A DNA stretch of 64,000 bases from Galerina marginata (Eukaryota; Basidiomycota; Agaricomycetes; Agaricales; Galerinaceae). Location of the stretch: positions 620,001 to 684,000 of the forward strand of contig JAECYW010000016.1 in assembly GCA_023014335.1 (NCBI GenBank). The letters are read 5' to 3'. The position numbers and the translations under genes are program-made. Shown piece after piece: positions 1 through 64,000 of the stretch (position 1 is its first letter; each line of letters starts with the position of its first letter). The notes below the pieces were generated by a model. That model saw nothing but the letters and a program-made list of their open reading frames with translations, made no database searches and was not told the DNA's origin.

Positions 1-290
1 GAAAGGCAGCGCAGCGAAGAGGCAGCGCAGCGAAAGGCCAGCGCAGCGAGAGAGCAGCGCAGCGAAAGGGATAGCGCAGCGAAGAGGGGGGGTAATGGGG
101 GATGCAATCCCCCATGAAAAGGCAGCGCAGCGGAAAGGGGGGGTACTGGGGGATGCAATCCCCCGTGAAAAGGCTAGCGCAGCGAAAGGCCAGCGCAGCG
201 TCGCGCCGCAGGCAAGCAGGGGGTTTGGGGGGATGCAATCCCCCCAAGGGGTCTGGGGTTTCCCCAGCCGTCGCGGCCGGCGCCGCAAAC
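1..290. repeat. GC-rich minisatellite with short hairpin units
   Basis: The first about 290 bases are built from repeats of an AGCGCAGCGAAAGG-like unit. Three copies of GGGGGATGCAATCCCCC (around 100-116, 149-165 and 230-246, the last slightly extended) are interspersed. Each is a 7-bp stem with a 3-base loop. The array runs off the left edge, so its full size is unknown. No reading frame across it resembles a protein; the ORFs here are products of the repeat. Confidence 0.7.
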
Positions 291-299
291 AACCACTTA

Positions 300-1431
300 C
301 TTTCAGTAAACTACACGTTGTTCACTCCCAAAGCTACTAAATCCCTCTTCAAAACACCCACATCTACTGAGCCAGGAGAAAATGTGGTGAAAAAATCATT
401 TGCATTGCAGTAATACGACAGGAAGTCATCGATTTGACTAGACGCCCGCAACGGAGCGCCCACCAATAGAACATTACATAATACATGTTAAAACTCCGCT
501 ATCTATGGCGTGGGTTCAACCTCCCCAATTTCATGCTGACCTTCGATTCACCAAGGACCTGGGACACTCCCCTAAGACCCTGTCCGAGGAAAATCCCAAA
601 TTTCGCTCTCTCCGCCGCCGGTACAGAGCTCCACCGGAGCTCCACCAACCGCAAATCCGGACCAGACATGTACTATAAATAGTAATTTTTCGAGGCCTGC
701 GGCGCCTGTTTTGCTGACCCATCCCACTCGTTTTCTGGGCATATACAGAAACCCTGAAAGTCCACACAAATCTGCCCAAATTGGCTCGCGGTGGGCCACC
801 GTATCAAAAAAATTGCCGGCCTGACGGCCGCCTGATGTCTCAGCCCCGCAAACCCGGACCAGATCTGGCGTTCTGCGCTCTCTGACCCGCACGAAAAGAA
901 CCAGATTTTTGCGACTTTTAGGCCTCCACTCCGCAAAAAATCCGGACTGGGTCTTAGGGGAGTGTCCCAGGTCCTATTCACCAGGTTTACCGGCGCTGCC
1001 ATGTTCAACTTAATAATTCTACATCCGTAAGTCCAGTTCACTAGGCACTTGCCTACTCGCTAATTAGTTATTTCAGCTTAATCACTGCCTCTTATTTGCG
1101 CACAGAAATCGGCAGAGATCTGGCGGTCTGAGGAGTTTGAACTTTGAAGACATTGGTGCAACATCGGTGACTCCCCAGGTGGATTTTCTGACTTCCGTGC
1201 AATATCCTGACACCCCCGCATATAGTTATCCTGAAAACAACTTTTGCCTCGAACATTGTCGTTTGGGAACCTTTGCTGTCGTTATTTGCTGACTTTCGGT
1301 GGGATTTGGGTGGGATTTGAGTCTGGGTGACAAGATAAGATAAGATCTCTGTTAGTTGTGACAAACATCGTGCTCTCCGCCATCGACAACCAACCGGCGC
1401 CTACCATCGTTCTTATCGAAGATCCTCGACG
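300..1431. other. Intergenic region upstream of the F-box gene, mostly occupied by a MITE
   Basis: Apart from the MITE at 554-975 I see no gene here. The part next to the F-box start (about 1090-1431) should contain its promoter and 5' leader, but no clear TATA box is visible. Confidence 0.5.
554..975. mobile_element. hAT-like MITE, 422 bp, with 8-bp target duplication
   Basis: The left end begins AGGACCTGGGACACTCCCCT and the right end is its reverse complement. The terminal inverted repeats are about 33 bp with one mismatch. The 8-mer ATTCACCA directly abuts both ends (546-553 and 976-983), as expected for an insertion with an 8-bp target-site duplication. Eight-bp duplications are typical of hAT elements; the superfamily is inferred from that alone. 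The interior has no transposase frame, so it is non-autonomous. It contains a palindromic CGGCCTGACGGCCG near 814, which recurs near 4231. Confidence 0.85.
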
Positions 1432-3936
1432 ATGAACACGCCAAGGCCCAAGGGGACGACCCGGGGGGCGGTAACTCCAGCAGCGACGCCCCCATCCTCA
1501 GACCAGCCCCAACTCCCGACACTCCTCTCCCTCCCGCCCGAACTCCTCACCCAGATCCTCCTGCACCTCACCGCGCAACCCGCCACGCTCCGCGCGTGCA
1601 AACTGACGTGCAAGCAGCTCCACACGGTCATCCACACGTCTCTCTCCCTTGTCTACCACGCTGCGCTGCACGCCACGCAGCAGGACGACAACCCCGCCTC
1701 GCCGATGCCGATTTCAGAGAAGATACGATGGTTGGAGGAGAGTTGCCGCCGTTGGGCAGCCTTGGACCTTGATCAAGACCCCGTACCGGTGGTTGGAGGA
1801 GAAGGAGGAGGCGGAGAAACGCCCGTCGGACCTGTGGAGACGAAGATGATCAAAGAACTCAAACTCGGGCACGTTCCAAGCGGGACAGTATACGGTCTTA
1901 CTGGGGGCATATACCTGCTCGGAGATGCAGAACATACGGCGCTGTATTGGACAAAGCTCCCTGGGAAGGCTGAGCTTCTCGACGACAAGCAGCCCAGTTG
2001 GAACAAAATTGACTTCGAAGCACTGCGCCACCACCCCGACTCGGACGGGCGCGAGCGGCGAATCGTGAATACGGGACTGTGTATCTACGAACACGACCTC
2101 ATCGGCGTTGTCACCGTGTAAGCCTCTTTTCCCTCGTATTCCAGATATACTAACCCAATTCTAGGACCCCTCATTCAATTACCCCCACTACTCAAACTGA
2201 CATCGACATCCTGCTCCTCCAATTCTCGACCGGCCTAGCCCACCCGCTACTCGCGCCGGGTCAGACGTTCCTCAAACGCGTCTGCACCGCCCCCACGGAG
2301 TGGGAGCAGCCGGCTAGCAGGATCGAGATCGTCGGGGATCACCTCGTGCTGGTCCTGTACTTCCCCAACGCCGATGCCCAGCTGACATTGGCTCCGCCGG
2401 ACGATCGGGTCTATATTTGGGATTGGAAGACCGGGGTGTTGAAACTAGTGCGTACCCTACCTTCCTCCCCACTTCTTCTTCCCTTGCTCATTTGCGTAAA
2501 AAACTGATAATACATACAACAGAGCTTCACCGCCCCTGTGCGAACCTACGCCGGCCTCGTGTTCCTCACACCGCAGCTTATCGTCTTGCCGAACATGCGG
2601 ACCAACGCGCTGGACGTGCTCCGCATCCCGCAGGAACCCACCTTCGAGCAGAGCGCGTCCGAACCGATCCTCTCGCTCGGGCTGCCGCCGCTCGCTCGGG
2701 CTGCCGCCGCTCGCGGAGGGGCGCGAGCTGGGCGGGGTGACGTGCAGGGCGGAGCCCAATCCCGTGGGCGACAACCATCCAGATATAAATACAAACACAG
2801 AAACAACCCCAACCCGGCCGTTCCGCCCCCGCGCAGAAAAAGCGCTGTGCATCTTCTCCCTCCGCGTCATCGGCGGATCGATGGTGCAGCCCAACGTCCA
2901 GTTCGAGCATACCTTCTCCTTTGTGGTGCACCGCAGCGCGCTGGTGGAGCTCGTGCAACGCTCGGCGCCTCAGCTTGCCCCCTCTTCGTCGCACAGCGAC
3001 AACGACGCAGGCATCCCCACGCCCAGCGCATCCCCTGCTCCGAGTATCCCCAAATCAGTCATCCCGTACCCGTCCTGGGGCGGCCCCCGCCTCACGCGAT
3101 GGTTCAACGCCAACGCTGTCCCCCCGCGCTGGATAACCACCACGTCCGGCCAGCGCCTCGTGCTCACCTCGCCGCCCTCTCCCGAGCGCCCCAACGGGTA
3201 CCCCTACTGCGTGCTGAACTTCTCAAGGGAGTGCTTACGGCCCGTGGAGGCTGCGGTGAGGGCGGAAAAGGCGCGGCAGGACCGGGAGAGGAACCATAAG
3301 AGCGCGTATGAAAAGCTGAGGAGGGCAAAGGGCCGGTTGTCGGCCTTGCGGAGGCGGGAGGCGGCTAAGGCTAAGGCTGAGGTGGAGGCGAACAATGAGC
3401 CTGGGAGGAGGGACATGGGCGTGCAGACGGAGGCGGAGTTGGAGGCGGATCCCGAATCCGACGACGATGACGACAAGCCTTCACTTCCGATGAGCTCCTC
3501 TATACATCCCTCCGCCTCCGCCTCCGCCGTCTCCCCCTTGTCCCGGTCCTCGCACTCCGCGCCCGTCACATTCTCCCGCCAGTTCTATATCGCTCATTCC
3601 GAACCCCTCGAGCCGTCCGCGGCGTTCGCAGAGCCTGTCGTGAGCGCGTTGCCGTTCGTCGCGTGTACAAGCCCGCGATTCTACACATTTGATGGATTCT
3701 TGCTGGATGAGGAGCGGGTTATTGGGGTTGAGGTGGGTTTTATCTTGTTGTGTCTTTTTCAAGGGGGTTCGAAAATTAAAAAATTGGACCTGGGGTTCCA
3801 ATTTTTTTTTAGCGGAGATTTGTTGAACCAACCAGCCAACGTAATCAGGCACACACCTATATTAGGAAATATTATGTCATCACGGTACTTTTTGCTGAGC
3901 CGCGAGTCCCCAACGCGGCGGCGACACCGTACTTGA
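1432..3936 (+). CDS. F-box protein gene, frameshifted by a 19-bp tandem duplication
   Basis: Exon 1 (1432-2117) encodes an F-box-like segment at about residues 27-60 (LSLPPELLTQILLHL, then RACKLTCKQLHTVI). This is the usual SKP1-binding motif of SCF ubiquitin-ligase adaptors. Introns at 2118-2164 and 2448-2522 have GT..AG ends and keep phase. In exon 3 the 19-mer at 2672-2690 is repeated exactly at 2691-2709, which shifts the frame by one. The original frame then runs out-of-frame to a stop at 3297-3299. The coding-like continuation (from about 2710, including RVIGGSMVQPNVQFEHTFSF) lies in the next frame and reads to about 3733, where a GTGGGT donor follows VIGVE. The last exon is unclear, so the given end is the unspliced stop. 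The beta-propeller-like body is typical of basidiomycete F-box proteins but the substrate is unknown. It is either a recent pseudogene or a sequence error. Confidence 0.75.
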
Positions 3937-4600
3937 ACGGTATTTCCAGCTTTTGGGTACCAATGTATGTACACTGGCACAGTTGCTGAACCCGTCAGCC
4001 TGATGCATAGAAAATTGACATTATGGAAATGATTCTCCAGTAATACAGCGGTCTTGACTCTTGAGCCAAATAAAACAGCTCAATGGTAGGTTTGTGAGAT
4101 AATTTCAGATTACCAGTGGCGTAACAATGATTAAAGTCATTCTACAAATATTCTACAGACATTGGCCTCTTTGCAGAGAGGTTTTCCGCTATTTTCCGTC
4201 AAAAAATAGGTAGGTCAAAAAAAAATTTAGCGGCCTGACGGCCGAACCAACCACCCAACCCCGGGTCCGTTATAAAGATCCCGAGTACCCCTTGGTCTTT
4301 TTCGCTTTTTTTTTGGTTTTTTTTTTTGAGGAAGATTTCGTGATGCTGATGCGTGTTTTGTGGATTGTAGACGGATGCTTTGGATCGAATTAAGCGCATC
4401 GAGGTGCATTATTTTGGATGACGCGTCCTTTGGTAAATTGACATTACTATGACATTGGCCCGAGAAGGAGATCAAAAAAGTGCCAGCTGAGCTCATGGTA
4501 ACACCAAATTATCCATTACTCTAACTATCATATTTACCAAATATACTAGTAGAACAAAATCTCTTCCGTTTACCTTGTGTTTTATGTAGTACCTTTCCTA
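3740..4600. other. Intergenic, degenerate dispersed repeats
   Basis: Two related segments occur here. TTTAGCGG followed by GAACCAACCA-CCAAC lies near 3808-3838, and a similar stretch lies near 4226-4260. The second contains the palindrome CGGCCTGACGGCCG also found in the MITE at 554-975. A short hairpin (AATTGGACC..GGTTCCAATT) lies near 3782-3808. These look like remnants of old non-autonomous elements, but I cannot define ends. Confidence 0.35.
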
Positions 4601-4605
4601 TGCAT

Positions 4606-6624
4606 CTAAAACTCGAAAGAGTGATCGAACCACATCTCCCAATACTCTTGGTCCTCCTCAGTCGCCGCCGGCCGAGGGTCATATTTGACCTTGACTCCAA
4701 TGTCAACACCCAGACACCAACCGTTCTGAACGTTAAAGACTTCTTGTTTGTACCCGGCCTTTGTACCCTGAAGGAACCCTTTCAACTCTGTAATCATAGG
4801 CCACATCCGCGGGGCTTCGTATATGTTCCACTTCCAGAACAAATCGAGCTTTAAGGCGCGGGTTTGTGGATTTAACTTACAGCCGGGTTCGTTCGCCTTT
4901 CCTCGCACAGCGGGTTCAGGGTGATGATGCACAAGTACCGGGGTCGTAAAATTCGACTGGGAGTTGGAGTTCGTGATATCACCAAACGTAGCGCGCGATT
5001 GAGGAAGAGACGGCGGAGATTGAGGATCTTGGCAAGGAGATAAAGATGCAGCCCGAAATCCATCCAGCCAGCGCGACTCGACCATTCCTTGCACATATGG
5101 GATGTAGGTCTGAGTCTGGGGCCCTATTCGCGGCAGGTCGAGCATCAGAAGTTCCAGATGTGGGACATAGTACGACAGCGCCCTGAGTTTGCTTCCAGTT
5201 CGACTAGCATGATTGCCAGAGGCGGAGGGAGGAATGGAGTCTTCCTCGAAGTGGTCTAGATGGGGAAAACTGGGTGAGTGAAGATGAGTTTCTCTTTGGT
5301 ATCCATCTTGAGAAGGAAAGAGCAGATGGAGGCGGAGCTTCTTGAGCTGTGGGGTCGTCCCCAGGAGATGATGGAGGCCAGGTAAAGAAATGCAACTTCC
5401 TCGAAGAAGGAGAGCGTCGAGTGAAGGAAATAAGGCACCATCAAGGAGGTATGGGAAGCAATGATCGTCGTTTGTGTCGTCCAAGACGAGACCGAGCTCC
5501 TTCAGGTTGGGAAAGACGGTGACGGTGGAATTAATACTTGTGCGAAATGGCAGGGGGTGAGAGTCGATGTTGATGTCGAGCAGGAAGTGCCCCTTTTGGA
5601 GGGCAGAACACTCAGTGAGAAAGCGATGCCATTCCGCTCGCGTAGTCTCGAGACGCAAGAAAAGATGGGTGAGTTTCTTCCACATAGTCGGGCCAAAACC
5701 CCCAGCGACGGGGCGGAGGCTCGCAAAAGGGTCGAATAACACGCAGTTGACGACACAGAGCTTCCTCAGTTCGGGCATCCTCTCGAATGGGACATGCCAC
5801 AAATGATTATCCAACACGACCATTTCCTCCTCATCCGCTCCATTAGAATCCAAAACGAGCGACTCGAGGTCGGAATAATGTAAGGTGGGATAAGTGTCCA
5901 GGAGAGTGGCAGATGGTAGGAGTGGCCGGTCGGCCAGAATGGAATGGTATTGCGGGTCAATATCTAGATAGCGTGCACGCGAGATGAGGTTAGGAAGAAA
6001 AGATATATCTCCTTCCGCGGAGTCGGCAGACACCGGTTCATTTTGAAGGTAGTCCCCCAATGTAATGATATCCCCAACGGCCGAAGGCGCTACCAATTCT
6101 GTGCGAAACCTCAAGCGCAGAGCAAGAGAATTGCCTCTAACCTTTTCGGCCCACCACCGAAGGAAATCCAGGTCTTTCTTGCAGATGTTTATCGATTTTT
6201 GCAGAGAGAGAGTCCTGGGCAAGGAAATAGGCTTCGAGTAATCGTAATCACTACCGTTGTCGTCACTAATAATTCCATTCGAGTCTGCGTCGGTGCCGTC
6301 GTTCCATTCAGTTGGTAATTCTGTGTCCAGCTCCCGAATGACAGCTGTATGAAATAGGTAGTTCCACAGCTGCGGCGTGGAGAAGGCTGTATTACGCCAG
6401 TACGAGCAAATGTGGCATAATGTCATCGGCATCGATGCCCGGATTGACGAATAATCGTCGTCGCCAGATTTGATGGCGGATGAAGGCTGTAAAAAGGCAA
6501 GGCGCTGGCGGAGGGGCGGAAGGCACTCCTCGAAGATCTGGCCTAGGATTTCCGGTGGGAAAGAGTACACCTTGGATGCCGTGGCACTGGTAGCTGTGAA
6601 TGGTATAATCTCGAGGAGTGGCAT
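4606..6624 (-). CDS. F-box-like protein, intronless, 672 aa
   Basis: A single open frame encodes 672 residues. Residues about 20-37 (SFPPEILGQIFEECLPP) and about 66-90 (MTLCHICSYWRNTAFSTPQLW) match the F-box-like motif that is very abundant in Agaricomycetes. In such proteins it recruits SKP1 and a leucine-rich-repeat-like C-terminus recruits a client. The middle has irregular leucine-rich stretches such as ELRKLCVVNCVLF and LKKLRLHLLFP that could form an LRR solenoid. The stop lies at 4606-4608. No introns are needed, unlike the neighbouring F-box gene, and the two proteins are not obviously recent duplicates. The client protein cannot be predicted. Confidence 0.85.
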   Translation of the reverse strand: MPLLEIIPFTATSATASKVYSFPPEILGQIFEECLPPLRQRLAFLQPSSAIKSGDDDYSSIRASMPMTLCHICSYWRNTAFSTPQLWNYLFHTAVIRELDTELPTEWNDGTDADSNGIISDDNGSDYDYSKPISLPRTLSLQKSINICKKDLDFLRWWAEKVRGNSLALRLRFRTELVAPSAVGDIITLGDYLQNEPVSADSAEGDISFLPNLISRARYLDIDPQYHSILADRPLLPSATLLDTYPTLHYSDLESLVLDSNGADEEEMVVLDNHLWHVPFERMPELRKLCVVNCVLFDPFASLRPVAGGFGPTMWKKLTHLFLRLETTRAEWHRFLTECSALQKGHFLLDINIDSHPLPFRTSINSTVTVFPNLKELGLVLDDTNDDHCFPYLLDGALFPSLDALLLRGSCISLPGLHHLLGTTPQLKKLRLHLLFPSQDGYQRETHLHSPSFPHLDHFEEDSIPPSASGNHASRTGSKLRALSYYVPHLELLMLDLPRIGPQTQTYIPYVQGMVESRWLDGFRAASLSPCQDPQSPPSLPQSRATFGDITNSNSQSNFTTPVLVHHHPEPAVRGKANEPGCKLNPQTRALKLDLFWKWNIYEAPRMWPMITELKGFLQGTKAGYKQEVFNVQNGWCLGVDIGVKVKYDPRPAATEEDQEYWEMWFDHSFEF

Positions 6625-8780
6625 TGTCGTGTAGCGGCTGATACTGGGAAGTTGTTGATAGCAAGAAACTAGGCCAAACCCCCGAGTCAGCTTTTATAGC
6701 TCGGGCAAGGCAAACGTGATATGGCCCATTATGAACTATTTTGGACGATTTCGACACGAGGGAGTGATGGGCCCGACGACTTGCTTTGAACAACCGTAGT
6801 CGCCATAGTAAAGAAAACGAGGAATTCCCGAAGTTGGTACTGCCGCAATTGGTCGCGGAAGACGATGGGATGGCCCACCATTGGTGGTTCGCTTTTGTCG
6901 TTGTCGAGCTACTTCCCCAGCTGGATAGATCATAAAATGAAAGAGGGCGCCAGATTCGCGGACTTGAATCCAAAGTGGCATCATAGGCCATGAAAAAACT
7001 GCGGCGATATTGAATTATTCATAAGAATTAGAGGCCAGACAGAGTGGCGTAATTCAAGGATGAGAAAATCGAACGAGTTCGGATAACGAGATTCAAAATT
7101 TCTCGTTTTTGATTCAGAGGGAGGCGACTACCAGTCAGTAGACACTTTTTTTGTGACGTCATCCCCTCCATAAGTGCTCAAGAATGATCAACTCGGATAG
7201 TCGTCTGTTAATAAGGTCTGTCACAACCCACGAGAGAGTACTCAAGAGGTTGTTCTATTTGTTCGACTCCACGTAAATCGAGGTCCACAACGCGGAGGTG
7301 CCAGTGGGGGGCGGGACCATAGATCGCCTGGCAGCTCTTGGGATCGGCTTTGGCGACTTCGGTCCTGACCAGCAGCTTTTTTTACCCCGCTCCATCGAAG
7401 TACGTGTCCGAGAGGACGAACCGTAGCAACCCTGCGACGTTTACCTGCAGACGATCATCAGGTACCATTGTTGAGTGGCGTAGCATGAGTGTGTCCAAAG
7501 TGCCGCGTTGATGAGATGAAGTCAACCAAGAAAGCACGTATGTATGTGGAGACCGGCAAGCCTAAATGAAAGCTTTCCTCCCTTGGTAAGTATGTTCAGC
7601 GACGAGTGAAGGCCGTTCCAAAAAATTTCATGCCACCAATGCAACAAATACATGGTTCTATTGTGTTCCAGTTCCTTGTGGTATGTCGTGTTCGAGGACT
7701 TACCAGACGGTGCAGAGTCGTGTCCAGATTACTGAGGACGAATCGCCAATAAGAACAAAGGAGCATGGGAGCCTTAGACCGTCGTGTTTGGCTGTCGTTG
7801 TCTAGGGGATCTGAAGGTAGAGAAAGACGAGAATCTGGCTAAGATTGTCATAGGAGATATCGCCATTGCATGGTAAACCCGAAGCTGGCGCATCACGCAA
7901 AACCGATTTGTCTGTCGAAGTACAACCCTTTTCAAAATTCCGGTGTTGCGATCAGTTTGGTGGCGGTGCACGGGCGATCCGGCGGCCCCTGCACTGAACA
8001 GGTGGAAATTCAGAAATCCATCCTTTTTGTCTGGTCACAGAGAATTGCATCGACGCGATCCTCGCTGGTATTAAAAGCTCTGAATTGAACTTATGATATG
8101 TCCGTGGCGACTGTGGCTTGAAAGACCAATCGTGTCGCCAATTCGGACCTCCTGCCGACAATTGCCTAATATAGGAAATACGGCCCCTATGCGAGCTTCA
8201 CCTCTCTTTGGACACTTCGTCAGAAAGCCTGCTGAAACATGTAGTCGGCTGAGGTGTGCATAAGTTAAAACTTGAGTAATATGCAGGGTAATAAGTGCCA
8301 TGTTGAATGGGCGCCTGAATCCGTTTGAAGCCAGTTTTAAATTTCACTTTCCAAATGAAATGACCATTGACCCAGGATTAACCAGCTCTTGTACGTTTTT
8401 ATTACAGAAATTGTGGTTTTTCGGTTGGCTTACGATCTTACCGGCTGCAGGTGGCTAACGGCTAAGTCAGGGAAACGCAGGTCATTTGGCCACAGGTGTT
8501 AAGGTCATGGTTTTCATATGAAATAGAAGAAATTTTGTTGGCCGGTCTTCAAGCCCTCCTCGCCCCTCTTCCTCGTTATTCCTGTGGGGAGAACAGGGAG
8601 TATCAAGCGCCGAGACAGTCAAATGGGTAATCACGAATGATGAAGGACGGTTAATGATCGTTTCCGAGCAGCCCAAAACGGGAATGAAGCATGTGATTTG
8701 GGTCCGGGTAATGTGATACCCAGTTTATAAGACGAGGGGCCGAGTTCATTCTTTCACATTGACCACCACCTTATTTTACC
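6625..8780. other. Intergenic 2.15 kb with no convincing gene
   Basis: No frame here resembles a family I recognise. A minus-strand stretch at about 7250-7430 reads like protein for about 60 codons but carries a stop, and may be a relic. The thiolase promoter lies at the right end. Confidence 0.4.
8725..8732 (+). promoter_or_regulatory. Probable TATA box of the thiolase gene
   Basis: TTTATAAG lies about 50 bp upstream of the thiolase ATG at 8781, a plausible distance for a fungal TATA element. Assignment is by position only. Confidence 0.4.
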
Positions 8781-10155
8781 ATGTCTACTCAAACTTCGTC
8801 GCAAAAGGCTGCTATCCTCCAAAAGAACGACAACGACGTCGTTATTGTCACCGCAGTGCGCTCTGCAATCACAAAGGTGAGTTTCGGCGAACAAGTTGAG
8901 GAGTAATATGACTAATGGTTTTTTAGGGGAAGAAGGGCGGGTTCAAAGACACCAAACCCGAGCTAATCCTCTCCCATGTCCTTCGCGCGGCCTACTCAAA
9001 GGCCAACCTGGACCCCAAGCTCATCGAGGATATCTCAGTCGGCAACGTTCTGCCACCAGGCGGAGGGGCTTCTGCTGCACGCATGGCTGCTTTACATGCC
9101 GGTATTCCTGTCGAGACTTCAATCAATACCGTGAACAGACAGTGTTCGTCTGGTCTCACCGCGATCAACCAGATTGCAAACCAGATTCTCGCAGGACAGA
9201 TCGACATCGGTATCGGTACGTAGTGAACTGCCCCGGTCCCTGTTTTCCCAACTTACCTTGGTCCTAGGTGCCGGCGTGGAGTCCATGACGAGCGGCTACG
9301 GTGCTCGTGCTGCACCAGAAGTCTCTGACGAGGTTCTCGAGAACCAGGATGCCGAGGACTGCCTGCTGCCTATGGGGATCACCTCGGAGAATGTGGCGAA
9401 GGACTACGGCATCACGCGCAAAGTGCAAGACGAGTTCGCTGCAAAATCGTTCCAGAAGGCGGCTGCGGCGAACAAAGCTGGCAAGTTCAAGGCCGAGATT
9501 GTGCCTATCACGGCCAAGTGGATCGACCCGAAGACGGAGAAGGAGACGGAAGTGGTCGTGGATCAGGACGACGGTATCCGAGATGGTGTTACCGCTGAGA
9601 GCTTGGGCAAGCTCAAGCCAGCGTTCTCCAAAGACGGCTCGACTCATGCTGGTACATATGTAATTCTGTTCAATTTGAACACTTTATAACCATCGTTTCA
9701 CAGGAAACGCATCACAAGTCTCAGACGGTGCTGCTGCGGTTGTGCTCGCGCGTCGCTCAGTCGCCAAACGCCTCGGGCTTCCCATTCTCGGAAAATTCGT
9801 CACAGCGGCGACGGTTGGCGTTCCACCACGCATCATGGGAGTCGGTCCAGCATACGCCATCCCCCGCGTGCTCGAGCTGACGCACCTCTCCCTGAACGAC
9901 ATCGACTTCTTCGAGATCAACGAGGCGTTCGCGAGCCAGGCGGTGTTCAGCGTGCAGCACCTCGGGATTCCCTTTGAGAAGGTGAACCTGAACGGAGGCG
10001 CGATCGCCATCGGTCACCCGCTCGGCTGCACTGGCGCGCGACAGGTCGCAACGGGGTTGAATATCGCGAAGCAGACGGGCAGTAAGGTTTTCGTGACGAG
10101 CATGTGCATCGGGTCTGGGATGGGTATGGCTGCTGTGTTCGTTAGCGAGCAGTAG
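8781..10155 (+). CDS. 3-ketoacyl-CoA thiolase (ACAA1/POT1 type), 406 aa
   Basis: Four exons (8781-8876, 8927-9215, 9268-9651, 9704-10155) join in phase to 406 codons, close to the 410-420 usual for the family. The enzyme cleaves 3-ketoacyl-CoA with CoA, the last step of beta-oxidation. The nucleophile motif is VNRQCSSGLTA, which with GNVLPPGGGASAARMAA marks the 3-ketoacyl-CoA thiolase branch rather than the ERG10 acetoacetyl-CoA branch. The C-terminal active-site motifs NEAFASQ, GGAIAIGHPLGCTGAR and CIGSGMG are all present, including the second catalytic Cys. The N-terminus (MSTQTSSQKAAILQKND) has no clear PTS2 nonapeptide and the C-terminus (VSEQ) is not a PTS1. Peroxisomal location is therefore expected from the family but not shown by a targeting signal. 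The ATG is the first in frame, about 50 bp below a TATA-like element. Confidence 0.93.
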
Positions 10156-11808
10156 ATATGTTGTTCCCCTGTTTTTCTATGTACGAAACTCAAAAGTATG
10201 GAATTATTTTGATTATAAACCCCAAGTTGCAAACATGAGATCGTCGACCACCATTAAGACAGGCAGAAAGGTCTCGTACAGCCTATTTGAATCCGACATT
10301 CGTCGCCCAATGAAATCGCGACCTGCAGCTTGACCCAAGCCGGTACATGGGCATATTTTTCTCAATTTGAATATTTTTTAATCGTTCTTTAATAGAAAAA
10401 CTCTGTCGAAGATGTCCCTTTTGTGGTCCACTTTTTCAGGTAGACCTTGCAGCCTTGTGGAATTATGCCTTCGATACGGAAAATCTCTATTCTTGCGCCT
10501 ATTCCTAAAATATATAATGCAGTGGACAAAACGAGGCGAAACTCGAATTTGTACTCGAGTAAAATGTATATGAGTTAATTGCACCGCAGCAACGATGTGT
10601 AAGAACTTCATCAATCGAGGTACTTCTCTATCGCGTCTCAACAAAGCGAACTTGGGAAGAGGATCAAACGGTGAGGAAGCACAGCTTTTCCCAACCCATG
10701 AGATACATGGACGACATGAGAGAAAGACGGATGTTCAAGTCTGAATCAGGATAGAATGGAAATGGGTTGGTATTTTTAGCGCTTCATCACATGTACGTGA
10801 GCGCTTATTGACACCCTTGGCGCCTATCAGCAATCTTAATGAGTGGGGAATCAGGTCCCCAGATCTGCGCCAAAGCTGAGCCCCAAAACCACGTCAGGGT
10901 GACAGCGCGAGGAATCTTAAGCTCACACACAGTAGATAGACGAAGTGGCACTCAGCTTGCCCGTAGTGGGCATAAGAGCCGAACTTTCGGTAAGGACATG
11001 TGGGATCTGAATCCTCCTCCACTTTTGAACCGGTTGTGTCCAATGAAATGGGTTAAATTCGTTCGGCTACTTTGACGAAAGTGAATTCAAGTGGCCACTG
11101 CTGATGGCGGGCCACACCCATCCGTCCCATGGATATGGGATCGGTCCCGGTTGAGTCAACTCGACTACAAACACACTGGTCTCGACAAACTCGACTCAGA
11201 CTGACAGAATTCTTTCATCCTGCACTTTTTCTGAACCTCGATTTCAACTATGGACGCAAAATGGACGCCATTAGGGGCCCCACGATGAACGTTCAAATCC
11301 AGGGTGGAACTCATGCCTTCGTCGGAGAGGATAGCGAGTTCCGGCTTCATGCAGATATTGAAGATAAATTTGTACAGGTAGTAAATAAATACGGACGATG
11401 GGATGGTCCCGATCATCAGGCTTTCAAAATCCCTAAAAGCTCTCCCAGGAGGAGCTGAAATAAGCGGGTGGTAAAAACCTCTTTGCACTGATTCGGCAGT
11501 AAGGCTATCGCACCTAAGATTTTATCGTTAACAAATTTCTTTGCATTCAAACAATTGGTTAGCCCCAAGTTAACTGCAAAGCAACTCGTCTGAGGGATTT
11601 AAATACTTGTAGTTATTTCCACTATGTCCAGACTCCAATTGCAGTTACGGCCTTCCCCCACAAAAGTTGGAGGCATTGGACATGCTGGTTAACCCTAGAG
11701 AAAAATTAAATTAAGGCCCGAAAAGGGCGATATGGCGAGAGGTAATTCAGTACTAGTAGCGTTTTATGCACAGGGGAAACAAATGTGTACGGGAAGAGAA
11801 TCATTTAA
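10156..11808. other. Intergenic, no gene recognised
   Basis: This is the 3' flank of the thiolase and AT-richer DNA. The open frames (for example 11129-11458 +) show no family resemblance and no splice partners that I can defend. Confidence 0.4.
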
Positions 11809-12405
11809 GGTAGGGGCCACCAGGAACCGGCCACCTTATGTAAGCGATTACATAAGCGGCAAAATGTTGGGTCGGGGAAAAAATAAAAATTTTGGATGGG
11901 TATTTTCAGTGATATCGCAGGGGAAAGACAGTTATTTTTTTTTTGTTTCATGTCAACTTATAATGAAGACACCGAAACCTTTGTTAACTGCCCCATGACT
12001 CGTTATTTGATTTCAAGAGGGTATGGTGTACAGGCGGGGAAGTTGCAGGGAAGTCGGGGGATAAATGCCGGTCGGTCCGATGGCAAGACACCTACCTGAT
12101 ATAGTAACTTACGTAATACCCTAACCCTAAGGTCGCGGCAAAATCTTGGGGGTCAAAATTTCGAAAAGTTGCAGAACGAACCGGAAAGCACGAAAAAACA
12201 CTTAGAAAAAAATTCGGATTTTTTTGAAAATGGCTAATATCTCTCTCAAAAGTTGATCAATTTGAAATCTGTTTCCAACAAGTTGTAAGGATAGTCAATA
12301 GCTTCATTTCTATGGTCTTTGAAATGTGAGAAAGTTGGTGGTGGTCGGGGTATATCGTGCTCGTTGTTGCTTACATAAGGTGGCCGGTTCCTGATGGCCC
12401 CTACC
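11809..12405. mobile_element. Non-autonomous TIR element flanked by TTAA, 597 bp
   Basis: The 37 bases at 11809-11845, beginning GGTAGGGGCCACCAGGAACC, are repeated in inverse orientation at 12369-12405 with one mismatch. TTAA lies directly outside each end (11805-11808 and 12406-12409). A TTAA target duplication is the hallmark of piggyBac-type insertion. Because TTAA is itself palindromic it could equally be part of a longer inverted repeat, so the superfamily is tentative. The interior carries no transposase-like frame. It is best described as a MITE. Confidence 0.8.
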
Positions 12406-14999
12406 TTAACCTTGATTTAACCGAGGTCCGGTCCGAGGCAGGATCGGAACGAACGGATCAGCGGTGCGCCAATTTTGGTTCATCACAGCCGCTGGCTTTC
12501 AAAGCCCTTCGTGATCAACGACAACGACCCTCTATTCTTTTTACCTGTCACGACTGCAGCTCCGACTGATGTCTCTGCACCACACCCATTTCACCCAATC
12601 CCAAGCTCGAGAGGGTTAACGAGTATGAAAACCTCGCGGAACTCGTCAAGCTAGCCTTCGACTCCTTGAGCTCCATATGAATTTACGTGGCTGCAACCTC
12701 TCTGGCTTCATGCTTTCGACTATGTGATTCGCCACCATGCTCGAGGCTAAGCTCAGAGTCAACCTCGACGGAAAACATGTGGTTTCTCTACCGGTCTGCC
12801 CTGCCTAGCGCACTGCTTGGGCAATGGGATTCCGGGTTGAAAGGGGAAAAGCTGCTCGCGTTCGCCGTTTAATTTCATGGGGTGAATCGAGCATTGTTTC
12901 ATTGGCGTTCGAATGGATGGTATGTTGTCGTCTACTGCCTGATTTTTTTTTACTATACTAACTGATTTTGTGCTTAGATTCAGGAACAGGGCAGCGACGA
13001 TGCGATAGTCGAGAATTTGGGGCGATCCTTTCCCGAAATTGGGCTTAAATACCATGAATAGCAATCGGGTTGCCATTCGAAGGTCAATATCAGTACGCAC
13101 ATTTGAGGTGTCTGGTGGATTGCTGCATGGTGCTCGTTTCTTGCTTTCTTGTTTGTTTTTCTTTCCTGAATTCGTCTCTCATTGTTTTAGAACGATGACG
13201 ACGAACCCAACTCAACATTTAGCGAATAATTCCAAATGCCAAAACCGAGATTCAGAGAACAATGGAGGAGAACAAGAACGAGATGGGAAACGGAGAACCG
13301 TTTGTTCTTTTTCTAAGTAGCTGGCCCTGGTAAACCTGAAACATCCGTCTTATGCTAGAACCACTGCTTATCGTGGTCGATGTAGCGACTGGACCTTGGT
13401 GTCGTCAATCACGTCGACTGTTTCGATCAGCTCTGGGTAGCAAGATCCTAAGAACGCGTCGAGCCGTGGCGAGTAACGGGTATACATCGTGTTGTGGTGC
13501 TCAACATGGGGTTTTCACCCCGCCCCACCATTGAGTGGGCGACATTGAAGTGGCCAGCGGGACGGGTGAAGGGGCGGGTGGTTAATGAAGTGCATTGTCG
13601 TTCGGATTTGATTCATCTTTTTCTTTTGTTTCTGAATTCAGTCATTTCCCTCAGTTCTACTGTTTGAGAACGACCAAGTTTTCAAGTTTCAAGCTCAAGA
13701 CGTCGATGGTAGTTTCTGTAGTGAGTTGGAATGATCCTCGTTCAAGTGAAGCTGAAAGCAAATGAACTAACGTCTTGCGCAGATTAGATACCATTCAAAA
13801 TGATCAGAATTGACCTTCTGATTCTGTCGTACCCTATACGAGCCAACTTGCCAACACTCAACGCCAAATGGATTCAAAGCATGCAGACAGCGTAAAGGCT
13901 TGGCCTTTCAACATCTCAACCTATCCCAACTCTATCTAGTATCTCTGTTGGCGTCGGCGCCATTCTGTTAAGCCTCACAGGTCAAAATATTTTCAAAAAC
14001 GACCGATATACTCTGCAGCGTCTGGCCACGTTCTTTTCCACCCACTCATTTTTCGCCTTCAAAGGGAGTGAGCAACGCCACACGGATTCAAAAGAAACAT
14101 TGATGGCGTAAAGGCCTTGGCTGACTTAACTTCAACATGTCAATCTAGCTCAACTCTATCTCTATTGAGGTCGGCGCCATTCTGTCAATCTCTTGTTGAA
14201 CGTCTTTCCGTTGAGTACCTTCACAAGTCATCGGGTTTTTTTGCTGACTTTCTACTTTCAACGAATTCAGCTTCCTTGATGGCCTTGCTTTGTTCGACAT
14301 TGCCTATCTGTTCATGTGTTCGAAGTGTGGCACTATGATACCGAATTCTCCGATACAAACCGCCATTTCGATCTTTTGAACCTAAGACCGCTCAGTGCGT
14401 ATCGTAAGATCACCGCTCATCCCATTAGGTTTGACGTTAACGACTTTCATTTTAACAGAACGTTAAATGTCACCTGATCACTCATTGCCCAATGAAGTTG
14501 CGACCTTTCTTTGGACGTCCAAGTGTTCCTACTTCATTCAAAATGACCCCTACATACCGGCATCGGAGGTGAATATGTCCCGTCCGTCTGGGATGTTTCA
14601 ACCTACTGCACCACTGCAAGCCCAAATCCATGTTCTCGTCATATCCGCTGTGTTCTGCAACGAGCAATCTCGAAAACCTTAGTCCAAGTCTGTCCGTTCT
14701 CGTTAACAATGCCAACTGAAAATGCGTTGTACCTAGGACGGGCGTCATTTCACTCCGAGAAATTGAATACAGCTTGGAAGCTCTTATGGAGCGCTCATCG
14801 TGTAATCCGATAGGCAGAAATGGATTCAACCGAGACTGGAGGGTATAAAATCACGAAAACTGTGTCCGTTATTTCTCAAACTACAAAACCCCAACTACAT
14901 CGAAATCTCATCGCTCAGGCGAATCTTACAGAGGTACGTGGCCTTCAATTACCATGGCAGAGAAGGATCTACTAACGCGAATAAATGCTACTAGTGTAT
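12406..14999. other. Intergenic region with diverged direct repeats; CVNH promoter at right end
   Basis: No gene was recognised. Two diverged copies of a segment of about 130 bp lie near 13853-13985 and 14072-14200. They share GGATTCAAA, GGCGTAAAGG, TCAACTCTATC-like stretches and GTCGGCGCCATTCTGT. They look like an old duplication or two copies of a decayed repeat family. The right end carries the TATA box and leader of the CVNH gene. Confidence 0.45.
14844..14851 (+). promoter_or_regulatory. Probable TATA box and 5'-UTR intron of the CVNH gene
   Basis: GTATAAAA lies about 155 bp before the ATG at 15001. Between them GTACGTGG near 14934 and TACTAG near 14994 would bound a 5'-UTR intron of about 60 bp, which would explain the long spacing. 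Confidence 0.45.
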
Positions 15000-15000
15000 T

Positions 15001-16530
15001 ATGTCTATCACGGAATCTTGTCGCAAGGTCACCATCTCCAAAGGGATTCTCACAGCTGAATGCCGAAAGTCTGACCAAAAGACTTACGTCTCTGCCTCCA
15101 TCTCTCTCGATGACCACCTCGGGGTCGTAGACGGAAAACTAGCTTGGGGCAGCAAAGGCTTCAGCCAACTAACCCAAGACGTCGCCGTCGTCGACGGGAT
15201 TCTCACCGCCAAACTCAAGACGACCGGTAACAAACTGATCGACGGAAAATTCGATCTCAGCCATTATATCCACAACAATAATGGTGTTTTGGAGCCCGTC
15301 CAGAGGCCCCGTTCTGTGATGGCGAGGTGTGTTTCTGTCCATGAATCATTGCGACGACGCCGCTTATCGAACATTTTCGTGCCAAGCAGCCCTAGGAAAA
15401 CGGACACAGTTAAGGCAGCACCTGGACTGCTTAGAACAACCTCTCTTGCTAGCGCTGCATCTGCAGCGACTGACATAAGCAGTGCTACCAGCAACCTATT
15501 CTCAGCCACTTCGTCGGCTTCAAGCGCAACCTCAGTCTTGTCATCATCGTCGACCACTTCAAAGAGTTCTTTCTCCTCGTCGGCTTTCAGAAGGTAAAGT
15601 CTCCGTTAAACGATAGTCAACCCATGTTCTCACTGGCAATCGTTGTTCAACAGCCAAAGCAAGCATCTCCCAATTGAGGATGCTTGCACCAAGTTCGAGC
15701 TCGTTGATGGCTGCAAGCTCAAAGTCGATTGTCGCCGTCTCGACGGCTCCATCGCATGCTCGACTATTGACCTAAACGAATACCTCGGAAATGCAGACGG
15801 ACGCCTCGATTGGGACCTTAAAGGCTTCCGCGACACCTGCACGGATATAGCCCTTGACGGTTACTACCTCACAGCGAAATGTCGGCACCACGGAAGCGAG
15901 GACCGCCACTCCGTCTGCCGCCTCGACCTGCGGACCCGCCTCCGCATCGCAGACGGCGTGCTCATCTGCATCGAGCTCAACAAAAAGCTCTCTGTCATGC
16001 TCAGTGAAGTGCCCTGGATGAAATTCAAAGTCATCGCCGAGCCTGACCTGTCCATCTTCGCCAAGCATCCCGTTATGCACGAGACCCTCGTCCGCATCAC
16101 GGAGACTGCTGTCGAGCACGTCACCCTTGAGATGCACAGGAAGCTGACCATTGCCATGGAAGAGGCCATCAAGGTCGTGACCATTTCTGCGATGCGCCAT
16201 ATTTCGGAGCAGTTGGAAATCTTGGTAGCCGACGTTGTTGGATGTGCGACGGCTAATACCTCCATTACCGAGGCTGAGTGCCTGCACATCTATGGCGGCG
16301 AATACGGACGAAGAAATGGGCACGAACATGGGAACGGGTACGGCTACGGAAACGGCTATAGCGAACACGAGCACGAACACGGAAATGGAAACGGGAACGG
16401 GCATGGCTATGGCGGAGGCCATGGTCATGGTGGAGGCAACCACGAGCAGGTTAGCTATGGTCAACATGGTGGCCAGGATAACTATGCACCCAACAACTAC
16501 AACAACCACAACGGACAATCTCTTGACTGA
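15001..16530 (+). CDS. Two-domain cyanovirin-N homologue (CVNH) with His/Gly/Asn-rich tail, 489 aa
   Basis: Two exons (15001-15593 and 15654-16530) join in phase to 489 codons. Residues 1 to about 100 and about 200-310 each show the CVNH pattern: a Cys-containing strand (TAECRKSD; KVDCRRLDGS), then a LDDHLG or LNEYLGNADGRLDW turn, then a second half repeating the theme. CVNH folds are carbohydrate-binding lectins, and fungal members are usually cytosolic. No signal peptide is present, which agrees. The domains are separated by about 100 residues of Ser/Thr/Ala-rich linker. After domain 2 come about 100 residues of likely helix, then from about residue 415 a tail made of HEHGNGYGYGNG-like repeats that could bind metal or be disordered. 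The first domain has fewer cysteines than the second, so its fold may lack a disulfide. The sugar specificity is unknown. Confidence 0.82.
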
Positions 16531-16795
16531 TACGATACTGACCTTATGTTTATATATCTTGGACTCTGGCGACTGAAAATATGCCCTTTCTTTGTGCCTT
16601 CCGTACGCCTTACTTGTATGATAGCTGACGAATAAAATTTCTGGAATAGTGTCAAAATATTGTCAGGCTACCGAGCGTGAACATGGCTAGATTATGGCTA
16701 TCATCATTAGCTACACATGCTTAACAACAAGAGTGAACAAAGGACGCTTGAATTATGAAAATTGGGCACCGATACAACATGGATTGAGAAGACAG

Positions 16796-19341
16796 TTACT
16801 TGACTGCTCGACCCAGCATCGCTTTGACCGATAACCGCTGAATTCTTTCCACGTACGCATCCAAACCCTTCTCCCATTGCTTCAATTCTCCCTTCTTCGT
16901 GACAGTATAGAGAACACCCTTCTGCTCGCCATCGCTGTCATCGTCGTCTTCATCATCATCTCCTCCTTCAATGACCTGCTTCAAGAACCAGACATCATGG
17001 CTAACCACCACCAACGCACCCTCAAACTCGCACAAAGACTCAACCAACGACTCGACGGTGCCCATATCAAGGTGGTTCGTAATCTCATCAAGCAGGAGAA
17101 CGTGTGGGCGATGGAACGTCACAAGCGCCAGAGCAACGCGGTTCCGCTGCCCACCGCTCAGAGTTCGGATAGGGCGGGTTACGGGGTCGCCGCTGATTCC
17201 ACATGAACCGAAATGCGAGCGGGCTTCTCCTTCCGAGATAACGACGTCCGGATAGGACTTTGCAAGCTGCTGCAGGGCTGAAAGGGAGAGCTCGAGCTGG
17301 TCCACAGTGTGTTGCGAGAAGTATCCAATGCGCAGGCGGTGGTGCTTCTTCACTTCTCCGGAAATCGGCTTGAGTTCTCCAGCGAGCAGGTTCATGACAG
17401 TGGATTTTCCGCAACCATTGGGGCCAAGCAAACCGATCCGAGCATGAGGACCGACGTCGAGGGACACTTTGTTGAGGATCATCGGAGCCGAAGGCTTTGG
17501 GTCGTAACGGAAGGAAAGTTCAGAGAGCTGGAGGAACGAGCTGCCTGGGAAGTTGAATGGCTCGGGAGGTGGTAGCTTGATCGGCGCTGTTTTTACTCCT
17601 TGCTCGACAACGATTTCTGCACGGAAGCCGTGATAACTCTCCTTGTACCGTTTTCCATCTTCCAAACGCTGCATTCCTAGTTTTTCGAGTTTCTGGATAT
17701 TCCAACAAACTTAATTGAACGACTCTGTTTTGACAAAGAACGACGACAAACCTTCTTGCGAGAAGCAACCTGTCCATATCGTTTGTCGTCTCCGGTCGCT
17801 TTCGCCTGCTGAACATTTTTCTGTATGCTATCCAGGATTTGTTTGCGCCTCTTCATATCCAGCTATCATAAAATGAGTTCTCCACCTCTTGAAAAGTTGC
17901 GGTAATCGTCACCTCTTTTAGACGCATTTTGCGCTTCCTTTGCTCTTCTGTGTTCTTTTCCCAGTCGTCGTAATTGCCAGGGTGATAAGTGAGCTTCTTA
18001 TCTCGGAAAATAATGGTCTCGTCTGTGACGGCGTCAAGGAAGCTTCGGTCGTGAGACACGACAACCACGGTCTGGCCCTCTGCATCGTTCGTCAAATATG
18101 ACTGCAGCCATACAATCGCAGGAAGGTCCAAATGGTTAGCTAATCGAAACGAAAATTAAGTGGGTCAATAGATGGAAAAAATTAATGTTGAGGAAAGACG
18201 TACTAGGTTCATCCAAGAGGAGGATATCTGGCTTAATGAACAACGCCTTCCCCAACATAACACGCATCCTCCAGCCACCACTCAGTCCGCCAATTTCTTT
18301 GCCTGCTTTGGCGAGGTCGTTGTCACCGAACCCTAAGCCTCTGAGGATAGTCTTGGCTCTGGCTTCATCGGCTTCAACATCCAGGGTTTCGTACGCGCCA
18401 AAAACCTCTGTCATGATGTCGTGGACCATCTTCGTTGTAACATATGTTTGCGGATCTTGGGCTTGAAGGGTGGCCAGATCGCTCTCGGCAACAAGTAAGG
18501 CTTGACGCGCTGTATGACCCCTTTGACCTGATCGTTTTGTGGCAATTTTCTGGGCAGCATCAAGAGCAATTTCGGCCCGAGAGACAAGTAGGCTGTGAAT
18601 AATCGTGTTCAGAGAGGCATCCGATGTGTTTCTCTTTGAAAACCCTTCCAATGCTATGAGATGCATCGGTTAGATTATTCCATTCGGTAGACAGCTCCGA
18701 GAAGTAACGAACCATGCGCTTCTTTAATGATCCGCGTACGATCGACGTCGGCGCTCAGAAGCTCTTCCAGAATGGTTCGACCGGCGGTAACTTCTTCTAG
18801 TTGAGCTATGTGCAAAATCCGAACGTTCTGAGGCAGTCCAACAAGAATATTGTTCCCAAGGACAGACATCAACACTTGAGAAAGACATTTGGTCCCGCTT
18901 CCAGTAAATAGTCGAAATGGAGACGAAATAATTTACCTGATTTGCCGACGCCATTTTGACCAACCATCCCATAACGAACTCCAGGTTTCAACCGAAGATG
19001 AGCGTCGACGAGGAGCTCCTTGTTGTTGACGCTGACATTTACGCCTTTGATATCAATATCCGTGTCACTGGCATCGAAGGTTTCCCTATGGAAGCGACTC
19101 TGTTGAGAAAATGCCACTATTTCAACCGGCGGGGTCGAACTGGATGCCTGGTCAACAATTTCCGATGGTGTACTGGTCGATCCCGCCGATTCAACCTGCT
19201 TCTTCTTGTATTTGCTAACTTTCGCTTTGGCGGGTGCCTATGAATTGTTATTTTAGCATATGAACGGTAACTTATAGGACAGATCCTATTCACCTTAGTC
19301 GAGTCGGATAATTGGAGAGCTCCGAAGTTAATGGCGTCCAT
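16796..19341 (-). CDS. ABC-F family ATPase (GCN20/ARB1-like)
   Basis: The spliced product carries two nucleotide-binding domains and no membrane segments, the hallmark of ABC-F proteins that act on ribosomes in translation control or ribosome biogenesis. Domain 1 has Walker A GQNGVGKS (split by an intron near 18940), signature LSGGWRMRVML and Walker B ILLLDEP. The DEP codons and the rest of the H-loop region (VVVVSHDRSFLDAV) are separated by another intron near 18140-18200. Domain 2 has Walker A GPNGCGKST, signature LSGGQRNRVAL, Walker B VLLLDEITNHLD and the switch VVVSHDVWFL. The second Walker B has Ile where the family normally has Pro (DEPTNHLD). A charged linker with KRRKQ lies between the domains. 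An acidic patch (GGDDDEDDDDSDGE) sits near the C-terminus. The start at 19341 is the first ATG (MDAINFGALQ). It is divergent from the APH-like kinase. Confidence 0.88.
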
Positions 19342-19731
19342 GGCTGGAATCGAGTATCAGAGAAAGTGTAGGAAGAAAGACTTCTGTCAGTCTGAGTCGA
19401 GTTTGTCGAAACTAGTGGCTTGTAGTCGACCAAGAGTTGACTCATGCGGGACCGATCCCATATCTGTGGCACGGATGCGGGGCCTTCAGCAGTGGAGTTT
19501 GCCTTGAAAAATCAAAATTCTCCGACGGTTTTCATTGGTTGATTCCTTGGCGGTCACGTCTACGGACCGAGTCCTGATTACGTCAGGTCAACAAACTGAT
19601 CGGACGCTGTTCTGAATTTTTTGATTCATATTTCTGCGGCTTCACGAATCATCTAAAGTTGTAGATCAGTGAGTACACATGAAAGGACTACGAATTTTAT
19701 TAGTCTGACTACAGGAGACTACGAATCACCA
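19342..19731. promoter_or_regulatory. Shared intergenic promoter region, ABC-F and APH-like kinase
   Basis: About 390 bp separate the two divergent start codons. No clear TATA box is seen on either strand. Confidence 0.4.
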
Positions 19732-21196
19732 ATGGCCGAAGATTCAATATCCACGTTCTCGTATGATGGCGATGGAGATCCTGACACTTTCAGCCTCCAT
19801 GAGCTGAGGGCAGTTGTTAACTCCCATTTCCACACCATTTGCAGCCTTGAAAAGTTGGCGGAGGGTGGTTATCACAAGGTTCGACTGGGATACCGCTCTT
19901 TCTTTCTTATCCTTGCAAACTTCCTTGTTTCCAGGTATATTCCATTGTGCCGGATGATGGAACACCTCTTGGTGTCGCACGCGTTGCTTCCCCTGCGTTT
20001 CCGAAGGATAAGACGGAGTCGGAGGTGATTGATAAATCGGTCTAAGCCTCTAAGTGTTCACTGATAATTGAGCTCTAGGTTGCGACTCTCGAATTCCTCG
20101 CCACACGCACGCATATTCCTGTTCCGAAAGTTTACGCTTGGAACTCAGACGCATCCAACCCGGTTGGTGCGGAGTACATTCTCATGCAGAAAGTTAGGTC
20201 GATAACTGAAGTGGTCTATATGTCTCATATTGGATATATTGCAGGTCCCAGGTTTTCCCGCCAGCGAAAAGTGGGACACACTCTCAACGATCGTGAAAGA
20301 AAATGTGGTCTCTCAAGTTGCCGATCATCTCATGGCCATCTTTGCCCTGCGTTTTGATTGTGCAGGCTCACTCTATCTCTCCTCACGTTCAGAAAGCGGC
20401 GTCATAGTTGGGCCTATTGTCAGTACGCCATTTTATCGCGCCATTGACGGTGTTGTTCGCATACGCGATGCAGATCCAACCTTGCATGCTGAACTATTCC
20501 GCCTTCGTGGTCCCTTCTCAAATACCTCTGATTACCTTCAGAGCTTCTTACTTGCTGAGCTCCATTTCCTATCGCACCACCGCTCCGTCGCATTATCAGA
20601 ATTTGGTGAAGAGGACGAAGAGGCCGCTGTAATCCGTCTTGAACAAGGGGAACGTGCTCTTCAAAAAGCACTTGAATTGTGCTCCGTTTATCCTGGTGAT
20701 ATCCAATTTTATGGTCAGGAGGCCGCACCAGTAAAACCATTCTCGCTCCGGCTTGATGATTTTCGGTTGTCAAATATTATGGTGGGCATCCGCGCCATTG
20801 GTCCATTGTCTGCTTAACGCCCTGCATGATTAGATCGACGAATCCGGTCGAGTGACGGGAATTATCGACTTCGAGGGAGCCACCATTGCTTCTCTCTGGG
20901 AATGCGCACTCCTTCCCCGATGGTTACAAGATCCCGACGATCCCGAGGCGACCTATGAAGGTGGGTCAGCGGAAAGTAGGCGAACGCTGCGGGCGCTTTT
21001 TTTGAACAAGGTTGAAAATGAGGAGTGGAAAGCCTTGTATGAGCAGGGGAAACCTTTCCGACTGCTTAGTGATCGGTTGCAATTTAAAGTTCGCGTTTGG
21101 GCTTCAGATGGTATGGAGGCGTGGGTGGACGAGAGGCTTGCTTGGGCGAAGGACCATCCTGGTGTTGGATTTCCTGAGCGCAATATTGCCCGGTAA
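19732..21196 (+). CDS. APH/choline-kinase-like phosphotransferase
   Basis: The protein belongs to the aminoglycoside-phosphotransferase fold group that is widespread in fungi and rarely has a known substrate. An N-lobe segment (LEKLAEGGYHKVYSIV) corresponds to the nucleotide-binding loop, and EYILMQKVPG to the hinge. The Brenner-like catalytic segment is RLDDFRLSNIM, followed by GIIDFEGATIASLW, whose Asp fits the metal-binding DFE/DxD position. The usual HGD histidine is absent (SLRLDD here). Introns lie at about 19880-19935, 20027-20080, 20193-20245 and 20783-20834, all with GT..AG ends. The ATG at 19732 is chosen because the longer frame has no ATG upstream. Homologues are sometimes annotated as AIM9-like mitochondrial proteins, but no transit peptide is evident. 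Confidence 0.8.
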
Positions 21197-21957
21197 CCAA
21201 TTATCAAGAACAAGTGTACGAATTTCAAAGTCAAACCCCAGCTTCGACAACTGCCTACCGATTACTTGCACTACTCTCCTTTGTTGCGAAAGGCGTGGAT
21301 CCCTTCCCTGCCTCCGTCGCCGCCTTGGAATATCCAGCCTATGCTTCCGCTGGAGTAATTTCTGTCGGCGACAGAGCACCCTTGTTCTCTCTAAAACAGC
21401 CCGCACATCAAGTAAAATGAAGTCAGCAATGCCCGACTTCGCTATTGCACATAATTTCTCTAACCGGAAACATACAAGATGTCATTTCTTTTTTAATTTT
21501 TCTCATCCCGACCGTCTACCAACCCGAAACTATCCTGATCGAGAACTGGGAGCATGGGTTCAGAAATACTGTAGTATCCGACCCAAATACGAAGAAGCCG
21601 TCGTTCTATTATAAGATCCTTATAAAGTTTCCCAACTGAATTTCTTGCCACTACCATCGTCTCCAGCCAGAAGTCTGCTGCATGTTTATCCCTCCACTCA
21701 ACAAGGAAAGGCAAAACTTCTGCTAACCTATATGTACCAGGAACGCAGAAAGCAAAAACGGGTAAAACTGTCTTAATTAATTCCTGTGACTTGTTTACTT
21801 TCAAAGAAACTCAGTACGAAAGAATCGCAGCAACAATTGTTATATATGGGTTTTATACATAAATTTTATGACCGTGATCTCCTTCCTTCCAAACCATAAT
21901 CACCACTCCCTAAAACAACGAGAACTTGTCGCATTTGCCGAGAAGAGGACGACGGAT
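21197..21957. other. Intergenic between convergent genes
   Basis: A 103-codon minus-strand frame (21493-21804) has protein-like composition (VLPVFAFCVPGTYRLAEVLP) but no family resemblance. I do not call it a gene. Confidence 0.35.
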
Positions 21958-22394
21958 TTAAGTGCAATAAGGAATCGATCCACTCCAGGAAACGTATTCG
22001 CCAAAGGCGAGGGCGACCCAGTAATTGTTGGTGAGCTTGGCCCAGCCGCTGCAAAAAAAATTAGAACATGTTCAATGCCATTAAGGATAAGAACTTACGC
22101 GTCGCCTTTGACTACAGTAGTGTTATCGCGAGTGTAGCACTTGATGGTGATGTGAGTGCCTTTGGCGTACTGCCCGATCGCGGCACAGCTAGTCCTGGGG
22201 CAGGTGCGGTACCTGAGCCCGTCGGTTTGGACAACTCCGGCGTTGTTGCGCTTCTCGAGGAGCTCGACGTCGCGGCCGACTACGGGGGCGGAGTATACGG
22301 TGGCCTCTGGAGCAGCTGGAGCAGGCTCCGGGAGAGCGAGAGCGGGTGTCAAGGAAGCGAGGGCGAGAGCGAGAATTGGGAGAGAGAACTTCAT
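21958..22394 (-). CDS. Small secreted SH3b-like protein, 128 aa
   Basis: Two exons (22099-22394 and 21958-22048) join in phase to 128 codons. The N-terminus MKFSLPILALALASLTPALA is a classic signal peptide. A short Ala/Pro-rich pro-region follows, ending near LLEKR, which looks like a Kex2-type dibasic site. The mature part (about 75 residues) has the layout of a bacterial-type SH3 domain: a GLRYRTCPRTSCAAIGQYAKG strand-turn segment, an IKCYT strand, DAGWAKLTNNYWVAL, and a C-terminal PYC. Four cysteines could form two disulfides. SH3b domains in bacteria bind cell-wall peptides; the fungal role is unknown. A TATA element lies about 70 bp upstream of the ATG. Confidence 0.82.
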
Positions 22395-22463
22395 ATTTAA
22401 TCGAGTAGAGTGTTCGCGTCGTGGGTTGAGAACTTCTGGGGAATTGTAGGAGAAAGACCAAGG

Positions 22464-22473
22464 GCTTTTATAT
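22464..22473 (-). promoter_or_regulatory. TATA box of the secreted SH3-like gene
   Basis: On the minus strand the sequence reads GATATAAAAGCC about 70-80 bp upstream of the ATG at 22394, a strong consensus at a typical distance. Confidence 0.6.
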
Positions 22474-22494
22474 CTTTTAGCTCTGGGTGCCAAG

Positions 22495-24733
22495 AAATTG
22501 ACGCGTCACTCGCCGACAAACACGATGAACCAGAGCGGTGGAAATTTGAAACGTGAAAGAATATTCGACTCAGTGTCTGGTTGAAATCACGAGCGATATT
22601 TTAGATTCCTACCAGGTTTTTCCACGTTGGAGGAGTAGTAAATGTCTTGGCCGGACTCTTGGATTGATTTTGTGAGAGTAGAGGACAATACGGAAAGCCT
22701 TCTGGATGTGCTCACTGTGGGGCTCCTTTGATGTCGATGACCCAGAAGTGAACCAAATGCGGTCAACGCACTGGGTTTTCCGTATATTCTGCGTTTCCAA
22801 GTTATTGACCATCATATCATGTTCGATTTTTATCAGGACAGTTGGCCTCCAAGTGGCTCTTTTTGGAGAATATTTGTTCAATTCCTCATGCTGCAAGCGT
22901 TTCGTCCAAGTCTCGTCGAAACCTGAGGGTCCGAGCCATCATTTTTTCACTTGAATAATGAAAGGTAGAAATCTACCGTTGCCTCCAGGACCATGAGGAA
23001 CCGGTAATTGCTAAGAAAGTAATTAATCAGATTTTGGCCTTTGGGTGTCGCTTGGGGGCTTCATAGAGCTCGACGAGGCTGATCCAGATGGTTTTCGCTC
23101 CAACGTACGAGCCCAAGCAAGATTCTTACCTGGACTGTGTGACGATAGTACAGTTTCGGTTTGTCGTTGGAGTCTGATTCTAAGTTGATTCCAAGTTAGG
23201 TGAAGAATTAGATTTTGATTAGATTAGATAAAGAACGTGGCTGTGCAGCCTCAGCCGGTTCGAAAGAAGAATGCCGGATCGTCGATCACAGTCAGCTAGT
23301 TATTCGCACATCGGTTCAACCTCGCACCTCACCAGACCCTTGCCACGACAAACCAAAGGACTATAGACAACTGCATCGACAATTGTACTCATATTTTTAT
23401 ATATATAGGGTCATGGAAGAGTAACGTTCTCTTCTTTCCCTACGTCTTTGCTTGAGAAAACGGCTCCCCATTCGCCTTGATTATAGTTGTCCACAGGGAA
23501 GGCAATCGCCAGCCAACCTCATCGCCCACTCCGCAACAAAGTTTGCTTATTTTGACTGGTTTCTTTGGCCGCTTATGTTGGTTGTATCCTTTTCTGGCTT
23601 CTACTTTACTCTCGTGCTCCTCTGCTGCTTTACCCAGTGTAAGTAAACCTTTATTTTAGTTTTGTCCGCGTTGATTCTTAAATCGTATAATTAGTCTATG
23701 TTTCTGGGATGCCACCACCAATCCAGGTTTATGAGGTTACCACCTCCGTCAACTACACCATCGTTGCTGTTGCTCGCCATTGTGTTTCCAGGTGCGAGCC
23801 TGTGACAAGCATGATGAAGGTAAAGTTTTCTTCCCAGCTCAAATCATACGAGAATCTGACCAATAGTTCAGACATGCTCAACAATGGATTGTATATGTAC
23901 GGAGAGAAATTTTCACTCCTTTGGAATGTGTATGAGCTGCGCGGTTGAGAGTAACTCCTATCACTTACCGTTCCTTGACGCGCAGTCATATGTCGACAGT
24001 ACGTCTCGCCTTTCTTAACTTTAGCCTCGAACTCCTTTTTTGACCGACTTTGCAATAGATATTGTCCGGTCGTGTCATCGCTCGGGGCATATCCTAACTC
24101 CACCTGTGATTCATTTCGACCCACTTGCGATCCATTCAGACGCGGATTCAGACTACCAGGCGAAATTTAGCCCCACAAGTACCAACCTCATCGTGGTATC
24201 CCTCGGAGCCCTCGTCTACTGTATAATCTATCTCCTGTGGGTTTCTTATAGGAGGCTATTTTGCGATGGTCGTCAGACAGATATATCTCTGGCTCTGAAA
24301 AACAAAGACGACTCCAGCTTGTCGATCAAATAATTTTGCAATGTACCCCTTAGCATCTTCCGTGTTTTGTTTCACTCCATCCATTTCTCCGCGCGCTCAA
24401 GGCATTGGAATCAGGCAATATACAAATGCAGTCCTAAACCGAAGAGAATATCAACATTGCCGATGTGTAAGTGTAACGACCACAACAGTAACGTTCTGTC
24501 ATCAAAAAACCTTGCACTATTAAACAGCGAACTATGCAAGCAGAGAGCTGGAAGCTATGAAGCGTAAGGAGGAAGTATATCACTAGAAATACAGAGATGC
24601 AAGGAATCGTTCAATAAAGAATAAAAAGTTTGGATGGTACAACGTCGGGAATAATCGTCATTAACAAAAGCCCCCGACGTCCTGAAAATAAACCTCCTTC
24701 GATCCAAGGGATCCACGTCCACCACAACGTTTC
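22495..24733. other. Mostly non-coding; possible small membrane-protein gene near 23575-24332
   Basis: On the plus strand, hydrophobic stretches occur near 23575-23640 (GFYFTLVLLCCF) and 24184-24245 (VVSLGALVYCIIYLLWVSY). The second ends in a stop at 24330-24332. They could be exons of one small membrane protein, but the joins cannot be fixed by eye. No family is recognised. Confidence 0.25.
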
Positions 24734-26646
24734 TCAGACTCTGGCAAAGAAATTCGCCACCTGGAAGAATAACGACTTCTTCTCCTTCCCATCGGACCTA
24801 AAATTACCCGTATTAATCCCGGACTTCTTCGTGTTCGACCTCGTCCTAGATGTCCCAGAACCCGGACTGCCAAGCGTCCACTTTCTCCTCAGCCTCATCT
24901 TTCGCTTGGACGACTTCGTTGATGACCTCTTGCTTGTCCTTCTTTGGATAGACCCAACCTCCTCCGCCCTCATTCGCATGCTATCCGCAGATGTTCCGGC
25001 TACAGGAGGCGGCGAAGAACTGCCAGCAGGAGCCGGATGCGCTGCCAGGCTATTTGAATAAACTAGAACGTCCACTGCGAAGCTGTAATCGTAGTCGGTG
25101 CATATCCCGTTGGAATCGAATGTGCCTTTACTGATACTGGTCGAGAACGACGGTCGTGGATATCCTGGTTTGTAGGCAACCTCCGTTTTCCGTTTAGAGT
25201 GGGTCTTCGGCGTCGAGGTCAAGATAGCAGACGGCGGTGGCGGCTCCTGTTGCTGAGGTCGTTCCTCCCGTTCAATCACAATGTAAGCCAGGGTCGGAGC
25301 CGGACTCGGGCTATTGCCTCTATGGCTTCTAGGTAGGATACCAGAGTCCTTGTCGTCGTCGCATCTATCAAACCCTTGTCGCTGAGAAGTCGCGGTCGGT
25401 GCTGGGCTATGTACGAGAGTTGTAGGTGTCGCAGGCGTTGAGGACCACCATTGGGACGAATGACTTTCGTCAGTGGACATGTCGAGGAAAGACCTCATTT
25501 CCTCTTGAACTTCTGTAATGTGTTCGGCCCATCCTGGGAGAGTCGAGGTATCCGAGCCAGAGACAGAACGTATGGAAGCATGTTGGCGTGGTCGCTGTCG
25601 CTGTCCTCGTGATGCCTTGGGCTTTGGGGATTCGACCCGTTGCGTACTGGCAGTATTGACACTGGTAATAGAACGCTGATTTACAATGGTCAATGGCGCC
25701 TGCCGTCGCTCCATTGTGCCTTTGCCGGCGGTGGCGAGTGTCTGGATAGACTGTTGATCGAGGCCATCGTCGCCGATATTCTGCCAGTCCTTGAACTCCT
25801 CTGGCCTTATGGAGCGTGCTGGACGCTGGAGAGAATGAGGACAGCTCATCTGACTGTACATGGACATAGAAGTAGCGACGGAAACCGGACGCGGACGTGG
25901 ACGTTTAGGATTCATGGATACTTTGTCGTGGTAATGTAAGGATGTCGAAGTGGACGGAGAAGAACTGAGTGGACGTTCAGCCCCTGGAGGAGGAGTTGGT
26001 GGTCGCGGTGGTAATAACGATGGAGTTGGGGGTTGAATCAAAGTAGCGCTCGATGATCCAGACGCTGAAGAATGTCGCATGATCTCCAAGTCGATCTTTG
26101 GGGAGGTTGGTTTCAAAGCAGGTTGTGTTTTCCGGTTCAACCAAATGGAATTACCATTAAGGTTCGGCAACAAGACGCTGGTCGTGGAAGCAGAAGCAGT
26201 GCTGGAGGAAGACGCGGATTTGGAGAGCTGTCGATGAAGAAAGTGGGGCACCTCAGACTCTTCAACCAACGTCAAAGGTCGAAGGATCTGTTCCTTGGGT
26301 GGTCTCAGCCTGAGGTCGTCTGTCATGGTGCTCCGCTTTTTGAGACGGCCAGGATCTAAGAATAAAAAGTAGGTAACAAGGGTTGACCGAGCAACAAAGA
26401 CATACGAGCACGAGCTTCCCGTGGCGAACTAGGTACGGCCGCTCTTCTGTGAGTCTGCTGGGGCCTCGGAGCAAAGTAGTACGAGTACGGCGTGCGCGAC
26501 CCAGTCAACAGTACATGTGGACCCACATCACCACTGGCATGGCCATGCTTTGCCCTGTTGTCGGTATAGGCGAACTCGACTGAACCGAGGGTGGATCTCA
26601 ACGTCAATGCATCCTCCAGCTGGAGGTGCTCTTGCTGGCGCCGCAT
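24734..26646 (-). CDS. Unrecognised Ser/Pro-rich, largely disordered protein, 620 aa
   Basis: Exons 26406-26646 and 24734-26355 join across a GTATGT..TTAG intron of about 50 bp to give 620 codons from the ATG at 26646. I recognise no domain. Composition is Ser, Pro, Thr and Arg rich, with proline runs (PPRPPTPPP) and many SP/TP sites. Basic patches occur near the C-terminus (RRTSKRSSTKSSKRKMRLRRK), which could be nuclear-localisation or membrane-binding sequences. One more ordered patch is GWAEHITEVQEEMRSFLDM, followed by a WW pair. Such proteins in fungi are often regulatory scaffolds, but nothing here proves a role. Confidence 0.7.
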
Positions 26647-27578
26647 TGGAGTCGCGCAGAAATGACAACCTGTTCCAGTCCGCCGCTCTTAAGGTACCCA
26701 AAACCCGTCTTGCCGCCCCTTGAATTGAGTCGTCGCGATGGGCGGCGATTAATTACGAGCGCAGGAGGATGTGCGTTAAGGTGGAGGTCCAGAGCTTCTG
26801 TTTTATGATGGCTTTTCCATTTATACAACCACAAGTTGGCGCGGATATCGCATCATGTAGGATCCCCCAACATATCCATTCTGCACCTAATTCAATGTTC
26901 AGAGTCCAGACACGATTGAAAACATAAAAAAAGAACCAGGAATTCATGCCGAGGGTTGACCCACTCTGAGTCTGACGTATGTGTCATGGAAGACGTGGTT
27001 TGCGGACGGCGACCGAGTTGATGTGCTTGACTTATCTCGTCCGTGGTGCACCACCTACATTCCCATCTATCAGTTAGAAGACCAATTAATCACATTCGGA
27101 GCTTTTACACACACCATCCATTCTCTTTCGGAGGAAGCAAATAGCTACTATCACCGTAATTGAAGCGGTGCGGCAATTGCGAGGGCATAATGTGCTTCAA
27201 AGGATATAGGACATTTAAAGCGCAATATAACGTATTCCGTACTCGGAAAAACATTGACCTGGAAAATCTATCCTGTTGTTAAGTCTGTCAGTATGACACT
27301 TTCATCGAGGCTTGAAAAGTCAGTTTTCGCAACAGAAACCACGATCTGTCGACTCGGATTTATGATGACCGCAATCCAAGCAGACATGAATTGAATGGCG
27401 AGCGACGACTCCAACCTTGACACAAAGAGTACACCTTGGCTTATGTAGATCGTCGGATATTTTGCGGAGCACCACGCAGGAAACATTGAAGGAAGCTTGG
27501 ATGGCCAATCGATTCGACATTAATGCAGCGATAGATTAGATGCATAGAGATGTAAGCATCGTTATTAATAGAAAATCA
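26647..27578. other. Intergenic, no gene recognised
   Basis: This region lies between two minus-strand genes: 5' flank of the Ser/Pro-rich gene and 3' flank of mS29. Nothing repeated or coding is apparent. Confidence 0.4.
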
Positions 27579-29131
27579 TTACGCATCCAGGCTACCAATC
27601 AGGCCTTTCCAGACGAAATCCCTTGGATTTCCACATGATTCGGTATATTTCCCGAGGAAAGCCTCGTCATAGAAGTACCCATCTGTTATCAGAGAAAAAA
27701 GTATTATAATCAGCTAAGTGACATTGAGAAACGACGAGAACGGAAGGCCAGGAAGATATGAGAATAAATAAAAAAACGTACCCCGACCGATCATGTTCCT
27801 GCCCTTCCATAGGTCAAACACGCCGACGGCTTCCTCCAGCGTAAACTTCTCCGGAAGCTCGAACTTTTTCAGACCCTCCGTGTACACCAACATGTCCCTA
27901 TTGCGCTTCTGGAACGGGGAAGCAGGGAATGCAGCAAGGTTGTCAAGCTGCAATGCATCACGCAGTTCCAGCGGTAACGGGTGGTGCGTTTGTGAAACTG
28001 ACAGTGCCCCGAGAACAGCACCCCTGGCCTGTGAGAATGGGTTGAGAAGTGGGTTCGAGATTGGGAAAGAGAAAAGGCGCACGAATGACCGTCTTCCGGA
28101 AGCATACTCCATGATCAGCCTGGGCAACGACAGGTGGTACGATTGGATGTGCTGGAATTGTGGGTCTCGATATTTCGTCTGGCCATATAGGGAATGGAAC
28201 TCGTCAACTGCAAGAAGCACAGGATAGCTATAGATTTGTTTAGCATGTCGTCTTGTTTCGAAAAAAAATAAACTAGAACGCACTCCTCCTGTTGATCAAG
28301 GGATTTCATCACCGCATCCAAAACCAACGGAGACTGGGCCATCGTCCTCGCCCTCTCCGCCATCGCAATTTCTATCACTCTCGTCAGCGGCGTGCCTTTG
28401 GGTACCGTCTGCTTGTCCAGCACCAAATCCTCGACGAGTGGTATATTCGATAACGTCTTTTGATTGACGGTCAGCATCCGCTGCAGAGTCTGGAACGAGA
28501 ACGCGGGCTGGAGATATGTTTGCGTGCGGAGGTCGTAGATGTATGGCGTCGTAGAGTTGACAAGGTTGATGGCGCGTGGAACGTAGATGACGACCCAGCC
28601 ATCACGAGCACAGTGTTCGACTGCTTGCAGCAAAAGGAAGCTTTTTCCACAGCCAGCGTGGCCAGCTGTAACGAAGTAAATGAGAACGAGGATATTGCTC
28701 GTTGACGGCTAGTACGTACTTAGCACCACGCGGCTTTCCAGACTCGACTGGTTCTTTGCTTTCGTTAACAATTTGATTGCATCCTGCGTGACTTGCCGCA
28801 CGACTGTGTACGGTTTTGTCAGGATATGGAACTGGAATGTATTAGTATACTCTTCTACCACGCTAAAGAAAATGAGCCCTACCTCGAAGCGCAACTTTTT
28901 CGGAAGTCCAAAGATGCGTAGGGGATCGTGTTCAGGTGGAGAGATTTCTAACAGTTTTCCAACAGAGGCCGGGTTTGTAACAGTGTGCTGAATACGACGG
29001 TTAGCAAGAGAGAAAGAAGTTGGAATAGACAGTGTATACGAACTGGTGCGAACATAGGAACGTCGAGATCTGCCACCGTCGACGGGTTGAACAGTGGGTG
29101 CTTCATCTGTGCGATTGGAAGTGGCTTCCAT
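27579..29131 (-). CDS. RSM23: Mitochondrial small-subunit ribosomal protein mS29 (DAP3 family)
   Basis: The spliced frame matches the DAP3/mS29 family, the GTP-binding protein of the mitochondrial ribosome small subunit. The P-loop is GHAGCGKSFLLLQAVE, split from the preceding VVLS by an intron near 28670-28720. The Walker-B-like strand is PVLLAVDEFHSLYGQTKYRD, also just after an intron. Downstream GALSVSQTHHP and FELPEKFTLEEAVGVFDLW, then a short last exon with GNPRDFVWKGLIG, fit the family's C-terminus. The ATG at 29131 starts MEATSNRTDE, which is not a convincing mitochondrial presequence. A short upstream exon may be missing from this model, and the first intron joins near 28990-29045 are uncertain. 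About five introns are present. Confidence 0.85.
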
Positions 29132-29806
29132 CGCTGCAATTACCGTCAACGCTGCTCAGTGGTAGAAGGGCAAAACACACCGGCAGCGGCTTCCTATACC
29201 TCCCCTTCTTCGAATCCTGAGACCTCTTGAGATATCCCGCCTCTAAAAGTCATTCTATCGTCAAGGTTTTGACGGTGAAAGTGACCATTGCCTACGTGAC
29301 GAAACAGGGACTTTTGGTTGTGGTTTTTTCGTGGTTTTTTCGCTTTTGAGCCTTGGTGTTTCTACCGTAGGAAGAATACGCGGCAGAATGGTCCTGTTCG
29401 AAGGCCCCGCCCGTGCCACAATCGACAGCAACGACATGTCAAAACTCCTGATATTTGTGTTCAGTTCTCTAGTAAACGCTAAGAGTTTTTAAAAAAAAGA
29501 AAGTACCTGTTCCTCTAGACTGGCCGCTGGGGCGTATAGCGTTAAGAAGGCCCTCGACAACGTCAAAGTAAGTTCCAAGGTTGATCGCGGCGACGGCGAG
29601 AAAGAAAACAGGTCACGTGAACACGAAACAAAATAACCGTTAATGTCAAGTCAATGTACATTCTTTTAAAGAATTGGAATGGTATTCACGGCGTATTAAA
29701 TACCTATGGATAGATATTGACCAGGTTCCAGTAAATAAACCTGCCTTTACAAAAAGACAAAAGAAAAGGAAAAAACGCCAGGCAGACAACTGTTAAACGT
29801 TAAACT
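29132..29806. other. Intergenic; possible tiny plus-strand ORF
   Basis: A short plus-strand frame begins at 29388 (MVLFEGPARATIDSNDMSKLL). Another protein-like stretch (LAAGAYSVKKALDNVK) follows a CTAG acceptor near 29518. I could not find a donor that joins them in phase, so no gene is called. Confidence 0.25.
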
Positions 29807-30800
29807 TCAAGTTCCGTCGCTCGTCTTTCGTCTTTCACGTCTTTGGACACTCCTCGGCTCTGATCCTGAAGAAATCGCAATATTCAGTGTTCTAAAGACG
29901 TGGAGTAGCACCTGAATCTGACGCACCCCGCTCTCCATTGAGGCTAATGTCAATAACACGACAAAGGCAGATATTGTCAAAATTGAAGGCAGCAAAGCGC
30001 ACACGAATAAAGACGATGAAATAAGTGCAACGGCTGGTGTGATCGGCGGTTGCTCTATGGCGTTCATCGAATGTCGCGTTGTTGCACTCGATTTTCTCCT
30101 GCTGGATTTGCGCTGTCCAGACATCGAACTCGTGTGTGCCATAGGGTAAGACTCTGCGCTAGAAGAACGCTTGGAAGTTGGCTTGTTCGACGACTGTATC
30201 TGCGAATCGGTATGCTTCACCCAGTTGGAGACACGTCGCTGAGTGGCGAGATATTGGTGATATTGAGGAGGATAGGTTTCGACGTCTGCCATTTTGATAG
30301 CGGTCAGCTCTAGCAATAATATCGGCGAACGAAGGTGTTTAGAGAAAGAGCTCTCAGCCAGTTTGCGCGATTTAAGCGCAGCATTGGCTTGTCCATGAGA
30401 TTCTATACCAACCAGTCTCCACGACTCATAGGCACTGGAACTATGAAGATCTCGCTGCAAGCGCACGACCAACACCAAGTGATCTAGCAGCCAGTCTCCC
30501 AAACGGTGCGTCATCTCTCACATTTGTGTGAACGAAAATCAGAGGGAAAAAGGGATTTACACCTCGGGTTGAAACGCCTCGCCGTTACAACGCATGCAGA
30601 TAGTGTTTTCACTCCAGGAGGCCGTTCTATGAAGGTGATCGTGTCCTATGCGCAGGTTCTCATAGGTGTAGAGGAGCCTGTTTTCCGCGTGTCTGACAAC
30701 ATTCCAGACCGCGTCCAGCGATTCTTCCCTGGAAAAGCTTACTTCCAGTTATCCCATGCATGCTATCAGGTGACTACGGCATGGGATATCAACGTACGGT
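29807..30800 (-). CDS. Unknown protein with C-terminal membrane segments; 5' end uncertain
   Basis: The main exon runs from about 30505 to a stop at 29807. It encodes a basic, Ser-rich middle (GQRKSSRRKSSATTRHS) followed by a hydrophobic region (PPITPAVALISSSLFVCALL and on), enough for one or two membrane spans near the C-terminus. An upstream exon at about 30555-30730 reads well (RLLYTYENLRIGHDHLHRTA, then CMRCNGEAFQPE) and joins at a GTGTAA..GAG intron. A further short exon near 30797-30815 is likely, but no start codon is evident. The conservative alternative is a start at 30292 (MADVETYPPQY). I recognise no family. It sits downstream of and parallel to the broken Argonaute gene. Confidence 0.5.
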
Positions 30801-32448
30801 AGACGCGACCCAATAGCTTCCTAAGTGAAGTTAAATTGTCAATACTTATGTATACATCAAGATATAGTTGGAAATTCAGGACCAACGTTCAGAACACTGT
30901 CAGGAATCAAGGCATAGGAAGAGGACAAAAAAGGGGAAGACTCAATCAGATATAGAACATGCTGTCCTTCAATTTTCCTCCGACGCCGTCGCGCCATGCC
31001 TTCTGAGCATCATTCATGATAGATTTTTTGTCATCACTGGAGGCCGGTCGTGCGGTATTGCTGGTGCTCTGCAAAAACTTGTACAGGTAGCATCTGCCGC
31101 GCTCGCAGGCGAGATGAGCGTAATATGCAGGAGAAACCAGGCTAACAGCTTGAGTGGCGCGCGCGAACATATAGCTCACGTCGTTCGTCAGAGCTTGAAG
31201 TTCGTCGGCCTGGAATGCGTTGTCATCATGGAGGACGTAGTAGTGCGTGGGGCGAGCTGTGCCTTGAAGGGCTCCGTGTGCTTCAAGGGTTGGATTAGTT
31301 TGATACTGCGGCGGAAGAAACGATTGAATCACCTTGCAGGAAGAAGTCAAAATTATACACGGAAGTTACTCCTCGATCAACAACAGTTCCCGGCTGAGGG
31401 TTGCCGTTTTGGTCAGCATCAGCTTCTTTAAGGCCCCATTCGGGATCCCGGTTACGATCCGGTTAGGTTAGGTTAGGTCTGGTTAAAAAATCGTTAACCA
31501 TTCGTGATGAGTTATCTCGGTTAGTCACGGTCAAGTCACAGACCATGTGGGGAGGCCGCAACGCACATCAGCGGAGATCACAACAGGCACCATGTTCGGA
31601 TCGGGCTCAAGACCGCCCAAGTCGTGTTCGAACATCGTCGGCGTCATGTCCAACGTCGCCGGCCTTGATTTTTGTCTTATTCATATAAAGCCATAGAGGG
31701 CTCTCGTAAAATTTTTAAAAGAGAGATAATCTTATTTTTATTAAGGACTAATCTAATATCTTATTGCGCTTGACGGGGACTTCATTTTCGAGGCTATAGT
31801 CGAGCTCATCGTTGACAACAACGAGTCGGGACAGCGGGAATAGCATCGGATCAGTCTGGGAAAGGTGATGAGCTGGCATCAAAACATTCTGATGTCAAAT
31901 GATGGCCGGCAAAAATGTGACAACCTGATCTGGCCAAACCCAGCCCAACCAGGTGTTTCCGAACGCTGATTCTGTTGGGTTTACGGCCAAAACTGACCTT
32001 TTCGGTTGGGTTACGATTAGTGTTGCCGGAGCTCGGCTCGGCTTGGCTGAGCCATGGCTTTTGAGCCCTGGGAAGCCAAGCTGAGCTGAGCGGCAACGAC
32101 CCTGAAGCTGCGGATGACAGCCAGCTCCAAGCAGCGGCTCAGCCACTCAAGCCAGTCGCTTGGTGCCTGATTTGGAAGTAGGTTGGATTCAAGGAATTCC
32201 AAGGTTCTGCCGCATTTAAATGATTCTGTAGACCTTAGAGGCTACAGTAATGCATTGTTTTGGCCAAATTTTGTGGTATGCTTGGAGTTTTAGCCTTCGT
32301 TCACCGAGGTGTAAATTTATTGTCACTGTATGTGACAGTGATGCACTGTGATGGTCTGATGTCACACTGATCCGCTCCCCGCTGCTCCGAACCTCCCTTG
32401 AACCCAACTTGAATCTCTCTTGCTCGAAAGCACAATACAACTAAATAA

Positions 32449-32687
32449 TGTTGGAATATTGCGTGGTTGTACGAGCATGCGCAATGCGCTGATGGGTACA
32501 CGCGCGCCGCGTGCTATTTATCAGGTGATTATTCCGTAGTCTACAGTACATAAAGTAGTCTACTTTTGTTTCCACCCCCCATCCGTTTGCCCTCTTGCCG
32601 TCACAGAGGCCAACCGGAAATCTATATTTCTTGCTTTCCCCTCGCTGATCTTGAGATGATCACGCGCTTGCAGATTTGATTTCAACA
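32449..32687. repeat. Left LTR of the inner retroelement
   Basis: This is the 239-bp LTR with TG..CA ends and a short terminal inverted repeat (TGTTG / CAACA). It includes a direct repeat of TAGTCTAC near 32538-32566. Confidence 0.9.
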
Positions 32688-33649
32688 CAAACGGATACCT
32701 GTCCTCTCGGGTGGGTCAGTCTCACATACACCCCGTTGCGACGCTCTCTGGTTCGTTCGCTCGCCGCCGCCGTAACTCGTTCACTCGACCTCTCGGATCT
32801 CGCTGGAGTTGAAGACTCGCGATTCGACGTCTCCCTGCCGGGCCGATTTCGTTTCCGATGCCCAAAGACAAGCCGCTTGCTCGAAGCGCACCCCGTTGAA
32901 GCCCTCGCGTGTCGACGCTGAGGCAGAAGAAGGCTGCAGAGCCGCTAAACCTGCAGAAGACGGCCCCGGAGCCGCTATTCCGCGGAGAAGAAAAGCCGCC
33001 GTCGAAGATCGGCGCATGTTTGGGACGAGACCCGCCGTTGACGATCGGCGCGCGTTTACGAGGACAAGTCGCTGTCGAGATCAGCGCAGTGTCGAAGAAG
33101 AAAAGTCGCCGTTGACAGTCGGCGCACGTTTAAGTCCTCAGGCTTGGAGGCACAATTTTTGAAGGACGCCGATTTCGAAGATTTTGATTGATTTTGTTGG
33201 GTGACTCAGAGATGAGTTTTGGAGGATTTCGAGGATATCTGCTGGCTGGAACCCCCCTTCCGAGACGCCGAAGAACGCCGCCCCGCGTGCGCGCCTATTC
33301 ACCATGGCCGACGCCCCCCTACCGCTTCGCTGGACCGTCAAGATTTTTTTATTTGCAGATTCTTTCACCGCTCGCTGCCTGCGACCCCCGTTGGATTGTT
33401 GTACCCCCTCCTCTTTGTTTTGACGCCATTGCTTGCCCTATCGCCTAAAATTCGCTTGTCGGAGCCCTCAAAGGCATGGACCATCGTCTGGATGTCGGAG
33501 ATTAGGATTTTGCATGGTTTGAGGGAGTGCTTTTTTATTCTCTTTCTCTTGAAGTTGATGGAGATTTTTATTGATTTTTATTTCATGTTTTCGGGACACC
33601 CTTTCGTTTCAGGGAGTGCTTTATGCACATTGCTTTGCTCGAGGGAGTG

Positions 33650-33888
33650 TGTTGGAATATTGCGTGGTTGTACGAGCATGCGCAATGCGCTGATGGGTAC
33701 ACGCGCGCCGCGTGCTATTTATCAGGTGATTATTCCGTAGTCTACAGTACATAAAGTAGTCTACTTTTGTTTCCACCCCCCATCCGTTTGCCCTCTTGCC
33801 GTCACAGAGGCCAACCGGAAATCTATATTTCTTGCTTTCCCCTCGCTGATCTTGAGATGATCACGCGCTTGCAGATTTGATTTCAACA
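33650..33888. repeat. Right LTR of the inner retroelement
   Basis: This copy has the same length as the left LTR and no mismatch seen by eye, which implies a recent insertion. Confidence 0.9.
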
Positions 33889-36800
33889 AATAATCTCAAC
33901 ATAAATCAACCTCAGGGTATCCACAAACAAAAATCTGCATAAAAAAACTCGGTAAATACAGTAAGGTCTACCTCCTTCCGTTTTAAGATACGAATGGTTA
34001 GCTCGAGCTGGCTAGCTGTGACTAAGCTGTCATTTTGACAGCTCGGCTCAGCTCCAAGCTCCCACACTGCCAGCTTTGGGCAAAGCTGAGCTGGAGCCGA
34101 GCTGAGCCGAGCTCCGGCAACACTAGTTACGATTTTGGCAGGGAAACCGAGCCCAAACCGGATCGTAACCGGGATCCCGAATGGGGCCTAATTGGGTAGA
34201 AACGGGTATGGTGACGCTTGCCCTTTGAATACGAGAAAGTGATTAACGATGCAAGGCAGGGCAAAGAGGGAGACAAAATCTTACACAAACGACAATTGTC
34301 ACAGCAGGACGATATTGACTTTCCAGTGTATCGAACGTTTGGCAAGCCAATCGGATGGCAGGAAGTTCTTCATCAAGAACGCTCTTAAACTGGGTCTGAA
34401 TACCACTGAGTATGCATGTGGCTGTCTCAATAGAGGAAACCCACTTCCGAAATGCCATCTCGATAAACAAGAATACGTTGGGGCAAAACCTCTTTGTTTC
34501 TGGCTTTAAATAAGCTCAGGCGTTCTCGCATCATTTTTTCTAAATTTACGACCAACTACCTCAATGAAAGTGAACACCAAGTTTACAATTGAATAGGTGA
34601 TATGACCCACCTCTTTACCCGATGCTTGAAGCTCCAGGCTGGCCGGATACTGAGTAAAGTCAGTTTTACAGCTGGCGACAACAGCGGTAATAGATGGGGA
34701 TCCATCCATGCTTTCCCGCCCAGGGTGCGTTACGTCGATACCGACAAGCATAGTTGGCATTTTCTGGAGCAAGGTCATATTTTTTGCAGCGAGTGTATGA
34801 CTGACCCGAATTAGATGCCGGCATAACGCCAGAGGGTAAGAAGAGGATGTACTTAACACCTCCCAACTTCATATTCAACTTCGAGCCGACGCTGGCAAAA
34901 TAGCGGGGTTGCCCTAAGCCAACTTAAATATGTCATATCGGTAACTGAATGGTACTGAATGGTTACCTTTCGCCCTCCGAATCAATGCTGATTGTACGCA
35001 CACACTTGCTAAGAACGCGTTAGAATTCGGATAGATGAAAACTGAATTGAACTACCGATGGCTAGGTCACCGTCGCAGAGATGTTTGACCCCAGAATATA
35101 CGGCTTTGTCGGTATTGGAGAGCAGAACCATAACCATGGAAGGCTTTTCACTGAGACTCACCAACTGTTGCCGAATAACTTCGATCGCAGCGGTCCGAGT
35201 TGGGTCAGTGGATACTGAGGGAGGTAAACGGGCCTCCAAAATAACAGGATCTTTCTGATCAATGACCATTCCACTAGCTCTGCAGCTGCTTGCGAATCCC
35301 CGAACGGTCGCGAGCAGATCCGGGTCGTCTGAGCCGGAAAACTCGTCTTGAGGCTGACCGTCCTTGATAACGAGCACTGCCCACCGACCAATTTTCGCAC
35401 CTTTAACAAACTTGGCACCCTTCGAATTCCAGCTCGCTCTATCGTCGAGTTTAGGTTCCCCTTTACTGTACTTTATAACTGGAGGAGGGAGAATGCGGCC
35501 TGGGACGACTGCCATCTGATTTTCGATGCTAATTCCAAAGGCTTTAAGTTGTTGAGAAACCCCGGGTTTATAACCGAGCGCATCAAGTCCAACGCCAGTA
35601 ATACTCGTTGCGTTTACTTGAGGTGGTTTAGTAGCAGCCTCGATCATGGCAGCGGAGTGTGCGTCGGTAAGTTGTCCCCGGAAAGGCTGCGCAGGCAGAA
35701 TCTCACACTGTTCGGCTGGGATGATCATGTCCCCACCAAGATTTACAAGTGGCAGTTTGGGATACCGCAAATGTCCTGTAAAAGGATGTAAGTCAGACGA
35801 TTTTTATAATGGCTTTGAACTAACTGTGGTCAAGATCAGCATCACTAAGCTTCTGTTTGCGAGATTTCTGCGAGAAAAGCGCCTTTACGATCCTATGTCC
35901 GAGATGTCGAGTCTTGACTCTGACACCCCTGACGAACGCAGACCGATTTCCTCTGAAGGCTGACTTCGTAAAAGCCACCATGGAGTCTGCCAGGTTTCCA
36001 GGTTTGTAAAAGGCTGTGGTGCACACTGCTCTCAACGTAGATCAGATACGGGACATGTGGGCAGGAAGGGCCGAACCATTGACGTTAACCATCAACCGAT
36101 TACGAGTAGGCCGAACCGAGGAATAAAACCCCTTCCAGGCCTCGAGACCTCCGCCCAAGTTGGAAGGTTGGATCGCCGTAGGGAAAAAGAAACGATTGCG
36201 TCCGACTATTGTTCCACCGCCAACAAAGCGATTCGGATGAGCTGAAAGGATGAGGTTCAAAGCAGATATTGTAGAGCTTGTATCAATGTCAGAGTGTTCG
36301 GGTTTTCCCGTCAGATACCTGAACGTCTTCAGTAAAATTTGAAACAAAGAAAAAAAATGGAAAGACTGACTCAAGAAGACCCTTTGTTTCGATATCCCGA
36401 ACATATTCAAGGGTCAAGGTATATACATTTCTGACTTGCACCTGCTCACCATCCTCCTCGTTATAGGGCACCGAGAACGAAAGAGATTTAGCAAGTTTCT
36501 TGGGTGAGATAAGTCTCGAAGAGCAATCATGAGCGACAGATCCAAAGAGTCCCGCCGTCTTCCAACCTGGGGATTGCTCAGCGAGCTGGAAAATACGCCT
36601 TTTAGTTCGCCTTGCGGCCATTGGAGAGATAGAGACGTCGTATTCGAACCAAGGACCTTTGGCAACCTTAACTGGAAAGTAATTAGCGTGCAATTTGATG
36701 GATTTTCCTAGGTTTCCGAACCCAGGCCGCAGCGTGGGCCTCGTGTTAGATGCAAGTTGAAGATCAATTTCTGACAACGAGGACGTGATGGCCTCACGAT

Positions 36801-37062
36801 GGCCTACATCTGCGCTGCTGGAAAGCCTGCAAAGAGCGAACATTAATTGAAAAACTACTTCCATTATAATCTTGTGATACCTTTCTGATCCTTGATGGAT
36901 TCTTCGAACGGTATACTCGCCGTTCGAGAGTTTGGAAATGTGATGACCACGGATTTCTACAATTCCGCGGTACGAATGAAATCTGCTTGGTCTGAGAACA
37001 CTGGAGGCCATTTCAGTAGCTAGAGGGCCCGAAATGCGTTCATTCACAAACAGATTGAGCAC

Positions 37063-38369
37063 ACAAAGTAAGATCCGCTTTGCGGGATGTCCTTCATGAT
37101 GCAGGAAGGGTAGAGAGTTGGAGAACTGATGCGATCATGATTGGAAACAGATTGCTCCTGGTTTGAATTCCCACGGAGCATTTTGGGAACTCATATATGG
37201 AGGCGGCCACCTTTTCAATTCAGAATATTATTGTTCATTATGCATGGGTTTTTCAGAATTATGGCATAATACAAGCTCGAGAGCAGGTCTATTCAAATGA
37301 CTCGCTGTCCACTCAATGTCCATCACTGCCGTAAAACAAAGAAGTGCAGTCAAATTCAATATTTAAACTGAGCCCGCCGACTCGAACGAACTTCATGGAA
37401 AGCGACGGAAAACGACATTCCTCCTTAGCTACCAGGTACTGTCATATGTGTACGTGAGGTGAAGTGGCAAGCAAGAATGTGGCATAATTGGGATCCAAAA
37501 ATAGAAATAAGCGCCCATCAGATGACAGCCTGTAGTAAATAGCTGTAAGCTGACAGAATGAATTTGAGGGATTGACAACATGTCGTGCTTAAAAAAGAAC
37601 ATCTAACCACGAGTGCAGGAAGCTGGTCCAGGTGAAACGCCTCCTAGTTTTCCCAGTGTTTGATGACGGTAAGCCTCTATTTGAGGTTGAACATGGAGTC
37701 TAGGCTCTCCTGTACTTATGTATCTGCCTCGAAGGAGTAGATGACTCTCTCTTCCAGTTGGCGGGATAGAAAAGATTAGAACGATTCTTTGGGTCCGAAG
37801 GAAGGGAGCCCTTCCATCTCAAAAGCGGATGGGGATTGGGCTGAAAAGCGCTGAAATCTTGATAGAACTGTCTTACTGTACAAGCTTTGAGCAGTGTGCG
37901 ATTTATTTGATGACCATCGGATCTACAATGTCAAGTTGTCGGGGTTGTCGGTGAGATAAACTCGAATTTGAGTGTAGCGTGCAAGTAGCGTGATTTTGAT
38001 CATGGTAGATATCCAACATCGCTTCGGTGGAACTTGAGTGAAAATTGCCATCATGGGCTTGTCAATGAAGATAACCAGCCACATCTTACGCCTGTTTGTA
38101 TACTTCGCTGAGCAACCTCGCAGTGAAGACTGATTTAGAACATAATTTATTTCGGGCAATACGAACTCCTAAGTCCTTGAAATTGAGAATTTGCCCGATC
38201 AGAGAGAAGTATTATAAGCGGTCAATAAGGTGTCTCTCATTCCCCGTCTCGAACAAGTCATCATGATCAATTTTTTTTAGAAGACTTATCAGGGTTTAGG
38301 CTACAAAAAACAGTGCTAGACATCATCGAACGTGTTTTCAGAAACCATAGCGTTGAGCGATTATACACA
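37063..38369. other. Intergenic, no gene recognised
   Basis: This 1.3-kb region is upstream of the Argonaute gene and downstream of calpain 1. No repeats or protein-like frames were found. Confidence 0.4.
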
Positions 38370-41037
38370 TCAGTCCTCGCCCAAAAGCTTGCATTCAATC
38401 TCCACCGGAACGTCCTTGTGTGTGTACACCCTTAATCCAACATGGACCGAGTTCGGGTTGTCCAAGTCGAGCTTGATCTTACACATCTGGCGTATCATCG
38501 CAGCGTAGTCATCAGGGTCATCATCATCATCATCATCGTCGTCGTCGTCGTCCTCGTTATCATCGTCACCTGCAAATAAAGGTGGGTAAGAACTCTCGGA
38601 AGGGGGTCCGTTCTTGCTGTTGTAAAGAATCGTCTGGACGGAGGTTTGAGTGGGGGTTTTGGTGGTGGTAATAACGGTGCCGTCTTCAGCAACTTCGCGT
38701 TGGGGTTTAGTGGCGGGGTCTTCTTTGGGGTTCTTCTCGGCCTCGTACAGTACGGCGTCTTCTTCGAGAAGTTCATCTAAAGTTACTGGGAGGTGCTTGG
38801 CTTGATCACTTGTACGCCAATGTAAGTTTTGGTAACAATTTAGAAAATATACAGGCGTACTCAAAATTGAAATCTGGAAGAAATACATATTAGCCAAATC
38901 CCATGAAGCATTTAGAGACAAGACTTACTTAGAGCAATCGATTGACTCTTGGCACGCTCTGTCATAATTCTCGAGACCTTCCTCAATTGCAACTCAGAAA
39001 CTTTTTGCATATCCTAGAAGTCATATGAGAATACGGCAGTTGAGATAACAAAAAAAGACGCACCTTATTCTTGGCCAAGCGACGATTCAAGCGAACATAT
39101 ACAAGGTAGGTGCCAGCCTCCAACTCAACCTCGGCATTAACATTCGAGGCGTATATTTTGGAGTGCGCAACCTCGACGATGGGCTCCTTTTCTCCTTCCT
39201 TGACTAGTGCGAAATCCATGCTCCAAGAGGCTTTGCCAGCCAGGTCACGGTAATACCTTCTGTCCATCTGGGAGAGGACGACGACTGTTTTGGAGGCACT
39301 GGGTAGGGCGAACTTGACTGACGTGGACAGAGAATTTCAGCCAAATCCGCAGCAAAGCTGAAGAAATCGACTTACAAGACACATCATTGTAGGACCACGC
39401 GGCAGGGAGGGGTTTTGCCTTGACGCGAAGCCACTTCGACGACAGCTTCCAGCTGGAATCAAAAAGGATGGTACGATCGATTCGCTCGAAACACTCAAGC
39501 CAATCCGAGTCTAAGGATCAAAATAGAATAAGAGCTGAGAATAAAATCTAAAAGGAAACAGCGTACATTCCATGATGAACTGGCCATCGTCCCCGAACTG
39601 GTGCCCAATTTGAGGGAGAAGTTCCAACCAATCGTATGTCCACTCTTTCGAGCCATCCGACCATCGACCAGTCCATTCAGATTGGCCCCACGGGTTACGG
39701 AGAACCACGAACTTCTTCCCGTTGCACTCGACGGCGCGGAGGACAGAATAGGCGTGGTCTCCTATCAGACCTTGCACTTTGAGACTCCAAGCGCCGCTGC
39801 GAGTGGTATCGAGGCTGCCGAAGGAGCATCCGAACAGCCGGTCTTTGTTGGCACGGCTGAGCTCTTCGTGCCAGAAGCGTTCGGGGTTCAGGAGGTCCTG
39901 ATGAAGATATGCGATTGGTGAAAAGGAGACTATGAGATACAAAATATCCATACCTTAGTCTGCAACACGGTAGATACTCCGCTGCAAATTCCGCATCAGC
40001 AAAGCAAGGTAGGAGAACACATAAGACCCACGCACCCAGTCATGTCCGCAATAGCATCACATTCGTGTCCGCCTCGCAAATGCGAGTAATTTCCATGTAG
40101 CTTCGCGTACGCCTTTTCGATCAGGGGAACCCACGTCTCGCCAGTCGTGCCGGAGCTGGCGAAGTAGAAAGACTTGCCACCCTTGCGAGCGGATTTATTG
40201 TAGACGTCCTTGTCGTAGTGGTAGAGCTGCTGTTCCTCCGGTCTCAGGTCCTCGTATTTTGGGAAATTCGTGTAAACCATGCTAAAGTCGTGGAAAGGGC
40301 TGTTAGAGGAGCGCTGGATTAGAGCCGGTATGAGAGGAACATACTCATCAATGACGACGGGGACCCATGCGTGATCTCGGAAGAAGATGAAGCCATATAC
40401 ACCTACTACTTCGTCGCGCTGTGGGACGTAGGTAATGTCAGTGAAAGGTCGTGCGTCTCATCATTGTGAAGACTTACAGCAACGCAGAATTTCTCGACTA
40501 GCCCTGGGGCAGTGGACGCCGTGGCGAGAGCTGACAAGAACCAGCAGTCGTCCAACGCTCCTTGGACGATGTCGTTGGCAGATGCGCCATCGACGAAGAA
40601 CTGCGGTTTCTCAAATAACTGCGTGACTCGGTGAACATCTGAGGGGCTGAGGGGCTGGGTTTCGAACAGTCCATATAAGCATCGGCTTTTGTCGTTCTGC
40701 AGATCAAACTCGATATCTCTGAAGGCCATTCGTTAAGGTCGGAGAAAATGATTCAAGGAACGACGCACCTGAATTTTCGGTTGTTTGCTCGACACTCCTT
40801 CGCAATACGCTCAACCTGCTTCCTACAGTCATCGATGGCTGTCTGGAGTTCCTCCGTGACGAGCAATCCAACTTCTTGCTTCGGCGCAGGCTTCGGGGCT
40901 TGTTTCGCAGCCTGCTTGGCGATCTGTTTTGCGGCCTGTTTTGTTGCTTGCTTCGCCTTCTCCGTGTCGACTTGCTTTGGGCTTGCGACTTGCTTCGCGT
41001 TAGCCCCGGCCTTCGCAACGTTTTTCTTCTTCGACAT
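38370..41037 (-). CDS. Calpain-like cysteine protease, copy 1
   Basis: A many-exon gene encodes a calpain-type (CysPc) thiol protease. The N-terminus after MSKKKNVAKA is a Lys/Ala/Gln-rich repeat (KQAAKQIAKQAAKQ), probably a helix. The catalytic Cys is in VQGALDDCWFLSALAT, His in LIGDHAYSVLRAVE and Asn in VLRNPWGQSEWTGRW, so the triad is complete. The residue before the Cys pair is Asp where calpains normally have Gly (LGDCWF). A domain-III-like beta region follows (MDRRYYRD..VELEAGTYLVYVRLN). A C-terminal extension holds an Asp run encoded by GTC/ATC trinucleotides at about 38518-38565, then VHVGLRVYTHKDV. No EF-hand is seen, so calcium control is not assured. The ATG at 41037 lies about 55 bp below a TATA box. 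It is paralogous to, and head to head with, copy 2. Confidence 0.9.
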
Positions 41038-42326
41038 GGTGAGAGAAAGTGAATCAAGTGTCACTGTGTCGGTTCCCGCGCCGTTGGATGTTTTATACTA
41101 CTGGCCAATCTTGGGCGCTATGTTGTTCTCGACAAAGACAGATCATCTCGGCCTTTTGATATAACCACGCTTTGAATAGATAATCGACAGAAAAGATGGA
41201 AGGAAACCGTGTGGCTGTGGGCACTTAGCACGTTTCTGCCTGTCAAGCATGTAAACCCTACAGAAATGGGAGGGAATCCGGGATTTCGTTGTACACACCG
41301 GAGATCTTCAAGCTATAAAAGGCATGTTTTCCCGCCGGGTCCGGACTTATCTAGTCCCCTTGGAGTCCCCAGAGAGGATCAATCTGATGCTTTCTGGCCT
41401 ACGGAACTTGAAGATAGTATTTTCAGTTTTCGATTCAGAATTTGATTGGGTCTCGACTCTCCTAGCAGCTCGCCTATTGTTGGAACCTCCGAGTCTCTTG
41501 CACTCTCCTGGATGGTCCCTTTTGTGCGATTGAAATATACGAATCTTATTTTACCCAATTGAACATATCGTCAAGATCCAACGAAGTATAATCACAGTTG
41601 GTCATTGAAGGTCCTTATATTAATTTATCAGACCTTTGGGTTCCTTTCGATAGGTTCTTTGTTCAGCGCCCGATCATTCGTCCGTCTGTCTATCTATGTC
41701 ATGTACACTTCAAGTATTGATGTGCAGTGACACTGCAGCCTCAACAGCTTATGAAACAAGCGCGCAAAATACAAGGATCGGTCCAGTTCATAGCAACCCA
41801 TATCAATCGAACAGCGCTGAAACCTTGTGATCCACCAGATGCCCACCGGGCAGGGTTTTGGGCCCTCCGTTTGGGCGCTAGTGTATACTTAGTACAACAA
41901 TTAATTCATTTACCATCAGGAGGTTGGACTTGCCTTTGTTCTACATATGATCTGAATGGGAGGAAGTCCCGGGGTTCCTACCCTTGATTGGCGCACATCT
42001 TGGACCCACCCTTGATCGGCACAGAGTAAATTTTGATTATCTAGGATCATGTGCGCAAAAATTGGCGATTTCAGAGAATCCGGGGACACCATCTCTGCGA
42101 CGATTCCTATTATCAACAATCACAGTGCTAGATTCTGGTCCCTGGAAGACACACAGCCTGATGGATCGTCCATTTATGCACTTTCCCATCCTGTCAAAGA
42201 TATTTCCGTCTTCTCAATACTGCGCGTCCACCTTATAACGCCTAGAGCTTTTACTCTGGCAGAAGTCGCTATTCCCACTTGATCTTACTGCTCCAAGACC
42301 CAACCAAGACCTTACACATTGCTCCG
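41038..42326. promoter_or_regulatory. Shared 1.29-kb region between the divergent calpain genes
   Basis: On the minus strand GTATAAAAC (about 41090-41099) is a good TATA box for copy 1. On the plus strand CTTATAACG near 42233 is a weaker candidate for copy 2. No gene was found between them. Confidence 0.45.
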
Positions 42327-45162
42327 ATGACGCGACGCCGTAATAGAGGTACTCCAAAAGCGACGGATGCACCCCCACCCGCTGCTCCAAAAGAACAAGT
42401 CGGACTCCTTGTCACTGCTGAACTGGAGGTGGCCTTGACAGAATGCAAGCAAAAAGTAGAAAGCATCTCGAAGACGTGCCGTGCTGCAAATAGAAAGTTC
42501 AGGTGGGTCCTCCCTTTCTTTATCGGTTCGGTCACTCATCTTCTTCATTCTCCTCAGAGATAGCGAGTTTGATCTCGAAAATGATCCTGCATCATGCCTA
42601 TTCGGATTAGAAGTCGACGAAAACGACGAAAACGAGGGCCCGTCAGATGTCAGGCGTGTCTCTCAGATATTCGAAAACCCCAAGTTCTTTGCCGATCGCC
42701 CCAGCTCGAGCGATATCAACCAGGGAGGTTTGGGGGATTGCTGGTTCTTATCTGCGCTCGCGACCATGGCGACTTCTCCTGGTTTAATTGAAAAACTCTG
42801 TGTAGCAGTACGTCTTAGGCCCAGATTGCTGTGGAACTTGATTTTACCTGCTTTATTTCCAGCGCGATGAGGAAGTCGGCGTCTATGGGTTCATTTTCTT
42901 CCGGGACAACCGCTGGGAAACCGTGATTATCGACGAGTACGTACCCTGGACTCTAGCCGCGACCTGATCCTGACTGTAAGAACCACAGCCAATTGTTCTG
43001 GTCCATCCCGAAATTCGAAGAACTCAAGACTGAGGAGCAAAAATTGTACCATAACGACAAAGACGTTTATAATTCCATTGCACGAAAAGGTGGAAAGGGT
43101 TTACATTTCGCGAGGTCTGGTACGGCTGGCGAGACGTGGGTGCCACTTATTGAAAAGGCGTACGCGAAATTACACGGGGACTTCGCGTCCTTGGATGGAG
43201 GGTTTATGTCCGAAGCGATCGAGGATCTCACTGGGTATGTGCACAGCCTTCTCCCATTATATTTCGGTCCTGAACGCATCTTAGTGGCGTTTCCGTCATA
43301 TTTAACACTGGCGTAAGTGGCGTCCTCGCTAAATGTCCAACCAATAACTCACCACATTGCACTCTGCCAGGATATTCTTGATTCCAATCGCTTCTGGAAC
43401 GAGGTCCTTTTGCAGGCCAATGATAACACGCACCTTTTCGGAGTAGGCTTTGACGATCTTGACGAAGTGCGAAGTGGAAACGATTCCGCGACCGTTCAAG
43501 GGCTCATTGGGGGCCACGCGTATTCCATCCTCCGAGTAAAGGAGTGTCGTGGAAAGCGCTTTATTGTCCTCCGCAACCCTTGGGGAAAATCCGAATGGAC
43601 AGGCCGATGGTCTGATGGGTCTAAGGAATGGACTGGAGAATGGCTTCAGGTTCTCAAGGAGCTCGACCATGAGATGGGAGACGACGGTGAATTCGTCATG
43701 GAATGTGGGTATAGTACCCCAGATATGGTTTTACGAAATCCCACTTATGCCCATTCAAAGATTCTGATTTCTTGGAAACCTGGGAAACAGTCGAGCGGAC
43801 GACAATATTTGACGCCAGCTGGGTCATGTCGTCCCACTGGCTGCGCGTTCCGCCGAAGCCACTGGAACACGCTTGGGGGTACGGGGAAGCAGTTTGTACG
43901 TTATTTCGCGCTTACCGTATCAATATTCGTCACTGAACTATCCGAATCAGTCTACTTCACTCTTCCCAAGGCATCGACCGCCGTGATCGTCCTCTCCCTG
44001 CTCGATGATCGGTACTTCAAAGGTCTCGAAGGAATCGTCGAACATAACATTGATTTCGCCGTGTTCAAGAGAGACACGCGGGAGTGGAAAGGGGAATCTG
44101 TTTCCGCACAATTTTGGCATAGGAGGGTTTCTTGCCAACTTGAGCTTGAGGCGGGTGACTATGCTGTTTATGTGAGTAATTTTAGAAGTCAAAATTTGAG
44201 ATTTGGTCCCTTACCTTTTCCCTTCCTTTAAGCCGCGAATTGACCGTTCAGAAAGTAAGGAGAAGGTACGTCCTTTGAAATCCAACCTTTTTTCCCCCTC
44301 GTTTGTTGATATACTCTGTGTGTTAGGGAGAATTCGATACCAAAGTGAAAAACTGGAGCAAACATAAGCTTTCTCGCGTCCTGACTGAAAGAACCCAGTC
44401 CAGATCGATTGCCGCTAGTACGTTTCCCTTGCTACTGTAACGCATGGTCAGGGTTATTGAAGAACCTAATTGTTTTAGACTATGATATCAGGTAATTCAT
44501 GGTTTCTGTCGCTTTGTTTCCTAGTAACCCACAAAACCATTAGTTCCAAGAAAAAATTCTTACCTCTTTCCCTTTCGGACATTGTCGAGTTCGACTTACA
44601 AGAGCAGGAAGAGGAGGAGGAAGACGATACCAAACTCACTAGCACGACGACGATATCGGAAGAGACTAAGACGAAGTCGAAGAAGAACGGATCTACTACC
44701 ACTATTACCACGACGATCGTCACTGTCAAAGAGTTGAAGACTTTGACAGGCGGTGAAGAGGAGGAAGAGGAAAAAGAGGACCCATCGAAGGAGGGCGAGG
44801 AGAAGACCGACGAGGAGAAGAAGCCCGATGACGACGCGGAAAAGAAGCCCGATGGCGAAAAGCCCGACGGCGACGCGGAAAGTGCAAACGGACTGGTTGC
44901 TGGGCCCGGCGACATTCCCTTCCCTTTCCCTGGCATGGGTGGCCGTGATGGGACGTATACGAAACCATCCATTACCGGCGAGGACGAAGACGAAAATCCT
45001 GTATTCATTGGTCTCAAGGTCTACACCAAGAAGGAGGCGGTGGTTGTTGTCAGTGGCCGTGTTCGGGGCGAGCCAGAGAAAGACGACGACGACGACGACG
45101 AATGGGAAGATGAGGCAGAAGACGGAGATGACGGAGATGAGGATGAGGATGAGGACGAGTGA
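42327..45162 (+). CDS. Calpain-like cysteine protease, copy 2
   Basis: This is the paralogue of copy 1, with the same order of domains and similar intron positions. A coiled N-terminal segment (VGLLVTAELEVALTECKQKV) is shared almost word for word with copy 1. The catalytic Cys is in the canonical NQGGLGDCWFLSALAT, His in LIGGHAYSILRVKE and Asn in VLRNPWGKSEWTGRW. A domain-III-like part follows (STAVIVLSLLDDRYFKG; CQLELEAGDYAVY). The C-terminal tail is very acidic with Glu runs and Lys/Asp/Pro repeats, then a conserved VFIGLKVYTKKEA also seen in copy 1, and ends in Asp/Glu runs. The N-terminus lacks the Lys/Ala repeat of copy 1. The start at 42327 (MTRRRNRG) is the first ATG in the first exon. 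A C-terminal intron near 44470-44580 is not firmly placed. Confidence 0.9.
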
Positions 45163-45980
45163 AGAATCTGTCCAATGTCGGCTATCTCTTCTACCATGCG
45201 CAATTATTCCTACAAATTTCTGAGGCTGCTGAAAACGACCATACGCACTTGTTCAATTTCTACATGCTTAGTCTTCGTACTTCCTACTAAATAGGATTTA
45301 TATGCAGTTGACTTGTGCCCCTGCGTGGCTGAGAGTCGCACAAACACGCAATATTTTCTCGACATTATACCTCTACTTAAGAGTATAATTCACGTTCCTG
45401 GGTACCAGCGACTGATTGAGTGTCGTCAAGGAATTTATTCAAAGGTAGATGGTCAAGATATTGAGGGAGGATACTCTACGTTCAATCTTGCATGTCCGTT
45501 TGGGTAAATAAAAGTATGACCGCTGAACGACCACCCACGTCGTTTTGGTTTTCGATATTGCAACGGAACTCGTCCAGTCTCTCCGAATGCGGAAATTTAT
45601 ACCAAATCCGGATAGGTTCTTCCACTACGCTTACAATCCGTTGACCAGATCAGGCACAATGCTGCAAGGTGGTATCGAAATTCCAGGGATATGTACACTC
45701 AAGTATATAACTGCTGAGTTTCATCGGAAAAGAACAAGATAAAAACAAATTTGATATCTACAACCAGAAACGTGAATGAAGCGAGTAGAGACTAGGCAGT
45801 CAAACAAAGTAATGAGCTTAGAGAAAGAATTTGTAGAAGAGGAAAAGTTCTAACTACAGTATCAGACGAATTCGAAATACGATTCGGTCAAGAAAAGAAA
45901 CAAAGAGACATGTCCTTCATGCATTAGGCATCGTCATACCCGACGAGTTCCCATGATTAACTGAACAATCAGCATCACAC
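45163..45980. other. Intergenic between convergent genes
   Basis: Only short frames are present and none is convincing. This should hold the 3' UTRs of calpain copy 2 and HSE1. Confidence 0.4.
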
Positions 45981-47348
45981 TCAAGCAGGCATCCCAACAC
46001 CATGATGCGAGCTCTGCGCGTTCCCGCTGCCAGGATCAGTCAAACTAACCCCTCCGAGCTGGTTGACAAGCTGCGGGAAATACGAGTCTCCCGCCCCCCC
46101 AGCAGCAGCACCAACCACGTCACGGTGCCCGAGCGCCGCACCCGGCCCAGGCGTTGTTTTCTTGGGCAGCACCCACGACGGCGTCGAGGAGGACTGCGTC
46201 GGGCTCTGGCCGCTGTACGACCCGCTCGTACCCGGACGGACACCGCCGTATGAACCGCCACTGCCGGCAGAGGTTGGGCTGCCTCCAGGGTGTTTTGTCG
46301 CAGTGTCGATGCCGGAGGGGTATTGGTTCGCGTATTGGGCTTGTCCGGGGCCGGAGTCTTGGAGCTGATAAGAAAGCGGACGCTGCTGCGGTTGCTGCTG
46401 GACAGGAGACGCGGCTCGTACCGTCGTGGTGATTGCGTAGGCAAGCTCACTCTCCGGTTGTGCCTGGGGTTGAGCTTGAGCTTGAGCCTGGGCCTGGTAG
46501 GATTGCTGGCGCTGCACAGACTGCTGTTGTTGCTGAGCAGCATATCCGTCCTGATGCTGCGCCTGCGGGCTGCTCGGTGCCTGAGCCTGAGGCTCCGTAA
46601 CCCCAGGGATCGACAAGAAATAAACCGACCCAGCTAGATCCTTCCCGCCCTGCGCGTAGTACTGTGCCCACGCATGCACGTTCGGATCCGCGTAGGTGTA
46701 CGAGGGGTCGTATGGGAAAGGAGGTGTCCCAGAGATGGGCTGCTGGGGCTGGGGCTGGGGTTGGGGTTCGACCTGCGCCTGTGGTTGGGGCTGAGCCTGA
46801 GCCTGAGCCTGAGCTTGAGCTTGGGGTTGCGCCTGATTCTGAGGTTGCGAATAAACGGGAGTAGCAGCTGCACTGCCCGCAGGGGAAACCGCTTGCTGAA
46901 TCTGAGGGTCGGGCTGAACCTGAACGGGTTGCTGCTGCTGGGGTTGAGTTTGAACCTGAGGCTGCTGGTGGACGGGTTGCTGCTGCTGTATGACCTGAGG
47001 CTGCTGCTGCTGCTGCTGCTGAACCGGTTGGGCCTGAAGTGGCTGCTGCTGGGCTGGCTGAGGCTGGAGCGGTTGCTGCTGAATAGGCTGTTGCTGAACC
47101 GGCTGTTGCTGAAGAGGCTGCTGCTGAATCGTTTGTTGTTGTTGCTGAACTGGTTGAGCTTGGAGAGGTTGCTGCTGAATCGCTTGTTGTGGCTGTGGCG
47201 TCTGCTGCTGCTGCTGGACAGGATAAGGCGTCGGGCCTTGCTGGGAGTACGGCGCATTCGGCTGATACCCGCCTTGCGGAATTCCATACGCTCCATTAAC
47301 AGGAACTTGCTGCTGCTGCTGCTGCTGCGCCTGTTGTTGTTGTTGCTG

Positions 47349-47379
<31 letters not shown>

Positions 47380-49783
47380 TGCTGCTGCTGAGCAGCATAC
47401 GCCGCCGCCGCCGCCTGCACCTGATCTCCATACCCAGCCGGACCAGCACCCGGCCCAGGCTGAGGACCAGCATACTGCTGGATCTCCGGTGCTGGCTGAG
47501 GCTGCGGGATGCCCACCGGCCCCATATTGTACGCGCTCGCAGGGCCAGGATACCCCCCGTACCCAGGCTCGTAACCAGCTGCTGCTGCTGCAGCGGCAGC
47601 AGTGTTCCACCCATAAGGCTGCGGTTGGCGGCCTGCCCCGCGCGAGTCTGGACGGCCTTGGTGGGGCGGGTACTGGGATGGGCGGAACGTAGGTTGGTCG
47701 TAGACTTGAATGGGTCCAGTTAGTTTTCGGAGTGAGCATAGATGGTACAAAGGACGGCTTTACCTCCAGTGTGCCGAGCGAGACTCTCCTCCATCATCCG
47801 ATCAAATATTGTACGAGCGCGGACGAACGTCTCGTTCATCGATACGAGGTCGGCTGGGGATAAGATTGAGATTGATAAGATATCGACAACCAACCAATCA
47901 GGACAACAACAACAACAACAACGGCGATCTTACCTCGTTTCTGGCTATACTTGTCGATCAGTTTCACGATCTTCGGGCGGAGGGCCATACTTGATCGATA
48001 GAGTTCCTGTAAGGGACGTGCATCAACGACGATCAGTTACTTTACTCAACCCCGGTCTCAAGAGAAATAAGAAACGAACCTGAATCTCCTCGTTATCTGC
48101 TAAATTATCTTTAGCAGGATCCAGTGCCCTCAGCATGTTAAGCAGCTTCTCGACGTTAACAGCCTGCGCGAAAACAGCGGCCTCTTTCTCAGCCTCGTTC
48201 GCCAGCTCAGCAGCTGTGGGCTCTGGCATTGCTTCCTATACAACAACGTAAGAACGATAATTCATAATCCACGGATGAGATAAGACATACCACATAATTA
48301 ACAGGAAAGATCCCCGTACGCCCTTTCAGCTGACCACGCCACCAGTCTTTATAACCACGATCAACGACTTTAATAACATCCCCCTTCTCAAACGCCAGCT
48401 CTCCAGGTTCAGTCGGCTCAAAAGTGTGCAAAGCCCGGACACGGGTAACGATATTGCCTCCACCCGCCATCGAAGATACCGAAGCCCCCGTGGGTGCAGG
48501 TGCGATACTAGGAGCAGCCGAGACAGCAGATACCGGTATCGGTGTGGCGGCAGGAGCAGGAGCATCCGATAGCGAGGACGATCGGGAAGGGATAGCATGC
48601 TGCGGATGTTGTGTCTGAGTCTGCGGCTGTGAGATCTTCGACTGCTGCTGCTGCTGCAGCGCCTGCTGTGCCTGCTGGTACTGCTGCTGCTGCTGCCGTT
48701 GTTGCGCAGCCATGCTCGCGGGGGACGGGGTGCGCGCTGGAACGTACCCGCCTCCGCCGTATTTGGGTGCTGCGAACGGGTGGGCGGTCGACGAGCTCGA
48801 TGATGACCCGGATGGTTTCTCTCCTGCTCCTCCTCCTGAGCGGCCTGCTCCTGCACTGCTGCTCGAGCCCGAGGCACCCGCCGCGGACGACGAGCCCGAG
48901 CCTGATGTGAGACTGTACTTGGCCCACTGCGAAGGTCCGCCGCGGTCTTGCATCGACATTTCCAGCACCCGCTGCAGCTCCTCTTCCTCCCTTCGACGCG
49001 CCTCGTCATCCACATTCGGTGGCGCTGGTTCTGATGGTCCTTCGAATTTGTAGTCTGCGAAAGTGACACCGTTAAATAACATAACAAGAACTAAAGAACT
49101 AAGAAAAGACTCACTTTTAGCTTTGAGATTATTGTAGCACTCTTCCATAATACCCAACGTCTCGTCCTTCTCAAACTCAGACGTCCAGAGCGCAATGAGC
49201 CCTAACGCTCTCCGACGCACTTTCTCATGGGTGTTCTACGATATAAATCAGATGAGCCAACGAGCCTAAAAACCAACGAGACCAGAACTAGAACAAGGAT
49301 GACGCACTCGATCAGTGATGAGTTTCTCGAGGCCCTGGGTGAACGCCCTCGATGCCAGCTCGCGATGGATCTCGATGCCCAGGTTCTTGCTCAGCGACTC
49401 TGTAAGCGAGAGCGCATACAGCTGCACGTTGGGATTCCGGTGTGCGAGACGCTTCAGAATGGCGGCGATGGCGGAGTGGGCTCTGGAATTGCTGCGTCAG
49501 TATGGTTCTGAACCTCAACAACACAGACAGCAGCCTCTGCTGCCCGACAGCAATTTTCTGCTGCTGCTCCTCGACACCAGAACTCTACGCACCCAGACTG
49601 TCCTTCTTCCTGCACCTTGTCGCACAAGTTCAATATCAGCTCCCAGTTTTCGCTGGTGAGGTTCTCATCAGTCGTCTTGTCTATAAGAACCGATATCAAT
49701 ATGATGATTCCACATAATTAAAGGTGCAAAATGAACTCACTAACGATATCCTCATACTCCGTAGACGTGCCGCCGCCAAACAT
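45981..49783 (-). CDS. HSE1: HSE1, ESCRT-0 subunit (STAM orthologue) with long Gln-rich tail
   Basis: HSE1 binds ubiquitinated cargo on endosomes with VPS27 and starts multivesicular-body sorting. Domains run in the family order. A VHS domain ([20 protein letters not shown], then [20 protein letters not shown] and [20 protein letters not shown]) comes first. A ubiquitin-interacting motif ([17 protein letters not shown]) and an SH3 domain ([20 protein letters not shown] to [12 protein letters not shown]) follow. Then comes a GAT-like helical part ([38 protein letters not shown]). The last large exon (45981 to about 47710) adds over 500 residues rich in Gln, Pro and Ala, including a near-pure Gln run at about 47310-47395, far longer than the yeast tail. 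At least six short introns are present. The first exon is tiny and begins [14 protein letters not shown] at 49783. It is divergent from MMS2. Confidence 0.92.
47310..47395. repeat. CAG/CAA trinucleotide tract in HSE1
   Basis: On the minus strand this is an almost uninterrupted run of CAG and CAA codons, broken by one or two Ala codons. It encodes the longest polyglutamine tract in HSE1. Trinucleotide tracts of this kind are usually length-variable. Confidence 0.8.
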
Positions 49784-49946
49784 GGTAGATCAAGAAGACG
49801 ATGTGGGAGAAGGAGGTAGAAATATGTGGCTGCGGAAGGTGGTGGTACACAGTCAATGGCTATGCAAAGGCCCCTGTGGCTGTGTGACTGACCGTTACAC
49901 TTCTTTTGACTCCTCCTTTCATCTCCTTGTCCCTTTAACCTTACCA
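49784..49946. promoter_or_regulatory. Compact bidirectional promoter, HSE1 / MMS2
   Basis: Only 163 bp separate the divergent start codons. CT-rich stretches precede the MMS2 ATG; no TATA box is visible on either strand. Confidence 0.5.
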
Positions 49947-50571
49947 TGGCCAAAGGTACGCCCTCACCGCATTCCACGGGGCACAGGGTTGCTTACACCC
50001 ACCCACCCTCAACCAGTACCTAGAAACTTCCGTCTCCTCGAAGAGCTCGAGAAAGGCGAGAAAGGCATCGGCGATGGCTCATGCTCCTACGGATTAGAGG
50101 ATGGCGACGATATCCTGATGAGCAACTGGAACGGCACCATCATCGGGCCAGGGCACGTAAGGATTGTCCTCTAGCACCCCGGCTGTGCGGTGGCACTGAC
50201 ATCACCCCCATCTACTACCTTTTGATTACTTAGACAGTGCACGAGAACCGCATTTACAGCCTCAAGATTACGTGCGGGAACTCGTACCCTGACGCCCGCC
50301 CGGAAGTGGAGTTTATCTCTCGCGTGAACCTCCCTTTTGTCAACCAGGTTAATGGGAAAGTGGATCCGGCCAAGCTTCCTGTTCTGGCCAACTGGTCCAG
50401 AAACCTGAGCATCGAGAATGTGCTGGTGGAAATTCGCAAGTGCGTAATGCTTTTTGTTCAGCTTCTTATCTTATCTGAAAGCGTCTTTTGTTTTTGTTCT
50501 AACGCTTCAGGGAGATGGCCTCGTTCAACAACCGCAAGTTACCCCAACCCCCAGAGGGCTCGACTTTCTAG
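49947..50571 (+). CDS. MMS2: MMS2/UEV1-type ubiquitin-conjugating enzyme variant, 138 aa
   Basis: Four exons (49947-49956, 50017-50156, 50234-50439, 50511-50571) join in phase to 138 codons, matching the 137 of yeast Mms2. The first exon is only 10 bases (Met-Ala-Lys plus one base). The UBC-like fold is recognisable from [54 protein letters not shown] and [20 protein letters not shown]. No Cys is present at the active-site position, which defines UEV proteins. With Ubc13 such proteins build Lys63-linked ubiquitin chains in DNA-damage tolerance. The C-terminus is PQPPEGSTF. Confidence 0.95.
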
Positions 50572-50916
50572 CTAGACAGATGGATTAAACGAACGAGTGA
50601 CTCTGGGTTATGTTCGCGTGTTGTATTCTCCACACCTCCGAGGTTCAAGAACAAATGTGTTTTTCATAGTATCTGCAATGCATAAATCAACTCCCATTAA
50701 TTTGAATCCAGTCCGAGTTTAACTGAGGTTTTCCTCGCTGGCTACTTCTCAAGAGGCCCATAAGAGGGGTATTTACGTGCCCGCAATGCGCATGCTATCG
50801 ATACCTTCCCATGAGCGCAATCGGTTAAACGTTCCAGGATCGGATGAATGGACTTGCAGCAGCATTGCTGTACTCAGTACTTCCGAGTCCTTTTCAACTA
50901 ACCTAACAAGAAAGTC
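50572..50916. other. Short convergent intergenic region
   Basis: This is 3' flank of MMS2 and of the HNH-domain gene; no features were seen. Confidence 0.4.
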
Positions 50917-52407
50917 TCAACTCAAATTACTGAACATATACAAGGGGAAACACGACAAACCTGGACAGTCGAGCCCAAGCTCCTCGAGCAAATCTTCATC
51001 ATCAGAATCAAGGTCAAAATCTAGAGTACACACAAACATGATCAGATCACAAGCAGCAAGCAACGAGCATGAGCAACAAACAGCCTTACCACGACCTGAA
51101 ATCAGGTACTGTCCATATTCTCTGCGTTCTTCCAACGTTGCACCGACGCCAGGGCGAAAGGTATCCTCGTCCGCCTCCTCGTCCTCGCCGTGTGTTCGAA
51201 TTCGAATCCCTAGCTCCATATCAATATCTCGCTGATCTCGCAGTGTACATGGTGTAACTCGCATCCCAACTGCGCGCCGGTATTCCAAAGTCACCTCAGG
51301 CTCCCAATAAATCAAGTCCACAAGCTTACAGTCTGCTCAATAAGCTCCCGAACATCCGACGACAGGGCTTCAAGCTCAAGTTCCACCTCAGCCATCCTCT
51401 TATACCGCCTAAACTTGATTTCCGCGTTCAAAACGACGAGAAAGACGTTCAGCGGCACCGACCCAGACCCAGCACGGTCTGCGCATGCGTCGAACGCAAA
51501 CGCAGGAAGACGCGGACAGTCCGACGTGCCAGGCGATTCGCGGAGTGTACGGTCGTGTCCGATAACATAGCGTTTCCCGGAGATTTGCCTTTCATTGCCG
51601 TTCGTTTGAGAGTAGAAGGTGAGATCGCTTCCTTTTGGGAGGAAATGTTCGGGGTGGAGTACCACCATTTCATACTCGGCGTTCGCGACCGGGGGGCTGC
51701 GTAGCTAAGGGCAGAAAGTCAAAAGACGTGTCTCATGCAGAACCAAAGGATGACAGACACCAAATGTCCGAATGTACCCCTCCCCTTGGTTAAATCGGTT
51801 CTGCCACGTACGGTTCTGCTCTTCAACGATCGCTATAAGTAGTTTGAGAGTTGCCAGAGAGGCTGTAACAGCGAAGAAACCGAATTTGTCCAAGCAGACG
51901 TGCAACGTCCGATCAACTGCAGTGAACATGGTATCAGCCCGAGCCAAACGATATCGCATGAAAATCCAAGTTTTACGATTTGTGAGGTTGGACGGATCAT
52001 TCAAGCTGAAATTAATATGAACAACCCCGAGTCTTTTCAGGAATTCCTCCTGTTCAAATGAGATGGAATGAAACCACGCAAAGCAAAGCAGATGAGTGGA
52101 GTGGATAACAACGTACAACCATTCGTTTCCGGGACGGATCTCTCCTCACAGCGTTGACCCAGTGCGCTCTTTGCAGAGTATAAGAAGGCCGCTTGGTTAT
52201 GAAGCACGGTTCGGATCGGCTGATCCTGCGACGCGTCTCGCGGGCAGTGGTACTCGCGTTACTGCCAGTGGAGGCTTGGGAAGGCGCGCCGGCGGAGTGA
52301 TCCCGGACAAGTTCCCCGACGCGGAAATCATCGATAGCTACCACTTTGTTGTAGGCGAAAGTCGTTGATAACCTTTTGTTGGATGCAACTTGAAGGAGAG
52401 TGGACAT
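50917..52407 (-). CDS. HNH-endonuclease-like domain protein
   Basis: The middle of the spliced product matches the fungal HNH_2-type pattern: a Cys strand and catalytic His region (EPCFITKRPSYTLQRAHWVN), then LGVVHINFSLNDPSNLTNLD, which after a GTAAAA..GCAG intron reads LHVCLDKFGFF. The D..N...LD..LH..LD spacing is that of a ββα-metal nuclease. The C-terminal part (YKRMAEVELELEALSSDVRE; GIRIRTHGEDEEADEDTF; SDDEDLLEELGLDCPGL) is acidic and unrecognised. The N-terminus from MSTLLQVASN is short. Many basidiomycete genomes carry such proteins without a known role. Exon joins near 51240-51340 and 51700 are not certain. It is downstream of, and antiparallel to, MMS2. Confidence 0.68.
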
Positions 52408-52670
52408 GACAGGTCGGAATCAGGTGTTTGCTTCAGGTGTAGGAACCAAATATGATGTCAAGTTTAATTGAGTATCAGTTTATGGGTAACAATTTTGGAA
52501 GTGTTCAACGAATGTGGTATGTTACGTAGACTGTTCTCGATGTAACGAGTAATAGATGAATGTCCGAGTCCTTTCCCAAGACTAACCCTCCGACTCTCGA
52601 CCACATTGAGACAAGGGAAAAATTAAACGCCGCCAAGTTCCCTCCAAAGTCAAACCACTCAACACATCGA

Positions 52671-54707
52671 TCAAACAGTGGGATACGAATTCAAGAAACC
52701 AGGAAGAGTAGACCCGCACAACACGTTGTCGAACGGATCCTGACCCGAGCCAGAAGGCGGGAAGTCGCGCGTGTTGACCGTAACAGCCCAGTCAAGCCCG
52801 TTCCACTGCGATTGTGCCCAAGTTCTCGTACCAGGTGTGCTACCTGAGCGAGCCAAGGTCCATTGGCCTGTGCCGGTAGGACGAGGACCTATACCCCAGA
52901 CCGCTTCAAAGGGTAAAGTGCTCAATACACCGGACTAAGGACAAGAAAAATCAGACTTACCATGCGTATGGATGAAATTCGCCAGCGTCGTAGCCGACGC
53001 CGCCAAACTCGCCGGGCCAAAAGCGTCTTCCTTATACATCCCATCTCCCCCAAAGATAGCCGCAATCTGCGTCTGACTCTGCGGCAGCGCCGCATTCAAG
53101 CCCGTATACACCGACTCCTGCGTGACCGGGTCATTCGCATGCGCACTAGGGCTCGTACCCCACTTCCTCACATCGTATCCTCCAGGGGTCAGGACGGCAC
53201 TCGAAAGGTAATCATAATACGCCATCCCCGTGACGTGCTCGACGAGGTAACTGAGGAGGAGGTACCCGTAGTTCGAATACGCGTATCCGCCGCCGGGGTT
53301 ATAGTCCAGGGTGTAGCGCGACATGTAGTCCACGATGTTCTTGACTGAGGCTGGGCTGGCGCCTGTGCCTTGTGCGATGGCGATGTCGCGCATGCGGTAT
53401 GTAGGATCAAAGCCAGAGGCTGTATCATTGAGGCCTCCGTAATGAGTCAGGAGTTGGTCCACGGTGATCTGCTGCAAGCGCGGGTCGGTCGTCTTCGTGT
53501 ACCCGAGGAGAGGATAGACTTTTGTAGCGGCAGTGAGCTTGTTGCTGTTATAAAGCGTCTGAACAGCCGCTTCCACAAACATTTTGCTGTTGCTCGCAAG
53601 GAGGAAGACGTCGTTGGGCGCTGTAGTGTGCCGTGTCGCCTCGCTCCAGGAGTATCCTTTCTGCAGAAGGATATTCCCGTTCTTGCCAACCGTGAACTGG
53701 GCCTGTCGTACACCATTAGTCTTCATCCATGCTTGCATTAACGCATCCGCTTGGGCACCAGCGGCTTGGTTGTTCTGGAACCCAGTAATGCTGCCCGTAG
53801 CTCGGAATGTTCGTGGGGTAGGAATATCTTGCGTAGCCCACAAAGCGGCATAGTTGGCGTTGGCTCCGGTACCTCCTCCTTGGAGGTGGATGATATACCT
53901 GCCAGCGGATAACTGGGTCTGGTACTCAGCCTGAAGATCGCTAGCCGTCATCGCATGCCTCGCGACCCACGATCCCACATCCGTATCGACGAACGCAGAC
54001 GAAATCAAGTGGTCCTCCGATACCGAAAGATACGACGGGCGCCAGAACGGTTTCGTAGTTTCAGCGTTGAACGTCGTCTGGTAGCCGCTGTACGATTGGT
54101 CGTACCAAGCGGTATATTTATCAAACTGGTCATTGAAGTACCAAACCCCACAATACCGTCGATCCGAAGCGGTGCCGTATTCAGTAAACGACTTGAGGAA
54201 ATACCGGTTCGCAAATCCATTATTCAGCTCCGTCGCGTACTGCGCGTTCGTCAGTCCGCATTTCTGATACCAATTAGTAACGCCGTTTTGTTCCATAACA
54301 CCAGCATACACAGCCGAGCTTGCTGGGCCCGTAACCGTGATAACGGTCGACACATACCCGTTCGGGGCATGCGAGTCGAAGAAGGACTGGTACTGCGCCA
54401 CGCTGGCTTCGTGGATCGCGAAATATGCAGGCCCGGAACGTTGGACCCATACAGCGGCATAACGGTGGTTAGGGGGCTGTCCGTAGGCGCTCAGTGAGAT
54501 CATCCGGTATCCGGATGCAGACCATTGGTTGAAGCTGGTCTGGTGCTGCGCGCCGGTTACGCCGTAGTAGAACTGCCATGCGGGAATACTCCGAGAGGAA
54601 AGAGTGGTGTTGGTGGGACCGGTTCGTTTGAGGGAAAGGTCGGTGGGAGAGGCGGTGCTTGTGGCGAGCAAGGAGCCTAGTAGGGCGACTAGGAGGTTGA
54701 CTTTCAT
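52671..54707 (-). CDS. Secreted polyglycine-hydrolase-like serine hydrolase, 659 aa
   Basis: Exons 52961-54707 and 52671-52903 join across a 57-bp intron to 659 codons. MKVNLLVALLGSLLATSTAS is a signal peptide. Residues about 43-292 contain five copies of a repeat of about 50 residues (for example YYGVTGAQHQTSFNQWSASG ending in YAAVW), the bacterial-tandem-repeat-like N-domain known from fungal polyglycine hydrolases. Residues about 310-659 form a beta-lactamase-like domain with S-x-x-K (Ser372-Asn-Ser-Lys375) and Y-x-N (Tyr477-Ser-Asn479). Characterised family members are secreted by plant-pathogenic fungi and cut the glycine-rich linker of plant class IV chitinases. Here the activity is inferred from architecture. 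A 5'-UTR intron (about 54733-54785) and a TATA box (near 54850) precede the ATG. A plain beta-lactamase-family esterase is the alternative. Confidence 0.88.
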
Positions 54708-54845
54708 CGTCGGACGGCCACTTTTCTAAAACCTGGAATTTGTATGTCAGGTATTGAGAGGGGAGTGAAATAGGTAGCCACTCACGATCTGAGAATTAAC
54801 GGTCTCTGGGTAAAGTAGCTCGAGGCTTGGAAGGAAGGGACATTG

Positions 54846-54854
54846 TATTTATAC
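54846..54854 (-). promoter_or_regulatory. TATA box of the polyglycine-hydrolase-like gene
   Basis: The minus strand reads GTATAAATAC about 140 bp upstream of the ATG. Taking out the proposed leader intron of about 53 bp gives a leader of usual length. Confidence 0.55.
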
Positions 54855-57800
54855 ATGACCATTCTCCGACGACAGACCGCAGGGCACCATATACATAACT
54901 TACGAAAGTCGCTTGCGGAGAGTCTCTGGCGCAGTGGCAGGGCATCGTGATGATCAACGAACAACATGAATTTTCGGCAAACGGCGTGCGGGAAACGTGG
55001 CTATTTTTAAGGCACGCGTGACGCCGTGATCAGCGCCCATTCGAATTCAGCGGTGTCGGCCAAGGGTTAAACGTTAAGTATGGTACAAGTACGGCAAGCG
55101 TATAAACCAAAGAAGACGCTGGAACAGCTGAGAAAGAGGCCTAGGAGCTCAGGGAGAGTGTTTAGAAATTATCCTTGGAAGTTATGTCATGCGCCGGGCT
55201 GTCCGCTTGAACTTTGAAGAAGCCATCGGGTGTCTTGGCCTGTCAATTCGTTGACATTCTTCGAGTGAACAAAATAAGAGTGGTTTCTGTCATAGTCTAC
55301 CGCACGAATCGCCTGAACAGCTGACTATGGTCATGCCTGAAGCTTTGTATTACTTTCGAATCGGAGGCGAGATGTACGGCGAAGAACACTTGTCAACTTG
55401 GTTCACGGGGTCGGCCCATGCACTGGCAGCCAAGGCTGCTAAGTGTTGGAATTTTTTTTTGTGAAACCAGTCCATGCAAGTTATATGTAAGTACATATGG
55501 CAGTTCAAAGGGTGGTCAACTCGGTATCCAGGACTTAAGCTGATTTGTGGGTAAATTCTTTAATTTGTTTGAGCGCTTAAAGCGCTAAATTAGCAATATT
55601 CGACTAAGGACTTTATACGCCCTCCGCTCTGCCACCCACTGCGGCGCCAAGATCATTTCATAGATGTGCAAAACCCGACGGCACGCCGTTAGGATTTGCC
55701 AGTCACAATTTTTCCCTGCCGTGCATTTAGCACGCCCAGCAAAACAGTCCAGGTGCTTCAGTACTTCAGTGGCCGTAACTCCTTTACTCTTGATCTCTCA
55801 AATTCCGGAAGAGTATTATGTCGAGAGCTCATTATGACACAATCAGGTGTCTTTCCTCTGATGTTTCCATCAGTGCTGCCAGAAGCATCTCCGAAGCGCT
55901 CGCGCACGGTGCCGGGACAAGGCCGCAGAGACTTTGACACGCAGGAAGCTTTGCCAGATCAAATTCCGTCGGAAAAATCTGCCGCCTGTGTCCGAGTCGA
56001 GCGCAAGTTGAGGAAAAACTGTTCTCAACCTCCAGCGCCTTCTCGGGCTGGAGATGTCTGATGCCTTGAGATCGCTGAATATTTGGATAGCGGATGTTGT
56101 GGAAGAATAAAGAATATTTAAGAAGGCAGAGGACTGAAGAGCATTCAAGTGACCAAGAAAAAGCTCTCAGGCACGAAAGAAAGCTGTGCCATGCACGGGC
56201 GCCTATTTTCACTGTTCCTTCGTTTTACCCTCTTAACGCCATAGGCCGCCAAGCCTAACTTCATATCTCTGGAGGCTGGGTCATAAGACCATTTTTTTCA
56301 TTGCTATTGGTATATTATGCGAAGCAACCTTATTGTACAGACCTTTTATTCGCTACAATGCCGCCGCTTACCTTCCAACCTATTCCAGTATTATCCAAAT
56401 TATGTCCCCTCCTTCATCATAGTTTCCGGCCTTAACCCGCTGGCTAGAGAACCTTCCTCTCTTCTCTCTTCTCGCACTCCCAACCCCAGAATCTTGCAAT
56501 CACTTTCCTGTCAGGATCCGACAAGCAGCGTATTTTATTTCTGACGCCAGAAACTGGCTGTGCGCTGACCCCCAAAATCCGGACAGTGCTTAAATCTACA
56601 GTAAGTATGCTACATATCTCAATTAGTTTTCTTCAAGCGCTCGGACAATAGTACCGGGCTTACCTCGAACATATTGACCTCGGCTGTCTGGTTTAGTCTG
56701 ACAATTTTTTTGGTTTGATTGGATTTTTTATAATTTTTTTGAGATATAAGGGTTGCACGTGCAGGCACTCTGTGCGATTCCCTGTTTGTAGTATTGGGTC
56801 GCAGGTTATTGTACCCAACAGCACCGTTGCATCTTCATGTATCACCAGAAAGACTACGGAAACAGTAATATTTTCTCATTTGAATGGAAGACAGATTCGT
56901 GGCCTGGCAGCGAAGCCATTCTCGGCCAGGATTTCGACTCTAAGTCCCACAGTTTTGAAGGCTAACTGCTTTTCGATGAGTGGGAGCTTGAAGTCTGTGT
57001 TGAAGTGACCTGAAGTAACGACTAGGTAGCAGCAATTTCAGCCTTTTTCTGGATGAAATTTAGGTTGAATCAAGTCGGCCATTTTGGCTATTGAACTTCA
57101 ACCTACGGAGGATGGCTTAGACAGGATGAATCCCATCCTAAAAAATCAGGATGAATTAATTCAACCTATACACAACCTATAGCAGGTTGAAAGTTGGAAT
57201 TCAATCTATAATAGGTTATATTCAAACCTAGGCCGATTTCACAGTGAGTCATACTGAGTGGCTTGGAGGGCGAGTGTGGGGCGCGAGATTAACGTAGTGA
57301 AAACGGCAACAAAAACATTTTGTTTCATAGTGTGCGCCAATTTACATTAGAAAGGCAGTCAGTTTTCCTGATCGCCGTCGAGTACGCCAAGAATAAATAC
57401 TGACCAGTATATTCGTAGTTCAATAGAGCGTCGCACTGCACAAGAAATGATTTCATCCTGAGCTTTATATAATATTCTCTCAGCCTGCTTGACACGTTTG
57501 TTGCTGTGTCCTGTTTCATGAAGACTTCCAGCGTCCGCTGGCCCAGCAGGAGTGGGAATCAGGGCCTTTTATTCTTTGTCAGTCATTCCAAATTAACGGC
57601 GAAAATCACTCAACTCGGCTAGGAAATGTTTTCAGCCGACATAATAATAGACAAGGAGCGTTTCTATTGCCATTGGTAGATAACAACTAGTGCGTGGCGG
57701 CGTTGATAGGTATGCAGTGCGTCGTAGCTCGATGAATTGCCTACGCTATTTATTTTGGGTAAGTTCGAGAATCGACAGTGAGGATCAAGATCCTACTCGT

Positions 57801-58230
57801 GCCAAAGCGCGCCACTGCGTAATATAACCACATATCCGTCGTAAAAACCTTTCAATACATAGCAAGCCATTAGCCTGTCCTGGCTGTGTTATTTACCCAG
57901 TCTTTGACAGAGTCTTTGCGTTGCGCACGAGTCCTTGAACTTTGTGCGGAATCTGTGGGACACGTGATCCGCGGGAATGGAGTTGGAGACACATCGAGGA
58001 AGCCACTGTTGTGAACGACGCTATCTCAGCGTGAACGCAATTGTAAGTACCTGAGTCAAGTTGGAGTTGTCTCGACGTTTTGATCATCTCGTTTTATACC
58101 CATTATCAGCCAATAGCAATAGGAACGCATCCTATCTTTGCAGGAGAAAAACATGTCCAAACCAAGTTGAGTGATTTTCGCCGTTCTTTTAGAACGCTTT
58201 GCCATCAATGAAAATCCCTCATCCCCTCTA
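54855..58230. other. 3.4-kb gene-poor region
   Basis: No gene was recognised. Near 57062-57235 an AT-rich segment repeats AGGTTGAA and its inverse TTCAACCT several times, with further partial copies (AACCTATA, AGGTTATA). It could be a decayed inverted-repeat element but I see no target duplication. Frames such as 55696-56061 (+) have no family resemblance. Confidence 0.4.
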
Positions 58231-61200
58231 ATGGCTACCCAACATACTGCGAAGCCCTCGGACAGTGGGGCAGCTGACAAACACGGCGAGCAGTATGGCG
58301 TGCAAATTCGGTAAATAATTTCTTTTGTCTTTATTATGGCTCATTCCTAATTGAAGTCTTTGAATCCATAGGTATCGAACGTTGTCGATCCATGTGGAGG
58401 AGAAACCTACCTCAAAGGGGCCTACTAACCCGGCCGATGTTATTCGCCAGATCGACATACACACCGTTCCGGTTGAAGTGGTGTACCAGCGGTTCTCCAC
58501 TTCTCCCACTCTAGGTCTTGAGTCTCCTGCTGTCGCTCGTCTAACCAAGTCATTCGGCAAGAATGTTATATCCCCGCCAAAGACCCAATACTGGAAGAAA
58601 ATCCTCAACTATATCTTTGGAGGCTTCAATTTCCTCATGTGGGTTGCATTCATCGTCACGCTGGTACGTTTGACCGCGTTCCTTCGCTACAAGGTTGAGC
58701 TTTATTCACCGTTGTTCTTGCCTTCTTCTGAATAGCTCTCGTATAAACCTCTTGGCGAGCCTAATCCAGCCATATTCAACTTGGGGGTTGCCGTCCTTCT
58801 AGTCAGTTTATGCCACTATCCATCTAGCGTCAGTATAAACCACTCACTTGACAGTACTCTAGCTGCTGGTTATCATAGTTTCAGCCACTTTCTATGCCGT
58901 TGTCGATTTTCATGCCTCCAGGATCATGAAATCCATCAGGAGTTTGATCGCGGACGAGGCCACTGTAATCCGAAACGGTGAAAGGCAGACCATCCCAGCA
59001 GCCGATATCGTAGTCGGGGATGTAGTTGTGTTAGTGCTCGTAAGCCGTCCATTTCCTGTCGCATCCCTTTTAATTATTCTCAACAAACTATAAGGGCAAT
59101 CGTGTCCCCGCTGATATCCGCATTGTTGAGGCATCATCGGATCTGCGTTTCGATCGTTCACTTCTCACTGGTGAAAGGTCCGTGTAAATTATATTCGTTA
59201 GCTTCCTCGGGCTAAATATGTTGAAAGTGACATGATTCCTGGTTCAATCACTTCGACATCTGATAATGCAATGGAGACCCGCAACCTTGCGCTTACCTCC
59301 ACGTTTGTCGTTCAAGGAAACTGCACTGGTGTAGTATTCGCTACTGGCGACAGAACCATCATGGGTCGCATCGTCGCCATGTCGGGTGAGACGAAGTTCA
59401 AGCTCACAACGGTCCAACGTGAAGTCTGGTTCTTCACGAAGATTATTTCCGCTGTCGCTCTGGGACTCTTTTGTATTGCAATGATCGTATGGGCAGCTTG
59501 GTTGAGGAAGACCTTCCCAGGCTTCGAGACCGCTAGTGGTGCTATTATTAATTCCATTGGATGTCTTACTGCGTTCGTTCCTCAGGTAGTTGTTTCTTTA
59601 ATTTCCAACGCGACTGCCCGCTCAATTTATTCCACAGGGACTACCAGTCTGCGTTGCACTTTCGCTCACTATTGTCGCTCGGCGAATGGCCGCTCGTCAC
59701 GTCCTAGTTAAGAACCTCGCAACTATTGAAACTCTAGGATGCATGTCGGTTTTATGCTCGGACAAGACCGGCACACTCACAGAGGGGAATATGGTACGTT
59801 TACTTCAATTTCAGAACCATCGTATAAACGAAAATTTTAACATTATTATTCTCCAGAGCGTACGAAAATTAGCCGTCTTCGATGCAGAATACTCTCTCGA
59901 TGCCGAAGATGCAGCTCAAACCTCCTTCAGCCCCGTGACCTCTCTCTCCCTTAAATCCTCCCCTCCTCTTCCCCAGTTGGCCCTCATCTCTCGTATCTGC
60001 AACGGGGCTAAATTTGAAGGAGATATAGATGGTGTCTCCGCCTCCCAGCGTACTATCAAGGGTGATCCTACCGACACTGCTGTTCTTCGATTCGCAGAAG
60101 AGTCGCTTCAAAAATGTCTTTCCATGGACGAAGGCACCGACGCATTGCGCACTCTTTCCGGAACTTATAAGAAGATCTTCGAGATTCCTTTCAACTCGCG
60201 CAATAAGTGGATGATGAGCATCGTTCTGGAACACGGGCCTTCCGGATCCAGCGAACCATGGATGCTCATTAAGGGAGCACCGGATGTTCTCTTTCCTTCA
60301 GTCTCCTCTATTCTTGATACAAACGGCGCAGCGGTGCCCTTCAACACTACCCACCAAACACGGCTATCCCGTCTCCAGCACCGGTGGAGCTCTGAGGGCC
60401 AACGTGTTATCGCGGTTTGCAAACGCCCTATGGACGAGTTCAAACTTCCTAAGGACGAGAACGAGCTCGAAGAGGTTTTGTATCAAGAATTACAAGATCT
60501 CACCCTTATTGGATTTATCAGCATACGCGACCCTCCTCGCGCAGACGTGAAAGAAGCCGTCAGGATTATCAGAAACGCCGGTGTTAGGGTTTTCATGGTC
60601 ACTGGTGACTTCATGCTTACCGCTGTGGCGATCGCTCAGCAGGTGCGAATTGTTTCTTTTTCCATCGCGAAGGCCAGCACACTTATTCACGTCTTTAGGT
60701 TGGCATCATCACACAAGACCGGTACGACACCATCAGCAATTTGGCTCAGTCAGAGAAGAAGATGAGCGACACCGAGACCAACAGCGAGGCTTCGCTCACG
60801 ATTCGCAAAGCTGCTGACATGAAGCCAGGGGAGGACGATCCCATCAGAGCTCTTGTCTTGACAGGAGACGACTTGGCGCAGCTTACCATGGCCGACTGGA
60901 ATATTATTCTGACTGATTACACCGAGATCGTTTTTGCTCGCACTACTCCCGAACAGAAGATGATGATCGTCGAAGAAACAAAGAAAAGGGGCGATAACAT
61001 CGTTGCTGTCGTACGTTTCTGAATTTGTTCTTAGGATGTCCATTTTTATCGACGTTTCTGTCTGTAGACCGGTGATGGGGTCAACGATGCTCCGGCTTTG
61101 AAGGCCAGCGATATCGGTATCGCTATGGGAAGGTTCGTGTTTTAAGTAACAATGTTGAACAGTTCGTTTCTGACGAATTCTACAGTGGAAGCGACGTTGC

Positions 61201-62388
61201 AAAGGAAGCTGGTGCGTATTCAACCCCATTTTTAAAAAAATTCTGGTATTTATTGCGGTATTCAAACTAGCTTCAATCATCCTATTGAACAACGACTTTT
61301 CTTCAATCCCCGCGGCAATCGAATTAGGCCGTCTCGTCTTTGATAATTTGAAGAAAGTTATCCTGTATCTCATGCCGGTAAGTCTTCCTTTATTCCGGTA
61401 TTTATGGCGAATGAGTTGCTTAAGTTCAATGAATATAGGCTGGAACTTATACCGAGTTCGTTACGGTCTTCGCAAACGTGTTCCTGGGCATGCAGCTTGC
61501 GCTCAGCTCTTACCTCCAAGTCTGCTTCTCGATCACGAACGACGTTATTATGTCAATCTCCCTGATGCACGAACAACCTGAATCTGGTTAGTCGTCGTTC
61601 AATCCGCCGTTAAACCCGATATTAAACATCCCCTTTCATAGATCTCATGGCTCGCAAGCCCCGTAATGCGCGTACAGAAAGACTAACCGACTGGCGTTTC
61701 TTCATCCAAATATATTTGGTGAGCCCTATTAACTCCCGTATATACGAACAAGTTTAAGTAACTCATCGTCGCCTAGTTCATGGGCTTGATGATGTGGCCT
61801 TGTGCAATGAGCATGTGGTTCCTCTACATGTCTGAACAAGGTCTTAGTTTCCACGAAGTGATTCTTGTATACAATAAATGGGGAGATGGATATAAGGGAT
61901 TCACCATCGATCAACTCACCCACTTCGTCGCCGTCGGGCAATGTATCTAGTAAGGCTCAATCCCGATCTAGTACTCAGAGAAAACTAATCTATAATTCTT
62001 TCAGTTACATCACGATAGTGTTCTTACAATACGGCGGCCTTCTCTCTGTCCGCAACAGGCGCGTTTCTATTCTTAATTCCAATCCTCTTTGGGGACCTCG
62101 TCGCAATCTCGTCGTTCCGATTGGAATGGTTGGCACCGCTCTCGTTGGGGTTGCCAATCTTTATGGACCTGGTTTGCAACGAGTCTTTGGGACCACGCCC
62201 ATTCCGGGAAAATTCTGGGGTATTCCGTTTGGATTTGCGCTTGCAATTTTGATCGTGGACGAGACGAGGAAGTTGATCGTCAGGACATACCCTAAGGTAC
62301 GCACTCAGCTGGTAACCTCCTTATGGCGTCCTCTGACCTATGTTATCTTGTCTTCTGACAGTCCATCATCGCAAAGATGGCTTGGTAA
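58231..62388 (+). CDS. P-type cation ATPase, Na+/K+-ATPase-like (type IIC/D-related)
   Basis: A gene of about 14 exons encodes a full P-type ATPase of the plasma or internal membrane. The actuator-domain TGES is split by an intron near 59175-59230. The phosphorylation motif is CSDKTGTLTEGNM, the nucleotide-domain motif KGAPDVL and the hinge TGDGVNDAPALKASD. Transmembrane helices flank these, and the M4 ion-binding motif reads VPQGLP, with Gln where most P2 ATPases have Glu (PEGL). LVKNLATIETLGCMSVLCSD and the C-terminal YPKSIIAKMAW resemble Na+/K+-ATPase alpha subunits rather than SERCA or PMA1 proton pumps. The ion cannot be read from the sequence. The start at 58231 gives a short hydrophilic N-terminus, and stop TAA is at 62386-62388. 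The last exon is tiny (SIIAKMAW). Confidence 0.9.
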
Positions 62389-63490
62389 AAAGTCGCCTAC
62401 GCTCGCCCCTCCAGATTCCTTTCTTCTTTTTTGAGACGTGTATCTCCCTGGAACTGCTAAGTTAATGTAAATGGATGGACGGATGGGTGGATAGCCGGCG
62501 AGATCCTACCAATGGAACGCCTTGTATTGTGGATCACTTACGAAGATATATACATACATATGATCTTTATCTAATGGCCGTGCAATGGATATAAACTTCA
62601 GCGGTCCAACAGGAAGCATGTCACTTTTTATAGAAGTTAAGCGCTTGACCTAAGTAGTCGGAGTGAGTCGATCTTATCTAATCTTGCTACTTGGCGCCTC
62701 CGAAAATTTCTTTTCTTTCCTTCGTCTTCATTTATTAGACGCATGCAAGATTATGTATATAACTTTCTTGTTACGAGAGGAAATAATTTCTCCTGGGACC
62801 CTTGATGACCCAAAATAAGGCAATAGTAAGTATACCTAACTTATACGGTCATATTCGTTCGCAATTTGGGATCCTCATGGCCAATCCTTGGCCTGTGCAT
62901 CAGATGGAGATTCCTATTGTCCACTCAAGGGAAATCCTGAAAGAGGGCCGAAAGGGAGTACCAGAACTGTAATGTAATGACGAGTGACCTACAGCATGGT
63001 ATCAGCCTAAGCAAGCGAAGCAAAGAGGCATATGCTTCCGTTTAGGAAGCAACCTAGATGGAACTATGTCTCGCGAGACGACAGAAACTAGCTGCGGTGA
63101 AAAATTTATCGAGGACAGATGGCGTCGCTTGAACCCCAGATTTAGTAAGAAACTACCAAATGTGTTCTCCTTTCAAGACCAGTGTCAGGACACTGTGTTC
63201 AAACTGGTAAACTGAGTGCGTTTGGATTAGCCCCAAGTTGTTCAAGAGCATCCCGTGGATGATTCCTGATTACTCATTGGACGGCGCATACTTTTAATGA
63301 GACGAAGATATTCAAGAGACATTCAGTCGCAGTGGGTGGAAACTGAAATCGGTCAGAATGATGCGATGTCGGATTTCTGTACGATTTACATACCTTTAGT
63401 GAGATAAGACAACATGCTAAAAACTCGGAAACGTTGCGCACCTGCTTACTCGAGTATCCGCAACTATGAGGGAATGTCGGAACTATTCAT
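62389..63490. other. Intergenic between convergent genes
   Basis: This 1.1-kb region has no recognised gene. The first part is 3' UTR of the ATPase. Confidence 0.4.
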
Positions 63491-64000
63491 TTAAATTCCA
63501 ATGACCGCCTTGAAAGCCTCGTAGCATTTCAAAATTTCGCTTCTCGAATCCAACGGCTTCATTCCTTCACTCCAGCGATGATTCGGTCGGGGCACAGTAG
63601 GATGATGCATCGCTACTCTTGTAGGCTGGGAAGGAAACAACCCATGACGTACGCTGTATTCGAGTTGGGTCGTCACGGGAATTTTATAAAAAGTCGGTGT
63701 TGTTCCCGTCATGATAATTCCCGGAATGAACTGGTTCAGGATATACATCAGCTAAAAGTGGCGCAACACGATAAATGTCCGACCTGTGCATCAAGTACCT
63801 TGAGGCCCGCTTCTGTTCGACGTCGATTATTATAGCCAAACACCCCAATGGCTCCTGCTATGAGTTGAGCCTGAGCGTCAATGGTTGCAATTTCACCCTG
63901 CCCAAAACGCTTGTCCTCCTGAACCAACAGGAAGATGTCATTTTGATCTCGATCTAGTAGACACACATCCATCGTAACATGCCTCCATTCCCCACAAATA
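63491..64000 (-). CDS. 3' part of an unrecognised gene running off the right edge
   Basis: Two exons can be joined: from the right edge to about 63796, then about 63491-63758 across a GTCGGA..TTAG intron. The piece reads LLVQEDKRFGQGEIATIDAQ, then AQLIAGAIGVFGYNNRRR, then IPGIIMTGTTPTFYKIPVT. This resembles a family of uncharacterised Agaricomycete proteins with an ED(K) core and DAQAQLIA helix, possibly a nuclease-like fold, but that is inference. The stop is at 63491-63493 after AVIGI. The start lies outside the window. Confidence 0.6.

Follow-up and report, generated by a model that had tools for sequence, protein, structure and literature searches.

The window (the whole stretch of 64,000 nucleotides analysed here) holds a minus-strand Argonaute gene that is interrupted by a nest of transposable elements, and the question is what has been lost: a working silencing system, one Argonaute among several, a gene that was already dead, or nothing, if the nest can be removed from the transcript or the shortened protein still serves. 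After hand-splicing, the gene was described in two parts as follows.

34189-37011, minus strand: upstream part of the Argonaute gene, 766 codons, no stop, all junctions GT..AG (exons 37011-36881, 36826-36371, 36318-36077, 36025-35825, 35775-35056, 35008-34967, 34913-34853, 34800-34611, 34555-34445, 34395-34285 and 34222-34189)
35776-35824, minus strand: intron 4, 49 nt, GTTAGT..TTTACAG, 10 residues upstream relative to paralogue C43
34127-34129, minus strand: first in-frame stop (TAA) for a reading that runs on from the exon into the nest, 20 nest codons in
30946-31431, minus strand: downstream part of the Argonaute gene, 143 codons (exons 31431-31333 and 31280-30946)

The start codon is uncertain, at 37011 or, as in the Galerina marginata model, at 36843. 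The upstream part encodes ArgoN, ArgoL1, ArgoL2 and most of PIWI with the catalytic D, E and D, while the downstream part (KEADADQNG...SMFYI) is the end of PIWI including the catalytic His, and is identical at 138 of its 143 residues to P0001, the syntenic protein of G. marginata. Together the two parts give the order N, L1, L2, MID, PIWI, with Pfam matches to ArgoN, ArgoL1, ArgoL2 and Piwi, the last covering positions 2-204 of the 302-position profile ahead of the nest and 207-300 beyond it; MID was found by alignment to AGO2 alone, ArgoMid being unreported by Pfam in the window part and below the cut-off in P0001. The DEDH slicer tetrad and the five checked positions of the 5′-pocket are intact in the window copy, but the four residues of the tetrad are not in one reading frame, the His lying past the nest and its stop. 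With the nest set aside, the hand-spliced copy runs for 909 codons without stop or frameshift, and the automatic spliced alignment to P0002 agrees with this open frame over the part covered, recovering 9 of 10 introns without frameshift (intron 1 unaligned), of which 8 coincide in protein position with those of paralogue C43 and intron 4 is off by 10 residues. A stop and a frameshift at 35804-35820 appeared only when intron 4 was read as coding, as in the G. marginata model, and were rejected, the frame being open once GTTAGT..TTTACAG is spliced.

The nest interrupts the coding exon at 31429-34191, with borders that are exact to the base. Its three layers each carry a target duplication of their own, TAA for the outer, GTTACGAT for the middle and AATAA for the inner element.

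31429-31431 and 34189-34191, unstranded: left and right TAA target-site duplications of the outer element
31432-34188, unstranded: outer element, a non-autonomous transposon with TIR GGCCCCATTCGGGATCCCGG..., taken as PIF/Harbinger-like because its target duplication is TAA (3 bp)
32010-32017 and 34126-34133, unstranded: 8-bp duplication GTTACGAT of the middle element
32018-34125, unstranded: middle element, non-autonomous, hAT-like, 8-bp duplication, short TIRs (TAGTGTTGCCGGAGCTCGGC...)
32444-32448 and 33889-33893, unstranded: AATAA duplication of the inner element
32449-33888, unstranded: inner element, TRIM-like, a small LTR retroelement without coding sequence, LTRs TG..CA, AATAA duplication
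32449-32687 and 33650-33888, unstranded: LTRs of the inner element, 239 bp each

The first-pass annotation had placed the nest in a coding exon and not in an intron, and in this it was right: the borders are the two TAA copies, the codons for ...KRHHTRFYPI run up to the right border, KEADADQNGNPQPGTVVDRG picks up from the left one, and P0001 is continuous there. Its claim that excision leaving one TAA restores the frame is likewise borne out: a single copy of TAA is enough to explain the duplication, and P0001 is continuous at the insertion codon. Natural empty sites are thus at hand both for the nest, in P0001, and for the LTR element, in a hAT-like copy on C14.

PIF/Harbinger elements are defined by a 3-bp TWA target duplication and terminal inverted repeats, and the outer element has both, its TIRs (31431-31467/34153-34189) being 37 nt long and 97% complementary. 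Without the inner layers it measures 641 bp, neither of its pieces contains an ATG ORF of at least 60 aa, and a relative at C34:2634359-2634855 is likewise flanked by a TAA duplication. The 8-bp target duplication and short TIRs that define hAT elements were found for the middle element both here (TIRs 32018-32048/34095-34125, 31 nt, 94% complementary) and in its sister copy at C14:869202-869864 (663 bp, duplication TTTTTGAC), which is without the LTR element and differs from the two hAT-like pieces in the window at 3 of 432 and 2 of 237 aligned bases. The inner element has the short TG..CA LTRs, the 5-bp duplication and the non-coding interior (longest ATG ORF, 82 aa) of a TRIM-like element; classical TRIMs are shorter than its total of 1440 bp. 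The purine-rich GAGGGAGTG lies before its 3′ LTR. The two LTRs of the inner element are identical (239/239). The lesion had been said to look young, and for the inner layers this agrees well with the LTR identity and the closeness to the C14 sister, but it does not extend to the first lesion, LTR identity dating the innermost layer only.

The layering suggests that a PIF/Harbinger-like non-autonomous transposon entered the coding exon in the lineage of this strain with duplication of TAA, that a hAT-like element then inserted into it with duplication of GTTACGAT, and that a small LTR retroelement then inserted into the hAT-like element with duplication of AATAA. Translation of a transcript reading past the first border would stop after 20 foreign codons, so that the final 143 residues, and with them the catalytic His and the closing part of the PIWI fold, would be missing from the protein; this is the loss that the first-pass annotation had given, 143 codons with the His among them lying beyond the nest. 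The stop about 20 codons inside (TAA, 34129-34127) had also been recognized correctly, but its attribution to the duplication of the middle element was rejected: the octamer GTTACGAT/ATCGTAAC that carries the stop predates the middle element, and because it belonged to the outer element first, that element was by itself enough to bring the frame to a stop.

The truncated protein is most likely non-functional. That a protein of 786 aa is made and acts as a dominant form, or as an Argonaute holding its guide without slicing, is very improbable: N, L1, L2, MID and most of PIWI do stay open, but about one third of PIWI is lost (profile positions 207-300 of 302), the PAZ end is already gone, and truncated fragments of such kind are usually unstable.

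In order to judge removal of the nest as one long intron, which would give an almost normal protein, single GT..AG pairs were scored with a matrix built on the 42 modelled introns (44-65 nt) of four Argonaute genes. Seven pairs, 2733-2793 nt long, keep the frame across the nest, and the best, 34158/31426, would insert only RPHSGSRLRS; it scores, however, 4.1 in total and 0.7 for its donor, against minima of 7.9 and 3.7 among the 42 modelled introns, whose scores are somewhat flattered as the matrix was built on them. On these scores and on length, 2.7 kb against 44-65 nt, the nest was rejected as an intron, and we give this reading hardly any credence.

The earlier statement that the gene is otherwise in good condition stands for stops, frameshifts and, given the modelled intron 4, splice sites, but not for the PAZ end and the conserved residues. 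No Pfam PAZ match was obtained for the window copy or P0001; the PAZ end is absent in the former, with 1 of 15 residues of this segment present, and altered in the latter. The altered stretch of P0001 (residues 293-321) falls below pLDDT 50 in a structure model built from 38 sequences (mean pLDDT 70.5), which would fit the loss of the PAZ end but gives too weak a basis for argument. The window copy departs at 57 of 370 conserved positions and has gaps at 22 more, while the 117 relatives among the matches listed depart at a median of 8 and a maximum of 47, and the stem branch (0.510) exceeds every terminal branch, the longest of these being 0.446. The spacing between RFYP and GTVVD, searched with a regular expression that 44 of the 117 listed relatives matched, was set aside. 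Of the departures, 51 are common to G. marginata and are therefore older than the nest. Both flanking genes tested have their best match in this species (F-box 90%, beta-lactamase-like 96%).

These features, with a PAZ end that is lacking or changed in each of the two species, favor the view that the paralogue was already a pseudogene, or without needed function, at the first insertion, so that the nest would only be riding along in DNA that was dead before. A probable frameshift in G. marginata points the same way: the P0001 model skips a conserved stretch and reads KQRCFAQ, and because this is close to KQRGFAP, which the window gives in a different frame, the G. marginata copy has itself probably suffered a 1-nt frameshift. 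Aligned to P0001, in contrast to P0002, the window copy needs two frameshifts, at 35804 and 34481, which we ascribe to the gene model of P0001. Against a gene already dead stand the 909 open codons, the retained catalytic and pocket residues, and the recent substitutions, which avoid conserved columns: among 47 substitutions between the window copy and P0001 in 815 clean columns (42 of 672 before the nest, 5 of 143 after), 10 fall at conserved columns against 20.5 expected (P = 0.0009), in a protein-only test that pools both lineages. With doubtful stretches kept, the figures are 54 substitutions in 834 columns, with 13 at conserved columns against 23.6 expected; 12 changes could be placed on the window branch, 3 of them at conserved columns. 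Paralogue C42 behaves alike (6 against 13.4 expected). We therefore regard a gene dead before the nest arrived as rather unlikely. The paralogue was nevertheless derived, the PAZ end and many conserved residues having gone by the time it parted from its G. marginata counterpart; slicer tetrad and 5′-phosphate pocket were intact, and a weakened constraint was probably still acting when the insertion came.

The genome search for other Argonautes, which had been proposed earlier, yielded nine other loci with Piwi matches in the assembly, giving about ten Argonaute paralogues, together with seven places that match RdRP and three that match RNase III. Frameshift calls in the paralogues at C41:1589000 and C1:1383500 were left out of the tally of damage, the references being only 33-35% identical. 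No second copy, allele or recent duplicate of the interrupted locus was found in the assembly, which contains only paralogue pieces of 66-74% DNA identity, and the living strain probably has no second intact allele. Because nine other Piwi loci and the RdRP and RNase III genes remain, silencing is probably not abolished. The claim that a silencing gene fell victim to the very kind of element that it keeps in check is not supported in that form, as it concerns one of about ten paralogues, and this one is at most a putative restrainer of transposons. Our reading, to which we give a probability of roughly 0.7, is that the nest created an insertional null allele, probably recent, of a derived and dispensable Argonaute paralogue, and not the loss of the silencing system. 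More tentatively, and with doubt prevailing, the gene might represent a distinct Galerina type of Argonaute that lost the PAZ end but kept the slicer tetrad and the pocket for the guide 5′-end, stayed constrained for some while, and is at present disappearing from two lineages independently, through the nest in this one and through a frameshift in G. marginata CBS 339.88. Were such a PAZ-less form functional, one could see from it how much of itself an Argonaute can shed under selection.

The locus is probably a clean knock-out made by nature, for which a close relative supplies the empty site, and it makes it possible to ask which role an additional Argonaute plays in a mushroom that has about ten; the nest is no proof that transposons disarmed host silencing. 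Nested transposon insertions in gene exons are ordinary, with TIR and LTR elements, target duplications and the youngest element innermost, and the anatomy is the same here, only the target gene being of particular interest. Among the papers listed, no title dealt with this locus or with nested insertion in a mushroom Argonaute. According to PMC11185503, AGO1 of Cryptococcus sp. OR849 is pseudogenized beside repeats and that of C. floricola is lost; there, as here, a basidiomycete Argonaute is broken or lost with repeats as a possible contributor, but repeats in Cryptococcus "may have contributed", whereas here the insertions, duplications and empty site are read directly, and one of about ten paralogues is concerned. 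In Candida albicans SC5314, according to PMC11047096, a missense change (Ago1-K361) in the central Argonaute abolishes RNAi, so that in both cases a sequenced strain has an inactivated Argonaute; most C. albicans isolates have a good copy, and the lesion in Galerina differs in being a nested insertion, seen in one strain, in a redundant and derived paralogue.

The transposon nest reported by the first-pass annotation within a coding exon of a minus-strand Argonaute gene is real and exactly placed, as indicated by its duplications, its terminal repeats and the continuity of P0001 (GALMADRAFT_144328), a protein of Galerina marginata CBS 339.88. Most likely, the locus represents a naturally occurring null allele in an Argonaute paralogue that is itself derived. 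The features of the window concerned are as follows.

4606-6621, F-box gene (best match 90%, in G. marginata CBS 339.88)
about 37011 to 30946, minus strand, Argonaute gene of the mushroom kind, spliced by hand guided by conservation
38986-41097 (minus) and 42246-44228 (plus), calpain-like genes, a divergent head-to-head pair adjoining the Argonaute gene (a single exon per gene tested for Peptidase_C2 in Pfam, the rest matched by eye in translations)
45984-47759, minus strand, stop-to-stop frame of 592 aa, Q/A/P-rich, with no Pfam match
52938-54707, beta-lactamase-like gene (best match 96%, in G. marginata CBS 339.88)

Hand splicing placed 10 introns upstream of the nest and a single one downstream (47-62 nt), every one GT..AG and in phase. 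When the paralogue protein P0002 served as reference for an automatic spliced alignment, 9 of the 10 upstream introns were recovered with no frameshift. The upstream part, 766 stop-free codons, matches ArgoN, ArgoL1, ArgoL2 and positions 2-204 of the Piwi profile in Pfam, and the downstream part, 143 codons, matches Piwi positions 207-300. Between them lie 2.76 kb of foreign DNA inside the coding exon; D, E and D of the catalytic DEDH tetrad precede the nest and its H follows. Without splicing, 20 codons are read before a TAA stop at 34129-34127, leaving the 143 codons and the catalytic His beyond the nest, as had been predicted. Removal of the whole nest as a frame-restoring intron, named at first pass as the refuting case, finds little in its favour by sequence scoring: single frame-keeping GT..AG pairs (donors anywhere between the beginning of the last exon and the stop, acceptors up to GTVVD) numbered seven, the best with a sum of 4.1 bits vs at least 7.9 bits for the 42 introns modelled in four Argonaute genes, a set that also supplied the scoring matrix, and the introns required would measure 2733-2793 nt vs 44-65 nt in the modelled ones.

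The outer, PIF/Harbinger-like element combines inverted ends of 37 nt (97% complementary) with a TAA duplication; the middle, hAT-like element has inverted ends of 31 nt (94%) and the duplication GTTACGAT, and the inner, TRIM-like element identical LTRs of 239 bp and the duplication AATAA. All three look non-autonomous, since the ORF scan found no ATG ORF of at least 60 aa in any piece of the outer or the middle element, and the inner element has none longer than 82 aa. Elsewhere in the assembly was found:

C14:869202-869864, sister copy of the middle element, with its own 8-bp duplication

Compared with the nest pieces, this copy shows 3 differences in 432 aligned bases and 2 in 237 (a few bases at the duplication are common to both alignments), and it is without the LTR element precisely at the AATAA site. 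The outer family is sparse, with 9 matches to its 20-nt end at up to 3 mismatches, two of them the nest's own, vs 3 for a reversed control pattern; a relative on contig C34 also carries a TAA duplication. Members of the inner family are more frequent (14 matching interior pieces in eight or nine places, including the nest copy). The lesion had been called young; the LTRs show 0 differences in 239 positions (95% bound on divergence, 1.25%), and their identity dates the last insertion only. Two copies of the outer-element relative, C34:2634359-2634855 and C34:2666604-2667100, stand 32 kb apart in opposite orientation with the same flanks, which suggests that the assembly contains an extensive inverted duplication. 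A telomere-like GGTTAGGTTAGGTTAGG run occupies 31461-31477, just within the left end of the outer element.

P0001, the closest relative among the best 120 of 350 matches, is uninterrupted at the nest site, reading ...HTRFYPIKEGDADQNGNPQPGTVVDRG, and from window residue 44 is identical to the window copy at 653 of 706 ungapped positions before the nest and at 138 of 143 beyond it. Because, in addition, both flanking genes tested (F-box and beta-lactamase-like) match best in the same fungus, on a contig with the length given for P0001 (647,508 bp), it can very probably be taken as the syntenic orthologue, with the insertion private to the window's lineage. These identities, along with paralogues at 98.5% and 96.1%, point to a Galerina close to G. 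marginata.

The rest of the gene had been described as well preserved, which holds, given the modelled splicing of intron 4, for stops, frameshifts and splice sites but not for the PAZ end or the conserved positions. Aligning 117 relatives (the best 120 of 350 matches minus P0001, P0002 and P0009) gave 392 columns with a conservation of at least 90%; among the columns covered, 57 of 370 are changed in the window copy and 57 of 367 in P0001, and over the 364 columns covered by both, 51 departures are common, 45 with an identical residue. Among the relatives the median number of departures is 8 and the highest 47, and the sister paralogue C43 departs at 2 of 389; paralogue C42, departing at 34 of 392, is derived as well, though less than the window copy. 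The window copy lacks the PAZ end (1 of 15 segment residues present) and P0001 has an altered one (9 of 15), neither matches the Pfam PAZ profile, and P0001 is the only one without PF02170 among the best 120 of 350 matches, as read from the listing; another relative, P0077, is likewise short in this segment. A FastTree tree built on the upstream part (123 rows, 697 columns) gives the window/P0001 pair a stem of 0.510, above the longest terminal branch (0.446). C42, C43 and the pair fall together in a Galerina clade (support 0.984), closer pairing with C42 reaching just 0.599. From the shared departures, the PAZ-end state and the long stem, we infer that the duplicate evolved fast and shed part of PAZ before the two species split. 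Intron 4 of the window copy (35776-35824) lies 10 residues upstream of its position in C43, at the point where the PAZ exon is without its last codons; this stretch is coding in the G. marginata model, and the window sequence cannot be so read (a stop and one extra base).

Since the split, 47 of 815 clean columns differ between the window copy and P0001, 10 at conserved columns vs 20.5 expected (P = 0.0009), which speaks for a retained, weakened constraint, the counts pooling both lineages. Two stretches with a doubtful P0001 model (19 of 834 columns, 7 differences) were excluded; with them there are 54 differences, 13 at conserved columns vs 23.6 expected. The same test gave 6 vs 13.4 for C42/P0009 and 0 vs 5.6 for C43/P0002. 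Only 12 changes could be assigned to the window branch, of which 3 fall in conserved columns. Against remaining constraint counts P0001 itself, which omits the stretch VNLEKMMRERLSLFKARNKEVLP and has there KQRCFAQ, resembling another frame of the window DNA (KQRGFAP); spliced alignment here requires a false-looking intron and a 1-nt shift. The likely cause is a small frameshift in the assembled G. marginata sequence, whether genuine or due to sequencing error. At window 34470-34555 vs P0001 residues 658-672, a conserved PIWI stretch, a 1-nt frameshift seems to be masked by a false intron. Two distinct lesions in two lineages, if true, would indicate that the gene is dispensable.

The genome search proposed at first pass grouped 31 exon-level Piwi matches into ten loci in total, a lower bound by our own grouping, and the automatic spliced models of the nine others contain no stops. 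The C43 and C42 models are clean, with close references, and C40 is clean at 51% identity; the remaining six use references of 32-37%, and among these two C41 models start only at reference residues 341 and 287, the model at C41:2130000 ends at reference residue 843 of 893, and in two models a single frameshift is called. Together with RdRP matches in seven places and RNase III matches in three, one with two tandem domains as in Dicer, this gene content implies that a silencing system should be present.

The null allele is a fresh example of a familiar event. The state preceding the transposons is the more interesting part: a PAZ-deficient Argonaute with all slicer residues, which may be undergoing parallel loss.
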